Source: Microbacterium sp. SL75 (GTDB lineage: Bacteria > Actinomycetota > Actinomycetes > Actinomycetales > Microbacteriaceae). Taken from it: 64,000 bases of DNA. The notes beneath the pieces are model-generated. The model worked only from the letters and a program-made list of their open reading frames with translations, did no database searches and was not told the DNA's origin. Positions 1 to 64,000 of the stretch are shown here, piece by piece. The stretch lies in NCBI RefSeq assembly GCF_026625865.1, contig NZ_CP113067.1, forward strand, positions 930,001 through 994,000, read 5' to 3'. Numbering within the stretch: position 1 is the first letter of the stretch; every line of letters starts with the position of its first letter. Position numbers and translations under genes: made by a program.

Positions 1-2363
1 CGCTCGTTCATGCGCTCGTCGTCGTCGACCGGCTTCGCCGATCCCGCACCGCCGCCCAGGGCCACGGGCGTCCACGCGGTCATCCCGGTGAAGCCCCGGT
101 TGTCGACGGGCAGGAACTCGAACGAGCGGTTGCGCACGAGCTCGGCGTACAGGCCGCCGTCTGCGGCATTGTTGATGTCTTCGAAGAAGACGCCGTACAT
201 CGCGTCATCGATCTCGGCGCCGTTCTGGCTCGGGTCAGCCGTGATCGAGTAGTCCGCGGTCTCGTCCGTCGGGTACGCCGCGAGCAGCCGCTGCTGCTCC
301 GCTGCGCTGATCGGCAGGACGGTTCCGTGACGCGGACGCGCCGGGAGGGTGGCATCCAGAACCGACGTCCAGTTCCCGGAACCGATGTCTCGGGTCTCGA
401 ACATCATGTAGCCCTGACCGCCGTGGTAGCTTGGTTGGTCGATGAGCATGTACCAGTGACCGGCCTCGGCGTTGTCGGCGAACACCGTGGGTCCCTCGCC
501 GTTGGTGAACGTCCCGCCCCAGGGGTTGGGCTGACCGACGCCGATCTGCTCCTTCACGAGCTGCCAGCCGGGGCTGGAGGTCGGGGTGGGAAGGGAGCCG
601 GATACGGTCGCGGTGAGCGAGGTCGAGCGCTCCTGGCGCACGGTCATCGACGCTTCGTCTTTGATGAAGCGGTAGTACGTGTCGCCGTCGCGCACGACGG
701 TGGCGTCGATCGTGCCCTTACCCGCGCCGCGCTGGACGTCGACCCATGGCTGCGGCTCGCTGAAGGTGACGAAGTCGCGCGTGGTGACCATCATCATGCG
801 GTTGTAGGTGTCCGATGCCTTCCGGCCCGCGGTGGACGCGCTCGGGTACAGGTTCGATGCCCAGTAGACGACGTACTCACCGCGGTCGGCGTCCCACGTG
901 GCTTCGGGGGCCCAGGTGTTGCCGGCCAGCTCGCTCGACACGGTGATCTGCCGGAGCGGGCTCCAGGTCGCGAGGTCGTCGGACTGCCAGACATTGAGCG
1001 TGCGGCTGCCGACCTCCTGTGCGCGGCCGAAGTCGCCGTTGTAGAGGTCGTACATGTTCAGGTCGGTCGACAGCATGTAGAAGCGGTCACCGTCGGGCGA
1101 ACGCATCACGAAGGGGTCGCGGATGCCCTTCTCGCCCTGGTCCGAGGTGAGCACGGGCTGCCCGTCGTTCAGGGTCAGCCAGCTCTTCGGGTCGTTCCCG
1201 CGGCTCGTGGCGAACGAGATCTCCTCGTCCGTTGTCGTGCTCTCACCGGTGAAGAACGGGAAGAAGTAGCCCTCGAGCTTCTGCTGCGCGGGCTTCGGCT
1301 GGACGACCAGGTCGAAGGTGCGCGTGGTCTCGCTCGACCCCTTCGCGACCGTCGCGGTGAGCGTCACGGTCACGGCCGCCGACCCGGTGGCCGGTCGCGC
1401 GACCTCGCCGGTCGGGGTCACGACCTGCGCGTTCGACGACGACCACGCCACCGATGTGCCGTTCGACCCGACCGTGGGCAGCGTCACGTTGCCGCGCACG
1501 TCGTCGGCATCCGGGATCGAGAGGGCCTTCGCGGCGGTGTCGACGTCCTGGGCGTTCGTCGGGGTGCCCTGCGCGACGAGCGCCTTGACGTCGTCGTCGC
1601 TGAGCGCGCTGTCGAAGATCGCGACATCGCGCACGCCGCCCTTCCACGAGCGATCGGGATAGGACGAACGACCGATGTAGCCCACGAGACCGGAGCCGAA
1701 GTCGGCGATCGAACGCGAGGTGGCGACCGTGCCGATCTTCGTCTCGCCCAGGTAGGAGGTGATCGAGGTGGGCGTGATCACCGTGGTGTAAAGCGCCCAT
1801 TCGGACGTCGAGGAAGGACCCGGGATGCCGCGGGTGCCGTCAGTCGGAGCGATCCCGCGCTCGAGGGTCCAGGGCTGGGCGATCCGCGGCCCGTCGGTGA
1901 GGACCGACTTGACCTGACCGGCCGGATTGGCGGGGTTGAGCAGCCAGTACTGCTGGGGGAGGTTCTCTGTGGTGCCGAAGAACATCGCGGCCTGGTTGCC
2001 GGAGCCGGTGCGGTCCTGCAGCCACGCGGAGACGGTGACGGTGCTCTTGCCGTCGAACAATCCCTTCGGCAGCTCGACGTACGCCGCCGACGAACCCGCC
2101 GCGCCGCCGGGGAGCGACAGGGCGTCGCCCTCGACCGTCGCCCCGGCGCCGACGACGGTCGCATCGCGACCGTGACCCGAGGCATCGGGAACGACGGTGC
2201 CCGAGGTGGCGGCGAAGTCGTACGACGCCAGCGGCGCGGGCAGCGGTGCCGCCGACGCGGCGGCACCCGGAACGAGGCCGGTCAGAACGACGACGGCGGC
2301 TGCGGCGATCGCGCCCGCGCGTCGAATCCGTCCCCCGGGCAGATGGGGTCGTGACAGCACCAT
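1..2363 (-). CDS. Secreted LamG + GH43-type + GH51 arabinan-degrading enzyme, C-terminus cut by window edge
   Basis: The ATG at 2363 follows the strong site GAGGAGG and opens a frame with no stop down to base 1, about 787 codons. Residues 1-40 are a signal peptide (twin Arg, hydrophobic run, AAASAAP). A LamG-like beta-sandwich follows (about 45-210), then an Ig-like linker domain (about 260-330). Next is a five-bladed propeller of GH43 type, with GIRDPF near residue 412 and WAPEATWD near 485 as likely catalytic base and acid. From about residue 700 the protein turns into the start of a GH51 alpha-L-arabinofuranosidase (YGVFFEDINNAADGG, AELVRNRSFEF). The likely role is extracellular cleavage of arabinan or arabinoxylan side chains. 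Domain order is read from motifs; the GH51 catalytic residues lie outside the window. The LacI-type palindrome upstream suggests sugar-responsive control. Confidence 0.86.
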   Translation of the reverse strand, partial: MVLSRPHLPGGRIRRAGAIAAAAVVVLTGLVPGAAASAAPLPAPLASYDFAATSGTVVPDASGHGRDATVVGAGATVEGDALSLPGGAAGSSAAYVELPKGLFDGKSTVTVSAWLQDRTGSGNQAAMFFGTTENLPQQYWLLNPANPAGQVKSVLTDGPRIAQPWTLERGIAPTDGTRGIPGPSSTSEWALYTTVITPTSITSYLGETKIGTVATSRSIADFGSGLVGYIGRSSYPDRSWKGGVRDVAIFDSALSDDDVKALVAQGTPTNAQDVDTAAKALSIPDADDVRGNVTLPTVGSNGTSVAWSSSNAQVVTPTGEVARPATGSAAVTVTLTATVAKGSSETTRTFDLVVQPKPAQQKLEGYFFPFFTGESTTTDEEISFATSRGNDPKSWLTLNDGQPVLTSDQGEKGIRDPFVMRSPDGDRFYMLSTDLNMYDLYNGDFGRAQEVGSRTLNVWQSDDLATWSPLRQITVSSELAGNTWAPEATWDADRGEYVVYWASNLYPSASTAGRKASDTYNRMMMVTTRDFVTFSEPQPWVDVQRGAGKGTIDATVVRDGDTYYRFIKDEASMTVRQERSTSLTATVSGSLPTPTSSPGWQLVKEQIGVGQPNPWGGTFTNGEGPTVFADNAEAGHWYMLIDQPSYHGGQGYMMFETRDIGSGNWTSVLDATLPARPRHGTVLPISAAEQQRLLAAYPTDETADYSITADPSQNGAEIDDAMYGVFFEDINNAADGGLYAELVRNRSFEFLPVDNRGFTGMTAWTPVALGGGAGSAKPVDDDERMNE

Positions 2364-2420
2364 GATCGTCCTCCTCGACGATGGGTGGCCGGCTGACAGC
2401 CGGCGTGCAGCGGCGCTGAA

Positions 2421-2434
2421 TGTGAGCGCTCACT
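2421..2434. promoter_or_regulatory. LacI-type operator palindrome upstream of the arabinofuranosidase gene
   Basis: TGTGAGCGCTCACT contains the 12 bp perfect palindrome GTGAGCGCTCAC, the core of the idealised symmetric lac operator. It sits 58 bp upstream of the ATG at 2363 in the divergent promoter region. LacI-family repressors commonly control glycoside hydrolase genes in Microbacteriaceae; the repressor itself is not in the window. Confidence 0.6.
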
Positions 2435-2508
2435 ATGAGTAGTGTCTGAGATTCCCAACGGCAAAGTCAATGCATGAATGCGCCACTTTGTGCGTTTCGA
2501 GCGGGCGA

Positions 2509-2522
2509 TGTGAAGCTTCACA
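2509..2522. promoter_or_regulatory. Second TGTGA-N4-TCACA palindrome in the same divergent promoter region
   Basis: TGTGAAGCTTCACA is a perfect 14 bp palindrome with the same TGTGA-N4-TCAC layout as the site at 2421-2434; the two centres are 88 bp apart. It may be a second operator for the same regulator or an operator for the protease gene at 2635. The spacer of 4 rather than 6 argues against a CRP/GlxR site. Confidence 0.4.
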
Positions 2523-2634
2523 GAAGCAACAGGCAACTGAAAGAAAGCTGCGCGACTGCGTTTTACGGCCACAACGATGTTTTACTTCCGGCGGGTACCC
2601 ACACCATTTATCCCCCTGGATGGAAGGTCACTCC

Positions 2635-3750
2635 GTGAACCGCATATCGAAAATGACCGTGGGCGCGTCCGCCCTCGGGCTGATCCTCGTCTCGGCGGCC
2701 GCAGCGCCCGCACTGGCCCAACCGTCACCCGCCGCGTCTTCCCCCTCCTCCGAGACGCAGCTGCTCGGTGCCATGGCCGAAGCCCTCGGCACCGACGTCG
2801 CCGGCGCGCAGGACGTCCTGCGCTTCCAGGCCGACGCCGCCGCCCTCACGGCCGATGCCTCGGCTGTCGCCGGCGACGCCTACGCCGGTTCGTGGATCGA
2901 TGAGAGCAGCCGCGCCGTCTACGCCGCCGCGACCAGCGAGGTCGCCCGCGCCCTCGTCGCGAACGCCGGTGCCGTTCCGGTCGCGGCCGAGCACTCGCTG
3001 AACGAGCTCGAGGGTGTCACCGCGCGTGTCAGCGCCGCAGACCGCCCCGCCGGGGTCGCCTCGTGGCACGTCGACGTCGCGGCCAACGATGTCGTCGTCG
3101 AGGCCCTCCCGGGCTCGGAGGCCAGCGTGACCGCCTTCGTGACCGGCCTCGGCGTCGACGCCGACGCGGTGCGCGTCGAGACGGCCGGCGGCACGCCGCA
3201 GACCTTCGACGACCTGCGCGGCGGCATCGCGTATTACATCTCGAACCAGTACCGCTGCTCGATCGGCTTCGCTGTCGTGGGCGGCTTCGTCACCGCCGGC
3301 CACTGCGGCAGCCAGGGCGAGAGCACGAACTACGGCACCTTCGCGGGCTCGTCGTTCCCCGACAACGACTACGCCTGGGTCTCCACCCCGAATCACAACC
3401 CCCTGGGCGAGGTCGTCGACTGGTCGGGCGGCAACGTGGCGGTCAAGGGTTCCACGCCCGCCCCCGTCGGAGCGACGGTCTGCCGGTCCGGGTCGACCAC
3501 CGGATGGCACTGCGGCGAGATCCTGGCCTACGACACATCCGTGCAGTACGGCAGCGACACCGTCAACGGTCTCATCGAGACCACCGTGTGCGCCGAGCCC
3601 GGCGACTCGGGCGGTTCGCTCCTCGCCGGTGATCAAGCCCAGGGCGTGACCTCCGGCGGATGGGGCGACTGCAGCAGTGGTGGTCAGACCTGGTTCCAGC
3701 CGGTGAACGAGATCCTCGACGCCTACGGCCTCACCCTGCTCACGAACTGA
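2635..3750 (+). CDS. Secreted alpha-lytic/streptogrisin-type serine protease (S1 family) with pro-region
   Basis: 371 aa. The GTG at 2635 is chosen because GGAAGG lies 7 nt upstream and the next residues form a signal peptide (NRISKMTVGASALGLIL ... APALAQP). Residues about 40-190 are a pro-region of alpha-lytic protease type, which in this family folds the protease and is then removed. The mature chymotrypsin-fold domain carries the whole triad: His223 (TAGHCG), Asp245 (DNDYAWV) and Ser325 (EPGDSGGS). Paired Cys residues around the active-site regions are typical of secreted members. It stands alone between the divergent arabinanase and its own terminator. A nutritional extracellular protease is likely. 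An open frame extends upstream to 2470 but has no suitable ribosome site. Confidence 0.9.
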   Translation: MNRISKMTVGASALGLILVSAAAAPALAQPSPAASSPSSETQLLGAMAEALGTDVAGAQDVLRFQADAAALTADASAVAGDAYAGSWIDESSRAVYAAATSEVARALVANAGAVPVAAEHSLNELEGVTARVSAADRPAGVASWHVDVAANDVVVEALPGSEASVTAFVTGLGVDADAVRVETAGGTPQTFDDLRGGIAYYISNQYRCSIGFAVVGGFVTAGHCGSQGESTNYGTFAGSSFPDNDYAWVSTPNHNPLGEVVDWSGGNVAVKGSTPAPVGATVCRSGSTTGWHCGEILAYDTSVQYGSDTVNGLIETTVCAEPGDSGGSLLAGDQAQGVTSGGWGDCSSGGQTWFQPVNEILDAYGLTLLTN

Positions 3751-3756
3751 GCACCC

Positions 3757-3794
3757 GCAACGCCCCGATCACCCTCGTGGAGTCGGGGCGTTGC
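3757..3794 (+). terminator. Hairpin terminator after the serine protease
   Basis: GCAACGCCCCGA (3757-3768) pairs perfectly with TCGGGGCGTTGC (3783-3794), a 12 bp GC-rich stem with a 14 nt loop, 7 bp after the stop codon. There is no T-run, as is usual for high-GC actinobacterial terminators. Confidence 0.7.
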
Positions 3795-3817
3795 CGTGCC
3801 CGCTACTGTCGATGTCC

Positions 3818-4795
3818 ATGGCCGTGACCTTCACCGACATGCCACTCGACCTGCTGCGCGAGTACCGCCCCTCCCTGGTGGAGCCCGCGGGATTCGACGA
3901 CTTCTGGAGCGAGACCCTGACCACGGCCCGGGAGTCCGCCCGCCCCGCGTCCCTCACCCCTGTCGAGGCCCCCGTCAGAGCGCTGAGCGTTCACGATCTG
4001 ACGTTCACCGGCTTCGCGGGGGACGAGATCCGCGGCTGGGTCGTGCGGCCGCACGGCGACGAGGTCCTCCCCGCCGTCATCGAGTACATCGGCTACGGCG
4101 GCGGCCGTGGGTTGCCCGGCGAGAAGCTGTCGTGGGCGGCAGCCGGATACGTCCACGTCATCATGGACACGCGCGGCCAGGGCTCCACGTGGAGCAAAGG
4201 CGACACCCCCGACCCGCACGGCTCGGCGGCTGCGTTCCCCGGTGTCATGACGCGCGGCATCCTCGACCCCCGCGACTACTACTACCGCCGCCTCTACACC
4301 GACGCCGCACGTCTCGTCGATGTGGTGCGCGAGCTCCCCGGCGTCGATCCCTCTCGCGTGGCCGTCACCGGGGGCAGCCAGGGCGGGGCCCTGTCGATCG
4401 CGGCGGCCGCCCTCAGCGGCGATGCGGTGGCGGCGGTCATGCCCGACGTGCCGTTCCTGTGCGACATCCCGAACGCGATCGTCCGCACGCCGTCGGCACC
4501 CTTCACCGAGATCACGCGGTACCTGTCGGTGCACCGCGACGAGGCCGAGCGCGCCCTGCACACCCTCTCGCACATCGACGGCGCCATCCACGCGCGCCGC
4601 ATCAGCGCGCCCGCCTACTTCTCCGTCGGTTTCATGGACGACATCGTTCTACCGTCCGGAGTGTTCGCGGCGTTCCACGCACTCGCCTCCGACGACGCAG
4701 CGATCGAGGAGTACACCTACAACGGCCACGAGGGCGGCGGCCACCGCCACTGGATGCGCCAGGTCGCCTGGCTCGACGCGCGCTTGGACCGGTAG
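3818..4795 (+). CDS. Acetylxylan esterase / cephalosporin-C deacetylase (carbohydrate esterase family 7)
   Basis: 325 aa, the normal length for CE7. It has an alpha/beta hydrolase fold with the three CE7 signatures in order: RGQG (in DTRGQGSTW), the nucleophile elbow GGSQGG with Ser187, and HE near the C-terminus (NGHEGGG). The family removes acetyl groups from xylo-oligosaccharides and small acetyl esters in the cytoplasm, and no signal peptide is seen. The ATG at 3818 gives the usual N-terminus (FTDMPLDLLREYRPS); in-frame TTG 3791 and ATG 3812 are alternatives, and no start has a convincing ribosome site. The substrate is inferred from family and from the nearby hemicellulase. Confidence 0.88.
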   Translation: MAVTFTDMPLDLLREYRPSLVEPAGFDDFWSETLTTARESARPASLTPVEAPVRALSVHDLTFTGFAGDEIRGWVVRPHGDEVLPAVIEYIGYGGGRGLPGEKLSWAAAGYVHVIMDTRGQGSTWSKGDTPDPHGSAAAFPGVMTRGILDPRDYYYRRLYTDAARLVDVVRELPGVDPSRVAVTGGSQGGALSIAAAALSGDAVAAVMPDVPFLCDIPNAIVRTPSAPFTEITRYLSVHRDEAERALHTLSHIDGAIHARRISAPAYFSVGFMDDIVLPSGVFAAFHALASDDAAIEEYTYNGHEGGGHRHWMRQVAWLDARLDR

Positions 4796-4873
4796 GGCCG
4801 GTCTTAGCACCGGTGGCCCCGACCCCGCGTCTCGACTGCGCCGCGCCCTGCCGCGCATAGGAGGGGTGAACCC

Positions 4874-5434
4874 TCACCCCCACACGCTCGGCGCGGGGCG
4901 CTTCGTCGACGGCAGGGCCGAACCCGCCGCCCAGTCGTGCACCCACGACTCGATGTCGGGCAGCCCCTCGGGGCGCCCGACGGCGGCGAACAGCTCGTCG
5001 TGCGGGACCGTGCCGCCGGTACGGCGGAGGATGCGGGCACGGATCATCGCCCGGGCGTAGATCTCGCCCCTCACCAGCGCGCGGTGTTCGAGGTAGACCG
5101 CGCGATCGTCGTGCCCGATGAGACGGGTCTCGAGCACGAACCGCTGCCCGAGCTCGAGGGAACGACGGAACGTGATGGTCTCGGCGGCGACCACCGCGTA
5201 CCAGCCCTGCTTCGTCATCGCGGCGAGCAGACCGGTGCGGGTCAACAGATCCCACCGCCCGAGGTCGAACAGCGACAGGTACCGTCCGTTGTTCAGGTGG
5301 CGCAGCAGATCGATGTCGGTGGGCAGGACGCGGATCGACACGCGGGCCACGGTGTTCGGATCGATGGGACCTTCGCGACGAAGACGACGGCGGGCACGAG
5401 CGAGCACCAGCAGGGTGCGCCAGAGGACGTTCAC
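4874..5434 (-). CDS. Hotdog-fold acyl-CoA thioesterase-like protein
   Basis: 186 aa from the GTG at 5434, or 195 aa from the GTG at 5461. A hydrophobic N-terminal helix (NVLWRTLLVLARARRR) precedes a single 4HBT/THEM6-like hotdog domain with the motif LRHLNNGRYLSLFDLGRW, in which His-Leu-Asn-Asn is the usual active-site signature. Such proteins hydrolyse acyl-CoA or acyl-ACP esters; the substrate is unknown. The start at 5434 is preferred because its GTG overlaps the TGA of the open frame upstream in a GTGA arrangement. It is tail-to-tail with the esterase at 3818-4795. Confidence 0.75.
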   Translation of the reverse strand: MNVLWRTLLVLARARRRLRREGPIDPNTVARVSIRVLPTDIDLLRHLNNGRYLSLFDLGRWDLLTRTGLLAAMTKQGWYAVVAAETITFRRSLELGQRFVLETRLIGHDDRAVYLEHRALVRGEIYARAMIRARILRRTGGTVPHDELFAAVGRPEGLPDIESWVHDWAAGSALPSTKRPAPSVWG

Positions 5435-5577
5435 GAGGGGCGAGCGTAGCGATCCGACCACGGATCGGCGATCCCGTTGTAGACGAGCGACAAGGTGGCC
5501 AGCTCGGCGTATAGCGCATCCGAGAGCCGGAGCGCCTCGATTTCACCCGCGACGAGCGCCCGCGTAGAGTCGCGCCA
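5431..5577 (-). other. Protein-like open frame without a start codon, coupled to the thioesterase
   Basis: Read on the minus strand, codons from 5577 to the TGA at 5431-5433 give a plausible peptide (RDSTRALVAGEIEALRLS, then DALYAELATLSLVYNGIADP). It uses normal codons for this genome and ends in a GTGA overlap with the next gene. No ATG or GTG exists in frame, and the frame runs into the oppositely oriented GNAT gene. It may be the tail of a gene truncated by rearrangement, or chance. No family was recognised. Confidence 0.35.
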
Positions 5578-6083
5578 TGACTGCGGAAGCCCGAACCGAC
5601 ATCGTCGTCCGTCCGGTAAGAGACGTGGATGCCGAGGCCCTCGGCCGCGTGCACGCGACCTGCTGGCACGAGACCTACGACCACCTGATCAGCAAGGCCG
5701 CCCTCGAGGCCGTCTCGCCTCGCCGCATGGCCGAACTCTGGACCCACTGGGCCTCCCAGGGCGAGGATTACCGCATGCACGCGGCCCTCGTCGACGGCGA
5801 GATCGTCGGTTTCGTCGGCTCGGGCCCGGCGCGCGACGACGACGCTCCGCGCGAGCGCGAGCTGTACTTCATCTACCTGCTCGACGCGTACCACGGCACC
5901 GGTATCGGCCAGCAGCTGTTCGACGCCGCGATCGACGACGGTGAGGGCGTGTACCTCTGGGTCGCCGATGACAACCCCCGCGCGCACCGCTTCTACACGC
6001 GCAACGGCTTCACCCTCGACGGCGCCTCTCAGGTGCAGCCCTTCCTCGGTGAGGAGCTCACCGAGGTGCGCTTCGTCCGCTGA
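5577..6083 (+). CDS. GNAT-family N-acetyltransferase
   Basis: 168 aa, a single GNAT domain. The N-terminus ([20 protein letters not shown]) is beta1-alpha1. Motif A for acetyl-CoA binding is at [19 protein letters not shown], a slightly relaxed Q/R-x-x-G-x-G/A. The segment [13 protein letters not shown] is the usual motif B. It resembles the RimI-like proteins found throughout actinobacteria. The substrate cannot be told. It is followed after one base by cofE, so the two are probably co-transcribed. The ATG at 5577 is the first start after the divergent short frame. Confidence 0.85.
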
Positions 6084-6084
6084 C

Positions 6085-6867
6085 GTGCTGCAGATCTGGG
6101 CCCTCGACGGCATTCCCGAGATCACCGCGGGCGACGACCTCGTCCGGGTGATCCTGGATGCCACGACCGAACCCCTGCGTGACGGTGTCGACGGGTCGCT
6201 CCGCGACGGCGACATCGTGGTCGTCACCAGCAAGATCGTGTCGAAGGCCGAGGGCCGGATCATCCGCGCCGCGGACCGCGAGGACGCCATCACGCGCGAG
6301 ACCGTGCGTCTCGTGGCATCGCGCACCTCCCCCACCGGGCACGTGACGCGGATCGTCGAGAACCCCCTGGGCATCGTCTCGGCCGCCGCCGGCGTCGACG
6401 CGAGCAACACCCCCGAGGGCACCGTGCTGCTGCTGCCGATCGACCCTGACGCCTCCGCGCGCGCCTTGGCGACCGGGCTGCGCGCCGCGACCGGGGCCCA
6501 CGTCGGCGTCCTGATCACCGACACGCTCGGCCGCGCCTGGCGCGAGGGCCAGACCGATCACGCCATCGGCGCGGGCGGCGTGCACGTGTTCGAAGACCTG
6601 CGCGGAACGGTGGATGCCGAGGGCCGCCCCCTCGTCGTGACCCTGCCCTGCGTGGCCGACGAGATCGCCGCGGCTACCGACCTCGTCAAGGGCAAGGCCG
6701 CGCGCCGCCCCGTGGCGGTCGTGCGCGGCCGCGGCGACCTGGTGGGAGAGCTCGACCTGCCCGGAGCACGCTCGATCGTGCGCGATCCCGTGCGGGACAT
6801 GTTCCGTCAGGGAGCCGACGAGGCCTATGCCGAAGGCTTCGCCGCGGGGCGGGCCGCCGCGGGCTGA
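6085..6867 (+). CDS. cofE: Coenzyme F420-0:L-glutamate ligase
   Basis: 260 aa from the GTG at 6085, one base after the stop of the GNAT gene. The N-terminus [14 protein letters not shown] and the core [20 protein letters not shown] are diagnostic of CofE, which adds L-glutamate to F420-0 using GTP and divalent and monovalent cations. Later motifs are [19 protein letters not shown] and [14 protein letters not shown]. This is the stand-alone CofE form; the C-terminal nitroreductase domain of mycobacterial FbiB is absent. No other F420 gene is present here, so the function is inferred from the protein alone. Confidence 0.88.
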
Positions 6868-6935
6868 CGCGGCGGGTCATCGCGCGGGGTACTGACGCCG
6901 CGGTCGCGTCGTCCGCGCCTTGCCACCGCTCTCGC

Positions 6936-7005
6936 GCGTCGAGACCGCAGCCGTTCGGCGAAGAGGACGCATCGCACCGACGGTGGGCGCCCGCGGTCTC
7001 GACGC
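6936..7005. repeat. Inverted repeat between convergent cofE and bioN
   Basis: GCGTCGAGACCGC (6936-6948) is perfectly inverted at 6993-7005 with a 44 nt loop. It lies in the 142 bp gap between two convergent genes and ends 5 bp from the bioN stop. It may act as a bidirectional terminator. Confidence 0.5.
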
Positions 7006-7009
7006 CGAC

Positions 7010-7606
7010 TCAGCGCACCCCGCGGGCGGCGAGGGCCTCGCCGAGCTGGTCGGCGTGCCGAAGCGACAGCACGAGGAACGGCACGATCGAGAGTCGCAGC
7101 GACGGCCGCACACCGCGGGCCCTCTGCGCCTCGCGCACCTCGGCAGCCCGTCGCGCCAGCACCGGCACGGTCGTGACAGTGACGGCGAGCAGCAGCGCTG
7201 CGCGCTCGGCATCGCCTCCGACCCGCCGCAGCGGGGCGAGTCCTCGCTCGAGGGCGTCGAGCAGCTCGTCCGCGCGCGTCGTCAACGGCAGCAGGGCCGC
7301 GATCAGCAGCGCCGCCGTCACGCGCGCGGTGTTCGCGACGGCGGGTTCGATGCCGAGGAAGAGCAGTTGCCCCGCCGCGGTGACGACGACGATCCATCGC
7401 AGGGCCCAGGTCTGTCTGGCCAGCTCCCGAGCACCCAGAGCCGACACCGCGTAGGAGGCCCCCGCCGCCGCCGCCGCGACCCCCGCGGCCCACAGGGTGG
7501 TCGGCAGCACCGCCACCGCGAGGGCGAGCACCGCGACCGCCAGCATCTTCGGGCCGGCGGGGAGCCGATGAAACACCCCCGTCCCCGGCCGATACACGGT
7601 CAGCAC
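7010..7606 (-). CDS. bioN: Biotin ECF transporter transmembrane (T) component
   Basis: 198 aa, GTG start at 7606 inside the end of bioM (7 nt overlap). The protein is an EcfT/CbiQ-type membrane component. Hydrophobic helices fall at about 20-60 and 68-120, followed by cytoplasmic coupling helices that carry the family's Ala-Arg-Gly signatures (AQRARGVRPSLR and EALAARGVR at the extreme C-terminus), which dock on the ATPase. With BioM and BioY it forms the BioMNY biotin importer. The third position in the operon and the BioQ sites upstream fix the substrate better than the sequence does. Confidence 0.88.
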   Translation of the reverse strand: MLTVYRPGTGVFHRLPAGPKMLAVAVLALAVAVLPTTLWAAGVAAAAAGASYAVSALGARELARQTWALRWIVVVTAAGQLLFLGIEPAVANTARVTAALLIAALLPLTTRADELLDALERGLAPLRRVGGDAERAALLLAVTVTTVPVLARRAAEVREAQRARGVRPSLRLSIVPFLVLSLRHADQLGEALAARGVR

Positions 7607-8304
7607 GTCAGCGACCGCTCATAGCGATCGACGATCCCGGATGCCGCGCCGGCGGCGAGCACGCGACCGTCCGCGAAGAGCACCGCGGCTTCGCATCGTC
7701 GGGCGAGGGCGAGATCGTGGGTGACGACGAGCGCGCGGTGGCGTCCGTCTCCGAGCAGATGGTCGGCCACCCGGCGGGCGTTGCGTGCATCGAGGAGGGC
7801 CGTGGGCTCGTCGGCGACGACCAGCGCGGGGTCGCGCACGAAGGCGCCGCAAAGCGCGAGCAGTTGCTTCTGCCCACCGGACAGGTCCGAGGCGGGACGG
7901 TCCGCGAGGTCGGTGAGACCGAACCGTTCGAGGGCCGCGGCCACGCGCGCCGCCCGCTCGGGCTTCGGCAGGCGCTCGGGACGCAGCGAGAAGGCGACGT
8001 CATCGGACACGACCGGCATCACGATCTGCGCGTCGGGGTTGCTCAGCACGAGGGCGATGCGGCGGCGGTGGGTCGCGGCATCCGTCGCCGGATCCGCCCC
8101 GAGCACCTCGAGCGCGCCCGAGGACCGGGGCACGAGCCCCGCGACGACGCGGGCGAAGGTCGACTTGCCGGAGCCGTTGTCGCCGATCACGGCGATCGTG
8201 CGGGCATCGAGGTCGAGGGTCACGTCGCGGAGGACGTCTCGGCCGTCGAGGCGTGCGGCCAGGCGAGAGCAGCGGACGGTTCCTCCGCGGATCGTCGGCC
8301 TCAC
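7600..8304 (-). CDS. bioM: Biotin ECF transporter ATPase
   Basis: 234 aa, GTG start at 8304 overlapping the bioY stop (GTGA). It is a single ABC ATPase domain: Walker A GDNGSGKST, Q-loop SNPDAQIV, signature LSGGQKQ, Walker B ALVVADEPTALL, and switch His in VVTHDLAL. It powers biotin uptake with BioN and BioY, one copy per complex as in other actinobacterial BioMNY systems. An open frame continues upstream to 9168 but is antisense to bioQ and is not part of the gene. Confidence 0.9.
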   Translation of the reverse strand: MRPTIRGGTVRCSRLAARLDGRDVLRDVTLDLDARTIAVIGDNGSGKSTFARVVAGLVPRSSGALEVLGADPATDAATHRRRIALVLSNPDAQIVMPVVSDDVAFSLRPERLPKPERAARVAAALERFGLTDLADRPASDLSGGQKQLLALCGAFVRDPALVVADEPTALLDARNARRVADHLLGDGRHRALVVTHDLALARRCEAAVLFADGRVLAAGAASGIVDRYERSLTC

Positions 8305-8897
8305 GCGCGGGCGATCGCCGCGGGGCGCACCGGAGTGCCCCAGTCGCGTCGGAAGCCCCGCGGGTAGGCGCGGACGAGGGTCGAGACCACGACGGTCGCG
8401 AGAGCGGCCTTGAGCAGATCTCCGGGGACGAAGACCAGGCTCGACAGCGCCGTCTCCCCGAGCGGCAGCCGGGTCACGAGACTCTGCACGGGGATGCCGA
8501 CGGCGTAGATCGCGACGATCCCGCCCGAGACCATGGCCAGACCCGTACGCCAGACGACGGGCCGCCGTCCGCCCGCGTGCACCACGAGGCCGATGACCGC
8601 CGCCCCGAGGATCCACCCCAGCGCGTAGCCCGCCGTGGGCCCGAAGAAGACCGCGATGCCGCCGCGTCCGCCCGCGAGCAGCGGGAAGCCCGCCGCGACG
8701 AGGGCGAGCAGCACCGTGACCGAGAGGGCGCCGAGCGCCGGGCCGAGGACGGCACCCGCGATCATGACCCCGAGGGTCTGTGCGGTGATCGGCACGCCGC
8801 CGAAGACCGGGAAGCTCCCGGGGAGCCCGAGAACGGCGATGAGGGCGGCGAAGACGGCCACGCGGGCGAGGTCGGTGGCATCGAGGGAGCGGCGCAT
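8301..8897 (-). CDS. bioY: Biotin-binding substrate-specificity (S) component
   Basis: 198 aa from the ATG at 8897 (GAAAGG 5 nt upstream); an upstream in-frame start at 8927 would place the coding region inside the operators. About six transmembrane helices. The family core is clear: PVFGGVPITAQTLGVMIAG, then PLLAGGRGGIAVFFGPTAGY and an exit helix FVPGDLLKAALATVV. BioY binds biotin in the membrane and associates with the BioMN module. It is the first gene of the bioY-bioM-bioN operon, whose promoter contains two BioQ-type palindromes. Confidence 0.93.
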   Translation of the reverse strand: MRRSLDATDLARVAVFAALIAVLGLPGSFPVFGGVPITAQTLGVMIAGAVLGPALGALSVTVLLALVAAGFPLLAGGRGGIAVFFGPTAGYALGWILGAAVIGLVVHAGGRRPVVWRTGLAMVSGGIVAIYAVGIPVQSLVTRLPLGETALSSLVFVPGDLLKAALATVVVSTLVRAYPRGFRRDWGTPVRPAAIARA

Positions 8898-8920
8898 GGG
8901 GGCCTTTCGGATCGGGTACC

Positions 8921-8948
8921 TGAACACTGTTCACCTGAACGGCGTTCA
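8921..8948. promoter_or_regulatory. Tandem BioQ operators between bioY and bioQ
   Basis: Two perfect 13 bp palindromes, TGAACACTGTTCA (8921-8933) and TGAACGGCGTTCA (8936-8948), lie 15 bp apart centre to centre in the 65 bp divergent promoter. They match the TGAAC-N3-GTTAC type of motif described for BioQ regulators in actinobacteria. TATACT at 8950-8955 looks like the -10 box for bioQ. Confidence 0.85.
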
Positions 8949-8962
8949 CTATACTCAGACTC

Positions 8963-9532
8963 ATGGCACCGCGAGGACATACGGCCGACGACGTCGCGCG
9001 CACCGCCCTGCGGATCCTCGACGACCACGGCCTCCCCGACCTGACGATGCGTCGCCTCGCAACCGCCCTCGACGTGCAGGCCAGCGCCCTGTACTGGCAC
9101 TTCCCCAACAAGCAGTCCCTGCTCGCGGAGCTGTCCGATCGGATCGTGGGGCGCATGGCATCCGGCACCTCCGACGACCTCCGCTCTCGGGCCGGTGCCC
9201 TGCGCGATGCCCTACTGGCCTACCGCGACGGCGCCGAGGTCGTCTCGAGCACGCTCGCTCTGGGCCTGGGCTCGACCCTCGCGCTCGACCGACTGACCGA
9301 GGCGGTCGCCGCCGACGGCTTCGCCCCCGACACCGCTCGGCGGGTCGCCACCACGGTGCTGCACTACGTCCTCGGGTTCGTCTGGCACGAGCAGCAGCGC
9401 CTGCAGTACGACAGCGCCGGGGCCCGAGAGGGAGCACGGGATACGCCCTTCACCGCTGCATCCTCCGCCGACGACTTCACCTTCGGCCTCGATCTCATCG
9501 CCGCGGGGCTGCGCGCGAACGGTCGCGTCTGA
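8963..9532 (+). CDS. bioQ: TetR-family biotin regulator BioQ
   Basis: 189 aa. The N-terminal TetR helix-turn-helix is clear at about 10-55 (ADDVARTALRILDDHGLPD, then MRRLATALDVQASALYWHFPN). The C-terminal ligand domain is of TetR_C type (VASTVLHYVLGFVWHEQQ-like helix near 130). It is divergent from bioYMN and followed by no gene on its own strand. The two BioQ-type palindromes immediately upstream suggest repression of the transporter and of itself. In corynebacteria BioQ responds to biotin status indirectly, through biotin protein ligase and PII-type factors; whether that holds here is unknown. Confidence 0.85.
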   Translation: MAPRGHTADDVARTALRILDDHGLPDLTMRRLATALDVQASALYWHFPNKQSLLAELSDRIVGRMASGTSDDLRSRAGALRDALLAYRDGAEVVSSTLALGLGSTLALDRLTEAVAADGFAPDTARRVATTVLHYVLGFVWHEQQRLQYDSAGAREGARDTPFTAASSADDFTFGLDLIAAGLRANGRV

Positions 9533-9660
9533 GGCCCGAGCGGCCACCAGGGGAGTTACAGGGACCACCCGCGTTCCCCGAGACGACCCGAGATGCCGCG
9601 CATCGGCTCGTGATCTGGCCCGCCGGCTCGTGATCCCGGGGACGGCGACCCGCGGCAGCG

Positions 9661-11256
9661 TCAGCGCTGCTTGACCTCGCCGAACAGGCGCGCGATCGGC
9701 ACGAGCACCGCGGGGCGCGCGGCCACCCAGGCCGCGGCCATCACGACGAGGGATGCCGCGAAGATCAGCAATCCGGTGGGATCGCTCACGAACGCCTCGG
9801 GATCGACCGCCCCGCGCGCGGCGTACATGTGGTTCAGGTTGCGCAGGGCGCCGGTGGCGAGGACGAGGGCGACGTGCACGATGATGAACGCCACGAAGAA
9901 GAGCATCGTGGGGAAGTGCACCTTGCGCGCCCACTCGACCGGGTACAGACGGTTGAGCCTCTCGGCGTTCTTGGGCCACACGCCCGACAGACGCACACCA
10001 CTGACGATCGCCAGAGGCGCGGCGACGAAGGTGATCGCGAAGTACGACAGCTGCTGGAGACTGTTGTAGTTCACCCAGCCGTTCTCGGTGGGCCAGTCGA
10101 GAGAGGCGTACTGCAGCGCGGCCGAGAGCGCGTTGGGGAAGACCTCCCACGACGTCGGCACGATCCGCATCCACTGCCCGGTGACGAACAGCAGCACCAC
10201 GAAGACGACGCCGTTCGCCATCCAGAGGATGTCGAGCGCCTGGTGGAACCACAGCGCGAGGCTGATGCGGCGCTTCTTGTTGTTGCGCGGCGACCAGAAG
10301 GCCGAGGGCCTCTTCTCTCGGCGTACCTGCCACCCGGTGCGGATGATCAGCAGCAGGAAGAAGCTGTTGAGGAAGTGCGACCAGTTCAGCCACGCCGGAA
10401 GCCCCACCGGAGCGGATGCGGGCAGGTGGTACTCGCCCGGGAATGCCGCGAGGAACTCCCGCCCGGGGCCGATCGCGAGCACGAATCGCGCGAGAAGCAC
10501 GACGATGCCCACGAGAGCGAGTGCGAAGACGCCGAGAACGGCGGTCGATCCGAGCAGCTGGACGGGCGAGTAGTCGCCGAGGGCGGCTACCCGGGGCTTC
10601 GCGCCGGGTACCGCGCGAGTCGCGGAGCGACGGGCCGCGGCGCCGGGCCAGACGGTGCGTGCAACGGTGAGGGGCGGCCGCGGGGCCGGGTGCGCGAGGG
10701 CCCCGGGTGCCTCGGCCGGGGGCACGGGCACCGAGGTCGCGCCGATCGCGCCGTCAGCCGGCTCGGCGGGGACTGTCGCCGCAGACGCCCCAGCGGATTC
10801 GGACGCGTGCACCGGATCCGGACGCGACGGCGCCTCCGACCCGATTCCGCTGCGCACTCCCGAATCCGACGCCGAGCGCACACCGGATGCAGCACCGGAT
10901 GCCGGAGGCCAGGGCTCCCCGCCGGGCTCGCGCGGCAGACCTCGGCGCACGCCGGTCGCCGCGGCATCCGACGTCACGCTCTGCTGTTCCGGACCGAGCG
11001 AAGGGCTCGCGAGCTCGACGGATTCGGACACGTGCCCCGGATCCGGGCGCGACGGTGCCTCCGACCCGATTCCCGTGGACGAATTCGAATCCGCTGCGGG
11101 AGAGCCGGCGCCGCGCTTCTCGACGGCCGCTGCGGGGCCGTCCGCGTCATCGTGAGGCGAAGACGTCGAGGGCGCGTCCGAGCCCGCGAGCGGCCAGGGC
11201 TCCCCACCGGGGACGCGCGGCAGCCCGCGACGCGGAGTGCGGGGTGTGGACGCCAT
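9661..11256 (-). CDS. Cytochrome b561-type membrane protein with repetitive N-terminal tail, coupled to etfBA
   Basis: 531 aa, ATG directly abutting the etfA stop (TAGATG). Residues 1-200 are disordered, rich in Pro, Ser, Ala and Gly, and contain an internal duplication: RRGLPRVPGGEPWP near 9 and RRGLPREPGGEPWP near 105, and GIGSEAPSRPDP near 62 and 140. The C-terminal 320 residues form a cytochrome b/b561-like domain with about six transmembrane helices and several helix-embedded His residues (WSHFLN, WFHQALD, KVHFPTML, IIVHVALV) that could bind haem. Position after etfA suggests it passes electrons from ETF to the respiratory chain in place of ETF dehydrogenase. That role is inference. Confidence 0.75.
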   Translation of the reverse strand: MASTPRTPRRGLPRVPGGEPWPLAGSDAPSTSSPHDDADGPAAAVEKRGAGSPAADSNSSTGIGSEAPSRPDPGHVSESVELASPSLGPEQQSVTSDAAATGVRRGLPREPGGEPWPPASGAASGVRSASDSGVRSGIGSEAPSRPDPVHASESAGASAATVPAEPADGAIGATSVPVPPAEAPGALAHPAPRPPLTVARTVWPGAAARRSATRAVPGAKPRVAALGDYSPVQLLGSTAVLGVFALALVGIVVLLARFVLAIGPGREFLAAFPGEYHLPASAPVGLPAWLNWSHFLNSFFLLLIIRTGWQVRREKRPSAFWSPRNNKKRRISLALWFHQALDILWMANGVVFVVLLFVTGQWMRIVPTSWEVFPNALSAALQYASLDWPTENGWVNYNSLQQLSYFAITFVAAPLAIVSGVRLSGVWPKNAERLNRLYPVEWARKVHFPTMLFFVAFIIVHVALVLATGALRNLNHMYAARGAVDPEAFVSDPTGLLIFAASLVVMAAAWVAARPAVLVPIARLFGEVKQR

Positions 11257-12222
11257 CTACTTCTTGTGAGCCTCGAGCGCGCTGATGAGTTGCGGGACGA
11301 CGGTGAACAGATCTCCGACGATACCGAAGTCGGCGATGTCGAAGATCGGCGCCTCGGGGTTCTTGTCGATCGCGACGATCGTGCGAGCGGTCTGCATGCC
11401 CGCGCGGTGCTGGATCGCACCCGAGATCCCCAGGGCGACGTACAGCCTCGGCGAGACCGACACCCCCGTCTGCCCGACCTGCGCGGTCGCGGGTACGTAC
11501 CCCGCGTCGACGGCCGCGCGCGAGGCGCCGACGGCAGCGCCCAGGGCGTCGGCGAGCTGCTCGACGAGGACGAAGTCCTCTTTCGATCCCACGCCCCGGC
11601 CCCCGGCGACGACCGTCGCCGCGCCGCGCAGCTCCGGCCGGCTCGAGGGAGCGGTCGTCTCGGAGAACGCCTCGACGCGCGCGGAGGGCATCGCGGATGC
11701 CGGCACCTCGAGGTCTCGCACGGCGAGCGGCTGCGCGTCGAGGCGCCCCTCGACCGCCCCGGGCCGCAGGGTCGCGACGAGGGGCCCGAAGGTGGGCGCG
11801 CCGTCGACGGTGAAGGCACCGCCGAACACCGAATGGTGGGCCACCACCCCGAGGTCGTCTCGAGCGACGCCGACGACGTCGGTGGCGAGGGGAAGGCGCA
11901 GCCGCACCGCGAGGCGGGCCACCGCATCACGCGATTCGATGGCGTTCGAGGCGAGCACCAGGTCGGGGTTCTCGGCTGCCACGGCGGCCGCGAGCACGTC
12001 GACGACCGGGCCGGTCAGGAGGGCGGGGTCCACCTCGGCGGAGAGGACGCGGACCGCCCCGAGCTCCGCGGCCTCCCCGGCGGCGCGGTCGAGCACCCCG
12101 GCGGGGGCCGCGATCACCGCGACCGGCTCTCCCACCGCGTCCGCGGCCACGAGCAGCCCGGGGGACGAGGCCGCCAGCGCTCCCGAGGGCAGCACCTCGA
12201 GCAGCACGAGAGCAGTGCTCAT
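11257..12222 (-). CDS. etfA: Electron transfer flavoprotein alpha subunit
   Basis: 321 aa from the ATG at 12222, overlapping the etfB stop as TGATG. The C-terminal FAD domain shows [21 protein letters not shown], the family block [32 protein letters not shown], and [25 protein letters not shown]. The N-terminal domain pairs with EtfB. The heterodimer carries electrons from acyl-CoA dehydrogenases, for example the one at 14545-15723. The next gene is the cytochrome b-type protein. Confidence 0.96.
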
Positions 12223-12998
12223 CACGCCACCCCCTCGGCCACGAGGAAGTCCGCGAGCTTCTCGCCGGCATCGCCCTCGTCGACGATCTTCGTCCCGGCC
12301 TCTCGCGGCGGCCTCTCGGCGACCGACAGCATGATGTACCGGGCCTGCGCCGGGTCTTCGGCCTCGACGCCCAACTCGACGGCATCCGGGGTCTCGTACG
12401 GCTTCTTCTTCGCGGCCATGATGCCCTTGAATGTCGTGAACCGCCCCTCGGGCAGCGCCTCGGTCACCGAGACCACCGCGGGAAGCGACGCCGACACCCG
12501 CATCGTCCCGGCATCGCTCACGCGGTCACCGGACACGGTGTCGTCGGTCACCTCGAGACTCGACAGCGCGGTGAGCTGCGGCACGCCGAGCACCTCGGCG
12601 ACCATCGCCGGAACGACTCCCCCACCGCCGTCGGTGGAGAGGTTGCCCGCGATGACCAGGTCGAACCCCGTGCGCCGGATGGCTGCCGCGAGCACGTCGG
12701 CGGTCAACAGCAGGTCGGCACCGCGCAGGGCGTCGTCGACGACGTGCACGGCCGAGGTCGCGCCCATCGCGAGCGCCTTTCGCACGGTCGCCGTGGCCGA
12801 GGCCGGAGCCATCGTGAGCACCACGACCTCGGTGCCGGGGTTCGCGTCGGCGTATGCGAGGGCGGCTTCGACCGCGCGCTCGTCGATCTCGTCGAGCACC
12901 GGGGCCGACGCGGCACGGTCGGAGAGCCCGGTCTCGAGGTCGAGGCGACGCTCACCCCAGGTATCGGGGACTTCCTTGATCAGCACCACGATCTTCAT
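12222..12998 (-). CDS. etfB: Electron transfer flavoprotein beta subunit
   Basis: 258 aa, ATG at 12998 preceded by GAAGGAG. It starts with [14 protein letters not shown]; the AMP-binding signature region is at [15 protein letters not shown] and [25 protein letters not shown], and it ends with the recognition-loop block [13 protein letters not shown]. First gene of etfB-etfA-cytochrome b. It is divergent from a MarR regulator at 13135, which may control it. Confidence 0.96.
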
Positions 12999-13134
12999 AG
13001 ATCATGCTCCTTCGGTGAGAGGACGAATGCCGCCGCCCCGCGGCAGCGGCCGGACTCGGAGCACCGACGGGCTCAGCCGCCGCCGGGCAGCGCGGCCCGC
13101 GGGCGAGCGGTACCGTGAAACGCGAGGAGGACCG

Positions 13135-13662
13135 ATGACGCGACGATTACCGGTCGACCCGATCGCCGAGGCCAAGCGCCAGTGGCTCGCACACGGGTGG
13201 GACGCCGCCGCCGACGGCATGACGGTCGTGACCTCGGTGATCCGCGCGCACCAGTTGCTCCTGGCATCCATCGATCGTGCGCTCAAGCCCTTCGACCTGT
13301 CGTTCTCGCGGTTCGAGATGCTGCGGTTGCTCGCCTTCACGCGAGAGGGCCGGATGCCGATGGCCAGCGCGATCGCGCGCCTCCAGGTGCACCCGACGAG
13401 CGTCACGAACACGGTCGAGCGCCTCGCTCGAGACGGGCTCGTGACGCGTGAACCGCACCCGACCGACGGGCGTGCGGCCCTGCTCGCGCTCACCGAGGAC
13501 GGGCGTCGACGGGTCGACGACGCCACGACGGCCTTGAACGAGGTGTTCGCCGATCTGGGCCTCGACGACGATGACGCGACGGCACTGGTGCGGATCATCG
13601 CGCGCTTCCGCAAGGGCGCCGGCGACTTCGCCGACCCCGCGCCGGTGCCCGATCCGCTCTGA
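13135..13662 (+). CDS. MarR-family transcriptional regulator
   Basis: 175 aa, ATG at 13135 after GAGGAGG. It has the winged-helix core of MarR proteins: LSFSRFEMLRLLAFTREGRM, SAIARLQVHPTSVTNTVERL (recognition helix) and the wing LVTREPHPTDGRAALLALTEDG. It is divergent from etfBA and convergent with an enoyl-CoA hydratase gene 4 bp away, so it probably regulates acyl-CoA degradation in response to an acyl-CoA or aromatic-CoA ligand. A long open frame extends upstream on this strand but is antisense to etfBA. Confidence 0.88.
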   Translation: MTRRLPVDPIAEAKRQWLAHGWDAAADGMTVVTSVIRAHQLLLASIDRALKPFDLSFSRFEMLRLLAFTREGRMPMASAIARLQVHPTSVTNTVERLARDGLVTREPHPTDGRAALLALTEDGRRRVDDATTALNEVFADLGLDDDDATALVRIIARFRKGAGDFADPAPVPDPL

Positions 13663-13666
13663 GCGC

Positions 13667-14455
13667 TCATCGGTGCGTGAACGACGGCGACCGCTTCTCG
13701 CGGAAGGCCGCCATCCCCTCCTTCTGATCGGCGGTGTCGAACAGCGCCGCGAACGCCTGCCGCTCGAAGCGCACGCCCTCGGCCAGCGTCGATTCCAGGG
13801 CCACGTCGAGAGCGGCCTTGGCCGCGTACAAGGCCGGGAGCGGCTTCTCTGCGATCGTGCGGGCGACCGCCTCGGCTTCGTCGAGCAGGTCGGTCGACGC
13901 CACCACACGAGAGACGAGTCCGGCGCGCTCGGCCTCGGCGGCGTCGATCATGCGTCCGGTGAGCACGAGCTCGGCGGCCTTGTAGTACCCGAGCGCGCGG
14001 ACGAGCCGCTGGGTGCCGCCCATGCCCGGGATCACGCCGAGCTGCACCTCGGGCTGGCCGAACTTCGCGCGATCGGATGCCAGGATCACATCGCACATGA
14101 GAGCGAGCTCGCACCCGCCGCCCAGGGCGTATCCCGAGACCGCGGCGATCACGGGCGTGCGGACGGCGGCGAAGCGCGCCCAGGCGCCGAAGTGGTCGGT
14201 GAGCATCATGTCGAGGCCCGACTTCTGCTCCATCTCTTTGATGTCGGCCCCGGCCGCGAAGGCCTTCTCGCTGCCGGTCACCACGATCGCGCCGACGCCT
14301 TCGTCGGCGTCGAACGCCTCGGCAGCCGCGACGACCTCGGTCATGGTCCGTGTGTTGAGCGCGTTCAGCGCCTCGGGGCGATCGAGGGTGATCCACCCGA
14401 CTCGTGCGCGCTGCTCGACGCGGATCGTCTCGTACCCTGCATCGTGATCCGTCAT
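13667..14455 (-). CDS. Enoyl-CoA hydratase
   Basis: 262 aa crotonase-fold protein. Both catalytic glutamates of true hydratases are present: the first in [12 protein letters not shown] and the second in [19 protein letters not shown]. The oxyanion-hole segment [11 protein letters not shown] is also intact. It hydrates 2-enoyl-CoA in fatty or branched-chain acid oxidation. The next gene upstream on this strand (14545-15723) is an acyl-CoA dehydrogenase, 89 bp away, which would supply its substrate. The conserved block is close to mitochondrial short-chain hydratase. Confidence 0.93.
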
Positions 14456-14544
14456 GTCACTCCCGTCTCATCGGCGCGGCGAAGCCCGCACCGGCATGCT
14501 CGCACGACCCGCCGACATCCGCCCGGGCCTTTCCTCCGCGCGCG

Positions 14545-15723
14545 TCACGCGGCCAAGACGCTGCGACCCACGATGAGCCGCATGATCTCGTTCGTCCCCT
14601 CGAGGATCTGGTGCACACGCAGATCGCGAACGACCTTCTCGATGCCGTAGTCCTGCAGGTAGCCGTATCCGCCGTGCAACTGCAGCGACTCGTTGGCGAC
14701 GCGGAAGCCGACGTCGGTCGCGAACCTCTTCGCCATGGCGCACCGGGTCGCGGCATCCGGAGCCTTCGCATCCAGGGCGGTCGCCGCATCGCGCACGAGC
14801 AGTCGTGCGGCTTCGAGCTCGGTCGCCATGTCGGCCACCGCGAACACGACCGACTGCTTCTCGGCGAGGGCCTCGCCGAAGGTGAAACGCTCGTGCACGT
14901 AGGCGATCGCGCGATCGAGCGCCCAGCGCGCCCCGCCGATCGAGCACGTGGCGATATTCAGGCGACCGCCGTTGAGGGCGTTCATCGCGATCGAGAAGCC
15001 GCGTCCCTCGCCGCCGAGGAGGTTCTCGGCGGGCACGCGCACCTCGTCGAGGATGACGGGACGGGTGGGCTGCGCGTTCCAACCCATCTTCTTCTCGTTC
15101 GCTCCGAACGAGAGTCCTTCGGAGTCGGCGGGCATGAGGAAGGCGCTGATGCCGCGCGCTCCCGGCTCCCCCGTGCGAGCCATGACGACGTAGACCGACG
15201 CCTCGCCGGCGCCCGAGATGAACTGCTTGACCCCCGTCAGCACGTAGGTGTCGCCGTGCCGGATCGCCGAGGTGGTGATGGCCGCGGCGTCGGACCCGGC
15301 GCCGGGCTCGGTGAGGCAGTAGGCGCCGAGATCTTCCATGGCCACCAGCGACGGCAGCCACCGCTCGCGCTGCTCGGCGGTGCCGTAGGTGTCGATCATC
15401 CACGCGACCATGTTGTGGATCGTGATGTAGGCCGTGACCGTCGGGTCGCCGTAGGCGAGCTCCTCGAAGATCGCCACCGCGTCGACGCGCGACAACCCGG
15501 CGCCGCCCACGTCGTCGTTGACGTAGACGCCGCCGAGACCCAGCTCCCCCGCGCGGCGCAGCACGTCGCGGGGGAAGTGCTTCTCGGCATCCCATTCGAG
15601 GGTGCGCGGGGCGAACTCGGTCGCCGCGAAGTCGCGCACCGCGTCGAGGATGGCATCGCGCTCGTCGGAACTCAGGGTGCCGGTCGACGGGGCGTCGAGC
15701 GCGGGAGCAGGGGTGGTGTCCAT
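14545..15723 (-). CDS. Acyl-CoA dehydrogenase (isobutyryl/short-branched type)
   Basis: 392 aa; ATG at 15723 after GAAGGAG. FAD-binding and substrate motifs are LTEPGAGSDA near 140 and QFISGAGEASVYVVMARTG; the C-terminal block QLHGGYGYLQDYGIEKVVRD is followed by the catalytic Glu in QILEGTNEIMRLI. The beginning ILDAVRDFAATEFAPRTLEWD and the IHNMVAWMID segment resemble ACAD8-type (isobutyryl-CoA) enzymes more than butyryl-CoA ones. It would transfer electrons to EtfAB. Substrate is uncertain; valine or another branched acid is likely. Confidence 0.9.
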   Translation of the reverse strand: MDTTPAPALDAPSTGTLSSDERDAILDAVRDFAATEFAPRTLEWDAEKHFPRDVLRRAGELGLGGVYVNDDVGGAGLSRVDAVAIFEELAYGDPTVTAYITIHNMVAWMIDTYGTAEQRERWLPSLVAMEDLGAYCLTEPGAGSDAAAITTSAIRHGDTYVLTGVKQFISGAGEASVYVVMARTGEPGARGISAFLMPADSEGLSFGANEKKMGWNAQPTRPVILDEVRVPAENLLGGEGRGFSIAMNALNGGRLNIATCSIGGARWALDRAIAYVHERFTFGEALAEKQSVVFAVADMATELEAARLLVRDAATALDAKAPDAATRCAMAKRFATDVGFRVANESLQLHGGYGYLQDYGIEKVVRDLRVHQILEGTNEIMRLIVGRSVLAA

Positions 15724-15803
15724 GCGGCTCTCCTTCGGAAAGCGACGGCGTCGTCGCTCCCCTCAGATTACCTGGACGTCCTATTAATTGATAGAGGTAC
15801 CGA

Positions 15804-16541
15804 CTACGAGGCGGAGACCCCGAACAACGCGCCGACCGCGTAGGTCGCGGCGAGCGCGAGCGCACCGCCAACCACCGTGCGCAGCACCGCCCGCCCGCGC
15901 CGCGCTCCTCCGAGGACCGCGGCGACGTAGCCGGTGATGGCGAGCGCCATGAGGACGGCGACGAAGGTGAGAGGTACGCGGATCTCGACCGGCGCCAGCA
16001 GGATCGTCGCGAGCGGCAGCAGCGCGCCGATGGTGAAGGCGACCGCCGAGGCGAAGGCCGCGGCCCACGGGCTCACGACATCCTCTGCGTCGATGTTGAG
16101 CTCGACCGAGAGGTGGGCCTTGAGGGCGTCGGATGCCGTGAGCTCGTTCGCCACGCGCGTCGCCGTGTCACGCGAGAGCCCCTGGGCCTCGTACATGCCC
16201 ACGAGCTCGGCGAGTTCGGCCTCGGGGTCATCGGCGAGCTCACGCCTCTCTTTCTGGATGAGGGCGTGCTCGCTGTCGCGCTGGCTCGAGACCGAGACGT
16301 ACTCGCCGAGCGCCATCGAGATGGCCCCACCGACGAGGGCGGCGAGGCCCGCGATCAGCACCGGACCGGTGTCGCTCATGGCCCCCGCGACACCGACCAC
16401 GACCGCGGCCGTCGAGACGATGCCGTCGTTGGCGCCGAGCACGCCGGCGCGCAACCAGTTCAGTCTCTGCGAGAGCCCCTGGCGATGGGGCTCATCGGAG
16501 TGGGGCCCCGGGGGCGTCGCCGCGGGCGCGTTCTCGGTCAT
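15804..16541 (-). CDS. VIT1/CCC1-family iron/manganese transporter
   Basis: 245 aa. It opens with the family signature RLNWLRAGVLGANDGIVSTAAVVVGVAGA, and the second helix holds GGAISMALGEYVSVSSQRDSE. A central cytoplasmic metal-binding segment is rich in Glu (ALIQKERRELADDPEAELAE), and three C-terminal transmembrane helices follow. Bacterial members export or sequester Fe(II) or Mn(II). Monocistronic, divergent from the 5'-nucleotidase gene across a 160 bp promoter region. Confidence 0.9.
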   Translation of the reverse strand: MTENAPAATPPGPHSDEPHRQGLSQRLNWLRAGVLGANDGIVSTAAVVVGVAGAMSDTGPVLIAGLAALVGGAISMALGEYVSVSSQRDSEHALIQKERRELADDPEAELAELVGMYEAQGLSRDTATRVANELTASDALKAHLSVELNIDAEDVVSPWAAAFASAVAFTIGALLPLATILLAPVEIRVPLTFVAVLMALAITGYVAAVLGGARRGRAVLRTVVGGALALAATYAVGALFGVSAS

Positions 16542-16701
16542 GCGACGAGCGTACGACCGCGTCCGTCCCGACGGGCCGATGACGGTTCACGGCCGTCGCG
16601 TTCCCTCCCCGTTCACCGGGTCGTCACGAACTCCAGGCAAAATCCACAGGATCGCGCCGCCCGCGTGGATCGCATCCCCACCCGAATCCGAGGACACAGC
16701 C

Positions 16702-19700
16702 ATGCCTTCGACCTTCCTTCGCCGCGCCGCCGCGTTCACCGCGACGACCGCGGCGGTGTGCGCGCTCGCCCTGTCGAGTACCACCGCGGCATCCGCCGCG
16801 ATCGTTTCGCAGCCCGTCTCGAACAGCGTCTCCGACGCCGCGATCAGCGTGACCCCGGTCGGCTCGTACGACACCGGCGTCTACAAGGAATCCGCGGCCG
16901 AGATCGTCCAGGCCTACCGCGACCGCCTCTTCGTCGTCAACGCGCAGGCCGGCACCGTGACCGTGCTCGACAACGGCGACCCCAAGAAGCCGGTCAAACT
17001 GTTCGACATCTCGTCGAACGGTGTCGCCAACTCGGTCGCGGTGCGCGACGACGGCCTCGGCGTCATCGCCTTCGAAGCGAAGACGAAGACCGACCCCGGT
17101 CACCTCGTCTTCTTCGACGCCAACAAGACGGATGCCGCGAGCGCGAAGCTCGGCGAGGTCACCGTCGGTGCTCTACCCGACATGGTGACCTTCTCGAAGG
17201 ACGGCTCCTACGCCGTCGTCGCCAATGAGGGCGAACCGGCGGCGGACTTCTCGGTCGACCCCGAGGGTTCGGTCAGCGTCATCGCGCTGTCGTCCGCCCT
17301 GTCCGCCCCCGCGCAGAGCGCCGTCAAGACGGCCGGCTTCCGCGCCTTCGAGCCCGGCGGGAGCAAGACGCTCGACTCCAAGGTGCGCGTGTTCGGCCCC
17401 GATGTCGCCGCCCCGGGCCAGGATGCCGCGACCCTGTCGACCAACCGCGTCTCGCGCAACCTCGAGCCCGAGTACATCACCACCGACGGCACCGTGGCCT
17501 ACGTCACCCTGCAGGAGAACAACGCCGTTGCGACGGTGGATCTCACGAAGGCCGAGGTGACCGGCATCCTGCCTTTGGGCTACAAGGACTGGGGCACCGT
17601 CGGACTCGACCCGAGCGACAAAGACGGCACGACGGCCGCCGAGAGCATCCACACCGTCGCTGGGCTCAAGGGCCTCTACATGCCCGACGGGATCGCCTCG
17701 TACTCGGCGAACACCAACGGCAAGGCCACGACCTACCTCGTCACCGCGAACGAAGGGGACGGGCGCAAGTGGGGCTCCTTCGACGACGAGGCGCGCATCA
17801 ACGCCTTCGGCAAGAACGGCCTGGCGCCCATCTGCACCTCGAGCCCGCTCGCGGGCCAGACCGCCAATGACGCCGCCGGTCGCCTCAAGGTCGTCACGGA
17901 CCTCGGCAAGACAGCGGACGGCTGCTACAGCGAGCTCTACGCCTACGGCGGGCGCTCCTTCTCGATCTGGGACACCAAGGGCGCTCTCGTCTTCGACTCG
18001 GGCGACCAGTTCGAGCAGAAGCTCAAGAACGTCGCCCCGCAGCTGTTCAACGTCTCGAACGACAACAACACCCTCGACGACCGCAGCGACGACAAGGGCC
18101 CCGAGCCCGAGAACGTCACCATCGGCGTCGTAGACGGCCGCACCTACGCCTTCATCGGCCTCGAGCGCGCGGGCGGCGTGATGGTCTACGACATCACCGA
18201 CCCGACGAAGGCGAGCTACGTCACCTACGTCAACAACCGCAACGTCAACACCACGAAGGCGGACGACACGATCGACTTCGCCGCGTCCGGTGACCTCGGC
18301 CCCGAGGGCATCACCTTCGTGTCGGCACTGCGCTCGCCCACCGGCGTGCCGCTGCTGGTCACGGGCAACGAGGTCTCGGGCACCACGACCGTGTTCGAGG
18401 TGCGTCCGACGAAGCCGAAGACCCCCGACCTGCAGATCCTCACGATCAACGACTTCCACGGGCGCCTGCTGCAGGAGACCGGTGGCGTCGCCGGGGCCGC
18501 GGTGCTCGCCGGCGCCGTCGAGAAGTACCGCCAGCAGAACCCGAACACCCTGTTCGTCTCGGCCGGCGACAACATCGGCGCGAGCGCCTTCGAGTCGTTC
18601 ATCGACCAGGACACCCCGACCATCAAGGCCCTCAAAGCCGCGACGCTCGACGTCAGCGCGGTGGGCAACCACGAGTTCGACCGCGGCTTCGCCGACCTGA
18701 CCGAGCGGGTCATTCCCACCTACGGCGGCAACACGGGAGCATCGAGCGACTTCGCTCTCGGCGCGAACGTCTATAAGAAGGGCACGAACACCCCCGCCCT
18801 CAAGCCCTACACGATCAAGCAGGTCGGCAGCACGAAGGTCGCCTTCGTCGGCACCGTCACTCCGCAGACGGCCGGCATGGCCGACCCCTCGAAGATCACC
18901 GACATCGAGTTCGGCGACGAGACCGAGGCCGTGAACCGCGAGGCGAAGAACGCCCGCGCGGCAGGTGCCGACATCGTCATCGTGCTGGTCCACGACGGCT
19001 CGGAGAGCACGGACTGCACCACGATCGCGACCGAATCCAGCGACTTCGGCGCCGTCGTGCGCGGTGCCTCCGCCGACGTCAACGCGATCGTCTCGGCGCA
19101 CACGCACCAGAAGTATTCGTGCACCATCGGGGGTCGCTCGGTCATCCAGACCGGCTCGTACGGCACCAACCTCGGCACGCTCGACATCGATCTGGATGCC
19201 ACCGGCAAGCTCGTCTCGATCGCGCCCGGCGTGCGCTCGCTCTACGACTCCACCGTGGGCCAGTACATCGCCTACCCCCAGGCCGCTGCGGCGAAGATCG
19301 TCGCGGATGCCAAGGCCACCGCCGACACGAAGGGCAAGGTCGAGGTCGGCACAATCACCGCCGACATCACGCGCGCGAAGAACAGCTCGGGTGGTGAGGA
19401 TCGCGGTGCGTACTCCACGCTCGGCAACACCGTCGCGGACGTGTACCTCTGGGCCACGAGCGAGAACCCCTCGTTCAACGGGCAGGACGCGCAGATCGCG
19501 TTCATGAACCCCGGCGGTCTGCGGGCCGACCTGCTCTACGGCTCCGACAACGGCTCCGTGTCGTACCGCGAGGCGGCCAACGTGCAGCCCTTCGGCAACA
19601 CGCTGGTGACGCTGTCGCTCACCGGCGCGCAGCTGAAGCAGGTGCTCGAGCAGCAATGGCAGCCGTCGGGTGCGGCTCGCCCGGTGCTCGCGCTCGGCGT

Positions 19701-20451
19701 CTCGAAGGGCTTCACCTTCCAGTACGACCCGAAGGCGGCCGAGGGCTCGCGGATCTCGTCGATCGCACTGAACGGAACGCCCATCGGCGCGACGACCTCG
19801 TACCGCGTCGTGACCAACTCGTTCCTCGCGGCGGGAGGCGACAACTTCGGCGTCTTCGCGCAGGGCACGAACAAGGCCGACTCGGGCCAGATCGACCTGC
19901 AGGCCACGGTCGACTTCTTCACCGCGAAGAAGACCATCGCGCCCTCACCTCTCGGCCGGGCGTACCTGGTCGGTTCGACGCCGGTCGACGAAGGCACGCC
20001 GAAGCCGACGCCCACCGCCAACCCCACGGGTCAGCCCACCGGCAGCCCCACGGCTTCGCCGTCGACCTCGGCGCGCATCACGGCGAGCGCGGCGCGCGTC
20101 GAGCAGGGCGGGTCGTTCACCGTCACCGTCTCGGGGCTGAACGCCGGCGAGCAGCTGACGGCCACGCTCAACAGCACGCCGATCGTGATCACCGGCATCC
20201 CGGCCGCAGATGCCTCCGGCACCGTGACCTTCCGCGTGAACGTGCCCGCGACTCTCGAACCCGGGGCGCACACGGTGGTCATCAAGCGCGCCGACGGCAC
20301 CGTGCTCCCCGCTCTCGCGGTCGAGGTGGTCCGTAAGGGGGCCCTGGCGGCGACGGGCGCGCAAGCGCCGTGGGGCATCGCCCTCGCGGGCGGCTTCCTC
20401 GTGGTCGCGGGCGGTCTCGCCTTCGCCCTGCGTCGCCGCCGCACCGCCTGA
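16702..20451 (+). CDS. Wall-anchored 'choice-of-anchor I' + 5'-nucleotidase two-domain protein
   Basis: 1249 aa. Signal peptide 1-33 (LRRAAAFTATTAAVCALALS). Residues about 45-575 are a beta-propeller of the choice-of-anchor I type. The metallophosphoesterase domain starts with LTINDFHGR (Asp584, His586), SAGDNIG and GNHEFDRG (Asn656-His657), continues through VHDGSES and SAHTHQKY, and ends in a 5'-nucleotidase C-terminal domain (NVQPFGNTLVTLSLTG). A Pro/Thr/Ser linker near 1100 leads to an Ig-like domain. The end is LAATG, a hydrophobic helix and RRRR, a sorting signal of the LAxTG form used by class E sortases. It probably hydrolyses extracellular nucleotides or phosphoesters. Start ATG 16702 fits the signal peptide; the frame upstream is antisense. 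Confidence 0.9.
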   Translation: MPSTFLRRAAAFTATTAAVCALALSSTTAASAAIVSQPVSNSVSDAAISVTPVGSYDTGVYKESAAEIVQAYRDRLFVVNAQAGTVTVLDNGDPKKPVKLFDISSNGVANSVAVRDDGLGVIAFEAKTKTDPGHLVFFDANKTDAASAKLGEVTVGALPDMVTFSKDGSYAVVANEGEPAADFSVDPEGSVSVIALSSALSAPAQSAVKTAGFRAFEPGGSKTLDSKVRVFGPDVAAPGQDAATLSTNRVSRNLEPEYITTDGTVAYVTLQENNAVATVDLTKAEVTGILPLGYKDWGTVGLDPSDKDGTTAAESIHTVAGLKGLYMPDGIASYSANTNGKATTYLVTANEGDGRKWGSFDDEARINAFGKNGLAPICTSSPLAGQTANDAAGRLKVVTDLGKTADGCYSELYAYGGRSFSIWDTKGALVFDSGDQFEQKLKNVAPQLFNVSNDNNTLDDRSDDKGPEPENVTIGVVDGRTYAFIGLERAGGVMVYDITDPTKASYVTYVNNRNVNTTKADDTIDFAASGDLGPEGITFVSALRSPTGVPLLVTGNEVSGTTTVFEVRPTKPKTPDLQILTINDFHGRLLQETGGVAGAAVLAGAVEKYRQQNPNTLFVSAGDNIGASAFESFIDQDTPTIKALKAATLDVSAVGNHEFDRGFADLTERVIPTYGGNTGASSDFALGANVYKKGTNTPALKPYTIKQVGSTKVAFVGTVTPQTAGMADPSKITDIEFGDETEAVNREAKNARAAGADIVIVLVHDGSESTDCTTIATESSDFGAVVRGASADVNAIVSAHTHQKYSCTIGGRSVIQTGSYGTNLGTLDIDLDATGKLVSIAPGVRSLYDSTVGQYIAYPQAAAAKIVADAKATADTKGKVEVGTITADITRAKNSSGGEDRGAYSTLGNTVADVYLWATSENPSFNGQDAQIAFMNPGGLRADLLYGSDNGSVSYREAANVQPFGNTLVTLSLTGAQLKQVLEQQWQPSGAARPVLALGVSKGFTFQYDPKAAEGSRISSIALNGTPIGATTSYRVVTNSFLAAGGDNFGVFAQGTNKADSGQIDLQATVDFFTAKKTIAPSPLGRAYLVGSTPVDEGTPKPTPTANPTGQPTGSPTASPSTSARITASAARVEQGGSFTVTVSGLNAGEQLTATLNSTPIVITGIPAADASGTVTFRVNVPATLEPGAHTVVIKRADGTVLPALAVEVVRKGALAATGAQAPWGIALAGGFLVVAGGLAFALRRRRTA

Positions 20452-20463
20452 CGCGCGGATTCC

Positions 20464-20499
20464 GCAACGGCCCTCACCCCTCGGGGTGGGGGCCGTTGC
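20464..20499 (+). terminator. Hairpin terminator after the 5'-nucleotidase
   Basis: GCAACGGCCCTCACCCC pairs with GGGTGGGGGCCGTTGC around the loop TCG, 12 bp after the stop. It is very GC-rich, without a T-run, and starts with the same GCAACG as the terminator at 3757. Confidence 0.75.
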
Positions 20500-20578
20500 G
20501 TGCAGGAATCGCCGGACTCCGCCGCGTCAGGACTCGCGCGAGAGACAGATCCCGGCGGCTCGCGACGAGCGCGGCGCC

Positions 20579-21295
20579 TCAGGCGCGGAGCACCTGGACG
20601 TGGACTCCGGATGCCGAGGACTCCACGCGCCAGACCTGCCCGCCGCCGCGGACGGCCGGGGCCGCCTGTGCCGAGATCACCAGGGCCGTGTGCTCGTCGA
20701 TCGCCACGCCGTCGGAGACGAGCCCGGCATCGACCGCGGCGACCAGACGAGAAAGGGTCCCCCACTGGGCGGCGTGCACATCGACGGCGAAGTCCAGCAG
20801 TCCGAGGCCCGCGCGGACCTCGAGCTCGTCGAGTTCCTCGCCGGCGTTCTCCGACACGACCTCGACCCCGCCCAGACGGTATCCGCCGACCAGCGCCGGA
20901 CCGGCGGCGATCACGGAGCCGGCGGAGAACCCGGCGTACGGCATCCCCTCGCGGACACGCTCGATCACGGCATCCCGGATCTGCGCGAAAGCATCCAGGT
21001 AGGCCGGGGTGAGGCCGCCGCCGACGAACAGCGCGTCGGCGGCGAGCGCCGAGGCATCGAAGACCTCGCCCTCGACGATCGTCTTGACGCGGATCTCGGC
21101 GGGCACCGCCTGCGCTGCGTCCAACATGGCGCGGTGGAGGGCGATCCTGGTGTCGTCTTCGGCCTCGAGCACGAGCAGCAGCGCGATCACCGGAGCGCGC
21201 TCGCCGGCGCGCTCGCGCGCCTCGCGGACGAAGGGACGCAGCAGGTCGCCGCAGCGCGCGACATCGCGCCCGCCACCGAGAAGGAACACGCTCAT
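20579..21295 (-). CDS. Peptidase S51-like (peptidase E / cyanophycinase family) protein
   Basis: 238 aa. It has the class I glutamine-amidotransferase-like fold of family S51: MSVFLLGGGRDV at the start, DALFVGGGLTPAYLDAF, and the nucleophile elbow GFSAGSVIAAGPALVGGYR with its Ser. DEHTALVI near the end corresponds to the late conserved block. Family members cleave N-terminal Asp dipeptides or cyanophycin; the exact substrate is unknown. It is divergent from the GNAT gene at 21345 and tail-to-tail with the 5'-nucleotidase. Confidence 0.78.
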   Translation of the reverse strand: MSVFLLGGGRDVARCGDLLRPFVREARERAGERAPVIALLLVLEAEDDTRIALHRAMLDAAQAVPAEIRVKTIVEGEVFDASALAADALFVGGGLTPAYLDAFAQIRDAVIERVREGMPYAGFSAGSVIAAGPALVGGYRLGGVEVVSENAGEELDELEVRAGLGLLDFAVDVHAAQWGTLSRLVAAVDAGLVSDGVAIDEHTALVISAQAAPAVRGGGQVWRVESSASGVHVQVLRA

Positions 21296-21344
21296 ACGCC
21301 CAGTATCGCGGGCCCGTCCACGTCGCGATTCCTAGACTCGACGC

Positions 21345-21782
21345 ATGGACATCCGCCTCCGGCCGAGCGTGCCCGCCGACATCACCTGGCTCGTCGAGCT
21401 GCGCGCCGAGGTGTTGCGCGCCGACCTCGAGCGCCTCGGCCGCTTCGACGAGCATCGCGTCCGCGAGCGCCTGCGCACCGGGTTCCGTCCCGAACACACG
21501 CGCATCATCGTCGTCGACGGGGCGGATGCCGGTTCTCTCACCGTCCGCACCGACGGGGCGTCGCGCTGGATCGAGCATTTCTACCTGGCATCCGCTCTGC
21601 AGGGTCGGGGCGTGGGCGGCGAGGTCCTCTCTCGCGTGCTGGCGGAACCGTGGGACGGCCCGACGCGCCTGAACGTGCTGCAGGGCAGCCCCGCCCGCCG
21701 CCTCTACGAGCGCGCCGGATTCACCCTCGACTCCGAGGACGAGGTCGACGTCTTCCTGGTCCGTCGAGCACCGCGGGCGTGA
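21345..21782 (+). CDS. GNAT-family N-acetyltransferase
   Basis: 145 aa single GNAT domain. MDIRLRPSVPADITWLVELR is the usual first strand and helix. The acetyl-CoA loop is at LASALQGRGVGGEVLSRVL, a canonical Q-x-x-G-x-G. The end is SPARRLYERAGFTLDSEDEVDVFL. The substrate is unknown. Located between a divergent S51 peptidase gene and a long inverted repeat that separates it from the convergent thiolase. Confidence 0.87.
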   Translation: MDIRLRPSVPADITWLVELRAEVLRADLERLGRFDEHRVRERLRTGFRPEHTRIIVVDGADAGSLTVRTDGASRWIEHFYLASALQGRGVGGEVLSRVLAEPWDGPTRLNVLQGSPARRLYERAGFTLDSEDEVDVFLVRRAPRA

Positions 21783-21853
21783 CCCTCCAGTAGGACATTC
21801 GACCCCGCCCGGCGCACACCTGATGGCCCCCGCCCGCGGCCCGCATCGCCCTG

Positions 21854-21945
21854 GGCGGGCCGTCCCGCGGACCCCACGGCCGACACGCCGCCCACCAGCC
21901 CGCCGACCCGGCATGTCGCCGACGAACTCCGCGGGACGGCCCGCC
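21854..21945. terminator. 18 bp inverted repeat between convergent GNAT and thiolase genes
   Basis: The segment 21854-21871 (GGCGGGCCGTCCCGCGGA) is perfectly inverted at 21928-21945, with a 56 nt loop that has further imperfect pairing (GCCGACACGCC against GGCATGTCGCC). It fills most of the 183 bp gap between convergent genes and ends 21 bp from the thiolase stop. A bidirectional terminator is the simplest reading. Confidence 0.6.
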
Positions 21946-21965
21946 TGGTGAGGGCGAAACCCGAC

Positions 21966-23144
21966 TCAGTACCGCCGCAGCAGCGCGGCCAGGGCCTGTC
22001 CGCCGCCGATGCACATCGTCACGACGGCGTACTCCAGGTCGCGACGGCGCAGATCGAGGGCCGCGCGCACCGTGAGGATCGCGCCCGTCGCACCGACCGG
22101 GTGGCCGAGGGCGATCGCGCCGCCGTAGGGGTTCACCTTCTCGGGGTCGAGGCCCGCGTCGCGGATCACCGCCACCGCTTGGGCGGCGAAGGCCTCGTTC
22201 AGCTCGATCACGTCGACGTCGGCCGGCGTGAGCCCGGTCTGCTCCCACAGCCGCTGCAGCGCGATGACGGGCGCGTAGCCCATGATCTCGGGGTCGACGC
22301 CGGCGGTGGTCACGGCCTCGAGCGTCGCGAGCCCCGACAGACCGCGCTCGCGCACGTCGTCCTCGCGCATCAGTACGGTCGCCGCGGCGCCGTCGTTGAT
22401 GCCCGACGAGTTGCCGGCCGTGACCGATCCGTCCTTCTCGAACGCCGGGCGCAGGTCCGCGAGGGCCTGCAGGGTCGTACCCGGACGCGGGTGCTCGTCG
22501 ACCGAGACCTCGACGGGCGTGCGGCCGCCCGTGGTCACGGGCACGATCTCTTCTGCGAAGGCCGCGCGCGCGGCATCCGTCGCCGCTCTGCGCTGGCTCT
22601 CGACGGCGAAGGCGTCCTGCTGCGTCCGCGGGACGGAGTATCGGGATGCCACGACCTCGGCCGTCGTGCCCATGTGCCGGCCGCTGAAGGGGTCGGTGAG
22701 GATCGCGAGCGTGCCGTCGAGGAGCTGCCGATCGCCGAGCCGTGCGTTGCCGCGGGCACCGTACTCGAGGAAGGGCGTGCGCGACATGCTCTCGTCGCCA
22801 CCGGCCACGGCGACGTCGATCCCGCCCCAGCGAAGCTCCTGGGCGGCCGACCAGATCGCCTGCAGACCCGAACCGCAGAGGCGATTCACCGTGAAAGCGG
22901 GCACGCGCGTGGGAAGGCCCGCGGCGAGCGCAACGCGACGGGCGTTGTAGGCATCGGGCCCGTTCTGGGCGATGCAGCCCATCACGACCTCGTCGACCGC
23001 CCCTTTCTCGACGCCGGCGCGACGCAGGGCCTCGGTGACGGCGACCGCGCCGAGCTCGTAGGCGTCCACGCCCGAGAGCGCTCCGCCGAACGAGCCGATG
23101 GGCGTGCGGGCGCCCGAGACCAGAACGATCTTCGGAGACGACAT
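21966..23144 (-). CDS. Acetyl-CoA C-acyltransferase (thiolase)
   Basis: 392 aa from the ATG at 23144, overlapping the prpC stop (TGATG). All thiolase signatures are present: nucleophile Cys in [17 protein letters not shown], the loop [18 protein letters not shown], the [15 protein letters not shown]is block, and the second Cys in CIGGGQ. It interconverts acetoacetyl-CoA or 3-ketoacyl-CoA with acetyl-CoA. As last gene of the methylcitrate operon it may cleave 2-methylacetoacetyl-CoA or ketovaleryl-CoA to give propionyl-CoA; this is inferred from context. Confidence 0.92.
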
Positions 23145-24328
23145 CAGCCGGCCGCTTCCTCGGGGCGCTCCTGGGCCTCGACGTCGGCGGCATCCGGGAC
23201 GTAGCCCTCGACGTGGCGCTCGTCGGGACCGACGTATTCCGAGAGGGGGCGGATGAGGGCGTTCGACGCCTGCTGCTCGCGGATGTGCGCGGTCCAGCCG
23301 GTCACGCGCGCGGCGACGAAGAGGGGGGTGAAGGTGAGCGTGTCGAAGCCCATCAGGTCGTAGGCCGGACCCGAGGGGTAGTCGAGGTTCGGGTAGATGC
23401 CCTTGCGCTCGACGAACTGCGACTCGAGCGCGTCGTAGAGGGCGGCGACGTCGGGACGACCGTAGTACTCGACGAGCGTGTCGAGGGCGGCCTTCATCGT
23501 CGGCACGCGTGAGTCGCCGCGCTTGTAGACGCGGTGACCGAAGCCCATGATCTTGCGCTTGTCGGCGAGGGCGGTGTCGAGCCACGGCCCGACGTTCTCG
23601 GCCGAGCCGATCTCGGTGAACACGTGCAGCACGGCCTCGTTCGCCCCGCCGTGCAGGGGACCCTTGAGAGCGCCGATCGCGCCGACGACCGCGGAGTACA
23701 GATCGCTGAGGGTCGAAGCGATGACGCGAGCGGTGAAGGTCGAGGCGTTGAAGGAGTGCTCGGCGTACAGGATCATCGAGCGGTTGAACGCATCGACGAC
23801 GACCTCGTCGGCCTCCTCGCCGAAGGTCATCCAGAGGAAGTTCGCCGCATAGTCGAGGTCGTCGCGGGGCTCGACCAGCTCCTCTGCGCGACGGCGACGC
23901 TGACCGTACGCGACCACGGCGGGCAGCTGCGCCCACAGGCGGATCGAGCGCTCGAGATTCTGTTCGGGCGTGCCCACGGCATCCATCACGTTCGAGATCC
24001 CCGCGGTCTCGCGCGCGCCGATCACGCTCACGGCCGTGCGTACCTCGTCCATCGGGTGGGCGCTCGTGGGCAGCAGGTCGATCGCGGCGCGGACGTCGTC
24101 GCTCAACGCGCGGTGCGCACGCTCGGTCCGGCGCAGGTCGGCGAGCTGCGCGGCATCGGGAAGCTCCCCGTTCCACAGCAGGTACGCGACCGCTTCGAAC
24201 GGCTGGGTGGCGGCGAGCTCCTGCACGGGGTAACCGCGGTACAGCAGGCTGTTGGTCTCGGGGTTCACCTTGCTGACGGCGGTCTCGTCGACCGTGACCC
24301 CGGCGAGGCCCTTCTTGATGTCGGTCAT
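23144..24328 (-). CDS. prpC: 2-methylcitrate synthase
   Basis: 394 aa, ATG at 24328 after a GGGAGA site. Citrate-synthase fold in the short Gram-positive form: RGYPVQELA, LLPTSAHPMDEVRTAVSVIG, the first catalytic His in LKGPLHGGANE, the second in MGFGHRVYKRGD, and an acidic residue in NLDYPSGPAY. Placement between prpB and the thiolase, with prpD and a GntR regulator upstream, identifies it as methylcitrate synthase (propionyl-CoA + oxaloacetate) rather than the housekeeping enzyme. Some PrpC proteins also have citrate synthase activity. Confidence 0.92.
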   Translation of the reverse strand: MTDIKKGLAGVTVDETAVSKVNPETNSLLYRGYPVQELAATQPFEAVAYLLWNGELPDAAQLADLRRTERAHRALSDDVRAAIDLLPTSAHPMDEVRTAVSVIGARETAGISNVMDAVGTPEQNLERSIRLWAQLPAVVAYGQRRRRAEELVEPRDDLDYAANFLWMTFGEEADEVVVDAFNRSMILYAEHSFNASTFTARVIASTLSDLYSAVVGAIGALKGPLHGGANEAVLHVFTEIGSAENVGPWLDTALADKRKIMGFGHRVYKRGDSRVPTMKAALDTLVEYYGRPDVAALYDALESQFVERKGIYPNLDYPSGPAYDLMGFDTLTFTPLFVAARVTGWTAHIREQQASNALIRPLSEYVGPDERHVEGYVPDAADVEAQERPEEAAG

Positions 24329-24364
24329 CGTCTCTCCCTTGAGTCGTGCTCGTGTGCGGCCGCG

Positions 24365-25264
24365 TCAGCGTTCGACGGTGAAATCGAACACGTCGGCGTC
24401 GAAGCGGGTGTAGCCCTCGTAGTCGATGAGGTCGTACAGGTCGGCGCGGTGCTGCATCTCGCCGAGCTGGTCGCGAAGGTGACCCTCTGATGCCAGGGCG
24501 TCGAGGCCGCGGCCCGCCGCGCCCATCGCGAGTCGGAGCAGCGACACCGGCCAGATCACCAGGTTCACCCCGGCGTCTTGCAACTGCTGCGTCGAGAACA
24601 GCTCGCTCTTGCCGAACTCGGTCATGTTCGCCAGGATCGGCACGTCGAGCGCCGAGCGCATCGCCTCGAACTCTGCGAGGTCGCGCATCGCCTCGGGGAA
24701 GATCGCGTCGGCGCCCGCGTCGACCAGGGCTTTCGCGCGGTCGATGGCGGCATCCAGTCCCTCCACCGCCCGCACGTCGGTGCGCGCCATGATCAGGAAG
24801 TCGGGGTCGCGGCGGGCATCGACCGCGGCGCGGATGCGCTTGATCGCGGTGTCGGCGTCCACGACGCTCTTGCCGTCGAGGTGGCCGCAGCGCTTCGGGT
24901 TGACCTGGTCCTCGATGTGGGTGCCCGCAAGCCCCGCGTCTTCGAGGGTCTGGATCGTGCGGGCGACGTTCATCGGCTCGCCGAACCCGGTGTCGGCGTC
25001 GATGATCGCGGGCAGCTCCGTCATGCGCGCGATCTGCTGACCGCGACCCGCGACCTCGGTGAGGGTCGTGAGGCCGATGTCGGGCAGACCCAGGTCGGCC
25101 GAGATCACCGCGCCCGAGATGTAGACGCCGTCGAAGCCCTTGCGCTCGATGAGTCGGGCCGACAGCGGGTTGAAGGCTCCCGGCATCCGGACGAGTTCAC
25201 CGGATGCCAGCTTCTCGCGCAGCGCGCGACGCTTCTGCTGGGCGGTGGTCTGGGCGTAGAGCAT
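24365..25264 (-). CDS. prpB: 2-methylisocitrate lyase
   Basis: 299 aa from the ATG at 25264 (GGAGAAG upstream); an in-frame frame reaching 25324 lies inside a repeat element and is not used. Isocitrate lyase/PEP mutase fold: PGAFNPLSARLIERKGFDGVY, DADTGFGEPMNVARTIQ, the active-site loop NPKRCGHLDGK with its Cys, and FPEAMRDLAEFE. It splits 2-methylisocitrate into pyruvate and succinate. 36 bp upstream of prpC. A 98 bp repeat element separates it from prpD and ends 20 bp before the start codon. Confidence 0.95.
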   Translation of the reverse strand: MLYAQTTAQQKRRALREKLASGELVRMPGAFNPLSARLIERKGFDGVYISGAVISADLGLPDIGLTTLTEVAGRGQQIARMTELPAIIDADTGFGEPMNVARTIQTLEDAGLAGTHIEDQVNPKRCGHLDGKSVVDADTAIKRIRAAVDARRDPDFLIMARTDVRAVEGLDAAIDRAKALVDAGADAIFPEAMRDLAEFEAMRSALDVPILANMTEFGKSELFSTQQLQDAGVNLVIWPVSLLRLAMGAAGRGLDALASEGHLRDQLGEMQHRADLYDLIDYEGYTRFDADVFDFTVER

Positions 25265-25283
25265 CAGTTCTTCTCCGTCGGGT

Positions 25284-25381
25284 GTGCACAACTCCTGAGG
25301 AATCGCGGCACAGCGACGCAGCACCCGCGGAATGACACGGAGCCGAAGCCCCCGACCGTGCAGACTTCAGGAGTTACGCAC
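25284..25381. repeat. 98 bp intergenic repeat element (copy 1 of 3), inside the prp operon
   Basis: Ends are GTGCACAACTCCTGA (25284-25298) and TCAGGAGTTACGCAC (25367-25381), inverted with 13 of 15 bases matching. The interior is not related to the other copies at 29851 and 30059. It occupies almost the whole prpD-prpB gap. Confidence 0.75.
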
Positions 25382-25391
25382 GGCCCGCGCA

Positions 25392-26918
25392 TCAGAACAG
25401 CCCCTTCGGCGCGGGTGCCAGGGCCAGCACGCCGGGCTTCGCCACGATGGTGAGCTGCATCACCTCGGCCGGGGTCAGCTCGGGCAGGCGCTGCACGAGC
25501 TCGAGGAAGCGCTCGATCTCGTCGGGCAGCAGCACGGGCTCGGCGAGCAGCCGGAACTTGCGCACGTAGTCCTCGCGCGCGAACGGCCGGGAGCCGAGCG
25601 GGTGGGCATCGGCGACGGCGATCTCGTCTTCGACGATCGACCCGTCGGTCAGGGTGATCACGACGCGACCGCCGAAGGCCTTCTCGTTCGGGTCGTCGGA
25701 GTGGTAGCGGCGCGTCCACTCGGCATCCTCGGCCGTGGTGACCTTGTGCCACAGCGCGACGGTGTCTTCGCGGCCCGCGCGCTCGGGGGTGTAGGAGTCG
25801 ACGTGGTGCCACGCGCCGTCCTGCAGGGCGACGGCGAAGATGTACGGGATCGAGTGGTCGAGCGTCTCGCGCGAGGCGGTGGGGTCGTACTTCTGCGGGT
25901 CGTTCGCTCCGGAGCCGATCACGTAGTGCGTGTGGTGGCTCGTGTGCAGGACGATGGATGCCACATTGGCGGGCTCGCGCAGCTCGGGGCGCTCCGTGCC
26001 GAGGCGTCGGGCGAGGTCGATCCAGGCCTGCGCCTGGTACTCGGCCGAGTGCTCCTTCGTGTACGAATCGAGGATGCCGCGCTTGCTCTCGCCCTCGCCG
26101 GGCAGGGGCACGTCGTAGGACGCGTCGGGGCCGTCGAGCATCCAGGCGATCACGCCGTCCTCGCCCTCGTAGATCGGCGAGGGGCTGGTCTCGCCGCGCA
26201 TCGCACGGTCGACGGCTTCGATCGCCATCTTGCCGGCGAAGGCGGGCGCGTGCGCCTTCCACGTCGAGATCTCGCCCTTGCGCGACTGACGGGTGGCCGT
26301 GGTGGTGTGGAGCGCCTGGCCGATGGCCTGGTAGATCGTCTCCTGGTCGAGGTCGAGCAGGGTGCCGATGCCGGCGGCCGCGGCGGGACCGAGGTGGGCG
26401 ACGTGGTCGATCTTGTGCTTATGCAGCGAGATGGCGCGCACGAGGTCGATCTGGATCTCGTACGCCGTCGCCAACGCGCGGACCAGCGCGGCGCCGTCCC
26501 GCCCCGTGTGCTGGGCGACCGCGAGGACCGGAGGGATGTTGTCGCCCGGGTGCGAGTAATCGGCGGCGAGGAAGGTGTCGTGGTAGTCGAGCTCGCGCAC
26601 GGCCACGCCGTTCGCCCACGCCGCCCACTCGGGACTCGTGCGCCGCTCGAGCAGGCAGCCGAAGACCGTGGCACCCGAGCCGCCGATCGAGACGGCGTGG
26701 TCGAGAGCCTGCTGACGCGCAGCGCTCACGGGCTGACGGGTGATCGAGGCGGCGGCGACGGCCGCGTTGTCGATGAGGCGGTTGACGATCATGTCCACCA
26801 CGTCGTCGTCGACGGCCACCGGGTCGACCGCGACGCGGGCGAGCGCCCAGGCGAGCTGGCCCTCACGGGCGAGGTTCTCGTCGCTGCGGTGCACGCGCAC
26901 GTGGTGGGTGATCGTCAT
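25392..26918 (-). CDS. prpD: 2-methylcitrate dehydratase
   Basis: 508 aa, MmgE/PrpD family, of usual length. Typical segments are [57 protein letters not shown] and [20 protein letters not shown]. It dehydrates 2-methylcitrate to 2-methyl-cis-aconitate without an iron-sulfur cluster. The start ATG at 26918 overlaps the stop of the GntR gene (ATGA), so the two are translationally coupled. Confidence 0.95.
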
Positions 26919-27544
26919 GAGGGGTCCTCCGTGAGGGCTTCGAGGATGGTGGTGAGGGCGTTGTGCAGGTGCACATGGGCGGCGTGGGCGGCGAGTTCGG
27001 GGTCGCCGGCGCCGATCGCTCTCGCGATCAGTTCATGCTCCCCGGCCGAGGCCGAGAGGCGAAGGGGGTTGTCTCGCGCCATGCGCCGCACCCGCACGAG
27101 GTGGGTGCGCACGCTCCGGAGCGCGGCGGAGAGATAGGCGTTGTCGACGGCGTCGTCGATCGCGGCGTCGAAGCGGGCGATCAGGGCGTAGTACGCGTCG
27201 GCGTCGGTGGTGTCGACGGCGGCGAACTCGGTCGCGAGGCGTCGGAACTCCCCGCGATCGCCGCGCCGGGCGGCCAGTCGCGCCGCCTCGGTCTCGAGCG
27301 CCCGACGCAGGTCGAAGAGCGAGCGGATGTCGTCGGCGTCGATGCCGGCGACCACGGTCACGCGGGCCGAAGCCTGAGCGACGAGGCCGTCGGATGCCAA
27401 TCGGCGCAGCGCCTCGCGAAGAGGGGTGCGGCTGACTCCGAGGCGGGTGGACTGCTCCACTTCGGCGAGGACGGTCCCCGGCGACAGCGTGCCGGTCTGG
27501 ATCTCGTCGAGGAGGGTCGCGTAGGCGCGTTCACTCGCCCGCAT
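26915..27544 (-). CDS. GntR/FadR-family regulator of the methylcitrate operon
   Basis: 209 aa. N-terminal winged helix ([35 protein letters not shown]) and C-terminal all-helical FCD ligand domain ([20 protein letters not shown] ... [14 protein letters not shown] ... [10 protein letters not shown], whose His would bind metal). First gene of the prp operon and probably autoregulatory; the effector may be a methylcitrate-cycle acid. The 144 bp to the divergent YbjQ gene contains GTGTAT-type half sites at 27571 and 27625. Confidence 0.88.
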
Positions 27545-27570
27545 GCTGCCCCCTCGCCGTCATTGCTCCA

Positions 27571-27633
27571 GTGTATGCAATCCGCGGACGAAACGGGGAT
27601 ATATTGCCTCCCGCATGCCGTCTAGGTATACAC
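27571..27633. promoter_or_regulatory. Possible GntR operator half sites upstream of the prp operon
   Basis: GTGTATGCA (27571-27579) and, inverted, GTGTATACC (27633-27625, around the palindrome GTATAC) flank an AT-richer stretch GGGATATATTGCC. Such paired GTGTAT boxes fit a FadR-type dimer, but no published consensus was matched. Confidence 0.3.
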
Positions 27634-27688
27634 AGAGCGGCTCGATTCACCCCTCGCGGAGCGGCCCGTCACCTGCCACACTGGGCGC

Positions 27689-28003
27689 ATGCTCGTCACG
27701 ACCATGAACGATGTCCCCGGCCGCCAGATCGTCGAGGTGTACGGCGAGGTGACCGGCCTGACCGTGCGCGCCCGCAACATCGGCGTGCAGTTCGGCGCCG
27801 GACTCAAGTCGATCTTCGGCGGTGAGCTCCAGGGCCTCACCAAGCAGCTGCAGGACAGTCGCGACGAAGCCAAGCAGCGCCTGGTCGAGGCCGCCGAAGC
27901 CGTCGGGGCCGACGCGGTCATCGCCATGCGCTTCGACACGAGCGAGGTGGCGCAGAACTTCCAGGAGGTCGTCGCCTACGGCACGGCCGTGAAGCTGGGC
28001 TGA
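27689..28003 (+). CDS. YbjQ/UPF0145 family protein
   Basis: 104 aa, full length for the family. It begins LVTTMNDVPGRQIVEVYGEV, has the central RARNIGVQFGAGLKSIFGGE and the end block EVAQNFQEVVAYGTAVKL. YbjQ proteins form small alpha/beta pentamers of unknown function, sometimes called heavy-metal-binding. Monocistronic between the prp regulator and a TetR gene. Confidence 0.92.
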   Translation: MLVTTMNDVPGRQIVEVYGEVTGLTVRARNIGVQFGAGLKSIFGGELQGLTKQLQDSRDEAKQRLVEAAEAVGADAVIAMRFDTSEVAQNFQEVVAYGTAVKLG

Positions 28004-28020
28004 CACCGCCGGGGGCCGAC

Positions 28021-28599
28021 TCAGCCCCAAGACTCCAGGGTCGAGGAGACGGATGCCAGGGTCGCCAGCGCCGCGTCTCGATCGGCCCGCGCGAGGGTGA
28101 GGCCGGCCACCACGAGCGAGGCGCACACCGCGGCGAGGGCGTCCACGGCATCCGGGGTCAGATCCGGACGCCGGTCGGCGACCGCCGAGCGGATCGCGGC
28201 GCGCATCTCGGCGGCGTAGTCCGAGACGAGGGTGCGCACCTCGGCGTCGTCGCTCGCCAGCGGAGACGAACCCGCGTTCAGCAGCAGGCAGCCGAGCCGC
28301 GCGCGCGGGGCGTCGGTCTCGATGGCCGAACGCATCTCGTCGACGTAGGCCTCGAGCGCGCCGGGGTCTCCCCCGCCGAGGGGGCGGAGGCGCGTGCGCA
28401 CGACGTCGTCGAGGTATGCCGAGAGGACGGCGTCGAAGAGTCCGCGTTTGCTGCCGAAGGCGTTGTAGAGGCTCGAGCGGGTGAGGCCCGTGGCCTCTTC
28501 GAGCTCGGCGATGCCCGTCTCGGCGTACCCGCGGCGCCAGAAGACGTCGCGCGCGGCGTCGACGACGGCGGAGCGTTCGAAGCTCGGCATCCTGCCCAT
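28021..28599 (-). CDS. TetR/AcrR-family regulator of the adjacent oxidoreductase
   Basis: 192 aa from the ATG at 28599 (GGGAGAG upstream); the ATG at 28590 is an alternative. N-terminal HTH: AVVDAARDVFWRRGYAET, then IAELEEATGLTRSSLYNAFGSK. The C-terminal domain is of the TetR_C type common in electrophile and quinone sensors, with a Cys in ARLGCLLLNAGSS that could be the sensor thiol. It is divergent from the MDR oxidoreductase at 28696, and a palindrome of NemR-like sequence lies between them, so repression of that gene and itself is likely. Confidence 0.85.
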   Translation of the reverse strand: MGRMPSFERSAVVDAARDVFWRRGYAETGIAELEEATGLTRSSLYNAFGSKRGLFDAVLSAYLDDVVRTRLRPLGGGDPGALEAYVDEMRSAIETDAPRARLGCLLLNAGSSPLASDDAEVRTLVSDYAAEMRAAIRSAVADRRPDLTPDAVDALAAVCASLVVAGLTLARADRDAALATLASVSSTLESWG

Positions 28600-28649
28600 G
28601 TTCTCTCCCTCGCCACTTAACGTCTTCTGGGTTGCATTCGCAGGCCCGA

Positions 28650-28668
28650 GGTCTATATTAGACCGGTC
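28650..28668. promoter_or_regulatory. TetR operator between the regulator and oxidoreductase genes
   Basis: GGTCTATATTAGACC (28650-28664) is a perfect inverted repeat with a 3 nt centre, overlapping GACCGGTC (28661-28668). TAGACCGGTC resembles the box bound by NemR-type TetR proteins. It lies in the 96 bp divergent promoter. Confidence 0.7.
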
Positions 28669-28695
28669 GTTACAAAATAACCACAGGAGGAATCC

Positions 28696-29670
28696 ATGCG
28701 CGCAGTCATCCACCACCAGTTCGGCGAGCCGGCCGACGTCGTCGGCGTCGAAGAGGTCGAGAACCCGACCCCCGGCCCCGGCGAGGTGCGCCTGCGCGTG
28801 CTCCTGTCGCCCATCCACAACCACGACCTGTGGACCATCCGCGGCACCTACGGCTTCAAGCCCGAGCTGCCCGCCCGCGCCGGCACCGAGGCCGTCGGCG
28901 TCATCGAGGAACTCGGCGAGGGTGTCGAGAACCTGACCGTCGGCCAGCGCGTCGCCACCGGCGGCACGTTCGGGGTGTGGGCCGAGCAGGTCGTCGCCAA
29001 GGCCGCGGGCCTCATCCCCGTCGCCGAGGGCCTGAGCGACGAGGTCGCCTCGCAGCTCGTCTCGATGCCCTTCAGCGCCATCAGCCTGCTGCACTCGCTC
29101 GACCTGAAGGCCGGCGACTGGATCGTGCAGAACACGGCCAACGGCGCCGTCGGCCGCATGGTCGCGCAGATCGCCAAGGCGCGTGGCGTCAACGTCGTCG
29201 GCCTCGTGCGCCGTCAGAGCGCCGTCGAGGAGCTCGCCGCCCAGGGCATCGACAACGTCGTGTCGACCGACGCCGACGACTGGCGCGACCAGGCCCTCGC
29301 CCTCGTGGGCGACGGACGGGTCGTCGCGGGCGTCGACTCCGTCGGTGGCCCCGCCGCCGGCCAGGTGCTCTCGCTGCTGAGCGAGAACGGCACCCTCGTG
29401 ATCTTCGGTTCGATGGGCGCGGGCAAGCTCGAGCTCGGCGCCGGAGACCTCATCTTCCGTCAGGCCACCGTGAAGGGCTTCTGGGGCAGTGTCGTCAGCA
29501 AGACGATGGATGCCGAGACCCGCGGCGCCCTCTTCGGCGAGCTGTCGCGCTACCTCGCCGACGGCACCCTGACCCTGCCCGTCGCCGCCACCTTCGGTCT
29601 CGACGACATCGTCGAAGCCGTCACCGCGAGCGACGCGCCCCGCGTCGGCAAAATCCTCATCCGCCCGTAA
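28696..29670 (+). CDS. MDR-family NAD(P)H:quinone oxidoreductase-like protein
   Basis: 324 aa, ATG after AGGAGGAAT. Medium-chain dehydrogenase/reductase: GroES-like N-terminus (PGPGEVRLRVLLSPIHNHDL, RAGTEAVGVIEELGEGV) and Rossmann domain (NTANGAVGRMVAQIAKARG for NADPH). No Cys-rich structural zinc loop is present, as in quinone reductases of the zeta-crystallin/ETR type. It probably reduces quinones or other electrophiles. Control by the divergent TetR is likely. Confidence 0.88.
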   Translation: MRAVIHHQFGEPADVVGVEEVENPTPGPGEVRLRVLLSPIHNHDLWTIRGTYGFKPELPARAGTEAVGVIEELGEGVENLTVGQRVATGGTFGVWAEQVVAKAAGLIPVAEGLSDEVASQLVSMPFSAISLLHSLDLKAGDWIVQNTANGAVGRMVAQIAKARGVNVVGLVRRQSAVEELAAQGIDNVVSTDADDWRDQALALVGDGRVVAGVDSVGGPAAGQVLSLLSENGTLVIFGSMGAGKLELGAGDLIFRQATVKGFWGSVVSKTMDAETRGALFGELSRYLADGTLTLPVAATFGLDDIVEAVTASDAPRVGKILIRP

Positions 29671-29724
29671 GCGGGTCGCGCCGCGGGGCTCGCGTCCCGC
29701 GACGCGCGGGCCCGAGCCCCTCTT

Positions 29725-29779
29725 GAGTGTCCAGAACACCCGGACGATTTTTCAAAACGTCCGGGTGTTCTGGACACTC
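29725..29779. repeat. 55 bp near-perfect palindrome downstream of the oxidoreductase
   Basis: Bases 29725-29746 (GAGTGTCCAGAACACC and on) are perfectly inverted at 29758-29779, a 22 bp stem. The 11 nt centre ATTTTTCAAAA can pair further as TTTT/AAAA. It sits 54 bp after the stop. It could be a strong bidirectional terminator or a dispersed palindrome. Confidence 0.75.
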
Positions 29780-29850
29780 GTGCGTTCGGGGCGCGGGCGC
29801 CCAAGGCGATGCGGAGCCCCGGGCGGAGCGGCAGCGCGGGGAGGGTCGCC

Positions 29851-29947
29851 GCGCGTAACTCCTGAGAGAACGGCGCACGCCGGGCGCTGTGCCCTGTATC
29901 CCGGGGCGCCGAGGAGACGGGGCCGCCTCCGTTCAGGAGTTACGCAC
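29851..29947. repeat. 97 bp intergenic repeat element (copy 2 of 3)
   Basis: Ends GCGCGTAACTCCTGA (29851-29865) and TCAGGAGTTACGCAC (29933-29947) are inverted with 14 of 15 bases matching. Its interior differs from copies 1 and 3. It lies in the 511 bp gene-free stretch 29671-30181. Confidence 0.75.
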
Positions 29948-30058
29948 CATTCCACGGCCCGAGCGAGGCGGCCGCCGCGGCGTGCGCGGCCGAGGGGTGG
30001 CACGCGGGTAGCGGCGGCACGGGCGAAGGAGGCGGCACGCGCCGGGGATGGCCGGGGC

Positions 30059-30155
30059 GTACACAAGTCCTGAGAAGCGCGGAGGGGGCCGCTTGTTCGC
30101 CGGGAGAACCGGCGCGGATATCCGGCTGCGCCGCGGCTTCTCAGGAGTTACGCAC
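30059..30155. repeat. 97 bp intergenic repeat element (copy 3 of 3)
   Basis: Left end GTACACAAGTCCTGA (30059-30073) is degenerate; the right end TCAGGAGTTACGCAC (30141-30155) is identical to the other two copies. The next bases inward also pair (GAAGC against GCTTC), extending the stem to 20 bp. It ends 26 bp from the NUDIX stop codon. Confidence 0.75.
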
Positions 30156-30181
30156 GACCTCCACCCCCAGCGGGGAGCGCC

Positions 30182-30661
30182 TCAATCGCCACCCAGGCCC
30201 TCGAGGGCGACGGCGAGCGCCTCGATCGCGGGGCGCTGCCCCTTCACGAGCGCCTCGCGAGCGGCATCCAGCCCCATCCACTCCGCGCGGTCGACCTCGG
30301 GGAACGTCGCGGTCTTGCCCGAGCGGGGTGGCCACGCCATCTCGAAGGTGCCGAAGGTGAAGTCGGATGCCGTGAAGCCGGCGCCGTCACCCGCGAAGAC
30401 GACCACCTTCTTGCCGCTCGAATACGCGAACGTGCCGAGTTCGGCCCACTCGACCTCGGGCGCATCGACCCCGAGCTCCTCGCGGAACTCGCGGCGGGCG
30501 GCATCCAGCGCACCCTCGGTGCCGGGGTCGTACTCGCCCTTCGGGATCGACCAGGCGCCGGCATCCTTCTTCGCCCAGAACGGGCCGCCCATGTGCGCGA
30601 CGAACACCTGCGGCTCCGGCGCGAGCCGGTACAGCAGCAGTCCCGCGCTCCATACGACCAT
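30182..30661 (-). CDS. NUDIX hydrolase
   Basis: 159 aa from the ATG at 30661, overlapping the stop of the DUF4407 gene (TGATG). The NUDIX box G-x5-E-x7-REUxEExGU is complete in GEYDPGTEGALDAARREFRE followed by ELGV. The preceding FVAHMGGPFWAKKDAGAWSIPK is typical of a small subfamily acting on unknown dinucleoside or nucleoside diphosphate substrates. It is the second gene of a two-gene unit. Confidence 0.92.
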   Translation of the reverse strand: MVVWSAGLLLYRLAPEPQVFVAHMGGPFWAKKDAGAWSIPKGEYDPGTEGALDAARREFREELGVDAPEVEWAELGTFAYSSGKKVVVFAGDGAGFTASDFTFGTFEMAWPPRSGKTATFPEVDRAEWMGLDAAREALVKGQRPAIEALAVALEGLGGD

Positions 30662-32295
30662 CAGGAGACGGTCGCCGGAACGCGGTTCGCCCCGTCGGCG
30701 ATGATGTCGGCGCGCTTGCGGAAGGTGCGGGCCGACACCCGGTCGAGGGCGATCTGCCCACGCATCTTCTCGGCCTTCTCGTAGAGCGAAGGGCCGCCGA
30801 AGCCGGTCAGCACCTTCACCAGCACGGGCAGCAGCTCGATCATGAAGAACAGCGCTGCGATTAGATAGTGCGCCCAGCGCAGCGTCGGCTCGCGATCCGA
30901 CAGGCGCTCGAGGGCCGTGATCTGGCTCAGCAGACCCACCGCTCCCGCATTGCCGTCGGCGACCGACGACGCCCTCGCGTTGTACGCCGTGAGCGCCGAG
31001 TCGTACTGGGCGCGAGCGGCGGGCAGCTGGTCTTCGGCCTGCTGCTTGTTCTGGTCGGCGGACGACGCGGCGGCCTCGGCGCCGGCGGAGTTCGCCGCGG
31101 CGAGCGTCGACTGCGCCTGCGCGAGCTGGGTCGACAGCGAGTCGTACGCCGACTGCGCCTGTGCGAGCTGCGCCTGCGCCGCATCGGAGCTCGCGCCGTT
31201 GCCGGCGACACCGGTGCAGCCGGGAACCGTTCCGGCGCCCTGGCCGGTGAGCTCGCACTGGTACACGGCGCGCGCCTGGTCGATCACGCTCTGCTGGGCG
31301 GCGAGCTGTTGCGTGAGCTGGTCGACGCTCTGCTGCGCAGCGGCGGATTCGGCCGAGGTCGACGAGGTGCCGGTCACGATGCCGGTCGCCGCCTGGTTCT
31401 CGAGCGCCGACACCTGCGCGCTCGCGGCGTCGAGCGCCTGCTTCTCGGGGCCGTTGGTGACGGCATCCTGGTCCGTGAGGGCCTGCGTGACGTTCGTGGA
31501 GTTGACCTCGCGCACGATGTCGTTCTGGAACACCTGCAGAACCAGGGGCTCGGCCACGACGATGCCGATGAGAGCGGCCATGATCACGCGGGGCATGGCG
31601 AGGCCGAGCAGCCGGAAGATGTTCTTCGTCGAACGCATCGTGGAGGTGAGGAAGCGGTCGAGGTTGAAGATAATGAGGCCCCACACGATCGCGAGGGGGA
31701 TCGCGAGCCAGAGGCTGACCCGCACGCCCGTCAGCAGCGCGAACATCATCGACAGCGACGAGACGAGAGCGGTTCCCGCGAGCACGAGGAACATCTGCAC
31801 GAAGCGCGGCACCTCTTCGGGCACCTCGTCGAGCACGTCGTTGTCGGCGCCGCCGAGCACGGCCATGCGGCGGATCAGCGACAGGCGCGGGCGGCGCGGG
31901 TCGTGTCGGCGCAGACGGGGCTGGCGCGGTTCGGATGCCACGGGGATGGATGCCGCGGGCTCGGGCGCCTCGTCGGACGGGACCGCGGTCTCGTCGTCGG
32001 CGCGCGCACGCCCGGCGCGATCGATCACGACGGTGTCGCGGGCGTCGGCGGCGTCGACGTCCACGTCGAGCGGATCGGTATCGCTCGGGTCGGCGGCGAT
32101 GGAGGAGCGTGGGTCGTCGTCGGCGGGCGGCGCGCCCCACGGCTCGGCAGTGTGATCCTGGGGTTCGGCGGGACGGTTCGCCGCGTTCTGCGCGGCGAGG
32201 ATGTCGTCGAGATACTGCTCGCGTTCCTCGTCCGTCGTGAACTCGATACGGCCGTCGGAGCCGAAACGGCCGGGCCGGTGAGCGGAAAAGGACAT
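30661..32295 (-). CDS. DUF4407 membrane protein with extracytoplasmic coiled coil
   Basis: 544 aa from the ATG at 32295. The first 150 residues are acidic and disordered. Four transmembrane helices follow the DUF4407 plan: a pair near 190-250 (LVLAGTALVSSLSMMFALL, VSLWLAIPLAIVWGLIIFNL), the third near 275-295 (VIMAALIGIVVAEPLVLQV) and the last near 485 (HYLIAALFFMIELLPVLV). Between the third and fourth lies about 180 residues of Ala/Gln-rich coiled coil with two Cys. FNLDRFLTSTMR is the family signature. Function is unknown. Coupled to the NUDIX gene. Confidence 0.88.
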   Translation of the reverse strand: MSFSAHRPGRFGSDGRIEFTTDEEREQYLDDILAAQNAANRPAEPQDHTAEPWGAPPADDDPRSSIAADPSDTDPLDVDVDAADARDTVVIDRAGRARADDETAVPSDEAPEPAASIPVASEPRQPRLRRHDPRRPRLSLIRRMAVLGGADNDVLDEVPEEVPRFVQMFLVLAGTALVSSLSMMFALLTGVRVSLWLAIPLAIVWGLIIFNLDRFLTSTMRSTKNIFRLLGLAMPRVIMAALIGIVVAEPLVLQVFQNDIVREVNSTNVTQALTDQDAVTNGPEKQALDAASAQVSALENQAATGIVTGTSSTSAESAAAQQSVDQLTQQLAAQQSVIDQARAVYQCELTGQGAGTVPGCTGVAGNGASSDAAQAQLAQAQSAYDSLSTQLAQAQSTLAAANSAGAEAAASSADQNKQQAEDQLPAARAQYDSALTAYNARASSVADGNAGAVGLLSQITALERLSDREPTLRWAHYLIAALFFMIELLPVLVKVLTGFGGPSLYEKAEKMRGQIALDRVSARTFRKRADIIADGANRVPATVS

Positions 32296-32412
32296 TCGCA
32301 CAGGGTACGACGCCCGCACCGTTCTCTCCTGAGCGGGGCCTGAGGCGCAGCCAGGCGCCGCCGCCGCTCCGCGCCGGCCTGATACCTGCCGTCGCCCCCG
32401 CGGCACTGCGCC

Positions 32413-33111
32413 GACGCCAGCACCGCGTCCGCGGCATCCACCCCCTCACGCATAAACGCTGTACGCGACGGGAAACACGAGCACACCGCGTTTCCCGTCG
32501 CAGGAAGCGTTTCTGCGCGGGACGAGCCGGTTCCGCGGACACCGAAACCGAAACCGAAACCGACGCCGAAGCCGACGCCGCAGCCCGCACCGACGCCGCG
32601 ACCCGCACCGACGCCAGCACCGCGTCCGCGGCATCCACCCCCTCACGCATAAACGCTGTACGCGACGGGAAACACGAGCACACCGCGTTTCCCGTCGCAG
32701 GAAGCGTTTCTGCGCGGGACGAGCCGGTTCCGCGGACACCGAAACCGAAACCGAAACCGACGCCGAAGCCGACGCCGCAGCCCGCACCGACGCCGCGACC
32801 CGCACCGACGCCAGCACCGCGTCCGCGGCATCCGCCCCCTCACGCATAAACGCTGTACGCGACGGGAAACACGAGCACACCGCGTTTCCCGTCGCAGGAA
32901 GCGTTTCTGCGCGGGACGAGCAGGTTCCGCGGACGCCGAAACCGAAGCCGACGCCCAGGCCAGCACCGCAGCCCGCACCGACGCCAGCACCGCGTCCGCG
33001 GCATCCGCCCCCTCACGCATAAACGCCATGCGCGACGGGAAACACGAGCACACCGCGTTTCCCGTCGCAGGAAGCGTTTCCGCGCGGGACGACCCGGTAC
33101 CGCGGAACACG
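32413..33111. repeat. 197 bp tandem repeat array, about 3.6 units, each carrying a hairpin
   Basis: Units start at 32413, 32610, 32807 and 32980 with GACGCCAGCACCGCGTCCGC. Units 1 and 2 are identical over 197 bp, unit 3 is 173 bp with a few substitutions, and unit 4 is partial. Each contains a hairpin of about 79 bp (32443-32521, 32640-32718, 32837-32915, 33010-33088): outer arms CGCATAAACGCT/AGCGTTTCTGCG, inner arms GCGACGGGAAAC/GTTTCCCGTCGC. Spacer sequence between hairpins is itself a run of ACCGAA and ACCGAC hexamers. The array fills the 858 bp gene-free stretch 32296-33153. Confidence 0.92.
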
Positions 33112-33153
33112 AAGGGCGGGGCGGAGCCGAAGCCCGCCCCGCCCGCGCTCGAC

Positions 33154-34167
33154 TCAGGCCACGCGCTCCTTGGGTGACACCTCGTACGTGTTCTCGGGGT
33201 CGGAGAACACCGCGTCGCCGAGCGCCTCGTCGATGGCGGCGAGGGTGTCGGCATCCAGGGTCACTCCCGACGCCTTCACGGTGTCGACGAGCTGCTCGGG
33301 GCGCGAGGCTCCGACCAGGGCCGCGGCGATGTTGGGGTTCTGCAGCACCCACGCGATCGCGAGCTGAGGCATGGCGAGACCCGCCTCGTCTGCGATGGGC
33401 TTCAGGCGCTGCACGGCCTCGAGGGTGTCGTCGTTCAGGAACCGCTTGATGAAGGTCGCGCCGCTCTTCTCGTCGGTCGCGCGCGAGCCCTCGGGCACCG
33501 GCTGACCGGGCAGGTACTTGCCGCTCAGCACGCCCTGCGCCATGGGCGACCAGACGATCTGCGAGATGCCGAGCTCTTCGCTGGCCGGCACGACCTTGCC
33601 CTCGATCACGCGCCACAGCATCGAATACTGCGGCTGATTCGAGATGAGCTGGATGCCGAGCTGCTTGGCGAGCGCGTGACCCTCGCGCAGCTGCTCGGCG
33701 GTCCACTCGGACACCCCGATGTACAGCGCCTTGCCCTGGCGGACGACGTCGGCGAAGGCCTGGAAGGTCTCTTCGAGCGGGGTCTCGTAGTCGAAGCGGT
33801 GGGCCTGGTAGAGGTCGACGTAGTCGGTGCCCAGGCGCTCGAGCGATCCGTTGATCGAGTCCATGATGTGCTTGCGGCTGAGCCCGGTGTCGTTCGGCCC
33901 CTTGGGGCCGGTAGGGAAGTAGACCTTCGTGAAGATCTCGAGCGACTCGCGCCGCTGCCCTTCGAGGGCCTTTCCGAGCACGGTCTCCGCCGCTCCGTTG
34001 GCGTAGGCATCGGCGGTGTCGAACGTCGAGATGCCCGCGTCGAGAGCCGCGTGCACCGTCTTGATCGCCGCGTCGTCACCGACCTGCGAGCCGTGGGTCA
34101 CCCAGTTGCCGAGGGTGATCTCCGAGATCTTGAATCCACTGTTTCCGAGATAGCGATAACCGACCAT
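33154..34167 (-). CDS. Aldo/keto reductase (voltage-gated K channel beta-like)
   Basis: 337 aa TIM-barrel AKR. The tetrad is visible: Asp in STFDTADAYANG, Tyr in AYANG, Lys in IFTKVYFPTG and His in LYQAHRFDYETP. NADPH site GASRPEQL near the C-terminus. MVGYRYLGNSGFKISEITLG is the usual beginning. It resembles the YghZ/Kv-beta branch, which reduces aldehydes such as methylglyoxal. Monocistronic, between the tandem array and another hairpin copy. Confidence 0.92.
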   Translation of the reverse strand: MVGYRYLGNSGFKISEITLGNWVTHGSQVGDDAAIKTVHAALDAGISTFDTADAYANGAAETVLGKALEGQRRESLEIFTKVYFPTGPKGPNDTGLSRKHIMDSINGSLERLGTDYVDLYQAHRFDYETPLEETFQAFADVVRQGKALYIGVSEWTAEQLREGHALAKQLGIQLISNQPQYSMLWRVIEGKVVPASEELGISQIVWSPMAQGVLSGKYLPGQPVPEGSRATDEKSGATFIKRFLNDDTLEAVQRLKPIADEAGLAMPQLAIAWVLQNPNIAAALVGASRPEQLVDTVKASGVTLDADTLAAIDEALGDAVFSDPENTYEVSPKERVA

Positions 34168-34216
34168 CCCTCCACGCTAGACCCGGCCACCGGCACCGGG
34201 GCCGCGGCATCCCTTC

Positions 34217-34297
34217 CCCTCACGCATAAACGCTTTGCGCGCACGGAAACGCGAGCAGAGCGTGTTTATGGTCGCGGGAAGCGTTTATGCGTGAGGG
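34217..34297. repeat. 81 bp hairpin repeat (copy 5 of the CGCATAAACGC family)
   Basis: The outer arms (34217-34235 and 34279-34297, CCCTCACGCATAAACGCTT inverted) are a perfect 19 bp. The centre GGAAACGCGAGCAGAG matches the loop of the array copies (AAACACGAGCACA). It lies between the aldo/keto reductase promoter and the end of the ABC permease. Confidence 0.85.
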
Positions 34298-34316
34298 TGC
34301 GAGGGCGGGTTCGCCG

Positions 34317-35119
34317 TCACGCGTCCTTCCGGATCCACCGGAACGTCAGACGCACGAGCGCGAGCCCCAGCACCAGCCAGAGTCCCGTCACCAAAAGGAT
34401 CAGCGGGTGGTCCCACGAGCCCGACGGCTCGGCCGCGGCGAAGCCCTCGGGCAGGAACACCGAGCGGAAGCCCTGCGCGAGCCACTTCAGCGGAAAAATG
34501 CTCGCCACGTTCTGCAGCCACTCGGGGAGGGCTGCGAAGTTGATGTAGACGCCCGAGATGAACTGCAGCAGGAGAACGATCGGGATGACGACGCCTGTGG
34601 CGCTGCGCCCGGTCCGCGGCAGCGCCGACAGGCCGATGCCGAGGATCGCGCACGTGGTCACCCCCAGCAGGAACACCCACGCGAAGGTCAGCCAGCGCTC
34701 CGGCTCGGTCGGCAGCGGCACCCCGAAGAACACCGCGGCGACGACGATGAGCAGCACCGACTGCAGGAGGCCGGTCACCAGGACCTGACCGAGCTTGCCG
34801 ATGAAGTACGACACGGGGCTCAGCGGGGTGCCGCCGAGGCGTTTGAGCGTGCCGTCGCTGCGCTCCATCGCGATGTCGATCGACATGTTCTGCAAGCCCG
34901 ACAGCAGCACGCCCGCGGCGAGCATCGCGGGGAGGTAGAACTGCGCGGCATCCACCTCGTCTCCGGGCGGACCGAAGGTCTGAGCGTCGAAGGCGACGGC
35001 GAAGATCAGCAGGATCATCACGGGGAGAGGAAGGTGAAGAACACCGAGTCGCCCTGGCGGAAGTACGAACGCACCTCGAAGGCGATGCGCGCGGCGCCCA
35101 GCCGCAGCACGCGGCTCAC
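34317..35119 (-). pseudogene. ABC-2 type permease disrupted by a -1 frameshift
   Basis: The gene starts at the GTG at 35119 (GTGA overlap with the ATPase gene) and reads SRVLRLGAARIAFEVRSYFRQGDSVFFTFLSP before a stop at 35018-35020. The remainder of an ABC-2 permease continues in the next frame as VMILLIFAVAFDAQTFGPPG to the stop at 34317, with about six transmembrane helices. The protein pattern at the break is CTC-TCC-CCG-TGA; one extra T would restore FLFPVMILLIF. Either the gene is recently inactivated, uses an internal GTG start at the break, or the base is a sequencing error. Confidence 0.82.
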
Positions 35120-35991
35120 GCGACGCCCCCGGCCGCGGTGATACGACGCGCCTCGTCGCCGAGGAACGACAGGTACACGTCTTCGAGGCTCGGACGCACG
35201 ACCTCGAGCCGCTCGGGCTCGCCGAGGCGGGCGTACAGCTCCGCCACCACGACCCCGGGGTCCTGCGTGCGTTCCTCGCGCACCTCGCCACCCTCGCGCC
35301 ACCGCACGAAGGGCACACGCGCCGACGGTCCCCCGAGTTCGTCGACACGACCGACGGATGCCATCTGCCCACCGACGATGATCGCTGCGCGCTCCGCCAG
35401 CTCGGCGGCTTCGTCGAGATAGTGCGTCGTCAGCAAAATGGTGGTGCCCTCGTCCTGCAGCTCGCGGATGAGGTCCCAGAACTGGCGCCGCACCTCGGGG
35501 TCGAAACCCGTGGTCGGCTCGTCGAGGAACAGCAGCTCGGGTCGGCCGACGATGCCGAGGGCGACGTCCACGCGGCGACGCTGACCACCCGAGAGCTTGC
35601 GCACCGACACCTTCGCCTTCTCGCTCAGCCCCACCGCGGCGATCACCTCGTCGACGTCGCGGGGCCGCGGATAGAACGCGGCGAAGTGGGCCAGCAGCTC
35701 GCGCACCGACGCGGTCGGGGCCTCACCGGTGTTCTGCAGGACGATGCCGAGCCGTGCCTTCCAGTCGAGACCGCCGCGGTGCGGGTCGACGCCGAGCACG
35801 CGCACCTCGCCGCTCGTGCGGTCACGGTAGCCCTCGAGGATCTCGATGACCGTGCTCTTGCCTGCACCGTTGGGCCCGAGCAGCGCGAACGTCTCGCCGC
35901 GGCGGATGTCGAAGCTCACCCCGCGCAACGCCTCGAGGCCCCCTCGGTAGGTCTTGCGCAGGTTCTCCACCCGCACGACGTTCTCGCTCAT
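35116..35991 (-). CDS. ABC transporter ATP-binding protein (drug/antibiotic exporter type)
   Basis: 291 aa from the ATG at 35991. Walker A LLGPNGAGKSTV, Q-loop VLQNTGEAPTAS, signature LSGGQRRR, Walker B ELLFLDEPTTGFD, switch His in LLTTHYLDEA. The C-terminal 80 residues are the extension found in DrrA/CcmA-type ATPases. Its partner permease overlaps its stop codon but is frameshifted, so the exporter may be non-functional here. In-frame sequence upstream of 35991 is antisense to the next operon and not coding. Confidence 0.92.
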   Translation of the reverse strand: MSENVVRVENLRKTYRGGLEALRGVSFDIRRGETFALLGPNGAGKSTVIEILEGYRDRTSGEVRVLGVDPHRGGLDWKARLGIVLQNTGEAPTASVRELLAHFAAFYPRPRDVDEVIAAVGLSEKAKVSVRKLSGGQRRRVDVALGIVGRPELLFLDEPTTGFDPEVRRQFWDLIRELQDEGTTILLTTHYLDEAAELAERAAIIVGGQMASVGRVDELGGPSARVPFVRWREGGEVREERTQDPGVVVAELYARLGEPERLEVVRPSLEDVYLSFLGDEARRITAAGGVA

Positions 35992-36079
35992 GTCCCCAGT
36001 CTGGCGGCGAGCGGGGCGGACCGGCACGACGGGCCGGGAAACGGCATCCATCCATCGGTGGGTACGCGGCGAACAGCTC

Positions 36080-36112
36080 TTGGCATCCGACACTCGAAGC
36101 CATATGATGGCT
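36080..36112 (+). promoter_or_regulatory. Promoter with overlapping operator for the sugar-acid operon
   Basis: TTGGCA (36080-36085) and TATGAT (36103-36108) are spaced by 17 bp, a good housekeeping promoter. AGCCAT-ATG-ATGGCT (36098-36112) is a perfect inverted repeat over the -10 box, suited to a FadR-type GntR dimer such as the one encoded at 40068. Confidence 0.75.
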
Positions 36113-36154
36113 GACGCCTGACCGCTGATGGTCACACCACGAAGGAGTGAGACG

Positions 36155-37594
36155 ATGAACGAAGCGCACGCCCTCCGCGCATTCCCCGCCCCTGCCGCCG
36201 TGAGCGCCGACGAGGTGCGCGCGGCCTCCGAGGCGCTCGGCTCCCGCCTCGTCGTGCTCGACGACGATCCGACGGGAACGCAATCGGTCGCCGACCTGCC
36301 CGTGCTCACCCGCTGGGAGATCGACGACTTCGCCGCGGTGTTCGCCACCGAGGCCCCGGCCGTCTACGTGCTCACCAACGCCCGCAGCCTCGGCGACGAC
36401 GACGCTCGCCTGCGCAACCTCGAGGTGGCGCAGAACGCCCTCGCCGCCGCGGCCACCGCGGGAGTGGAGGTCGAATTCGTCAGCCGGGGCGACTCCACCC
36501 TGCGCGGGCACTTCCCGCTCGAGACCGATACCCTCGCCGCCGCCGTCGCGGCGGCGGGCGGCGCACCGATCGACGGGGTCGTGATCGTCCCCGCCTTTCC
36601 CGATGCCGGTCGCATCACCGTCGGCGGCGTCCACTACATGCGCGACGGTGATGACCTGCAACCGATCGGCGAGACGGAGTTCGCCCGCGACGCGACGTTC
36701 GGCTACCGCAGCTCGAACCTCGCGGCCTGGGTCGAGGAGAAGTCGGGTGGTCGCTACCCGGCCCACGCCGTCATCACGCTCGACCTCGGCACCATCCGCG
36801 CGGGCGCGACGGCCGTCGCAGACGCGATCCAGGATGCCGTGGACCTCACCCCGATCGTGTGCGACGTCGTGACCGAAGACGACCTGCGGCTCATCTCGGT
36901 CGGTCTGATCGAGGCACGTCGGCGCGGCAAGACCCTGCTCTCACGCGTGGGACCGCCCTTCGTGCGCGCCCGCATCGGCAGCGAGAGGCGCGAGCCGCTG
37001 ACGGCTGCCGAGATCTACCCCGACGGCGGCACCGACCGGGGCGGGCTGATCGTCGTGGGCTCGCACGTGGCCGTCACCACCCGCCAGCTCTCCCGCCTGC
37101 GCGAGACGAACCCCGACCTCACCGACATCGAGATCGACGTCGCCCGCGTGCTCGACGCCGACGGCGCGCCCGCCTACCTCCGCGCCATCGCCGACCGCGT
37201 CGTCGACGAGCTGGAGGGCTCAGACGTCGTCATCAGCACGACCCGCACGGTGACCACCGCCGCGACCGCCGACGACAGTCTGCGGATCGCCCGCACCGTG
37301 TCGGCCGCCGTCGTCGACGTCGTGCGCGAGGTCGTCGCCCGCACCCGGCCACGCTTCGTCGTGGCGAAGGGAGGCATCACCTCCAGCGACGTCGCCGCCC
37401 ACGGGCTCGCGATGCGCCAGGCCACGGTGCGCGGCCCCATGCTGCCCGGCATCATCTCGCTCTGGGAGCCCGCCGACGGCCCGGCCACCGGCATCCCGTA
37501 CGTCGTCTTCGCGGGCAACGTCGGTGACGACGACGCCCTCGCCCAGGTCGTGTCCACCCTCACCCGCACGCCCGCGGCCGTCACCGGCCGCTGA
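36155..37594 (+). CDS. Four-carbon acid sugar kinase (DUF1537 family)
   Basis: 479 aa, ATG after GAAGGAG. The N-terminal domain holds VLDDDPTGTQSVADLPVLTR, ARSLGDDDARLR and SRGDSTLRGHF, all typical of the sugar-acid binding half. The C-terminal nucleotide half contains VVAKGGITSSDVAAHGL and IISLWEP near residue 440, plus a final GN-V-GDDDAL block. The family phosphorylates threonate, erythronate or 3-oxo-tetronates at C4. With the downstream dehydrogenase and GntP permease the pathway is oxidation, phosphorylation, then retro-aldol cleavage; the aldolase is not in this window. Confidence 0.9.
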   Translation: MNEAHALRAFPAPAAVSADEVRAASEALGSRLVVLDDDPTGTQSVADLPVLTRWEIDDFAAVFATEAPAVYVLTNARSLGDDDARLRNLEVAQNALAAAATAGVEVEFVSRGDSTLRGHFPLETDTLAAAVAAAGGAPIDGVVIVPAFPDAGRITVGGVHYMRDGDDLQPIGETEFARDATFGYRSSNLAAWVEEKSGGRYPAHAVITLDLGTIRAGATAVADAIQDAVDLTPIVCDVVTEDDLRLISVGLIEARRRGKTLLSRVGPPFVRARIGSERREPLTAAEIYPDGGTDRGGLIVVGSHVAVTTRQLSRLRETNPDLTDIEIDVARVLDADGAPAYLRAIADRVVDELEGSDVVISTTRTVTTAATADDSLRIARTVSAAVVDVVREVVARTRPRFVVAKGGITSSDVAAHGLAMRQATVRGPMLPGIISLWEPADGPATGIPYVVFAGNVGDDDALAQVVSTLTRTPAAVTGR

Positions 37595-37621
37595 CCCATC
37601 CGCACGCAAAGGAGCTCTCCG

Positions 37622-38521
37622 ATGACCACCACCTCCACCGTCGCCGTCCTGGGGCTGGGAGCCATGGGCCTGCCCATGGCCACCCGCCTGGCCACCGGAC
37701 TCACGGTCCACGGCTTCGACATCGCCCCGTCGCGCCTCGCCCTCGCCGAGGAGCAGGGCGTCACTCCGTTCCCCTCCGCCCGCGCGGCCGTCGCCGAGGC
37801 CGACGCCGTCCTGCTCGCGGTGCGCGACCAGTACCAGCTCGACGACGTGCTCTTCGGCGACAGCGGCATCGCGCCCGCACTGCGCCCGGGATCGGTCGTC
37901 ATCCTCACCAGCACCGTCGGCACCGCCGGCATCCGTCCCGTCGCCGAGCGCCTCGAGGCGGACGGCATCGATCTCGTCGACGCGCCGCTCTCGGGCGGTC
38001 CCGTGCGCGCCGGTCAGGGCGACCTGCTCATCGTCGTCGGCGCCTCCCCCGCCGCGCGCGAGAAGGCGGCGCCCGTGCTCGAGCTCCTGGCATCCACCCT
38101 GACCATCGTGGGTGACAACGCCGGCGACGGCCAGGCGCTGAAGACCGTGAACCAACTGCTCTGCGGCGTGCACATCGCCGCCGCGGCAGAAGCCCTCGCC
38201 CTGGCCGACGCCCTGGGACTCGATCCCGAGAAGACGCTCGAGGCCCTCATGGGCGGTGCCGCCGCGTCGTTCATGCTCGGCAACCGCGGCCCGCGCATGC
38301 TCCAGGCGTACGACGAGGAAGGCGCCGAGGTGCTGAGCGCTCTCGACATCTTCGTCAAGGACATGGGCATCGTCGGCGACGCCGCGCGTCGCGTGGGCCT
38401 GCCCACGCCGGTCGCCGCCGCCGCCGAGCAGCTCTACCTCAGCGGTCGCGCCCAGGGTCTGGGCTCGAACGACGACTCCGCCGTCATCCGCGCCGTCGCC
38501 CCCGAACGTCGTCACGGCTGA
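37622..38521 (+). CDS. NAD(P)-dependent 3-hydroxyacid dehydrogenase (threonate-type)
   Basis: 299 aa, AAGGAG upstream. Rossmann fold GLGAMGLPMATRLA at the N-terminus, substrate-binding signature DAPLSGGPVRAGQGDLLIV, catalytic Lys in GQALKTVNQLL, then an all-helical C-terminal domain. It is a beta-hydroxyacid dehydrogenase like 3-hydroxyisobutyrate and L-threonate (LtnD) dehydrogenases. In DUF1537 operons this enzyme oxidises the C2 or C3 hydroxyl of the tetronate before phosphorylation. 27 bp after the kinase gene. Confidence 0.88.
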   Translation: MTTTSTVAVLGLGAMGLPMATRLATGLTVHGFDIAPSRLALAEEQGVTPFPSARAAVAEADAVLLAVRDQYQLDDVLFGDSGIAPALRPGSVVILTSTVGTAGIRPVAERLEADGIDLVDAPLSGGPVRAGQGDLLIVVGASPAAREKAAPVLELLASTLTIVGDNAGDGQALKTVNQLLCGVHIAAAAEALALADALGLDPEKTLEALMGGAAASFMLGNRGPRMLQAYDEEGAEVLSALDIFVKDMGIVGDAARRVGLPTPVAAAAEQLYLSGRAQGLGSNDDSAVIRAVAPERRHG

Positions 38522-38556
38522 CGACACGTTCACCCGAGATCGAAGGAGATCCCGCC

Positions 38557-39990
38557 ATGCTTCCCATCCTCACGGCCGACACCCCGCCCATCGCCCCGGC
38601 GGTGGAGTTCGGCACCGGTGCGCTGCTCGCCATCGCCGCGGCGGGCATCGCCCTGCTGCTGGTGCTCATCATCCTGTTCAAGGTGCACGCGTTCGTCTCA
38701 CTGCTCATCACGAGCGTCGTCGTGGCGATCTCGGCGCAGATCCCCGCCGGTGACGTCTTCACCCTGGTCGCGAACGGCGTCGGCTCGACCATGGGCAAGG
38801 TGCTCATCATCATCGCGCTGGGCGCCATCCTCGGCCGCCTCATCGAGGTGTCGGGCGGCGTGCAGCAGCTCGCCGAGAGCTTCACCGACCGCCTCGGGCC
38901 GCGCCGTGTGGCGATCGCCCTGACCATCGTGGCGTTCGTGGTCGCCATCCCGGTGTTCTTCGAGGTCGGCGTCATCGTGCTCGTGCCGATCCTCTACGCC
39001 TTCAGCAAGATCGCGGGTGTCAAGCCGATCGTGTTCGGCCTGCCGATGTTCGGTCTCATGCTCGCCGTGCACGTGGCCGTCCCGCCGCACCCCGGCATCG
39101 TGGCGGGTGCCGGTGTCTTCGGTGCCGACCTGGGCCTGGTCACGGCGATCGCCCTGCCCATCTGCGCGGTTCTCGGCTTCCTGTGCTTCTGGGTCGCGCG
39201 CATCATGAACCGCACCGAGTACGCCCTCGCACCGCGGGTCGCGACCCAGATGGCGGAGTTCGGGCAGACCTCCACGGTCATCGAGTCGCGCCGCGCCGAC
39301 GGAACCGTCATGGCGCCGCCGAGCACCGGCACCGTCGTCGCCCTGATCGCCCTTCCGATCGTGCAGATCCTCGTCGGCACGATGCTCTCGCTCAGCCTGC
39401 CGGCCGGATCGAGCGGTCGTGGCATCGCTACCTTCATCGGCACCCCGGCCTTCGCCCTGCTCGTGGCGGTCATCGTGGCCTTCTTCGTGCTGCCGGTCCG
39501 TCGCCGCTGGGGTCTGGCCCGCACGAACGAGGTGTTCGAGAGCTCCATGCCCCCGATCGCGTCGATCCTGCTGGTCGTCGCCGGCGGCGGCGTGTTCGGC
39601 GCGGTGCTGCAGGCCTCGGGCATCGGAACCGCCCTGTCGGTCACGCTCGAACACCTCGGCGTCCCTCTGCTGGGTGCGGCGTTCCTCATCACGCTCGCGC
39701 TCCGCGCCGCGCAGGGCTCGGCGACCGTCGCCATCGTCACCACGGCCAGCCTGCTGTCGGCCGGCGTCGCCGAGGCCGGGTACAGCCCGGTGCAGATCGC
39801 CGCCATCGCCGTGGCCGTGGGCTTCGGCTCGCTCGGCCTGTCGATGGTCACCGACGCGGGCTTCTGGATCGTCACGCGCTACCTCGGCCTCACGGTCGCC
39901 GACGGCCTGCGCACGTGGACGGTGCTGACCACCATCCTGGGTGTGGCCGGCTTCCTGCTGACCTGGGCGGTGTTCGCCCTGGCGGGCTGA
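38557..39990 (+). CDS. GntP-family sugar-acid permease
   Basis: 477 aa, about 12-14 transmembrane helices, GAAGGAG upstream. GntP features: LIIIALGAILGRLIEVSGGVQQ, VAIPVFFEVGVIVLVPILYA, MLAVHVAVPPHPGIVAG and the late GLSMVTDAGFWIV. Members carry gluconate or related hydroxy acids in with protons. With its neighbours it probably imports a four-carbon sugar acid. Confidence 0.92.
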   Translation: MLPILTADTPPIAPAVEFGTGALLAIAAAGIALLLVLIILFKVHAFVSLLITSVVVAISAQIPAGDVFTLVANGVGSTMGKVLIIIALGAILGRLIEVSGGVQQLAESFTDRLGPRRVAIALTIVAFVVAIPVFFEVGVIVLVPILYAFSKIAGVKPIVFGLPMFGLMLAVHVAVPPHPGIVAGAGVFGADLGLVTAIALPICAVLGFLCFWVARIMNRTEYALAPRVATQMAEFGQTSTVIESRRADGTVMAPPSTGTVVALIALPIVQILVGTMLSLSLPAGSSGRGIATFIGTPAFALLVAVIVAFFVLPVRRRWGLARTNEVFESSMPPIASILLVVAGGGVFGAVLQASGIGTALSVTLEHLGVPLLGAAFLITLALRAAQGSATVAIVTTASLLSAGVAEAGYSPVQIAAIAVAVGFGSLGLSMVTDAGFWIVTRYLGLTVADGLRTWTVLTTILGVAGFLLTWAVFALAG

Positions 39991-40067
39991 GGCATTCGGC
40001 ATCGACGCCGGGTCGGGGACGAGAGTTCCCCGGCCCGGCGATTAGGTTGGAGCGGAAGGGGGATGCC

Positions 40068-40778
40068 ATGGCACGACGCTCACGTGTCGACGAGGTGGTC
40101 GACGGCTTGTTCGACGACATCGTCGCGCGCCGACTCGTCGCCGATCAGGTATTGCCCAGCGAACCCGAGCTGGGCGAGCGTTTCGACGTCAGTCGGGTGA
40201 CCGTGCGCGAGGCCATCAAGACCCTGCAGGCGCGCGGCGTCGTGCGCGTCGAGAGCGGACGCGGATCGTTCGTCCAGCCGCTCGCGCGCTGGACCTCGCT
40301 CAGCGCCGTGCTCGCCGCCACCTCCGCGACCGGCGACGCCTCGGCCGCCGAGCAGCTGATCGAGCTCCGCCGCATCTTCGAGACAGGTGCGGCCGCCCTC
40401 GCGGCCGAGCGCGCACGCCCCGACGAGGTCGAGGCCATCGCCGCCGACCTCGCGGCGATGCGCGACGCTCACGAGGCCGACGACCTGGCATCCTTCGTCG
40501 CCGCCGACCTGTCGTTCCACGACCGCATCCTCGCCGCATCGCGCAACCCGTTCCTCACGGTGATGTTCGCTCCCCTCACCGAGGTGCTCTCGGAGCGCCG
40601 CGCACAGACGTCGGCCGTCCGCGTCATCCAGCACAACGCCATCGCCGAGCACGAGCACGTGCTCGAGGCGCTGCGCGACGCCGACGCCGAGGGCGCGCGC
40701 CGCGCGATGGACCAGCACATGCAGCAGACACTCGACGACCTTCGCACGCACGTGCTGGGCGCAGGCCGCGCCCGCTGA
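40068..40778 (+). CDS. GntR/FadR-family regulator of the sugar-acid operon
   Basis: 236 aa, ATG at 40068 after GGAAGGGGGA. DNA-binding domain LVADQVLPSEPELGERFDVS with recognition helix VTVREAIKTLQARGVV; FCD ligand domain EQLIELRRIFETGAAALA, ADLSFHDRILAASRNPF and HEHVLEALRDADAEGA, whose His and Asp residues fit a metal site. Fourth gene of the operon, 77 bp after gntP. It is the natural candidate to bind AGCCAT-ATG-ATGGCT at 36098. Confidence 0.9.
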   Translation: MARRSRVDEVVDGLFDDIVARRLVADQVLPSEPELGERFDVSRVTVREAIKTLQARGVVRVESGRGSFVQPLARWTSLSAVLAATSATGDASAAEQLIELRRIFETGAAALAAERARPDEVEAIAADLAAMRDAHEADDLASFVAADLSFHDRILAASRNPFLTVMFAPLTEVLSERRAQTSAVRVIQHNAIAEHEHVLEALRDADAEGARRAMDQHMQQTLDDLRTHVLGAGRAR

Positions 40779-40868
40779 GGCCGCCGTAGGAGCCTGCGGC
40801 ATCGCGGACGCCGGTGCAGCGCCGCCCTCATGGATTCCCCGCCGGGCGAGGCGAGCCGGGGAGCAGGC

Positions 40869-41202
40869 TCAGCCCGGGCTGGTCGGATCGACGTCGACCA
40901 GCCACGCGGTGACCGCGACCGTCGGCCCCTCGACGATATCGAGTTCGATCGGCCAGGAGCCGCGCACCCTTCCCCCGGTCTGAGCGGCCCACACCGTGTG
41001 GGTCACCGGGGCGCCGTGCGGGGAGGCGGCATCTCATCCGAGCACCGTGACGGCGAACCCGCCGACGGGAGTCTCGATGAGCTGCGGGCCGGGCCCCTGC
41101 GCCAAGAACGACCCGCCGCTCGACGGTGACGTCGAGAAGGTGTCCGTTCTCGTCTTCGAACGCGACATCGGGGTACGGCCTCGACCTCCGAGCCTGGCAA
41201 TC
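40869..41202 (-). pseudogene. Decayed gene remnant, family unknown
   Basis: On the minus strand three protein-like stretches follow one another. First is YPDVAFEDENGHLLDVTVE in one frame. Next, after a frame change near 41120, is GGSFLAQGPGPQLIETPVGG and FAVTVLG up to an in-frame TGA at 41034-41036. Then the same frame continues DAASPHGAPVTHTVWAAQTG and RVRGSWPIELDIVEGPTVAV to the TGA at 40869. The pieces look like one small beta-rich protein of about 110 residues broken by a frameshift and a stop. No family was recognised. The rest of 40779-41329 shows nothing. Confidence 0.45.
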
Positions 41203-41329
41203 CCCTGTGCCGTCCAAACCATTCCCCCCGCCTGCCCCCGAACCACCTGTGCGAGACGTTTTCGCCCCCGGTCGTCGCGCAACTCCCCTTACCGCCCTCG
41301 AACCGTCCATGTGGACGCTGGAGGTTCTT

Positions 41330-42811
41330 TTGTCGTTGCTGCAGTCCCCCCTCCTTTCGCAGACCGCCCCGAACCCGACGCCCGACCCCCTGCTGACGCC
41401 GGTCACCCCCGCCCCCGGTCAAGGCTCGACCGGCGTCACCGACACCGTCATCCCCGTCCAGCCCGGTACTTCCGCCCCCGGCGGGTTCCTTCCCGACTGG
41501 TCGATCGGGGAATGGCTCGGCTACAGCGGCGTCATCGTGCTCGCTCTCGCCCTGACCGTCGTCGCCACGACGACGCTGTGGTGGATGCTGCACGCCTGGC
41601 GCTCCGCCGACGACCTGCGGGCGACGCAGTTCAGCTCGTCCCCGCGACCCGCTCGACACCGCTTCACGCTCCTCGTCCCCGGCCGGCACGAGGAAGAGGT
41701 CATGGGCCAGACCCTCGATCGCCTCGCGCAACAGGATCACCCCGACTTCGAGATCATCGCGATCGTCGGGCACGACGACCCGGGCACCGAGCTCGTGGTC
41801 CGCCAGGCGGCAGCGCGGCATCCGGACCTCATCAAGGTCGTCGTCGATGACAGCGTCCCCAAGAACAAGCCCAAGGCGCTCAATCGCGCCCTGCAGATCG
41901 CCACCGGCGACGTGGTCGGCGTGTTCGACGCAGAAGACGAGGTGCACCCCGGTCTGCTCACCGTCGTCGACTCCAAGTTCCAGGAGACCGGTGCCGACGT
42001 GGTTCAGGGCGGCGTGCAGTTGATGAACTTCGAGACGAGCTGGTGGTCGCTGCGCAACGTGCTCGAGTACTACTTCTGGTTCCGCTCGCGTCTGCACTTC
42101 CACGCCCGGTCGAAGTTCATCCCGCTCGGGGGCAACACCGTCTTCGTCACTCGCGAGCGGCTGCAGTGGTCGGCCGGTTGGGACGACCAGTGCCTGGCCG
42201 AGGACTGCGAACTGGGCGTGCGCCTGTCGAGCGACGGCGCGAAGGTCGTCGTCGCCTACAACCCCGAATACGTCACGCGTGAGGAGACCCCGCCCACGTT
42301 GAAGTCGCTCTACAAGCAGCGCACGCGCTGGAACCAGGGCTTCCTGCAGGTGCTCGGCAAAGGCGAATGGAAGGCACTGCCGACCCTGCGCCAGCGCATG
42401 TACGCCCGTTACCTGCTGAACATGCCGTTCCTGCAGGCGGCGACCGGACTGCTGATCCCCATCTCGATCGCGTTCATCCTGCTGGTCAAGGTGCCGACGC
42501 CCGTCGCCCTCATCACGTTCCTCCCCCTGGTGCCGACGGTGATCACCCTCGTCGCGGAGGCTGCCGGGCTGACGGAGTTCGGACGCGTCTACGACAAGAA
42601 AGTGCGCGTGCGCGACTACGTCCGTCTCGTCCTCGGCCTCGTTCCCTACCAGGTGTTCCTCGCCGCCGCGGCCGTGCGCTCGGTCGTTCGCCAGCTCAAG
42701 GGCGACGGCAGCTGGGAGAAGACCGAGCACACGGGTGCGCACCGGGATGCCGCCGCGGCCCCGGCCGCGACGTCCGAACTCGTGACCACGACGGTGGCGG
42801 TGAACCGATGA
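41330..42811 (+). CDS. Processive GT2 membrane glycosyltransferase (QxxRW type)
   Basis: 493 aa from the TTG at 41330, chosen because GGAGG ends 5 nt before it; the in-frame ATG at 41309 has no ribosome site. A Pro/Thr-rich N-terminal segment is followed by a transmembrane helix (SGVIVLALALTVVATTTLWW). The GT2 domain contains VDDS (173-175), the DxD-type DAED (200-203), EDCE (291-294) with the catalytic Asp, and QRTRW (330-334). These four elements in this order mark cellulose/hyaluronan-synthase-like processive beta-glycosyltransferases. Two or three C-terminal helices complete the pore. It has no PilZ domain, so cyclic di-GMP control is not indicated. First of four coupled genes. Confidence 0.9.
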   Translation: MSLLQSPLLSQTAPNPTPDPLLTPVTPAPGQGSTGVTDTVIPVQPGTSAPGGFLPDWSIGEWLGYSGVIVLALALTVVATTTLWWMLHAWRSADDLRATQFSSSPRPARHRFTLLVPGRHEEEVMGQTLDRLAQQDHPDFEIIAIVGHDDPGTELVVRQAAARHPDLIKVVVDDSVPKNKPKALNRALQIATGDVVGVFDAEDEVHPGLLTVVDSKFQETGADVVQGGVQLMNFETSWWSLRNVLEYYFWFRSRLHFHARSKFIPLGGNTVFVTRERLQWSAGWDDQCLAEDCELGVRLSSDGAKVVVAYNPEYVTREETPPTLKSLYKQRTRWNQGFLQVLGKGEWKALPTLRQRMYARYLLNMPFLQAATGLLIPISIAFILLVKVPTPVALITFLPLVPTVITLVAEAAGLTEFGRVYDKKVRVRDYVRLVLGLVPYQVFLAAAAVRSVVRQLKGDGSWEKTEHTGAHRDAAAAPAATSELVTTTVAVNR

Positions 42812-44793
42812 CCTCCATCCTCGATCGCACGTCCCCTGCCCCCGCCTCTCGTCGAGCGGAGCGGGTGTCAGAGACCCGACGATCGCGGTGGCGCGAGCGT
42901 CTGGTCGATGCCGCGTGGCTTGTGCCTCCGCTGCTCATCGGCATCTTGGTCAATGCCCTCAACCTGGGCGGCTCACCCCAGCGCATCGACGACGAGGGCA
43001 CCTACACCGCCCAGGCGTGGAGCCTCGGCAATCTCGGCGAGCTGACTCACTACACGTACTGGTACGACCATCCGCCGCTCGGGTGGATCCAGATCGCGGC
43101 GTGGGCCGGGCTCACCGACGCGTGGGACCGATACGACGTCGCCGTGATCGCCGCCCGCGAGGCGATGCTGGTTGCGACCGCGATCGCCGCGGTGCTGCTG
43201 TGGTGCCTCGTACGCCGCATCGGATTCGCCCGGCTCACGGCATCCGTCGCCGTGGCGATCTTCCTGCTGTCGCCGCTCGCGGTGCAGTTCCACCGTCAGG
43301 TGTACCTCGACAACATCGCGACCGCGTGGTTGCTCGGTGCGCTGCTGCTCGCGATGAGTCGGCGCGCCCAGCTGATCGGCTACGCCGGTGCGGCGGCGGC
43401 CTTCGGTGTGGCGGTTCTCACGAAAGAGACCTACCTGCTGGCACTTCCGCTCGTGGCCTGGTTCATGTGGCGGGGCGCCGACCGGACGACGCGTCGGTAC
43501 ACGGTGTCGGTCGCGGCCTCCGTCCTCGCCCTGATCGGTCTGACCTACGTGGCGTTCGCGCTGGTGAAGGGCGAGGTGACCCCGGCACCCGGTCGGGTGA
43601 GCCTGTGGGACGGTCTCGCTTTCCAGCTGTCGTCGCGAGAGGGCAGCGGATCGCTCTTCGATCCCGAGAGCCTCATGTCGCGGACCATCGGTCTGTGGTG
43701 GCAGCTCGACGCCGTGCTCATCGTGACCGCGCTGGCCGCCGCCGTCGCCGCGCTGTTCGTTCGTCGCCTGAGGCCGTGGGCGATCACTCTGCTGGCGCTG
43801 ACGGCGTTCATGTTCCGCGGGGGCTACCTCCCTGTGCCGTACGTCATCATGCTGCTGCCGTTCGCCGCGATCGTCGTGGCCGGCATGGGCCAACGGGCCG
43901 TCGAAACGCTGCGCGCGGACGCCGTGCTGCAGCGCCTCACGGGTGTCGCGCTGGCCTCCGGCCTGATCGTCGCGCTCCTCGCGGCCGGGCCGCTGTGGGC
44001 GGCGCAGCTCCGGGGCTTCTTGCTCGCCGACCTCGATCGCCCCCTCCGTGACGCCGAGACATGGATGACCCAGAACGCGCCGGGAGACGCGCGCATGCTC
44101 GTCGACGACGCGATGTGGGTCGATCTCGTCGACGCCGGCTTCGACCGCGAGAACGTGGTCTGGTACTACAAGGCCGACACCGACACCGACGTGCAGCGGC
44201 TCGCTCCCGACGGGTGGCGCGACTACGACTACGTCGTCACCACGGACTCGATGCGCACGTTCCCCACCGAGTTCCCCACGGTGCGGCAGGCGATCGACAA
44301 CAGCGTGGTGGTGGCGTCCTTCGGCGAAGGCGCGCAACAAGTCGACGTGCGCCTCGTCGATCGCAACCAGGCGGCACTGGCCCAGGCTTCGGACGACGGG
44401 CTCTACGCCGCCCGATCCGTCGCCGGTCAGCAGCTCCTGCAGAACCCCGACGTCGGTGTGCCCGGCCCGGAGCAGGACCTGCTCACCTCCGGCATCGTGG
44501 ACGGCCGCATCCTGCTCACGCTGGGCCAGTTGGCGGCGACCGGTCGCGTCGATATCGCCGACATCGCACAGTTGGGAGGCGACCCCTCGGGCGTCCACCG
44601 GCAGCTCGTCGTGAGCTCGTTCGCCGGTCAGGACGCACGCGGTGACGCTCCCGGCGCTGACGAGGTCGTGCGGTTCTTCTCGTCGCTCGCGGGTCCTCTG
44701 CGCCCGGTCTCGGTCGAGCGAGGGGACGCCGGGGTGATCGTGACGTTCTCACCCGACGAACCCACCGACCTGCTCCCCCGTCCCGCTTCATGA
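42808..44793 (+). CDS. GT-C-type (GT39/ArnT-like) integral membrane glycosyltransferase
   Basis: 661 aa; start ATG at 42808 overlaps the stop of the GT2 gene (ATGA). About ten transmembrane helices in the first 420 residues. The first extracytoplasmic loop carries RIDDEGTYTAQAWSLG, the acidic pair expected for a GT-C catalytic base, and THYTYWYDHPPLGWIQ, a second loop motif of this family. The C-terminal 240 residues form a soluble extracytoplasmic domain. GT-C enzymes use polyprenyl-phosphate sugars, so it may decorate the GT2 polymer or a surface protein. Acceptor and sugar are unknown. Confidence 0.85.
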   Translation: MTSILDRTSPAPASRRAERVSETRRSRWRERLVDAAWLVPPLLIGILVNALNLGGSPQRIDDEGTYTAQAWSLGNLGELTHYTYWYDHPPLGWIQIAAWAGLTDAWDRYDVAVIAAREAMLVATAIAAVLLWCLVRRIGFARLTASVAVAIFLLSPLAVQFHRQVYLDNIATAWLLGALLLAMSRRAQLIGYAGAAAAFGVAVLTKETYLLALPLVAWFMWRGADRTTRRYTVSVAASVLALIGLTYVAFALVKGEVTPAPGRVSLWDGLAFQLSSREGSGSLFDPESLMSRTIGLWWQLDAVLIVTALAAAVAALFVRRLRPWAITLLALTAFMFRGGYLPVPYVIMLLPFAAIVVAGMGQRAVETLRADAVLQRLTGVALASGLIVALLAAGPLWAAQLRGFLLADLDRPLRDAETWMTQNAPGDARMLVDDAMWVDLVDAGFDRENVVWYYKADTDTDVQRLAPDGWRDYDYVVTTDSMRTFPTEFPTVRQAIDNSVVVASFGEGAQQVDVRLVDRNQAALAQASDDGLYAARSVAGQQLLQNPDVGVPGPEQDLLTSGIVDGRILLTLGQLAATGRVDIADIAQLGGDPSGVHRQLVVSSFAGQDARGDAPGADEVVRFFSSLAGPLRPVSVERGDAGVIVTFSPDEPTDLLPRPAS

Positions 44794-44840
44794 TCCCGTT
44801 CACCCGTTCGATCCCCCTCCCCCCGAAGAAAGGATCCGCC

Positions 44841-45737
44841 ATGACCATCTCCTCCCCCTCCCCCCGTCCCGCCCGTCGGTCTCGGATCGGCCTGCGCGGC
44901 CTTGCCCTGACCGCCGCAGCCGTACTCCCCCTGGCCCTCGGCGTCGCAACGGCGCCCGCGGCGATGGCCGCACCGGCCGCACCGAGCGGCTGGGCCCGGG
45001 TCGCGCATCTCTCGCCCGATACCAAATCGGTCGACGTGCAGATGACCGCGCTGGCCGGCGGTGCGGTCGTCTACGAGCTCGACGACGTCTCGTACGGCGC
45101 GGTGAGCGACTACATCCCTCTCGCCGAGGGAACGTACGTCGTGTCGATGGTCCCCTCCGACGCCACGGACGACTCCGAACCCGTCGTGCAGCAGTCGGTG
45201 GAGGTGTCGGCGGGAGAGCCCATCACCGTTGCGGCATACGGGCGCAACGCCGAGCTGAAGACCACCGTCTTCGACGACGACCTCTCCGCCCCGGCGGAGG
45301 GCCAGGCACGCGTGCGCGTCGTGCAGGCGTCCACGCTCGAGCCCCGCGTCGACGTCGACACGGCGGAGGGCCGGTCGATCGCGCAGGCCGTGACCTCCGG
45401 CTCCGCAACCGGCTACGCCGCCGTGCCCGCCGGCTCTTGGAACCTCGAGCTCTCGGGCGCAGACGAAACGGCATCCTCCGCCGTCGCCCTTCCCGCGGGG
45501 AGCGTCTCGACCATCTTCGTGCTCGACGACGCCGCGGGCGCGCTGACCGCCCGGACGGTCACCGACTCGGCGACTCTCGCCGACATGCCCACCGGCGGTA
45601 TCCACACGGGCGGCGGCGGCACGGCGGTGCAGTCCGCGGCGCCCGCTGGGCTCATCGGCGGCGTCGTCGCACTCCTCGGCGGACTCGTTGCGACGATGGT
45701 GGTGCTGCGCCGTCGGTCCTCGAAGGGCACCGCATGA
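44841..45737 (+). CDS. DUF4397 surface protein with class F-type C-terminal sorting region
   Basis: 298 aa from the ATG at 44841 (AAAGGA upstream). An ATG at 44790, overlapping the previous stop as ATGA, would add 17 residues and hide the signal peptide. Signal peptide 1-45 (GLALTAAAVLPLALGVATAP ... MAAPAAP). Two DUF4397 beta-sandwich repeats follow (ARVAHLSPDTKSVDVQMT near 52; ARVRVVQASTLEPRVDVD near 155). The tail reads DMPTGGIHTGGGGTAVQ, then a transmembrane helix and RRRSSKG. The MPTGG...TGGGGTA stretch resembles the conserved tail of DUF4397 proteins found next to class F sortases. It is the likely substrate of the sortase encoded next. Confidence 0.85.
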   Translation: MTISSPSPRPARRSRIGLRGLALTAAAVLPLALGVATAPAAMAAPAAPSGWARVAHLSPDTKSVDVQMTALAGGAVVYELDDVSYGAVSDYIPLAEGTYVVSMVPSDATDDSEPVVQQSVEVSAGEPITVAAYGRNAELKTTVFDDDLSAPAEGQARVRVVQASTLEPRVDVDTAEGRSIAQAVTSGSATGYAAVPAGSWNLELSGADETASSAVALPAGSVSTIFVLDDAAGALTARTVTDSATLADMPTGGIHTGGGGTAVQSAAPAGLIGGVVALLGGLVATMVVLRRRSSKGTA

Positions 45738-47368
45738 TGCGCGGGAGGAAGACCCTCGCGACCGCTGTCGTCGCCGCGGTCTGCGTCGTGACGCTCAGTG
45801 CATGCACCGCGCCGGCGCAGCAGGTCTCCGACGCCCGCGAGCGCACCGTCGCCACGGCATCCGCGTTCCTGTCGACCTACGTCGACGACGGACGCGTCGT
45901 GCGAACCGATCAGGGTGGCGACACGGTGAGTGAGGGGCAGGCGTACGGCCTGCTCCTGGCCGTGGCCGCCGACGACGAGGAGCAGTTCGACCGGATCTGG
46001 GACTGGACCGTCGACAACCTGCAGCGCGACGACCTGCTGCTGTCCTGGCAGTGGAAGGACGGCTCCGTCGTCGACGATCAGCCCGCTTCCGACGCCGACC
46101 TCGACGCCGCGCGCGCCCTGGTGCTGGCCGGCGACGAGTTCGGACGCGACGACCTCCGCGAGCGAGGAGTCGAGCTGGGTACGGCGCTGCTCGATCGCAT
46201 GACCGCGACCACCGCCCTCGGCCGCATCCTGCTGCCGGGGCCGTGGGCCACCTCGACGCCGCACGCTTACAACCCCTCCTACGCATCGCCGGCCGCATAC
46301 GCGGTGTTGTCGGACGCGTCGGGGGACACCCGGTGGGACGAACTGGCCGAGGGCAGTCGCGCAGCCACCGCGGCTCTGCTCGACGCGAATCCCCTGCCGA
46401 CCAACTGGGCAACGGTCGCCGACGACGGCACAGTAGCGATCGCCGGCTCCGCGGGCGGCGGCGGCGAGCCGCGGTACGGATACGACGCCGTTCGCACGCC
46501 GATCCGCTTCGCGGAGTCGTGCGATCCCGCTGACCGTGCACTCGCGGGTCGGATGGCCGACGCGCTCCCCACGGATGAGGTGCTGCCCGCCGAGTTGGAC
46601 TCCGGTGGCGGGGGCGTCACCGGCGATCGGCACGCGAGCGCCTACGCGGCTCGAGCCGCAGCCCTCGCCGGCGGCGATCGCGACGAGGCCGCGCGCGCGG
46701 ACCTCTCGCGCATGACCGAGACCTCCTCGAGCACGCCGACGTACTACGGCGACGCATGGAACGCCTTGACCACGGCCATGCTGAGCGACGATGTGCTCGG
46801 CGGCTGCCCGCCGCTGAGCGACGACGGGGCGGCGGCGGGCGCGACCAGCGGGGGCGCCGCCGCCGCAGGCGACGCGCGCGGGGCCGCAGCGGGGCTGCAG
46901 GACCCGGTCTCAGCGCCCGCTGCCTCTAGCGCGACGCCCACGCACATCTCGATTCCCGCCATCGGCGTCGACTCCGACCTCGTCGGCCTGGATCGCGGAG
47001 CAGACGGGTGGATCGAAGCCCCCACCGATTACAACGCGGTCGGATGGTACGAGAAGGGCGTGCTGCCCGGAGCCGTGGGACCTGCCGTGATCGCGGCGCA
47101 CGTCGATTCACCCACGGGCCCCGCCGTCTTCTTCGACCTCCCGCGGCTCGAAGCCGGAGACCGGGTGTCGATATCGCGCAGCGACGGCACGACGGCGACC
47201 TTCGTCGTGACCGGTTTGCAGACCGTCGAGAAGGACACCTTCCCCACCGCGTCGATCTATGCTCCCGTCCCCACCCCGGAACTGCGCATCGTGACGTGTG
47301 CGGGGGCGTGGGACCCGGCCACCGGCCACTACGTGGACAACCTGGTCGTTACGGCCGTAGCCGGCTGA
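45734..47368 (+). CDS. Lipoprotein fusing a GH8 glucanase domain to a class F sortase domain
   Basis: 544 aa; ATG at 45734 overlaps the DUF4397 stop (ATGA). Signal peptide with lipobox LSAC near residue 24. Residues about 35-370 are glycoside hydrolase family 8: catalytic acid Glu67 in VSEGQAYGLLLAVA, Asp120-Asp124 in ASDADLDAARALVLA, then NPSYASPAAY and a late YYGDAWNALTTAML. An Ala/Gly linker follows (about 371-398). Residues about 400-544 are a class F sortase: IPAIGVDSDLVGL, His456 in AAHVDSPTGPA and Cys522 in LRIVTCAGAWDP. The usual Arg after the Cys is not evident in TCAGAWDPATGHYVDN. It would trim beta-1,4-glucan and anchor the DUF4397 protein at the same site. Fusion is direct; joint function is inference. 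Confidence 0.88.
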   Translation: MMRGRKTLATAVVAAVCVVTLSACTAPAQQVSDARERTVATASAFLSTYVDDGRVVRTDQGGDTVSEGQAYGLLLAVAADDEEQFDRIWDWTVDNLQRDDLLLSWQWKDGSVVDDQPASDADLDAARALVLAGDEFGRDDLRERGVELGTALLDRMTATTALGRILLPGPWATSTPHAYNPSYASPAAYAVLSDASGDTRWDELAEGSRAATAALLDANPLPTNWATVADDGTVAIAGSAGGGGEPRYGYDAVRTPIRFAESCDPADRALAGRMADALPTDEVLPAELDSGGGGVTGDRHASAYAARAAALAGGDRDEAARADLSRMTETSSSTPTYYGDAWNALTTAMLSDDVLGGCPPLSDDGAAAGATSGGAAAAGDARGAAAGLQDPVSAPAASSATPTHISIPAIGVDSDLVGLDRGADGWIEAPTDYNAVGWYEKGVLPGAVGPAVIAAHVDSPTGPAVFFDLPRLEAGDRVSISRSDGTTATFVVTGLQTVEKDTFPTASIYAPVPTPELRIVTCAGAWDPATGHYVDNLVVTAVAG

Positions 47369-47396
47369 AGCGGCGGGAGTCGGTCGGGGACGGGGC

Positions 47397-48680
47397 TCAG
47401 CCGACGGGCGTCGCCTCCGCGGCCGCCTCGTCTTCTTCGGTCGCCACGAGCTGGCCGCACGCCCCGTCGATCTCTTTGCCGCGGGTGTCGCGGAGGGTCG
47501 TCGGGATGCCGGCGTCGTTCAAGCGGCGCACGAACTCGTTCTGCACGGGGACCTCGGATGCCGTCCAGATCGAGCCCGGAGTCGGGTTCAGCGGGATCGG
47601 GTTCACGTGCACCCAGCCCCGGCCGCGGGCGTTGAGCTTGTCGGCCAGCAGATCGGCACGCCAGGCGTGGTCGTTCATGTCTTTGATCAGGGCGTATTCG
47701 ATCGACACGCGGCGCCCGGTCTTGTCGAAGTAGGCGCGGGCGGCATCCAGGGCCTCGTCGACCTTCCACTTCGAGTTCACCGGGATGAGCTCGTCGCGCA
47801 GGTGGTCGTCGGGCGCGTGCAGCGACAGCGCGAAGGTCACCGGGATGTCCTCGTCGGCGAGCTTCTTGATCGCGGGCACGAGACCGACGGTCGACACCGT
47901 GATGCCGCGGGCGCTCATGCCGAGCCCGTGGTCTTTGTCGACCATGACGCGCACGGCCTGCATGACGCGGGCGTAGTTGGCGAGCGGCTCACCCATGCCC
48001 ATGAAGACGATGTTCGACACACGGTCGAGCGAGTGGTCGGAGCTCTTCTTGCCGCCCAGGCCGCCGACGGCGATGAGGGCGTTGGCGCGCACGATCTGCT
48101 CGACGATCTCGGCCGCCGACATGTTGCGGGTCAGTCCCGCCTGGCCGGTGGCGCAGAACGGGCAGTTCATGCCGCACCCCGCCTGGCTCGACACGCACAG
48201 CGTGATGCGCCCGGGGTAGCGCATGAGAACGGACTCCACGAGCGCGCCGTCGTGCAGCTTCCAGAGGAACTTGATGGTGTCGCCGCGGTCGGTCTCGAGC
48301 CGGCGCACCTCGGTGAGCAGCGGCGGCAGCATTCCGGCGACGAGTTCTTCGCGACCGGATGCCGGCAGATCGGTCATGTCGGCCGGGTCGGAGGTGTAGT
48401 GGGTGAAGTAGTGCTTCTCGAGCTGCTTCGCGCGGAAGCCGGGGAGGCCGAGCTCCTTGAGCTTGGCGATGCGCTCGTCGTGCGTGAGGTCGGCGAGGTG
48501 CACCGGCGGCTTGCCGCGCTTGGGGCTGGCGAACTGCAGCAGCGGACGACCGGTCTCGTCCTTGGCCTGCTGCCATCCTTCGGTCTTGGGGCGCACCTGG
48601 CGGATGCCGGTGTTCGCCGGGGCTCCCTCGGGGCGCACCGGGCGGGGCGTCGTCGTGCGCACGGGGGGCTGATCAGTCAT
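47397..48680 (-). CDS. rlmN: 23S rRNA (adenine(2503)-C(2))-methyltransferase
   Basis: 427 aa. Radical SAM core with CxxxCxxC in [14 protein letters not shown], the family sequences [24 protein letters not shown] and ALSLHAPDD, and the C-terminal [13 protein letters not shown] ... GACGQL block with the second catalytic Cys. RlmN methylates A2503 of 23S rRNA and A37 of some tRNAs using two SAM molecules. The N-terminal 60 residues are an actinobacterial extension. Monocistronic, tail-to-tail with the GH8-sortase gene. Confidence 0.96.
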
Positions 48681-48818
48681 GGTTTCCAGGGTACCGGGCG
48701 CATCTGCGCCGCGGCTGGGCGCTTCACCGCCGCGCGAGCGGTCCTTCCTCGGCCCGACGAGTCCCGTTCTCGCCCCTCACGCGCGTACGCAGCGGGACCG
48801 CACCCTAGGATGCATCCC

Positions 48819-49727
48819 ATGCCCGGTGCCGGTGACGTCTCCCTCCCGCCCGGCGGCGTGCAGAAGCTTCTGAACAACAACGTCGTCGTGGCGATCGACG
48901 GCGACGGCCGCGAGCGCGTGCTCATGGGTCGGGGCATCGGCTTCCAGCTCAAGCACGAGGGCCGCGTCGATCCCGCGAAGGTCGAGAAGACGTTCGTCCT
49001 CGAGCAGGGCAGCGACACCGCTCACGCCCAGAAGCTCCTCACCGACGCGCCGTACGCGCTCGTCGAGGCGGTCCTGCACGCCGTCGACCAGGCCGAGCGC
49101 GACCTGGGTCGCGACCTGGGGCGCCGGCTACCGCTCGCGGTCATCGACCACATCACCTATGTGATCGAACGCCTCGATCAGGGCATCCGCATCCCCGGCA
49201 CCTCCATGCCCGAGCTACGGATCCTCCACCCCGACGAATCACGCGCCGCGGAGCGCATGGCGACCTCGATCGCGGCCTCCCTCGACCGTGAGCTCCCGCC
49301 CGAAGAGGGCGTGTTCCTGACGATGCACCTGCTCAACGCCACGCGCGACGAGCCCAACGGCACCGCGGCCCTGCTGTTCCGTCGGGTGCAGCACGTCGTG
49401 CGCACCGTCGAGACCGGCCTCGGCGTCGCGCTCGACACCGAGAGCCCCGACTACGCGCGTTTCATCCTGCACGTGCGCTTCCTGCTGCAGCGGCTCGTGA
49501 ACCGCGCGATGCTCTCGAGCGGCGACTCGTCTTTCTTCGAGTTCGCCAAGCACCGTTACCCCCGCGCCTTTGGCATCGCCGAGGCCGTCAAGGCCTACGT
49601 CCTCGCGGCGACCGGGTCGACCCTCACCGACGAGGAGGTGCTCTACCTCACGGTGCATGTCGAGCGCCTCGCGACGAGCCTGGGCCGCGCCGACGACAGT
49701 GGCGGCCCCGACGCCCCGGTGCTATAG
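48819..49727 (+). CDS. bglG: BglG/LicT-family transcription antiterminator with two PRD domains
   Basis: 302 aa from the ATG at 48819. The N-terminal RNA-binding (CAT) domain contains VQKLLNNNVVVAIDGDGRER and VLMGRGIGFQLKHEGRVD. PRD1 follows (EAVLHAVDQAERD, VIDHITYVIERLDQG with conserved His), then PRD2 (ILHVRFLLQRLVNR, LYLTVHVERLAT). In this family PTS components phosphorylate the PRD histidines; the active dimer binds a RAT hairpin in the leader of the target mRNA. That target is immediately downstream (49765-49793), before the PTS gene. Confidence 0.93.
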   Translation: MPGAGDVSLPPGGVQKLLNNNVVVAIDGDGRERVLMGRGIGFQLKHEGRVDPAKVEKTFVLEQGSDTAHAQKLLTDAPYALVEAVLHAVDQAERDLGRDLGRRLPLAVIDHITYVIERLDQGIRIPGTSMPELRILHPDESRAAERMATSIAASLDRELPPEEGVFLTMHLLNATRDEPNGTAALLFRRVQHVVRTVETGLGVALDTESPDYARFILHVRFLLQRLVNRAMLSSGDSSFFEFAKHRYPRAFGIAEAVKAYVLAATGSTLTDEEVLYLTVHVERLATSLGRADDSGGPDAPVL

Positions 49728-49764
49728 TCACCGTCGCAGGCGTCACACCCTGCCGACGTTTTCC

Positions 49765-49839
49765 GGATTGTTACCGCGCGAGCGGGCAAGACCTGAATCC
49801 ACATCGCTGACGAGCGATGAACGGATTCGGGTCTTTTTT
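49765..49839 (+). promoter_or_regulatory. RAT antiterminator site overlapping an intrinsic terminator
   Basis: GGATTGTTACCGCGCGAGCG continuing to GGCAAGACC (49765-49793) matches the ribonucleic antiterminator bound by LicT/BglG. AGACC-T-GAATCC (49789-49800) pairs with GGATTC-G-GGTCT (49823-49834), followed by six T, a standard terminator unusual at this GC level. The RAT and the 5' arm of the terminator share 49789-49793, so binding of BglG would prevent the terminator from forming. An inner helix ATCGCT/AGCGAT tops the loop. Confidence 0.93.
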
Positions 49840-49918
49840 ATTGCCCGAAACACCCGGCAGCGTCGCCACAGAACATTCGAACAGGCCGCATCGATGCGGC
49901 GAAAGGCAGGCGGTTCCG

Positions 49919-53210
<3,292 letters not shown>

Positions 53211-53222
53211 TCCCCCTCATCG

Positions 53223-53256
53223 GATCGGCCCCGGGTCCCAGGACCCGGCGCCGATC
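53223..53256 (+). terminator. Intra-operon hairpin between the GH1 and HAD genes
   Basis: GATCGGC-C-CCGGGTCC (53223-53238) pairs with GGACCCGG-C-GCCGATC (53241-53256) around CA, one mismatch in 16. No T-run follows and the next ribosome site lies 5 bp on, so it may be a weak terminator or mRNA-stability element. Confidence 0.55.
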
Positions 53257-53272
53257 CCCTTCTGGAGTGCAC

Positions 53273-54130
53273 ATGACCCGCATCGCCTTCCTCGACGTCG
53301 ACGGAACGATCCTCGAGCACGGCTCGGTGATCGCGCCCTCGACGGTGACAGCCGTGCGCACGGCGCGCGAGAACGGCCATCTCGTGTGGCTCTGCACCGG
53401 TCGCTCCGCAGGAGACATCCACCCCGAGGTGCTGGCCATCGGCTTCGACGGCGCGATCACGAACGGGGGTGCGTACGCGACCCGCGGCGGCGATCCCGGC
53501 GAAGACACCCCCATCGTCGAACGCCCCATGCCCCGCGGGGCCGTCGAGGAGCTCGAGCGGTACTTCGAAGCCCACGGCATCCACTACTTCCTCCAGACGC
53601 ACGGCGGGGTGTACGCGAGCCCCGGGATGGGCCCCGTGATGACGGAGTACCGGCGCGAGCGCCACGAGCGTCGCGCGGCAGAACTCGAGGCGCAGGGCCT
53701 TCCGCCCGAACAACCGCTGTGGCGCGAGCCCCGCCCGGTGTCCGAGGTCGACCGCGACGCCGTCGCCAAGGCCGTGTTCGTCAGCCCCTCGATCGACACC
53801 GTCGCCCACGCGGCGGCGGAGTTGGGCGAAGACTTCCACGTCATCCCGGGTTCGATCCCCCTTCCCGGCGGCTCGAACGGCGAGATCGGTCAGGCCGGCG
53901 TCACCAAGGGCTCCGCGATCACCGCGGTGCTCTCCCAGCTGGGCCTGTCGGCGGCGGATGCCATCGGCATCGGCGACAGCTGGAACGACGTCGAGATGTT
54001 CGAGGTCGTCGGCACCCCCGTCGCGATGGGCAACGCCCCCGCCGAGTTGCAGCGCCTCGCCGGTCGGGTGACGACGGCGGTGCTCGACGACGGCGTGCAC
54101 AATGCGTTCGAGGACCTGGGCCTGATCTGA
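53273..54130 (+). CDS. HAD-superfamily (Cof-type, IIB) sugar-phosphate phosphatase
   Basis: 285 aa from the ATG at 53273 (TGGAG upstream). Motif I FLDVDGTI (Asp8, Asp10), motif II CTGRS, motif III Lys in VTKGSAI, motif IV IGIGDSWNDVEMF. Cap type IIB inserted between II and III. Such enzymes dephosphorylate hexose phosphates or FMN. Following the phospho-beta-glucosidase, it may relieve sugar-phosphate accumulation; substrate unknown. Confidence 0.88.
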   Translation: MTRIAFLDVDGTILEHGSVIAPSTVTAVRTARENGHLVWLCTGRSAGDIHPEVLAIGFDGAITNGGAYATRGGDPGEDTPIVERPMPRGAVEELERYFEAHGIHYFLQTHGGVYASPGMGPVMTEYRRERHERRAAELEAQGLPPEQPLWREPRPVSEVDRDAVAKAVFVSPSIDTVAHAAAELGEDFHVIPGSIPLPGGSNGEIGQAGVTKGSAITAVLSQLGLSAADAIGIGDSWNDVEMFEVVGTPVAMGNAPAELQRLAGRVTTAVLDDGVHNAFEDLGLI

Positions 54131-54197
54131 GTCCGGCTCACCTCCCCGAGATCGCCCCGCCTCCTCCGCCCGCGGGGCTGACTCGCTCCTCCGGCCG

Positions 54198-54280
54198 CCC
54201 TCACGCGCGCAGAAACGCGATCAGCTCACGCAAACACGAGCACAGCGCGTTTCTGCGCGCGAACGGCGTTTATGCGGGGG
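54198..54280. repeat. 83 bp hairpin repeat (copy 6 of the CGCATAAACGC family)
   Basis: The inner arms CGCGCAGAAACGCG (54206-54219) and CGCGTTTCTGCGCG (54246-54259) are perfect; the loop includes AAACACGAGCACAG, which is the core of the array copies. The ends CCCTCACGCG and GGCGTTTATGCGGGG match the other family members. Located between convergent HAD and SDR genes. Confidence 0.8.
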
Positions 54281-54292
54281 ATGACCCCGCGA

Positions 54293-55123
54293 TCAATCGA
54301 GGAAGATGTCCGGGTACAGCGCCGTGTCCGGGGTCCCCGGCACGGCGGCGTACTTGCCGAAGTCGGTGACTCCGGCGCGCTCGAGCACGTCCTCGACGAT
54401 CAGCGTCTGCCCGGTCACCTCGCGCGACGGAGCGCACAGCACCTCGTACGCGGCGTCCGCGTAGATCTCGGGCGTGCGCGAGACGGCCATGAGGCGGTCG
54501 CCGCCGATGACGTTCTGCACAGCCGCGGTCGCGATCGTCGTGCGCGGCCAGAGAGTGTTCGCGGCGATCCCGTCGCTCGCGAACTCCGACGCCAGGCCGA
54601 GGGTCGCCATCGTCATGCCGAACTTCGCGAGGCTGTAGCCCGTGTGCGCGCCGAGCCACTTGGGCGTGGCGTTCAGCGGCGGCGACAGCGAGAGGATGTG
54701 GGGGTTCTCGGCATCCTTCAGCTGGGGCACCGCGGCCCGGGACAGCAGGAACGTCCCGCGCACGTTGACGTCCTGCATGAGGTCGTACTTCTTGGTCGCG
54801 AGGTCCAACGAGCCCGACAGATCGATCACGCTGGCGTTGTTGACGACGATGTCGATCCCGCCGAACTCGCCCACGGTGCGAAGAACCGCCTCGGTGATCG
54901 AGGCTTCGTCGCGGACGTCGCCCACGATCGGCAGCGCCTGCCCGCCGGCCGCGCGGATCTCCTCCGCGGCGGTGTGCACGGTGCCGGGGAGCTTCGGGTG
55001 CGGGGTGTCGGTCTTGGCGAGCATCGCGATGTTCGCGCCGTCGCGGGCGGCGCGCAGCGCGATGGCGAGGCCGATCCCGCGGCTCCCGCCCGACATGAGG
55101 ATGGTCTTTCCCGAGAGCGTCAC
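54293..55123 (-). CDS. SDR oxidoreductase, HSDL2-like
   Basis: 276 aa. Cofactor loop GGSRGIGLA, then the insertion TDTPHPKLPGTVHTAAEEIR that is characteristic of HSDL2-type proteins, VVNNASVIDL, and active-site Tyr-x3-Lys in GYSLAKFGM. The catalytic Ser is in ILSLSPPLN. HSDL2 relatives act on fatty acid-derived substrates of uncertain nature. Its ATG overlaps the stop of the enoyl-CoA hydratase gene (ATGA), making it the last gene of an SDR-crotonase-SDR unit. Confidence 0.9.
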   Translation of the reverse strand: MTLSGKTILMSGGSRGIGLAIALRAARDGANIAMLAKTDTPHPKLPGTVHTAAEEIRAAGGQALPIVGDVRDEASITEAVLRTVGEFGGIDIVVNNASVIDLSGSLDLATKKYDLMQDVNVRGTFLLSRAAVPQLKDAENPHILSLSPPLNATPKWLGAHTGYSLAKFGMTMATLGLASEFASDGIAANTLWPRTTIATAAVQNVIGGDRLMAVSRTPEIYADAAYEVLCAPSREVTGQTLIVEDVLERAGVTDFGKYAAVPGTPDTALYPDIFLD

Positions 55124-55896
55124 GAGCGTCCTTTCGTGGAGGCGGCGGCGAACGCGGCAACCCGCGCCTGCGCCTCGGGGGTATCGAAGGCGGCGCCGAT
55201 GGTGGCGGCCTCGTCGTCGAGGTTCTCACCGAACGACCGTCCGGCGCCCACGCGCACCAACCGCGTCGCCTGCCCGAACGCCGCGGTCGCGCCGTCGAGC
55301 CAGAAGCGCGCGATCTCCTCGACGCGGGTGCTCAGCGCTTCGGATGCCACGACCTCGGCCACCAGACCCCACTCCCGGGCCTCCGCGGCATCGAGCATGC
55401 GGTCCTGCAGCAGCAGCTGCAGCGCGCGACGCTGGCCGATCGCGGCGGGGAGCAGAGTGGACACACCCAGGTCGGGCGTCAGCCCGATGTTGGCGTAGCG
55501 GCTGACGAAGCGGGCGTTCTCGCTCGCGACGACGTAGTCGGCGGTCAGCATGAGCCCGAGTCCGCCGCCGGCGACCGCGCCCTGGACGGCGGCGACCATC
55601 GGCAGCGGCGCTTCGGCGAAGGTGCGGATACCGTCGTGGATCGCCCGAGCGGTCTCGGTCACCTCGGCGCCCGACGAACCGGTGGTCGCCATGGCCACCA
55701 CGTCGCCTCCCGCGCAGAACGCGGGGCCCGTGGCATCCAGGATCACCGCTCCGACGGAGGGGTCGGAGGTGACCTCGTGCGCGACCTCTCGCCAGCGCGC
55801 GGCCATAGGGAAGTCCATCGCGTTGAGCGAGGCGGGGCGGTCGAAGGTGACGCGGGCGAGCCCGTCGTCGATGTGGAGCAGGATGCCGTCGGTCAT
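55120..55896 (-). CDS. Crotonase-family enoyl-CoA hydratase/isomerase
   Basis: 258 aa. Crotonase fold with oxyanion-hole segment [14 protein letters not shown] and [21 protein letters not shown]. The two hydratase glutamates are absent: the positions read GGGLGLML and [12 protein letters not shown]. The Asp in GLTPDLG instead resembles isomerases of PaaG type, so isomerase or another activity is more likely than hydration. Both ends overlap neighbours by 4 bp (ATGA). Confidence 0.88.
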
Positions 55897-56654
55897 TTCG
55901 GTGCCATTCTGATCGCGCCGTCGAGTCGGATGGTCTCGCCGTTGAGGTAGCCGTTGTCGGCGATCGCGAGCACGAGGCGCGCGTACTCGTGGGGGGCGCC
56001 GAGGCGCGACGGGTAGGGCACCTGCTGCCCGAGGGAGTCCTGCGCCGCCTGTGGCAGGCCCTTGAGCATCGGTGTCTCCATGATGCCGGGGGCGATGGTC
56101 ACGACCCGGATGCCGTGGCGCGCGAGCTCACGGGCGATGGGGAGCGTCATGGCGTGCACGCCGCCCTTGCTCGCCGAGTACGCGGGCTGACCGATCTGTC
56201 CGTCGAAGGCGGCGACGCTCGCGGTGTTCACGATGACGCCGCGGTCGCCGCCCCCGGTCGGTTGGGTCTTCGCCATGACGGCGGACGCCTGCGCGATGAC
56301 GTTGTAGGTGCCGATGAGGTTGACGCGGATGACGCGCTCGAAATCCCGCAGAGAAGAAGGGGCACCGTCGCGATCGAGCACCTTGGCCGGTGGGGCGATC
56401 CCCGCGCAGTTCACGACGACGCGTAGGGGCCCGGCCTCGGCGGCGAGAGCTGCCGCGGCGGCGATCTGCTCGGCATCGGTCACATCGGCGGCGGCGAAGG
56501 ACCCGCCCAGCTCTTCGGAGATCGCGGCGCCGTTCGACGACGGCAGGTCGACGACGGTGACACGGGCTCCGGCCTCCGTGAGCCGGCGCGCGGTAGCGAG
56601 ACCGAGTCCCGAGGCGCCGCCGGTGACGAGGGCGGATGCTCCTGCGATATCCAT
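55893..56654 (-). CDS. SDR 3-hydroxyacyl-CoA dehydrogenase (HSD17B10-like)
   Basis: 253 aa, ATG at 56654 after GAAGGAG. Cofactor loop [15 protein letters not shown], Asp for NAD specificity in [16 protein letters not shown], catalytic Ser and Tyr-x3-Lys in [21 protein letters not shown]. The pattern [16 protein letters not shown] and [13 protein letters not shown] match type II 3-hydroxyacyl-CoA (or 3-hydroxy-2-methylbutyryl-CoA) dehydrogenases. It is first in the three-gene unit, consistent with fatty or isoleucine-type degradation. Confidence 0.9.
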
Positions 56655-56700
56655 GCGTTCTCCTTCGAAAGCTGAAACCGAGTATCACTTTAGTCGAGAC

Positions 56701-57666
56701 TCAGGACCGCGACGAGCCTCTCTCCCTCCTCGCGGAGCGCCCCTGCTGCGTGCGGATCGCCCCGGCGGCGGTGCCGTCCACGAGCAGGATGGTCTGCTCG
56801 GGCTCCCACCCGTAGACGTTCCGCAGGCGTGCGCCGAGCGCCGAGACCGCATCGGGCACCATGGTCTCGGTCCCGCGAGGCACGTCGGCGGCGCCGGGAT
56901 CGAGATCGCGTGCGGCGGAGCGCAGGTCGGCGACGAGCCCCCGCATGCGATCGGGACCATAGGCGGCGGATGCCAGGTTCCAATCGCCCACGACGACCGT
57001 CGCCCCCGCCGGACAGTGCACGGGCTCCGTCTCGACGCGCGGACCGAAACGCACGCGCACCACCGCCGCACCGATCGCGACGACGGCGAGAGCGCCGAGG
57101 ATCGTCGCGGGGGCGAATGAGAAGGCGTAGCGATACAGCGGCGAGTCCCAGCCGATGACGACGCCCACCATCGCACGCGACAGCGAATAGACGGCGAACA
57201 GAGCAGTCGCCAGCGCGATCACGCGAAGGGGGCCGAAGGGCTCGACGCGAGAGTGGGCGGCGACCCAGGCGCACGCGCCGCAGGTGGTGGCGAGGGCGAC
57301 GGCCTTCACCGCGAGAGAGTTCGGGAGCGGCACCGTGGCGGTCACCACGGCGACGACGAGCACGAGGGCGAGGATCACCGCCGAGATCCTCCGCGCGCGC
57401 CGCCCCTCGAGGGCGCTCAGCGCGATGATGAGCAGGGCGGGCGCGAGTATCATCCCCACGTCCCCGAGAACGAGGGTCAGGATGCCACCGCCCGCGCCGT
57501 AGATGAAGTACATCGCGCTGGAACCGGCCGCCGTCACCCCCGCGACGGCGGCGAACCGCAAGAAGAGCGTCGTGGGGCCCGGGGTTCCGCAGCGCGGCAT
57601 GGCGACGAACATCACGGCGCCCGCGACGGCCACACTCACCGCGAGTATCCCGAACGACAATCCCAT
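56701..57666 (-). CDS. Hypothetical membrane protein with soluble C-terminus
   Basis: 321 aa from the ATG at 57666, where GGGGG lies 7 nt upstream; the ATG at 57684 has none. About seven transmembrane helices in residues 1-215 (for example LSFGILAVSVAVAGAVMFVA, LRVIALATALFAVYSLSRAM, FAPATILGALAVVAIGAAVV). A 105-residue cytoplasmic domain follows with no recognised motif (VVVGDWNLASAAYGPDR). The topology recalls 7TM sensor proteins, but no kinase or GGDEF signature is seen. Divergent from a GNAT gene; 46 bp upstream of the SDR operon on the same strand. Confidence 0.65.
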   Translation of the reverse strand: MGLSFGILAVSVAVAGAVMFVAMPRCGTPGPTTLFLRFAAVAGVTAAGSSAMYFIYGAGGGILTLVLGDVGMILAPALLIIALSALEGRRARRISAVILALVLVVAVVTATVPLPNSLAVKAVALATTCGACAWVAAHSRVEPFGPLRVIALATALFAVYSLSRAMVGVVIGWDSPLYRYAFSFAPATILGALAVVAIGAAVVRVRFGPRVETEPVHCPAGATVVVGDWNLASAAYGPDRMRGLVADLRSAARDLDPGAADVPRGTETMVPDAVSALGARLRNVYGWEPEQTILLVDGTAAGAIRTQQGRSARRERGSSRS

Positions 57667-57808
57667 GGCATCCCCCGTGCTCATTCTGTCGATGTCGGAA
57701 CCGTTCGTCTCCGGCGCGCATTCCTTTTCCCCAGGATCCGAACGTCCTGCTCCACGCCGTACCGTCCCTCCGCACCGCGTGGTTCCCGCGCACGCCTAGG
57801 CTCGACGG

Positions 57809-58303
57809 GTGAATCTCCCCGGTTTCCGCATCGACAGGGTGAATGTCGACGATCCCCGAGCCGTGACGCTCCGAGGCGTCTTGGACGCCGACCTCGACGA
57901 GCGGTATCGCGACGCCGATGCCGAGGACTCCCCCGAGGTCGCCGCGAAGCGCGCCGAGGCGCTCGCCGTCCACGCCGAGCAGGTCGTCGCCACCCTCTTG
58001 GCGATCGATGCGGACGACACCCCGCTCGGGCACGTCATCCTGCGCCGCCTGGGCGACGAATGGGAGCTCAAGCGCCTCGTCGTCGTGCCCGCGGGCCGTC
58101 GACGCGGCATCGGCTCGGCGCTCACCGCCGAGGTCGTCGACCTCGCCCGACGCGCTGGCGCACGGCGCGTCATCCTGCAGAGCGGGCGCATGCAGCCCGA
58201 GTCGCTGCGCGTGTACACCGCCGCGGGGTTCACGCCGATCCCCGTGTACGAGCCGTATCTCGAGACCATGCCGCGCTCGCTCTGCTTCGAGTACGTCTTC
58301 TGA
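57809..58303 (+). CDS. GNAT-family N-acetyltransferase
   Basis: 164 aa, GTG start at 57809. Acetyl-CoA binding motif A at ELKRLVVVPAGRRRGIGSAL, an R-x-x-G-x-G. The strand LARRAGARRVILQSGRMQPE is followed by SLRVYTAAGFTPIPVYEPY, typical of the branch often annotated as acyltransferases of small molecules. Substrate unknown. Monocistronic. Confidence 0.87.
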   Translation: MNLPGFRIDRVNVDDPRAVTLRGVLDADLDERYRDADAEDSPEVAAKRAEALAVHAEQVVATLLAIDADDTPLGHVILRRLGDEWELKRLVVVPAGRRRGIGSALTAEVVDLARRAGARRVILQSGRMQPESLRVYTAAGFTPIPVYEPYLETMPRSLCFEYVF

Positions 58304-58384
58304 GCCGCCCGCTCCGCATCGAGCGCCCATGACGCACCGCGTCGTCGGCCACCCTCGCGACGTCATCGGCCCCCCGGCGGGGAC

Positions 58385-59170
58385 CTACGTCCCCACCACC
58401 CGGAACGCCCCCGACAGCACCGCCGCCGCGAGGGCGACGACGATGAGCGCGACCGAGGCGCCCAGGGCCACGGCATCCCGAGACGAGAGTGTCGACGGAC
58501 GCGCCCAGGTCCGTTCGATGTCGGACCCGAACCCGCGGGCTTCCATCGCGGTGGCCAGTTTCGTGCCGCGACGCACGGCGAAGACGAGCAGCACGAACGC
58601 CATCGAGAAGAAACGCCGGATCGCCCCGCGGTCGCCCAGGCCCCGGGCGCGGCGGGCGAGGCTCATCGTGCGCCAGTCGTCGACGAACAGCCCGACCGTG
58701 CGGGCACCCGCGAGCACCCCCAGCACGAAACGGCTGGGCAACTTCGCCACCTGCGCGAGGGCGTCGGCGAGCTCGGTGGGGTCGGTGCGGGCGAAGAGCA
58801 GGATGATCGGCATGGCCAGGGCCACGACGCGCACCAGTACGGCCAGCGACAGGGCGATGGAGTCGTCGCTGACCGTGGCGAAGAGGAAGGTGCCGTAGAC
58901 GGTTCCGCCCGGCCGGGCGTAGAGCAACATGCTCACCGCGGCGACGGGGGCGAAGACGATCACCGGCACCAGACGTCTCAGGACGGTTCCGTAGGCCGCC
59001 CCCGTCAGCGGTACGCACAGCAGCTCGAGGATCAGGGCCGTCCCCGCGCTCACCGCGTCGATCGAGACCAGCAGGGGAACCGCGAGCACGAGCACCATCG
59101 CGACCTTGGTGACGGGGTTCACCCCGTCGAGCCAGGCCGTCCGCGGGCGTTCGACGGCGAGGGCGGTCAC
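58385..59170 (-). CDS. ykoC: ECF transporter transmembrane (T) component, thiamine-related
   Basis: 261 aa from the GTG at 59170, overlapping the ATPase stop (GTGA). EcfT/CbiQ domain with about five helices and the coupling motifs SLARRARGLGDRGAIRRFF and ATAMEARGFGSD, both containing the Ala-Arg-Gly type signature. Third gene of the riboswitch-controlled unit. It joins YkoE and YkoD into an importer of thiamine or its hydroxymethylpyrimidine part. Confidence 0.88.
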   Translation of the reverse strand: MTALAVERPRTAWLDGVNPVTKVAMVLVLAVPLLVSIDAVSAGTALILELLCVPLTGAAYGTVLRRLVPVIVFAPVAAVSMLLYARPGGTVYGTFLFATVSDDSIALSLAVLVRVVALAMPIILLFARTDPTELADALAQVAKLPSRFVLGVLAGARTVGLFVDDWRTMSLARRARGLGDRGAIRRFFSMAFVLLVFAVRRGTKLATAMEARGFGSDIERTWARPSTLSSRDAVALGASVALIVVALAAAVLSGAFRVVGT

Positions 59171-60615
59171 GCGGCGTCCCCCAGCCGGATGCGGTGCTGC
59201 CCGAGGTGACGAACCACGTCCGCATCGTGCGTGACGGCGACGACCGTGCGCCCGCGCTCGATCTCCCGCTGGAGCAGGGCGACGAGCTCGATCCAACCGC
59301 GACGGTCCTGGCCGAAGGTCGGCTCATCGAGAACGAGGACGGCGGGAGAGGCGGCGAGCACCGTGGCCACCGACAGTCGTCTCTTCTGGCCTCCCGACAG
59401 CGTGAACGGGTTCGCAAGCGCGAGGGATGCCAGATCGAGACGCTCCAGCAGTTCGTCGACGATGCGGTCGACCTCGGCCGGCGCCTTGCGCAGAGCGCGG
59501 GGTCCGACGGCGAGCTCGTCGCGCAGGGTCGAGGCGAGGAACTGGTGCTCGGGCTCCTGGAAGACCGTGCCGATGCGGGTCAGCAGCTCCGTGGACCTCC
59601 AGCGAGAGGGGCGGCGACCCCCGCGCGCCGAGAGCTCCTCGGCGGCGACGACCTCGCCCGCCAGTTCGGGGAGGAGCCCCGCGAGGGTCAGCGCGAGGGT
59701 GGACTTTCCCCCGCCGTTCGGTCCCGTGATCACGGTTCCGGCACCGCGCGGAAGGTCAAGGTCGAGCCCGGACGCGACGACCGTGTGCCTCTCACGCCCG
59801 GTCGACAGCGCGGACGCCCGCAGAACGGCATCCGGTGTCGAGGCGGGCTCGAGTACGGGAAGGTCGACCGGGCGCTGCGGCACCCACACCCCCGCCGCGG
59901 CGAGCGCGTCGCCGTGCTCGGCGAAGACGCGGTCGGGAGGGCCGTCGGCGAGAACGCCGCCACCCGGAGCGAGGACGACGACGCGGGTCATCAGGTCGGC
60001 CCAGACGGCCGTACGGTGCTCGATGAGCACGAGGGTGGTGCCCTCGCGCGCGACGACTCGTTCTACGGCGCGGCGGACTTCGGCGACGCCCTCGGGGTCG
60101 AGATTGGCGGTGGGTTCGTCGAGGAGCAGCAGTCCCGGTCGCATCGCCAGCACCCCCGCCAGGGCCAGACGCTGCTTCTGCCCACCCGACAGCGCCTTCG
60201 TGGGGCGGTCGAGGGGGACGGCGAGCCCCACGGATGCCAGGGCCTCAGCCACCCGCGCCGGGATCTCGGCCGCCGGGACGCCGAGGTTCTCGCAGCCGAA
60301 AGCGACGTCGTCGCCCACCTTCGACAGCACGATGCCCGCCTCGGGGTCCTGCAGCACGAGGCCGATGCGCCCGCGCTGAGCCTCGGGCGCGCCCCCGTCG
60401 ACGAGGATCCGGCCGCTGACCTCACCCTCGTCGGCGCCGCCGAGCAGACCCGCCAGCCCCGCGAGCAAGGTCGACTTGCCGGCTCCCGAGGCCCCGAGCA
60501 GCAGCACGCGCTCTCCGGGCTCGATGACGAGATCGACCTCGCGCGTGGCGGGCAGCCTGCGACCGGCGTAGCGCCAGCCCCAGCCCTCGACGTCGACGCG
60601 TGCGGGGCCCCGCAT
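59167..60615 (-). CDS. ykoD: ECF transporter double ATPase, thiamine-related
   Basis: 482 aa from the ATG at 60615, overlapping the ykoE stop (TGATG). Two ABC ATPase domains in one chain. First: LLGASGAGKSTL, LQDPEAGIVLSKVGDD, ALSGGQKQRLA, LLLLDEPTANLD, IEHRTAV. Second: ITGPNGGGKSTLA, FQEPEHQFLAST, TLSGGQKRRLS, VLVLDEPTFGQD, VTHDADVV. Both have complete Walker and signature motifs, so both should hydrolyse ATP. This is the YkoD architecture of thiamine-family ECF importers. Confidence 0.93.
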   Translation of the reverse strand: MRGPARVDVEGWGWRYAGRRLPATREVDLVIEPGERVLLLGASGAGKSTLLAGLAGLLGGADEGEVSGRILVDGGAPEAQRGRIGLVLQDPEAGIVLSKVGDDVAFGCENLGVPAAEIPARVAEALASVGLAVPLDRPTKALSGGQKQRLALAGVLAMRPGLLLLDEPTANLDPEGVAEVRRAVERVVAREGTTLVLIEHRTAVWADLMTRVVVLAPGGGVLADGPPDRVFAEHGDALAAAGVWVPQRPVDLPVLEPASTPDAVLRASALSTGRERHTVVASGLDLDLPRGAGTVITGPNGGGKSTLALTLAGLLPELAGEVVAAEELSARGGRRPSRWRSTELLTRIGTVFQEPEHQFLASTLRDELAVGPRALRKAPAEVDRIVDELLERLDLASLALANPFTLSGGQKRRLSVATVLAASPAVLVLDEPTFGQDRRGWIELVALLQREIERGRTVVAVTHDADVVRHLGQHRIRLGDAA

Positions 60616-61250
60616 CAGACGTCGCGACGCGCTTCCCGGCCCGCGGCGAAGCGGCTGAGCGCCCCGGTGGCGGCGAGGGCGCGCACGAGCAGCCAGCCGA
60701 CGAGACCGGCCAGCAGGGCACCCGAGACGGCGAGGGTACCGAGGTAGATGAGGTTGAACTCGAGCGACTTCACGATGTTGGGCGTGAGGAACAGCTCCAG
60801 CACCCAGGCCCCGACACCGGCGCCGACACCCGCGAGCATCGCGACGGGCAGCGTGAAACGCACGTAGAGGAAGGCGAGGAAGATCAGCTCGGCGCCGAGA
60901 CCCTGGGCCAGGCCCGAGAAGATCGTGGTCACGCCCCACACGTTGCCGATGAGCGCCGACACGATCGCCGCGATCAGCTCGACGAGCAGCGCCGCCCCGG
61001 GCTTGCGGATGACGAGGCCGCCGATGACGCCGCCGATCAGCCAGATGCCGACGGCGATCCCGCCGAGACCCGGGGTGAGGCCGTCCATCGCGGTGAACCA
61101 GAGGCCGCCGACGGTGTTCCAACCCCAGAAGAGCAGGCCGATCGCAACGCCCAGGACGGCGGCGACGACGATGTCGACGACGCGCCACGAGAAGCGGTTC
61201 GTCGCGGCGACCGATGAGCGGTTCGCGGGGGCAGACGTGGACGTGTGCAT
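60615..61250 (-). CDS. ykoE: ECF substrate-binding (S) component, YkoE family
   Basis: 211 aa from the ATG at 61250 with GGAGGAGAG upstream. About six transmembrane helices: VDIVVAAVLGVAIGLLFWGW, MDGLTPGLGGIAVGIWLIGG, IRKPGAALLVELIAAIVSAL and a last pair near 155-195. The pattern WNTVGG near 45 and the Ala-rich coupling faces fit YkoE-type S components for thiamine or hydroxymethylpyrimidine. The TPP riboswitch before it confirms a thiamine role. Confidence 0.92.
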   Translation of the reverse strand: MHTSTSAPANRSSVAATNRFSWRVVDIVVAAVLGVAIGLLFWGWNTVGGLWFTAMDGLTPGLGGIAVGIWLIGGVIGGLVIRKPGAALLVELIAAIVSALIGNVWGVTTIFSGLAQGLGAELIFLAFLYVRFTLPVAMLAGVGAGVGAWVLELFLTPNIVKSLEFNLIYLGTLAVSGALLAGLVGWLLVRALAATGALSRFAAGREARRDV

Positions 61251-61258
61251 TTCTCTCC

Positions 61259-61345
61259 TCCCTGCGCCGGCATGATCCGGATCAGGTTCGACGGTCGAAG
61301 CGTGGATTCGCTTCCTCTCAGCCCGGCTCACCGGACTCCCGTGGT
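61259..61345 (-). ncRNA. TPP riboswitch controlling ykoEDC
   Basis: On the minus strand the conserved THI-box parts appear in order: CCACGGGAGTCCGG, GGGCTGAGAGG (61323-61313), GACCGTCGAACCTGATCCGG and ATCATGCCGGCGCAGGGA. GCTGAGA and CCTGATC...GGATCATGCC form the pyrimidine and pyrophosphate sensor arms. The ribosome site GGAGGAG follows directly on the last base pair, which suggests control of translation initiation. TATACT at 61359-61354 may be the -10 box. Confidence 0.95.
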
Positions 61346-61389
61346 TGTCGTGATGAGTATAGAGGGGTGTCGCGGGGTAGCGTGGGCGG

Positions 61390-62982
61390 GTGCACGAGCA
61401 GACCCCGGCCTCACGGCGTGCGCTGCGTGCCCAGGACTCCTCGCCTCGCGCGGCGACCTCCGGCGACTTCGGCCCCGCTCTGTCGACGACGGGCGAGCTC
61501 GGCCCCGCCCTTGCGCTTCCCGATGCCACGTCCCCGGCCCTGCGGTCCGGGGAGGCGGAGCAGGGTGGCGCGGTGGCGGATGCCGCGGTGAGCGAGCCCC
61601 CGGCATCCGAGGTCTCCTCCGGTGAGGCTCGCGCCACGCCTTTGCCGGTCGCGCTCGGGGCGTTGCTCTGGGTCGATCCCGACGAAGCGGGAGCCCCGCG
61701 ACCGACCCCGACGTTCGTCGTCTCGGGGGCCACCTCGCGCTCGGTCGACCTGCTCGCGGGTGCGCGTCGGCCGGTGCTGCGCCCCGGAACGATCATCCCC
61801 ACGCTGCTCTTCGTGCTGATCATCGCCGCCTACGCCGCGACGACGCTGCTCTGGCCGCTGAACGCCGTCATGCCGACGACCCGGGCGGTCGCCGTGCAGC
61901 CGATCGCTGCTCCGGCGGCGGTTCCGGCATGGCCCGCCGAGGGCGAAGCGGCGATCGCGCTCGACGGAATCCCCGACACGCTGTCGTCGTCGGCCAGCGC
62001 TCCCGAATCGATCGCGAGCATCACCAAGGTCGTCACGGCACTCGTCGTTCTCGATCGACTGCCGCTCGCCCCGGGAGAACAGGGCAAGAGCTACACCTTC
62101 ACGCAGGCCGACAGCGCGGACTACTGGCAGTACCGGGCCCGCGGGGAGTCGTCGCTCGACGTTCCCGTCGACGGCAGCCTCACCCAGCTGCAGATGCTGC
62201 AGGGCATGCTCATCGCCTCCGCCAACAACTACGCGCAGCGCCTGTCGACAGACCTCTTCGGGACGGATGCCGAGTTCGCGGCCGCCGCGACCCAGTACCT
62301 CGCGGAGCGGGGCATCGAGGGCATCACGATCGTGAACCCCACCGGGATCGAAGCCGGCAACACCGCCACCCCGGCCGCGCTCATCGCACTGGCCGAGCGG
62401 GCGCTCGCCAATCCCGTGATCGCCGAGATCGTGCGCACCCCGGAGCTGACCCTGCCCGGAGCCGGCACGTTCAAGAACGGCAACGCGCTGCTGGCCGACC
62501 CCGGAGTGATCGGGGTGAAGACGGGCACGCTCGATGCGTGGAACCTGCTCACCGCGAAAGACATCACCGTCGGAACCGCCACCGTGCGCGCGTACGCCGC
62601 CGTTCTCGGTCAGCCCGGGCCCGACAGCCGCAACCAGGCCGCGCGCGACCTCTTCGCCCGCATCGAGCAGGAACTGCAGCCGAAGCCCTCGGTGCCCGCC
62701 GGGACGCTGGTCGGCAAGGCCGAGACGCTGTGGGGTCCCGACATCGATCTCGTGACGGAGTCCGACGCCACGGTCGTGCTGTGGAACGGCGGTGCGGCGC
62801 AGACCTCCACGTCCTTCAGCCTCGGCGACACCACCACGGCGGGCTCGACCGTGGGGACGCTGACCGCGACCGGTCCCGTCGACGCCGACACGGTCGATGT
62901 GAAGCTCACCGGCGACATCGACCCGCCGAGCCCCTGGTGGCGCCTCACCCACCCTCTCGACCTCTTCGGCCTGAACGACTGA
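61390..62982 (+). CDS. D-alanyl-D-alanine carboxypeptidase (peptidase S11, PBP5-like) with long cytoplasmic tail
   Basis: 530 aa, GTG start at 61390. Residues 1-135 are cytoplasmic, disordered and rich in Ala, Ser and Pro. One transmembrane helix follows (IIPTLLFVLIIAAYAATTLL). The penicillin-binding domain has all three motifs: Ser210-x-x-Lys213 (SITK), Ser277-Ala-Asn279 (SANN) and Lys377-Thr-Gly379 (KTGT). The final 130 residues form a beta-rich domain. It removes the terminal D-Ala of peptidoglycan stems outside the membrane. Followed after 3 bp by a small GntR gene. Confidence 0.92.
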   Translation: MHEQTPASRRALRAQDSSPRAATSGDFGPALSTTGELGPALALPDATSPALRSGEAEQGGAVADAAVSEPPASEVSSGEARATPLPVALGALLWVDPDEAGAPRPTPTFVVSGATSRSVDLLAGARRPVLRPGTIIPTLLFVLIIAAYAATTLLWPLNAVMPTTRAVAVQPIAAPAAVPAWPAEGEAAIALDGIPDTLSSSASAPESIASITKVVTALVVLDRLPLAPGEQGKSYTFTQADSADYWQYRARGESSLDVPVDGSLTQLQMLQGMLIASANNYAQRLSTDLFGTDAEFAAAATQYLAERGIEGITIVNPTGIEAGNTATPAALIALAERALANPVIAEIVRTPELTLPGAGTFKNGNALLADPGVIGVKTGTLDAWNLLTAKDITVGTATVRAYAAVLGQPGPDSRNQAARDLFARIEQELQPKPSVPAGTLVGKAETLWGPDIDLVTESDATVVLWNGGAAQTSTSFSLGDTTTAGSTVGTLTATGPVDADTVDVKLTGDIDPPSPWWRLTHPLDLFGLND

Positions 62983-62985
62983 GCC

Positions 62986-63342
62986 ATGAGACTCTCCGTG
63001 GATGCCACCTCTTCGACGCCGCCGTTCGAGCAGGTACGGGCGCAGGTCATCGCGCAGATCGAGGCCGGCGAGCTCGTCGCGGGGACGCGGCTGCCGCCGG
63101 TGCGAGCGCTCGCGACCGAGCTCGGCCTCGCCGCCAACACGGTGGCGCGCACGTACCGGGAGCTCGAGGAGGCGGGGTACGTCGAAACCCGCGGTCGTGC
63201 AGGCACGTTCGTGAAGGGGGCCGATGCGGCCTCCGCTCGCGCCGCGGGTGCGGCGCGCACGTACGTCGAAACCGTGCGGCGCCTCGGGGTGTCGGCGGAC
63301 GACGCGGTCGAGCTCGTACGGGCGGCGCTGCGGGATCGGTGA
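62986..63342 (+). CDS. YtrA-type GntR transcriptional regulator
   Basis: 118 aa. Winged-helix domain at 10-75: PPFEQVRAQVIAQIEAGELV, GTRLPPVRALATELGLAANT, VARTYRELEEAGYVETRGRA. The remaining 40 residues form a short helical dimerisation tail (YVETVRRLGVSADDAVELVR and AALRDR), as in the YtrA subfamily. Such regulators often control ABC exporter or wall-stress genes. The ATG lies 3 bp after the carboxypeptidase stop, implying co-transcription. The last 22 codons are repeated as an 88 bp array after the stop. Confidence 0.9.
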   Translation: MRLSVDATSSTPPFEQVRAQVIAQIEAGELVAGTRLPPVRALATELGLAANTVARTYRELEEAGYVETRGRAGTFVKGADAASARAAGAARTYVETVRRLGVSADDAVELVRAALRDR

Positions 63343-63640
63343 GCGCGACCGATGCGCTGCGGTGCGCCGCCTCGGGGTGACGTCCGAGCGCGCGATCGAG
63401 CTCGTGCGGGCGGCGCTACGCGATCGGTGGGGGCGACAGACGTGCTGCGGTGCGACACGTCGGGGGACGTCCGAGAAGGCGATCGACCTTGTGCGGGCAG
63501 TGCTGCGCGATCGGTGGGGGCGACAGACGCACTGCGCTACGGCATCTGGGGGTGACGCCCGAGAAGGCGCTTGAGCTCGTGCGGGCGGTGCTGCGCAATC
63601 GGTGGGGGCCACGCGCCGTGGTGCGGCGCTGGCTACGCGG
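63274..63640. repeat. 88 bp tandem repeat formed from the 3' end of the GntR gene
   Basis: Segments beginning at 63274, 63362, 63450 and about 63538 share GTGCGGCGCCTCGGGGTG, then GACGTCCGAG, GCGATCGAGCTCGTGCGGGC and GCGCTGCGCGATCGGTG; a partial fifth starts near 63621. The first unit is the coding 3' end of the regulator; the others have diverged and lie after its stop. Confidence 0.88.
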
Positions 63641-63940
63641 AGCCGACGGTCGCTTTCGTACCCAGTGGCTGAATCCGTCGGAACGGCCAGTCACGCCCCG
63701 TCCGCCACCCGCTTTCACCCGGGGCGGTTGGGGTCGTCGGGGCCACCGATCGAGGCGCTCCCACGAGGTTGATGAGCCTGTCGTGAACACCAGTCGAGGC
63801 GGTCTACATCGCACGCTTCCTCGACCGCCCGGCCCGCTTCGCCGGACCACGCTCCTCCCCAGGCGGGCACCCCAAGAAGTTATCCCCATCTGGGATTTTC
63901 TAGACACTTCAATGTCGGAGGTCACCATTAGCATGCACAC
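63641..63940. other. Gene-free stretch
   Basis: After the tandem repeat no coding-like frame is visible on either strand. The last 100 bp are clearly less GC-rich (AAGTTATCCCCATCTGGGAT, TTTTCTAGACACTTCAATG), which suits a promoter for the gene that begins at the right edge. Confidence 0.5.
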
Positions 63941-64000
63941 ATGCGCGATTACACCTCTCCGACGAACCCCGGCAGGCCACGCCTCCTGTCGACCCTCGTC
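63941..64000 (+). CDS. Possible start of a gene leaving the right edge
   Basis: ATG at 63941 opens the frame RDYTSPTNPGRPRLLSTLV, which runs to the last base. The hydrophilic beginning would fit many proteins, and no family is recognisable. GGAGG at 63917 is too distant (about 19 nt) for this ATG; the ATG at 63933 in another frame is nearer. Too short to decide. Confidence 0.3.
   Translation, partial: MRDYTSPTNPGRPRLLSTLV

Follow-up and report, generated by a model that had tools for sequence, protein, structure and literature searches.

A run of four genes in Microbacterium sp. SL75, lying within a 64,000-nucleotide window (the whole stretch of DNA that was analysed), probably directs the synthesis of a cellulose-like surface polysaccharide. 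The preferred reading, to which a probability of roughly one half is assigned, is that the locus joins a surface beta-glucan-type synthase to a wall-anchoring protein module, and that the two are connected through docking by a membrane transferase (Table 1).

Table 1. Features of the locus, numbered from the first nucleotide of the window
Feature	Coordinates	Strand	Support
GT2 membrane glycosyltransferase, processive type	41330..42811	+	PF13641, E 1.5e-40
GT-C polyprenyl-phosphate-sugar-type transferase with C-terminal extension	42808..44793	+	fold model; DDEG, YDHPP motifs
EXT, C-terminal extension of GT-C, residues 529-661	44392..44790	+	
DUF4397 surface protein; signal peptide; C-terminal PTGGIHTGGGG, TM segment and RRR tail	44841..45737	+	PF14344, E 6.5e-33
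Lipoprotein: GH8 beta-glucanase fused to class F sortase	45734..47368	+	PF01270, E 6e-30; PF04203, E 1.5e-20
Class F sortase domain	46922..47365	+	NF033748, 171.6 bits

The four reading frames are confirmed as real and form one tight gene run, and both they and their family assignments agree with a first-pass annotation of this DNA, being matched by Pfam and NCBIfam models, by motifs and by a fold model of the GT-C protein. That annotation had also described three ATGA or near overlaps. Two of these (GT2/GT-C at 42808-42811, and DUF4397/GH8-sortase at 45734-45737) are firm; the third (GT-C/DUF4397) is present at 44790-44793, but the DUF4397 gene more likely starts at ATG 44841, which has AAGAAAGGA six bases upstream and a signal peptide after it, and which would leave 47 bp after the GT-C gene. 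The GT2 gene could begin either at TTG 41330, with GGAGG five bases upstream, or at ATG 41309. As had been noted earlier for bcsB, bcsC and PilZ equivalents, a Pfam scan of seven proteins (those of the run and its flanks) revealed no PilZ, BcsB or BcsC domain.

A search for the four-gene order, named beforehand as a test of the proposed linkage, found that order to be conserved. All 20 of the Microbacteriaceae regions examined (taken out of 29 full-length matches) display the order GT2, GT-C, DUF4397, GH8 and sortase, which is also kept in 13 of 15 loci possessing the complete set of four; the remaining two begin inside the GT-C gene at a contig end. Microbacterium testaceum is among the species that have the locus (L009, L013). 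The genes are therefore linked, but the set had been drawn too narrowly: in relatives the run is usually followed by a fifth gene (beside 19 of the 25 class A loci defined below) that resembles polyprenol-phosphate-mannose synthases and is nearest to the dolichol-phosphate mannose synthase 5mlz (E 3.4e-36). This polyprenol-phosphate-sugar synthase is part of the set in most relatives, but the locus in the window has no such gene next to it.

The transferase displays both a GT-C fold and an acidic catalytic motif. In an AlphaFold model (pLDDT 86), residues 23-522 match the folds of ArnT, OST, PMT, ALG12 and Emb proteins, and the sequence carries DDEG and YDHPP motifs; the Pfam PMT model yields only 16 bits, under its cut-off of 22.7. 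The gene for the mannose-synthase-like protein beside relatives' loci lends indirect support to a polyprenyl-phosphate sugar as the putative donor. The extension that follows the fold, EXT, belongs to no Pfam family (four families were matched, each in 1 of 15 members, with a best E of 0.022), and is tentatively assigned a Hedgehog/MepA-like (Hedgehog/DD-peptidase) fold. Its invariant residues in a 15-row alignment are G11, L14, N17 and G33, and the same alignment contains no conserved histidine, and hence no zinc-binding His/Asp set. EXT tracks the anchoring genes: DUF4397 and sortase are found in 28/28 loci with EXT versus 0/14 without it, and DUF4397 adjoins EXT at 22 of 30 places examined in an EXT search of the class genomes. 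Six weak EXT-like places (35-68 bits) among the scored loci have neither DUF4397 nor sortase, and no sortase was found at locus L190, where the matches to EXT (31 bits) and DUF4397 (51 bits) are themselves weak.

Gene content was scored in 62 loci, which share descent; of the 42 in which EXT occurs beside DUF4397, those having intact GT-C motifs are designated class A, and those having a degraded or absent GT-C class B. All 25 class A loci contain GT2, DUF4397 and GH8; all 17 class B loci contain DUF4397 and sortase, with GH8 in none of them and GT2 in only one (L101, in which the GT2 motifs were not found). Within EXT-bearing loci, GT2, the GT-C catalytic motifs and GH8 disappear together, and because GH8 presence changes approximately 8 times on a 41-tip tree of DUF4397 plus sortase built without branch-support values (shuffled mean 13.2, minimum 7), this joint loss does not correspond to one event. 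The GT2/GT-C pair occurs without EXT, DUF4397 or sortase in 14/62 loci, and is accompanied by GH8 in only 4 of those 14. GH8 is fused to GT-C in loci L098, L102 and L105; L102 and L105 are two of those 4, and in both the GH8 SEGQ motif is lost and the GT-C has NDE, not DDE.

The conserved order and the joint loss both bear out the original view of a linked system, but the claim of one linked function requires qualification, since these comparisons divide the locus into two separable units, with the GT-C protein as their meeting point. The persistence of DUF4397 and sortase in 17/62 loci without intact GT-C or GH8 suggests that the DUF4397 protein is the primary client of the sortase. The occurrence of each unit apart from the other also favours an alternative in which one operon houses two independent functions: GT2/GT-C would make an exopolysaccharide that GH8 trims and that is secreted without being anchored, and the sortase would anchor a DUF4397 protein that has nothing to do with it. 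This appears unlikely, because EXT, which tracks DUF4397 and sortase, belongs to the same polypeptide as the GT-C, and because GH8 and sortase are joined in a single protein in 14 of 198 Microbacterium genomes (SL75 included) and in locus L073. A further alternative holds that the locus glycosylates a protein, with a PMT-like GT-C that would O-mannosylate the DUF4397 protein, a GT2 that would build or prime the glycan, and a sortase that would anchor the glycoprotein. While the closeness of the GT-C fold to PMT and OST, the nature of the relatives' fifth gene and the adjacency of the DUF4397 and GT-C genes are in keeping with such a role, it is rendered improbable by the class B loci, every one of which keeps DUF4397 and sortase without GT-C catalysis, GH8 being gone from 17/17 and GT2 from 16/17; that pattern indicates that GT-C catalysis goes with the glucan unit rather than with the DUF4397 protein.

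A beta-glucan-type product, as first proposed, remains the likeliest. The best PDB matches of the GH8 domain are 1wzz (Acetobacter CMCax) and 6vc5, both named endoglucanases; the BcsZ model gives 123 bits (E 1.1e-35, below its cut-off of 299), and E. coli BcsZ aligns with the domain through the active-site motifs. GH8 endoglucanases are inverting enzymes, and E67, D120, D122 and D251, which we take to be catalytic, do not vary among 12 aligned sequences, that of the window among them. Relatives of the GT2/GT-C pair in other loci have as a neighbour a GH5 cellulase (locus L097) or a GlxA-like oxidase (all five of loci L091-L095). The GT2 protein, whose FDAED, AED and QRTRW motifs are invariant across 8 aligned sequences, is nearest among NCBIfam models to an XrtP-associated glycosyltransferase (82.7 bits), then PgaC (73.7) and BcsA/CelA (24.9, against a CelA cut-off of 699), all of them far under cut-off; a GT2 profile run against E. 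coli proteins ranked PgaC (37.8 bits) above NfrB (25.9) and BcsA (11.8). Since these scores place it nearer to PgaC than to BcsA, the product is not necessarily a glucan, and the locus is not the plain counterpart of BcsA/BcsZ that had been suggested. A PgaC-type aminosugar polymer, with GH8 acting as a chitosanase-like enzyme, is compatible with those scores and with the inclusion of chitosanases in the GH8 family, but is very unlikely given the endoglucanase and BcsZ matches of GH8, the absence of a Pfam deacetylase domain among the four proteins, and the oxidase and GH5 neighbours elsewhere.

The joining of GH8 to a class F sortase in a lipoprotein (lipobox LSAC) is real in this genome and in those listed above, but GH8 and sortase are separate genes in most of the Microbacteriaceae relatives examined, so the fusion is derived. 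The sortase exceeds the class F cut-off of 166 bits, and is the only class F match in its own genome at E<=0.001; among control genomes 1/14 gave a match, and none exceeded the cut-off. PDB searches returned nothing significant with the sortase domain alone, and only 5uus (E 0.039) with a Streptomyces-like class F domain. H456, C522 and R518, which are presumably catalytic, are invariant in 12 aligned sequences including that of the window. The canonical sortase arginine stands 12 residues after the cysteine; a specific loss of that residue here was considered and rejected, as just 4 of the 15 class F sequences sampled have an arginine at that place, and an arginine four residues before the cysteine is present in 12 of the 15.

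The tail of the DUF4397 protein, with its sorting-like motif, TM segment and RRR, is a plausible sortase partner, as had been anticipated. Against the GVDTG_CTERM model (NF058571, cut-off 29) it scores 26.5 bits as a protein and 31 bits in a genome scan, in which it is the one tail of its genome over the cut-off. The model is matched by only 1 of 8 DUF4397 relatives scanned; a GG[VI]xTGGG motif is present in 116 of the best 120 relatives listed, 56 of these 116 lacking a TM segment, and it also occurs beside other class F sortases. To judge from this distribution, GG[VI]xTGGG is probably a sortase signal, though many relatives lack its membrane segment. Tails classed by hand as TM-less are found in 17/25 class A versus 3/17 class B loci (Fisher p 0.0018, kinship ignored). 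EXT as a substitute for the TM tail was rejected, because both tail types occur with EXT.

Under the preferred reading of a glucan-type synthase joined to an anchoring module, GT2 would convert a nucleotide sugar into a beta-linked hexan (likeliest a beta-1,4-glucan or close relative) and extrude the chain, onto which GT-C, supplied by a polyprenyl-phosphate sugar, would add sugar outside the membrane; the GH8 endoglucanase would trim or release the chain. Through EXT the GT-C may dock onto the wall or onto the DUF4397 protein; the sortase would cut the GG[VI]xTGGG signal, here at a site predicted to lie inside GGIHTGGGG, covalently fixing the DUF4397 protein near the synthase and perhaps in contact with the glucan. 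A bolder form, regarded as possible rather than probable, is a protein-anchored beta-glucan: EXT, as a catalytically dead Hedgehog/DD-peptidase-like domain, might tie a glucan-modifying GT-C to a DUF4397 protein locked into the wall by its dedicated sortase through a non-LPXTG signal, making glucan deposition and wall anchoring one machine, with EXT, DUF4397 and sortase F as an older wall module repeatedly used by lineages with or without glucan enzymes.

No description of a glucan synthase combined with a surface protein that has its own sortase was found in literature searches. Open-access searches yielded no paper joining class F sortase with DUF4397, or GVDTG with sortase (GVDTG alone returned only unrelated matter), no such locus in the titles or abstracts of the DUF4397 papers listed, and nothing joining sortase, cellulose synthase and glycoside hydrolase family 8, or Microbacterium, cellulose synthase, exopolysaccharide and sortase. 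According to a 2026 mBio paper (PMC13251363), what class F sortases do physiologically is unknown; no known pentapeptide was present in two possible substrates encoded next to class F genes, and Actinoplanes missouriensis showed no phenotype when its four class F genes were all deleted. In the present genome a single class F sortase lies next to the single matching tail, and the locus offers both a candidate sorting motif that recurs across several lineages and an activity, surface-glycan synthesis, against which such a sortase can be tested.

Comparison with known systems illustrates what is shared and what is added. Like class F sortases and the GVDTG sorting domain, the locus has a sortase over the class F cut-off and a tail that scores near the cut-off of its model, but here GH8 shares a polypeptide with the sortase, a glycan synthase accompanies it, and the TM part is missing from the tail in many relatives. 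The GT-C resembles ArnT, PMT and Emb proteins (5ezm, 5f15, 6p25, 7bvf) in fold, in its acidic DDE motif and in the donor-synthase gene nearby in relatives, but differs in carrying EXT or, in other lineages, a fused GH8. The bcs cellulose operons (bcsA-bcsB-bcsZ), alongside which PMC11022532 names a Clostridium cellulose system, likewise place a GT2 synthase and a GH8 beta-glucanase with the same active-site motifs in one run, but the GT2 here is far from BcsA, PilZ, BcsB and BcsC are absent, and GT-C, DUF4397 and sortase (and, in most relatives, the polyprenol-phosphate-sugar synthase) are added. The Streptomyces cslA-glxA-cslZ system also combines an actinobacterial GT2 with a beta-glucanase, and its galactose-oxidase-like partner recurs in the Streptomyces-like loci L091-L095; in that system CslA pairs directly with GlxA (PMC11022532, PMC3543389), whereas here GT2 pairs with GT-C, and in L091-L095 a mannose-synthase-like protein lies between GT-C and the oxidase. 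The locus suggests that actinobacteria have a second way, alongside CslA-GlxA, of making a cellulose-like surface glycan.

The four genes of the locus, which encode a GT2 enzyme, a GT-C membrane transferase, a DUF4397 protein and a lipoprotein joining GH8 to a class F sortase, lie within a window (G000:C1:930001-994000) of a 3.44-Mb genome. The first-pass annotation had described three ATGA or near overlaps between them, and two of these (both ATGA) are firm. At the GT-C/DUF4397 junction, an alternative DUF4397 start found 47 bp downstream is likelier than the overlapping ATG, because a good ribosome-binding site precedes it and a signal peptide follows. Past rlmN, a neighbouring locus (window positions 48867-51775) encodes a BglG-type antiterminator (CAT_RBD and PRD) and a PTS EIIBCA transporter.

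Features of the locus and its immediate flanks (window positions)
Feature	Position	Strand	Basis
GT2	41330 or 41309 to 42811	+	Pfam, NCBIfam
GT-C	42808-44793	+	Pfam, NCBIfam
DUF4397 protein	44841-45737	+	Pfam, NCBIfam
GH8-sortase F lipoprotein	45734-47368	+	Pfam, NCBIfam
Regulator-like gene	5' of four-gene run		By eye
rlmN	3' of four-gene run	Opposite	

The proposal that these genes belong together was borne out across genomes. A search with the GH8-sortase protein returned 15 loci (13 from Microbacterium, one from Microbacteriaceae, the near-identical L002, and one from Actinomycetota), of which 13 retain all four genes in identical order, while in the other two (L005 and L008) the contig itself starts inside the GT-C gene. 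GT-C matches at E<=1e-10 were found in 47 of 299 Microbacteriaceae genomes and, phylum-wide, in 14 of 396 (the window's genome included in each), and all 20 regions sampled from the 29 full-length family matches outside that genome display the order GT2, GT-C, DUF4397, GH8, sortase. The fusion of GH8 to sortase recurs in 14 of 198 Microbacterium genomes, again counting the window's own, but is a one-frame fusion in only one (L073) of those 20 family regions; in six more of the 198 genomes GH8 and a separate sortase lie no more than about 1 kb apart, and in Microbacterium sp. 1.5R (L016) they are two genes. In one draft genome the GH8-sortase match is split over two frames (L014:8001-9561), which may reflect a sequencing error or a true interruption. 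Of 41 loci compared (the window's 45734-47368 and relatives), 29 carry a Q[DNEA]P peptide in the linker directly N-terminal of the sortase, corresponding to 29/29 within the window's family versus 0/12 outside it.

Scoring of 62 loci (L009, L016, L070-L109 and L179-L198) indicated two separable units. Two of these (L009, L016) came from the GH8-sortase search. The family places supplied 20 of the 29 full-length matches and 10 of the 23 that scored lower, and a further set came from 10 of the 13 phylum genomes outside the window's own. The remaining 20 regions represent 19 genomes, drawn from the 30 (296 searched, the window's own not counted among the 30) that match EXT, the C-terminal extension of GT-C (residues 529-661). 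Class A (n=25) carries EXT with intact GT-C motifs DDEG and YDHPP, GT2, DUF4397 and GH8 in every locus, and the sortase in 24; it was not found in L190, where EXT (31 bits) and DUF4397 (51 bits) are both weak matches. Class B (n=17) retains EXT, DUF4397 and sortase, with GT-C absent or its motifs lost: L100 keeps YDHPP and lacks the acidic motif, no GT-C membrane part was detected in L106 or L107, and gene order deviates in L191. GH8 is present in 0/17 and GT2 in one (L101), in which GT2 motifs were not found. Class C (n=14) has GT2 and GT-C without EXT, neither DUF4397 nor sortase in any region (L109 being truncated by a contig end), and GH8 in four (L090, L098, L102, L105); by the pattern used, the full DDE motif is missing (NDE or other) from L096, L097, L099, L102 and L105. 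Class D (n=6) shows weak EXT-like matches (35-68 bits) without DUF4397 or sortase. The difference in GH8 between classes A and B gives a Fisher p of 4e-12 with loci counted as independent of descent; on a DUF4397-plus-sortase tree of 41 loci, without branch support, GH8 changes state about 8 times, and states shuffled on that same tree require a mean of 13.2 changes (minimum 7).

Among EXT-bearing loci, the GT-C catalytic motifs vanish along with GT2 and GH8, whereas DUF4397 stays. Because GT-C catalysis is lost with the former pair while DUF4397 is retained, the acceptor of GT-C is more likely a glucan than the DUF4397 protein, and EXT would couple the GT-C enzyme to the DUF4397-sortase unit. 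The identity of the polymer, the donor sugar, the docking by EXT and cleavage by the sortase are all putative.

The tails of the DUF4397 proteins were surveyed in the best-listed 120 of at least 587 relatives (E<=1e-10). G[GPS][VILS]x[TA]G[GA]G is found in 116, strictly as GG[VI]xTGGG in 113 of these; 60 of the motif-bearing proteins have a transmembrane tail, and the other 56 end 16-32 residues past the motif without one. Similar motifs terminate other proteins encoded just 5' of a class F sortase, one of them with DUF11 (L133) and one resembling ice-binding proteins (L138). Across 29 class F loci (L120-L148, the best locus from each of 29 genomes), motif, transmembrane segment and basic tail were found by script in 10 and by eye in four more (L124, L128, L131, L136); the rest comprise L132, three looser tails and 11 with none. 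A [GADP][VIA]x[TA]GxG-type motif with these features, in 14/29 upstream genes, is therefore a candidate for a wider class F sorting signal. In L132 (118-1965), DUF4397, tail motif and class F sortase occupy a single stop-to-stop frame, possibly a direct fusion. An NCBIfam model for such tails already exists (GVDTG_CTERM, NF058571); it matched one of eight relatives scanned, and in 14 control genomes gave sub-cut-off matches (E<=1) in 10 and none over the cut-off. No published work on this sorting domain was found in the open-access literature.

In most relatives a fifth gene, a small GT2, comes after the sortase; that of L016 has dolichol-phosphate mannose synthase (5mlz, E 3.4e-36) as its closest solved structure. 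It adjoins 19/25 class A versus 0/17 class B loci, and stands immediately 3' of the GH8-sortase fusion in L005, L007 and L010. Neither the window's locus nor 11 close GH8-sortase loci showed such a gene alongside, and the window's genome has three distant matches (best 34% identity).

The locus had been proposed as a counterpart of BcsA/BcsZ that makes a beta-glucan. The best solved-structure matches of GH8, 1wzz (the Acetobacter CMCax) and 6vc5, are both named endoglucanases, and its active-site motifs, whose residues presumably have catalytic roles, align with those of E. coli BcsZ. Elsewhere, a GH5 cellulase lies near the GT2/GT-C pair (L097), a galactose-oxidase-like protein lies near it in five of five loci by similarity (L091-L095, with Pfam run on L094 only) with a gene resembling dolichol-phosphate mannose synthase between, and GH8 and GT-C form a single protein in L098, L102 and L105 (GH8 motifs intact in the first, SEGQ gone in the other two). 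The likeness of GH8 to endoglucanases and BcsZ, together with these partners, favours a beta-glucan product; the profile scores of GT2, which rank PgaC (37.8 bits) and NfrB (25.9) above BcsA (11.8), argue against it. In the five genomes of L091-L095, Streptomyces-like to judge from their size and gene content, the GT2, GT-C, mannose synthase-like and galactose-oxidase-like genes are consecutive, a row that appears to be distinct from cslA-glxA.
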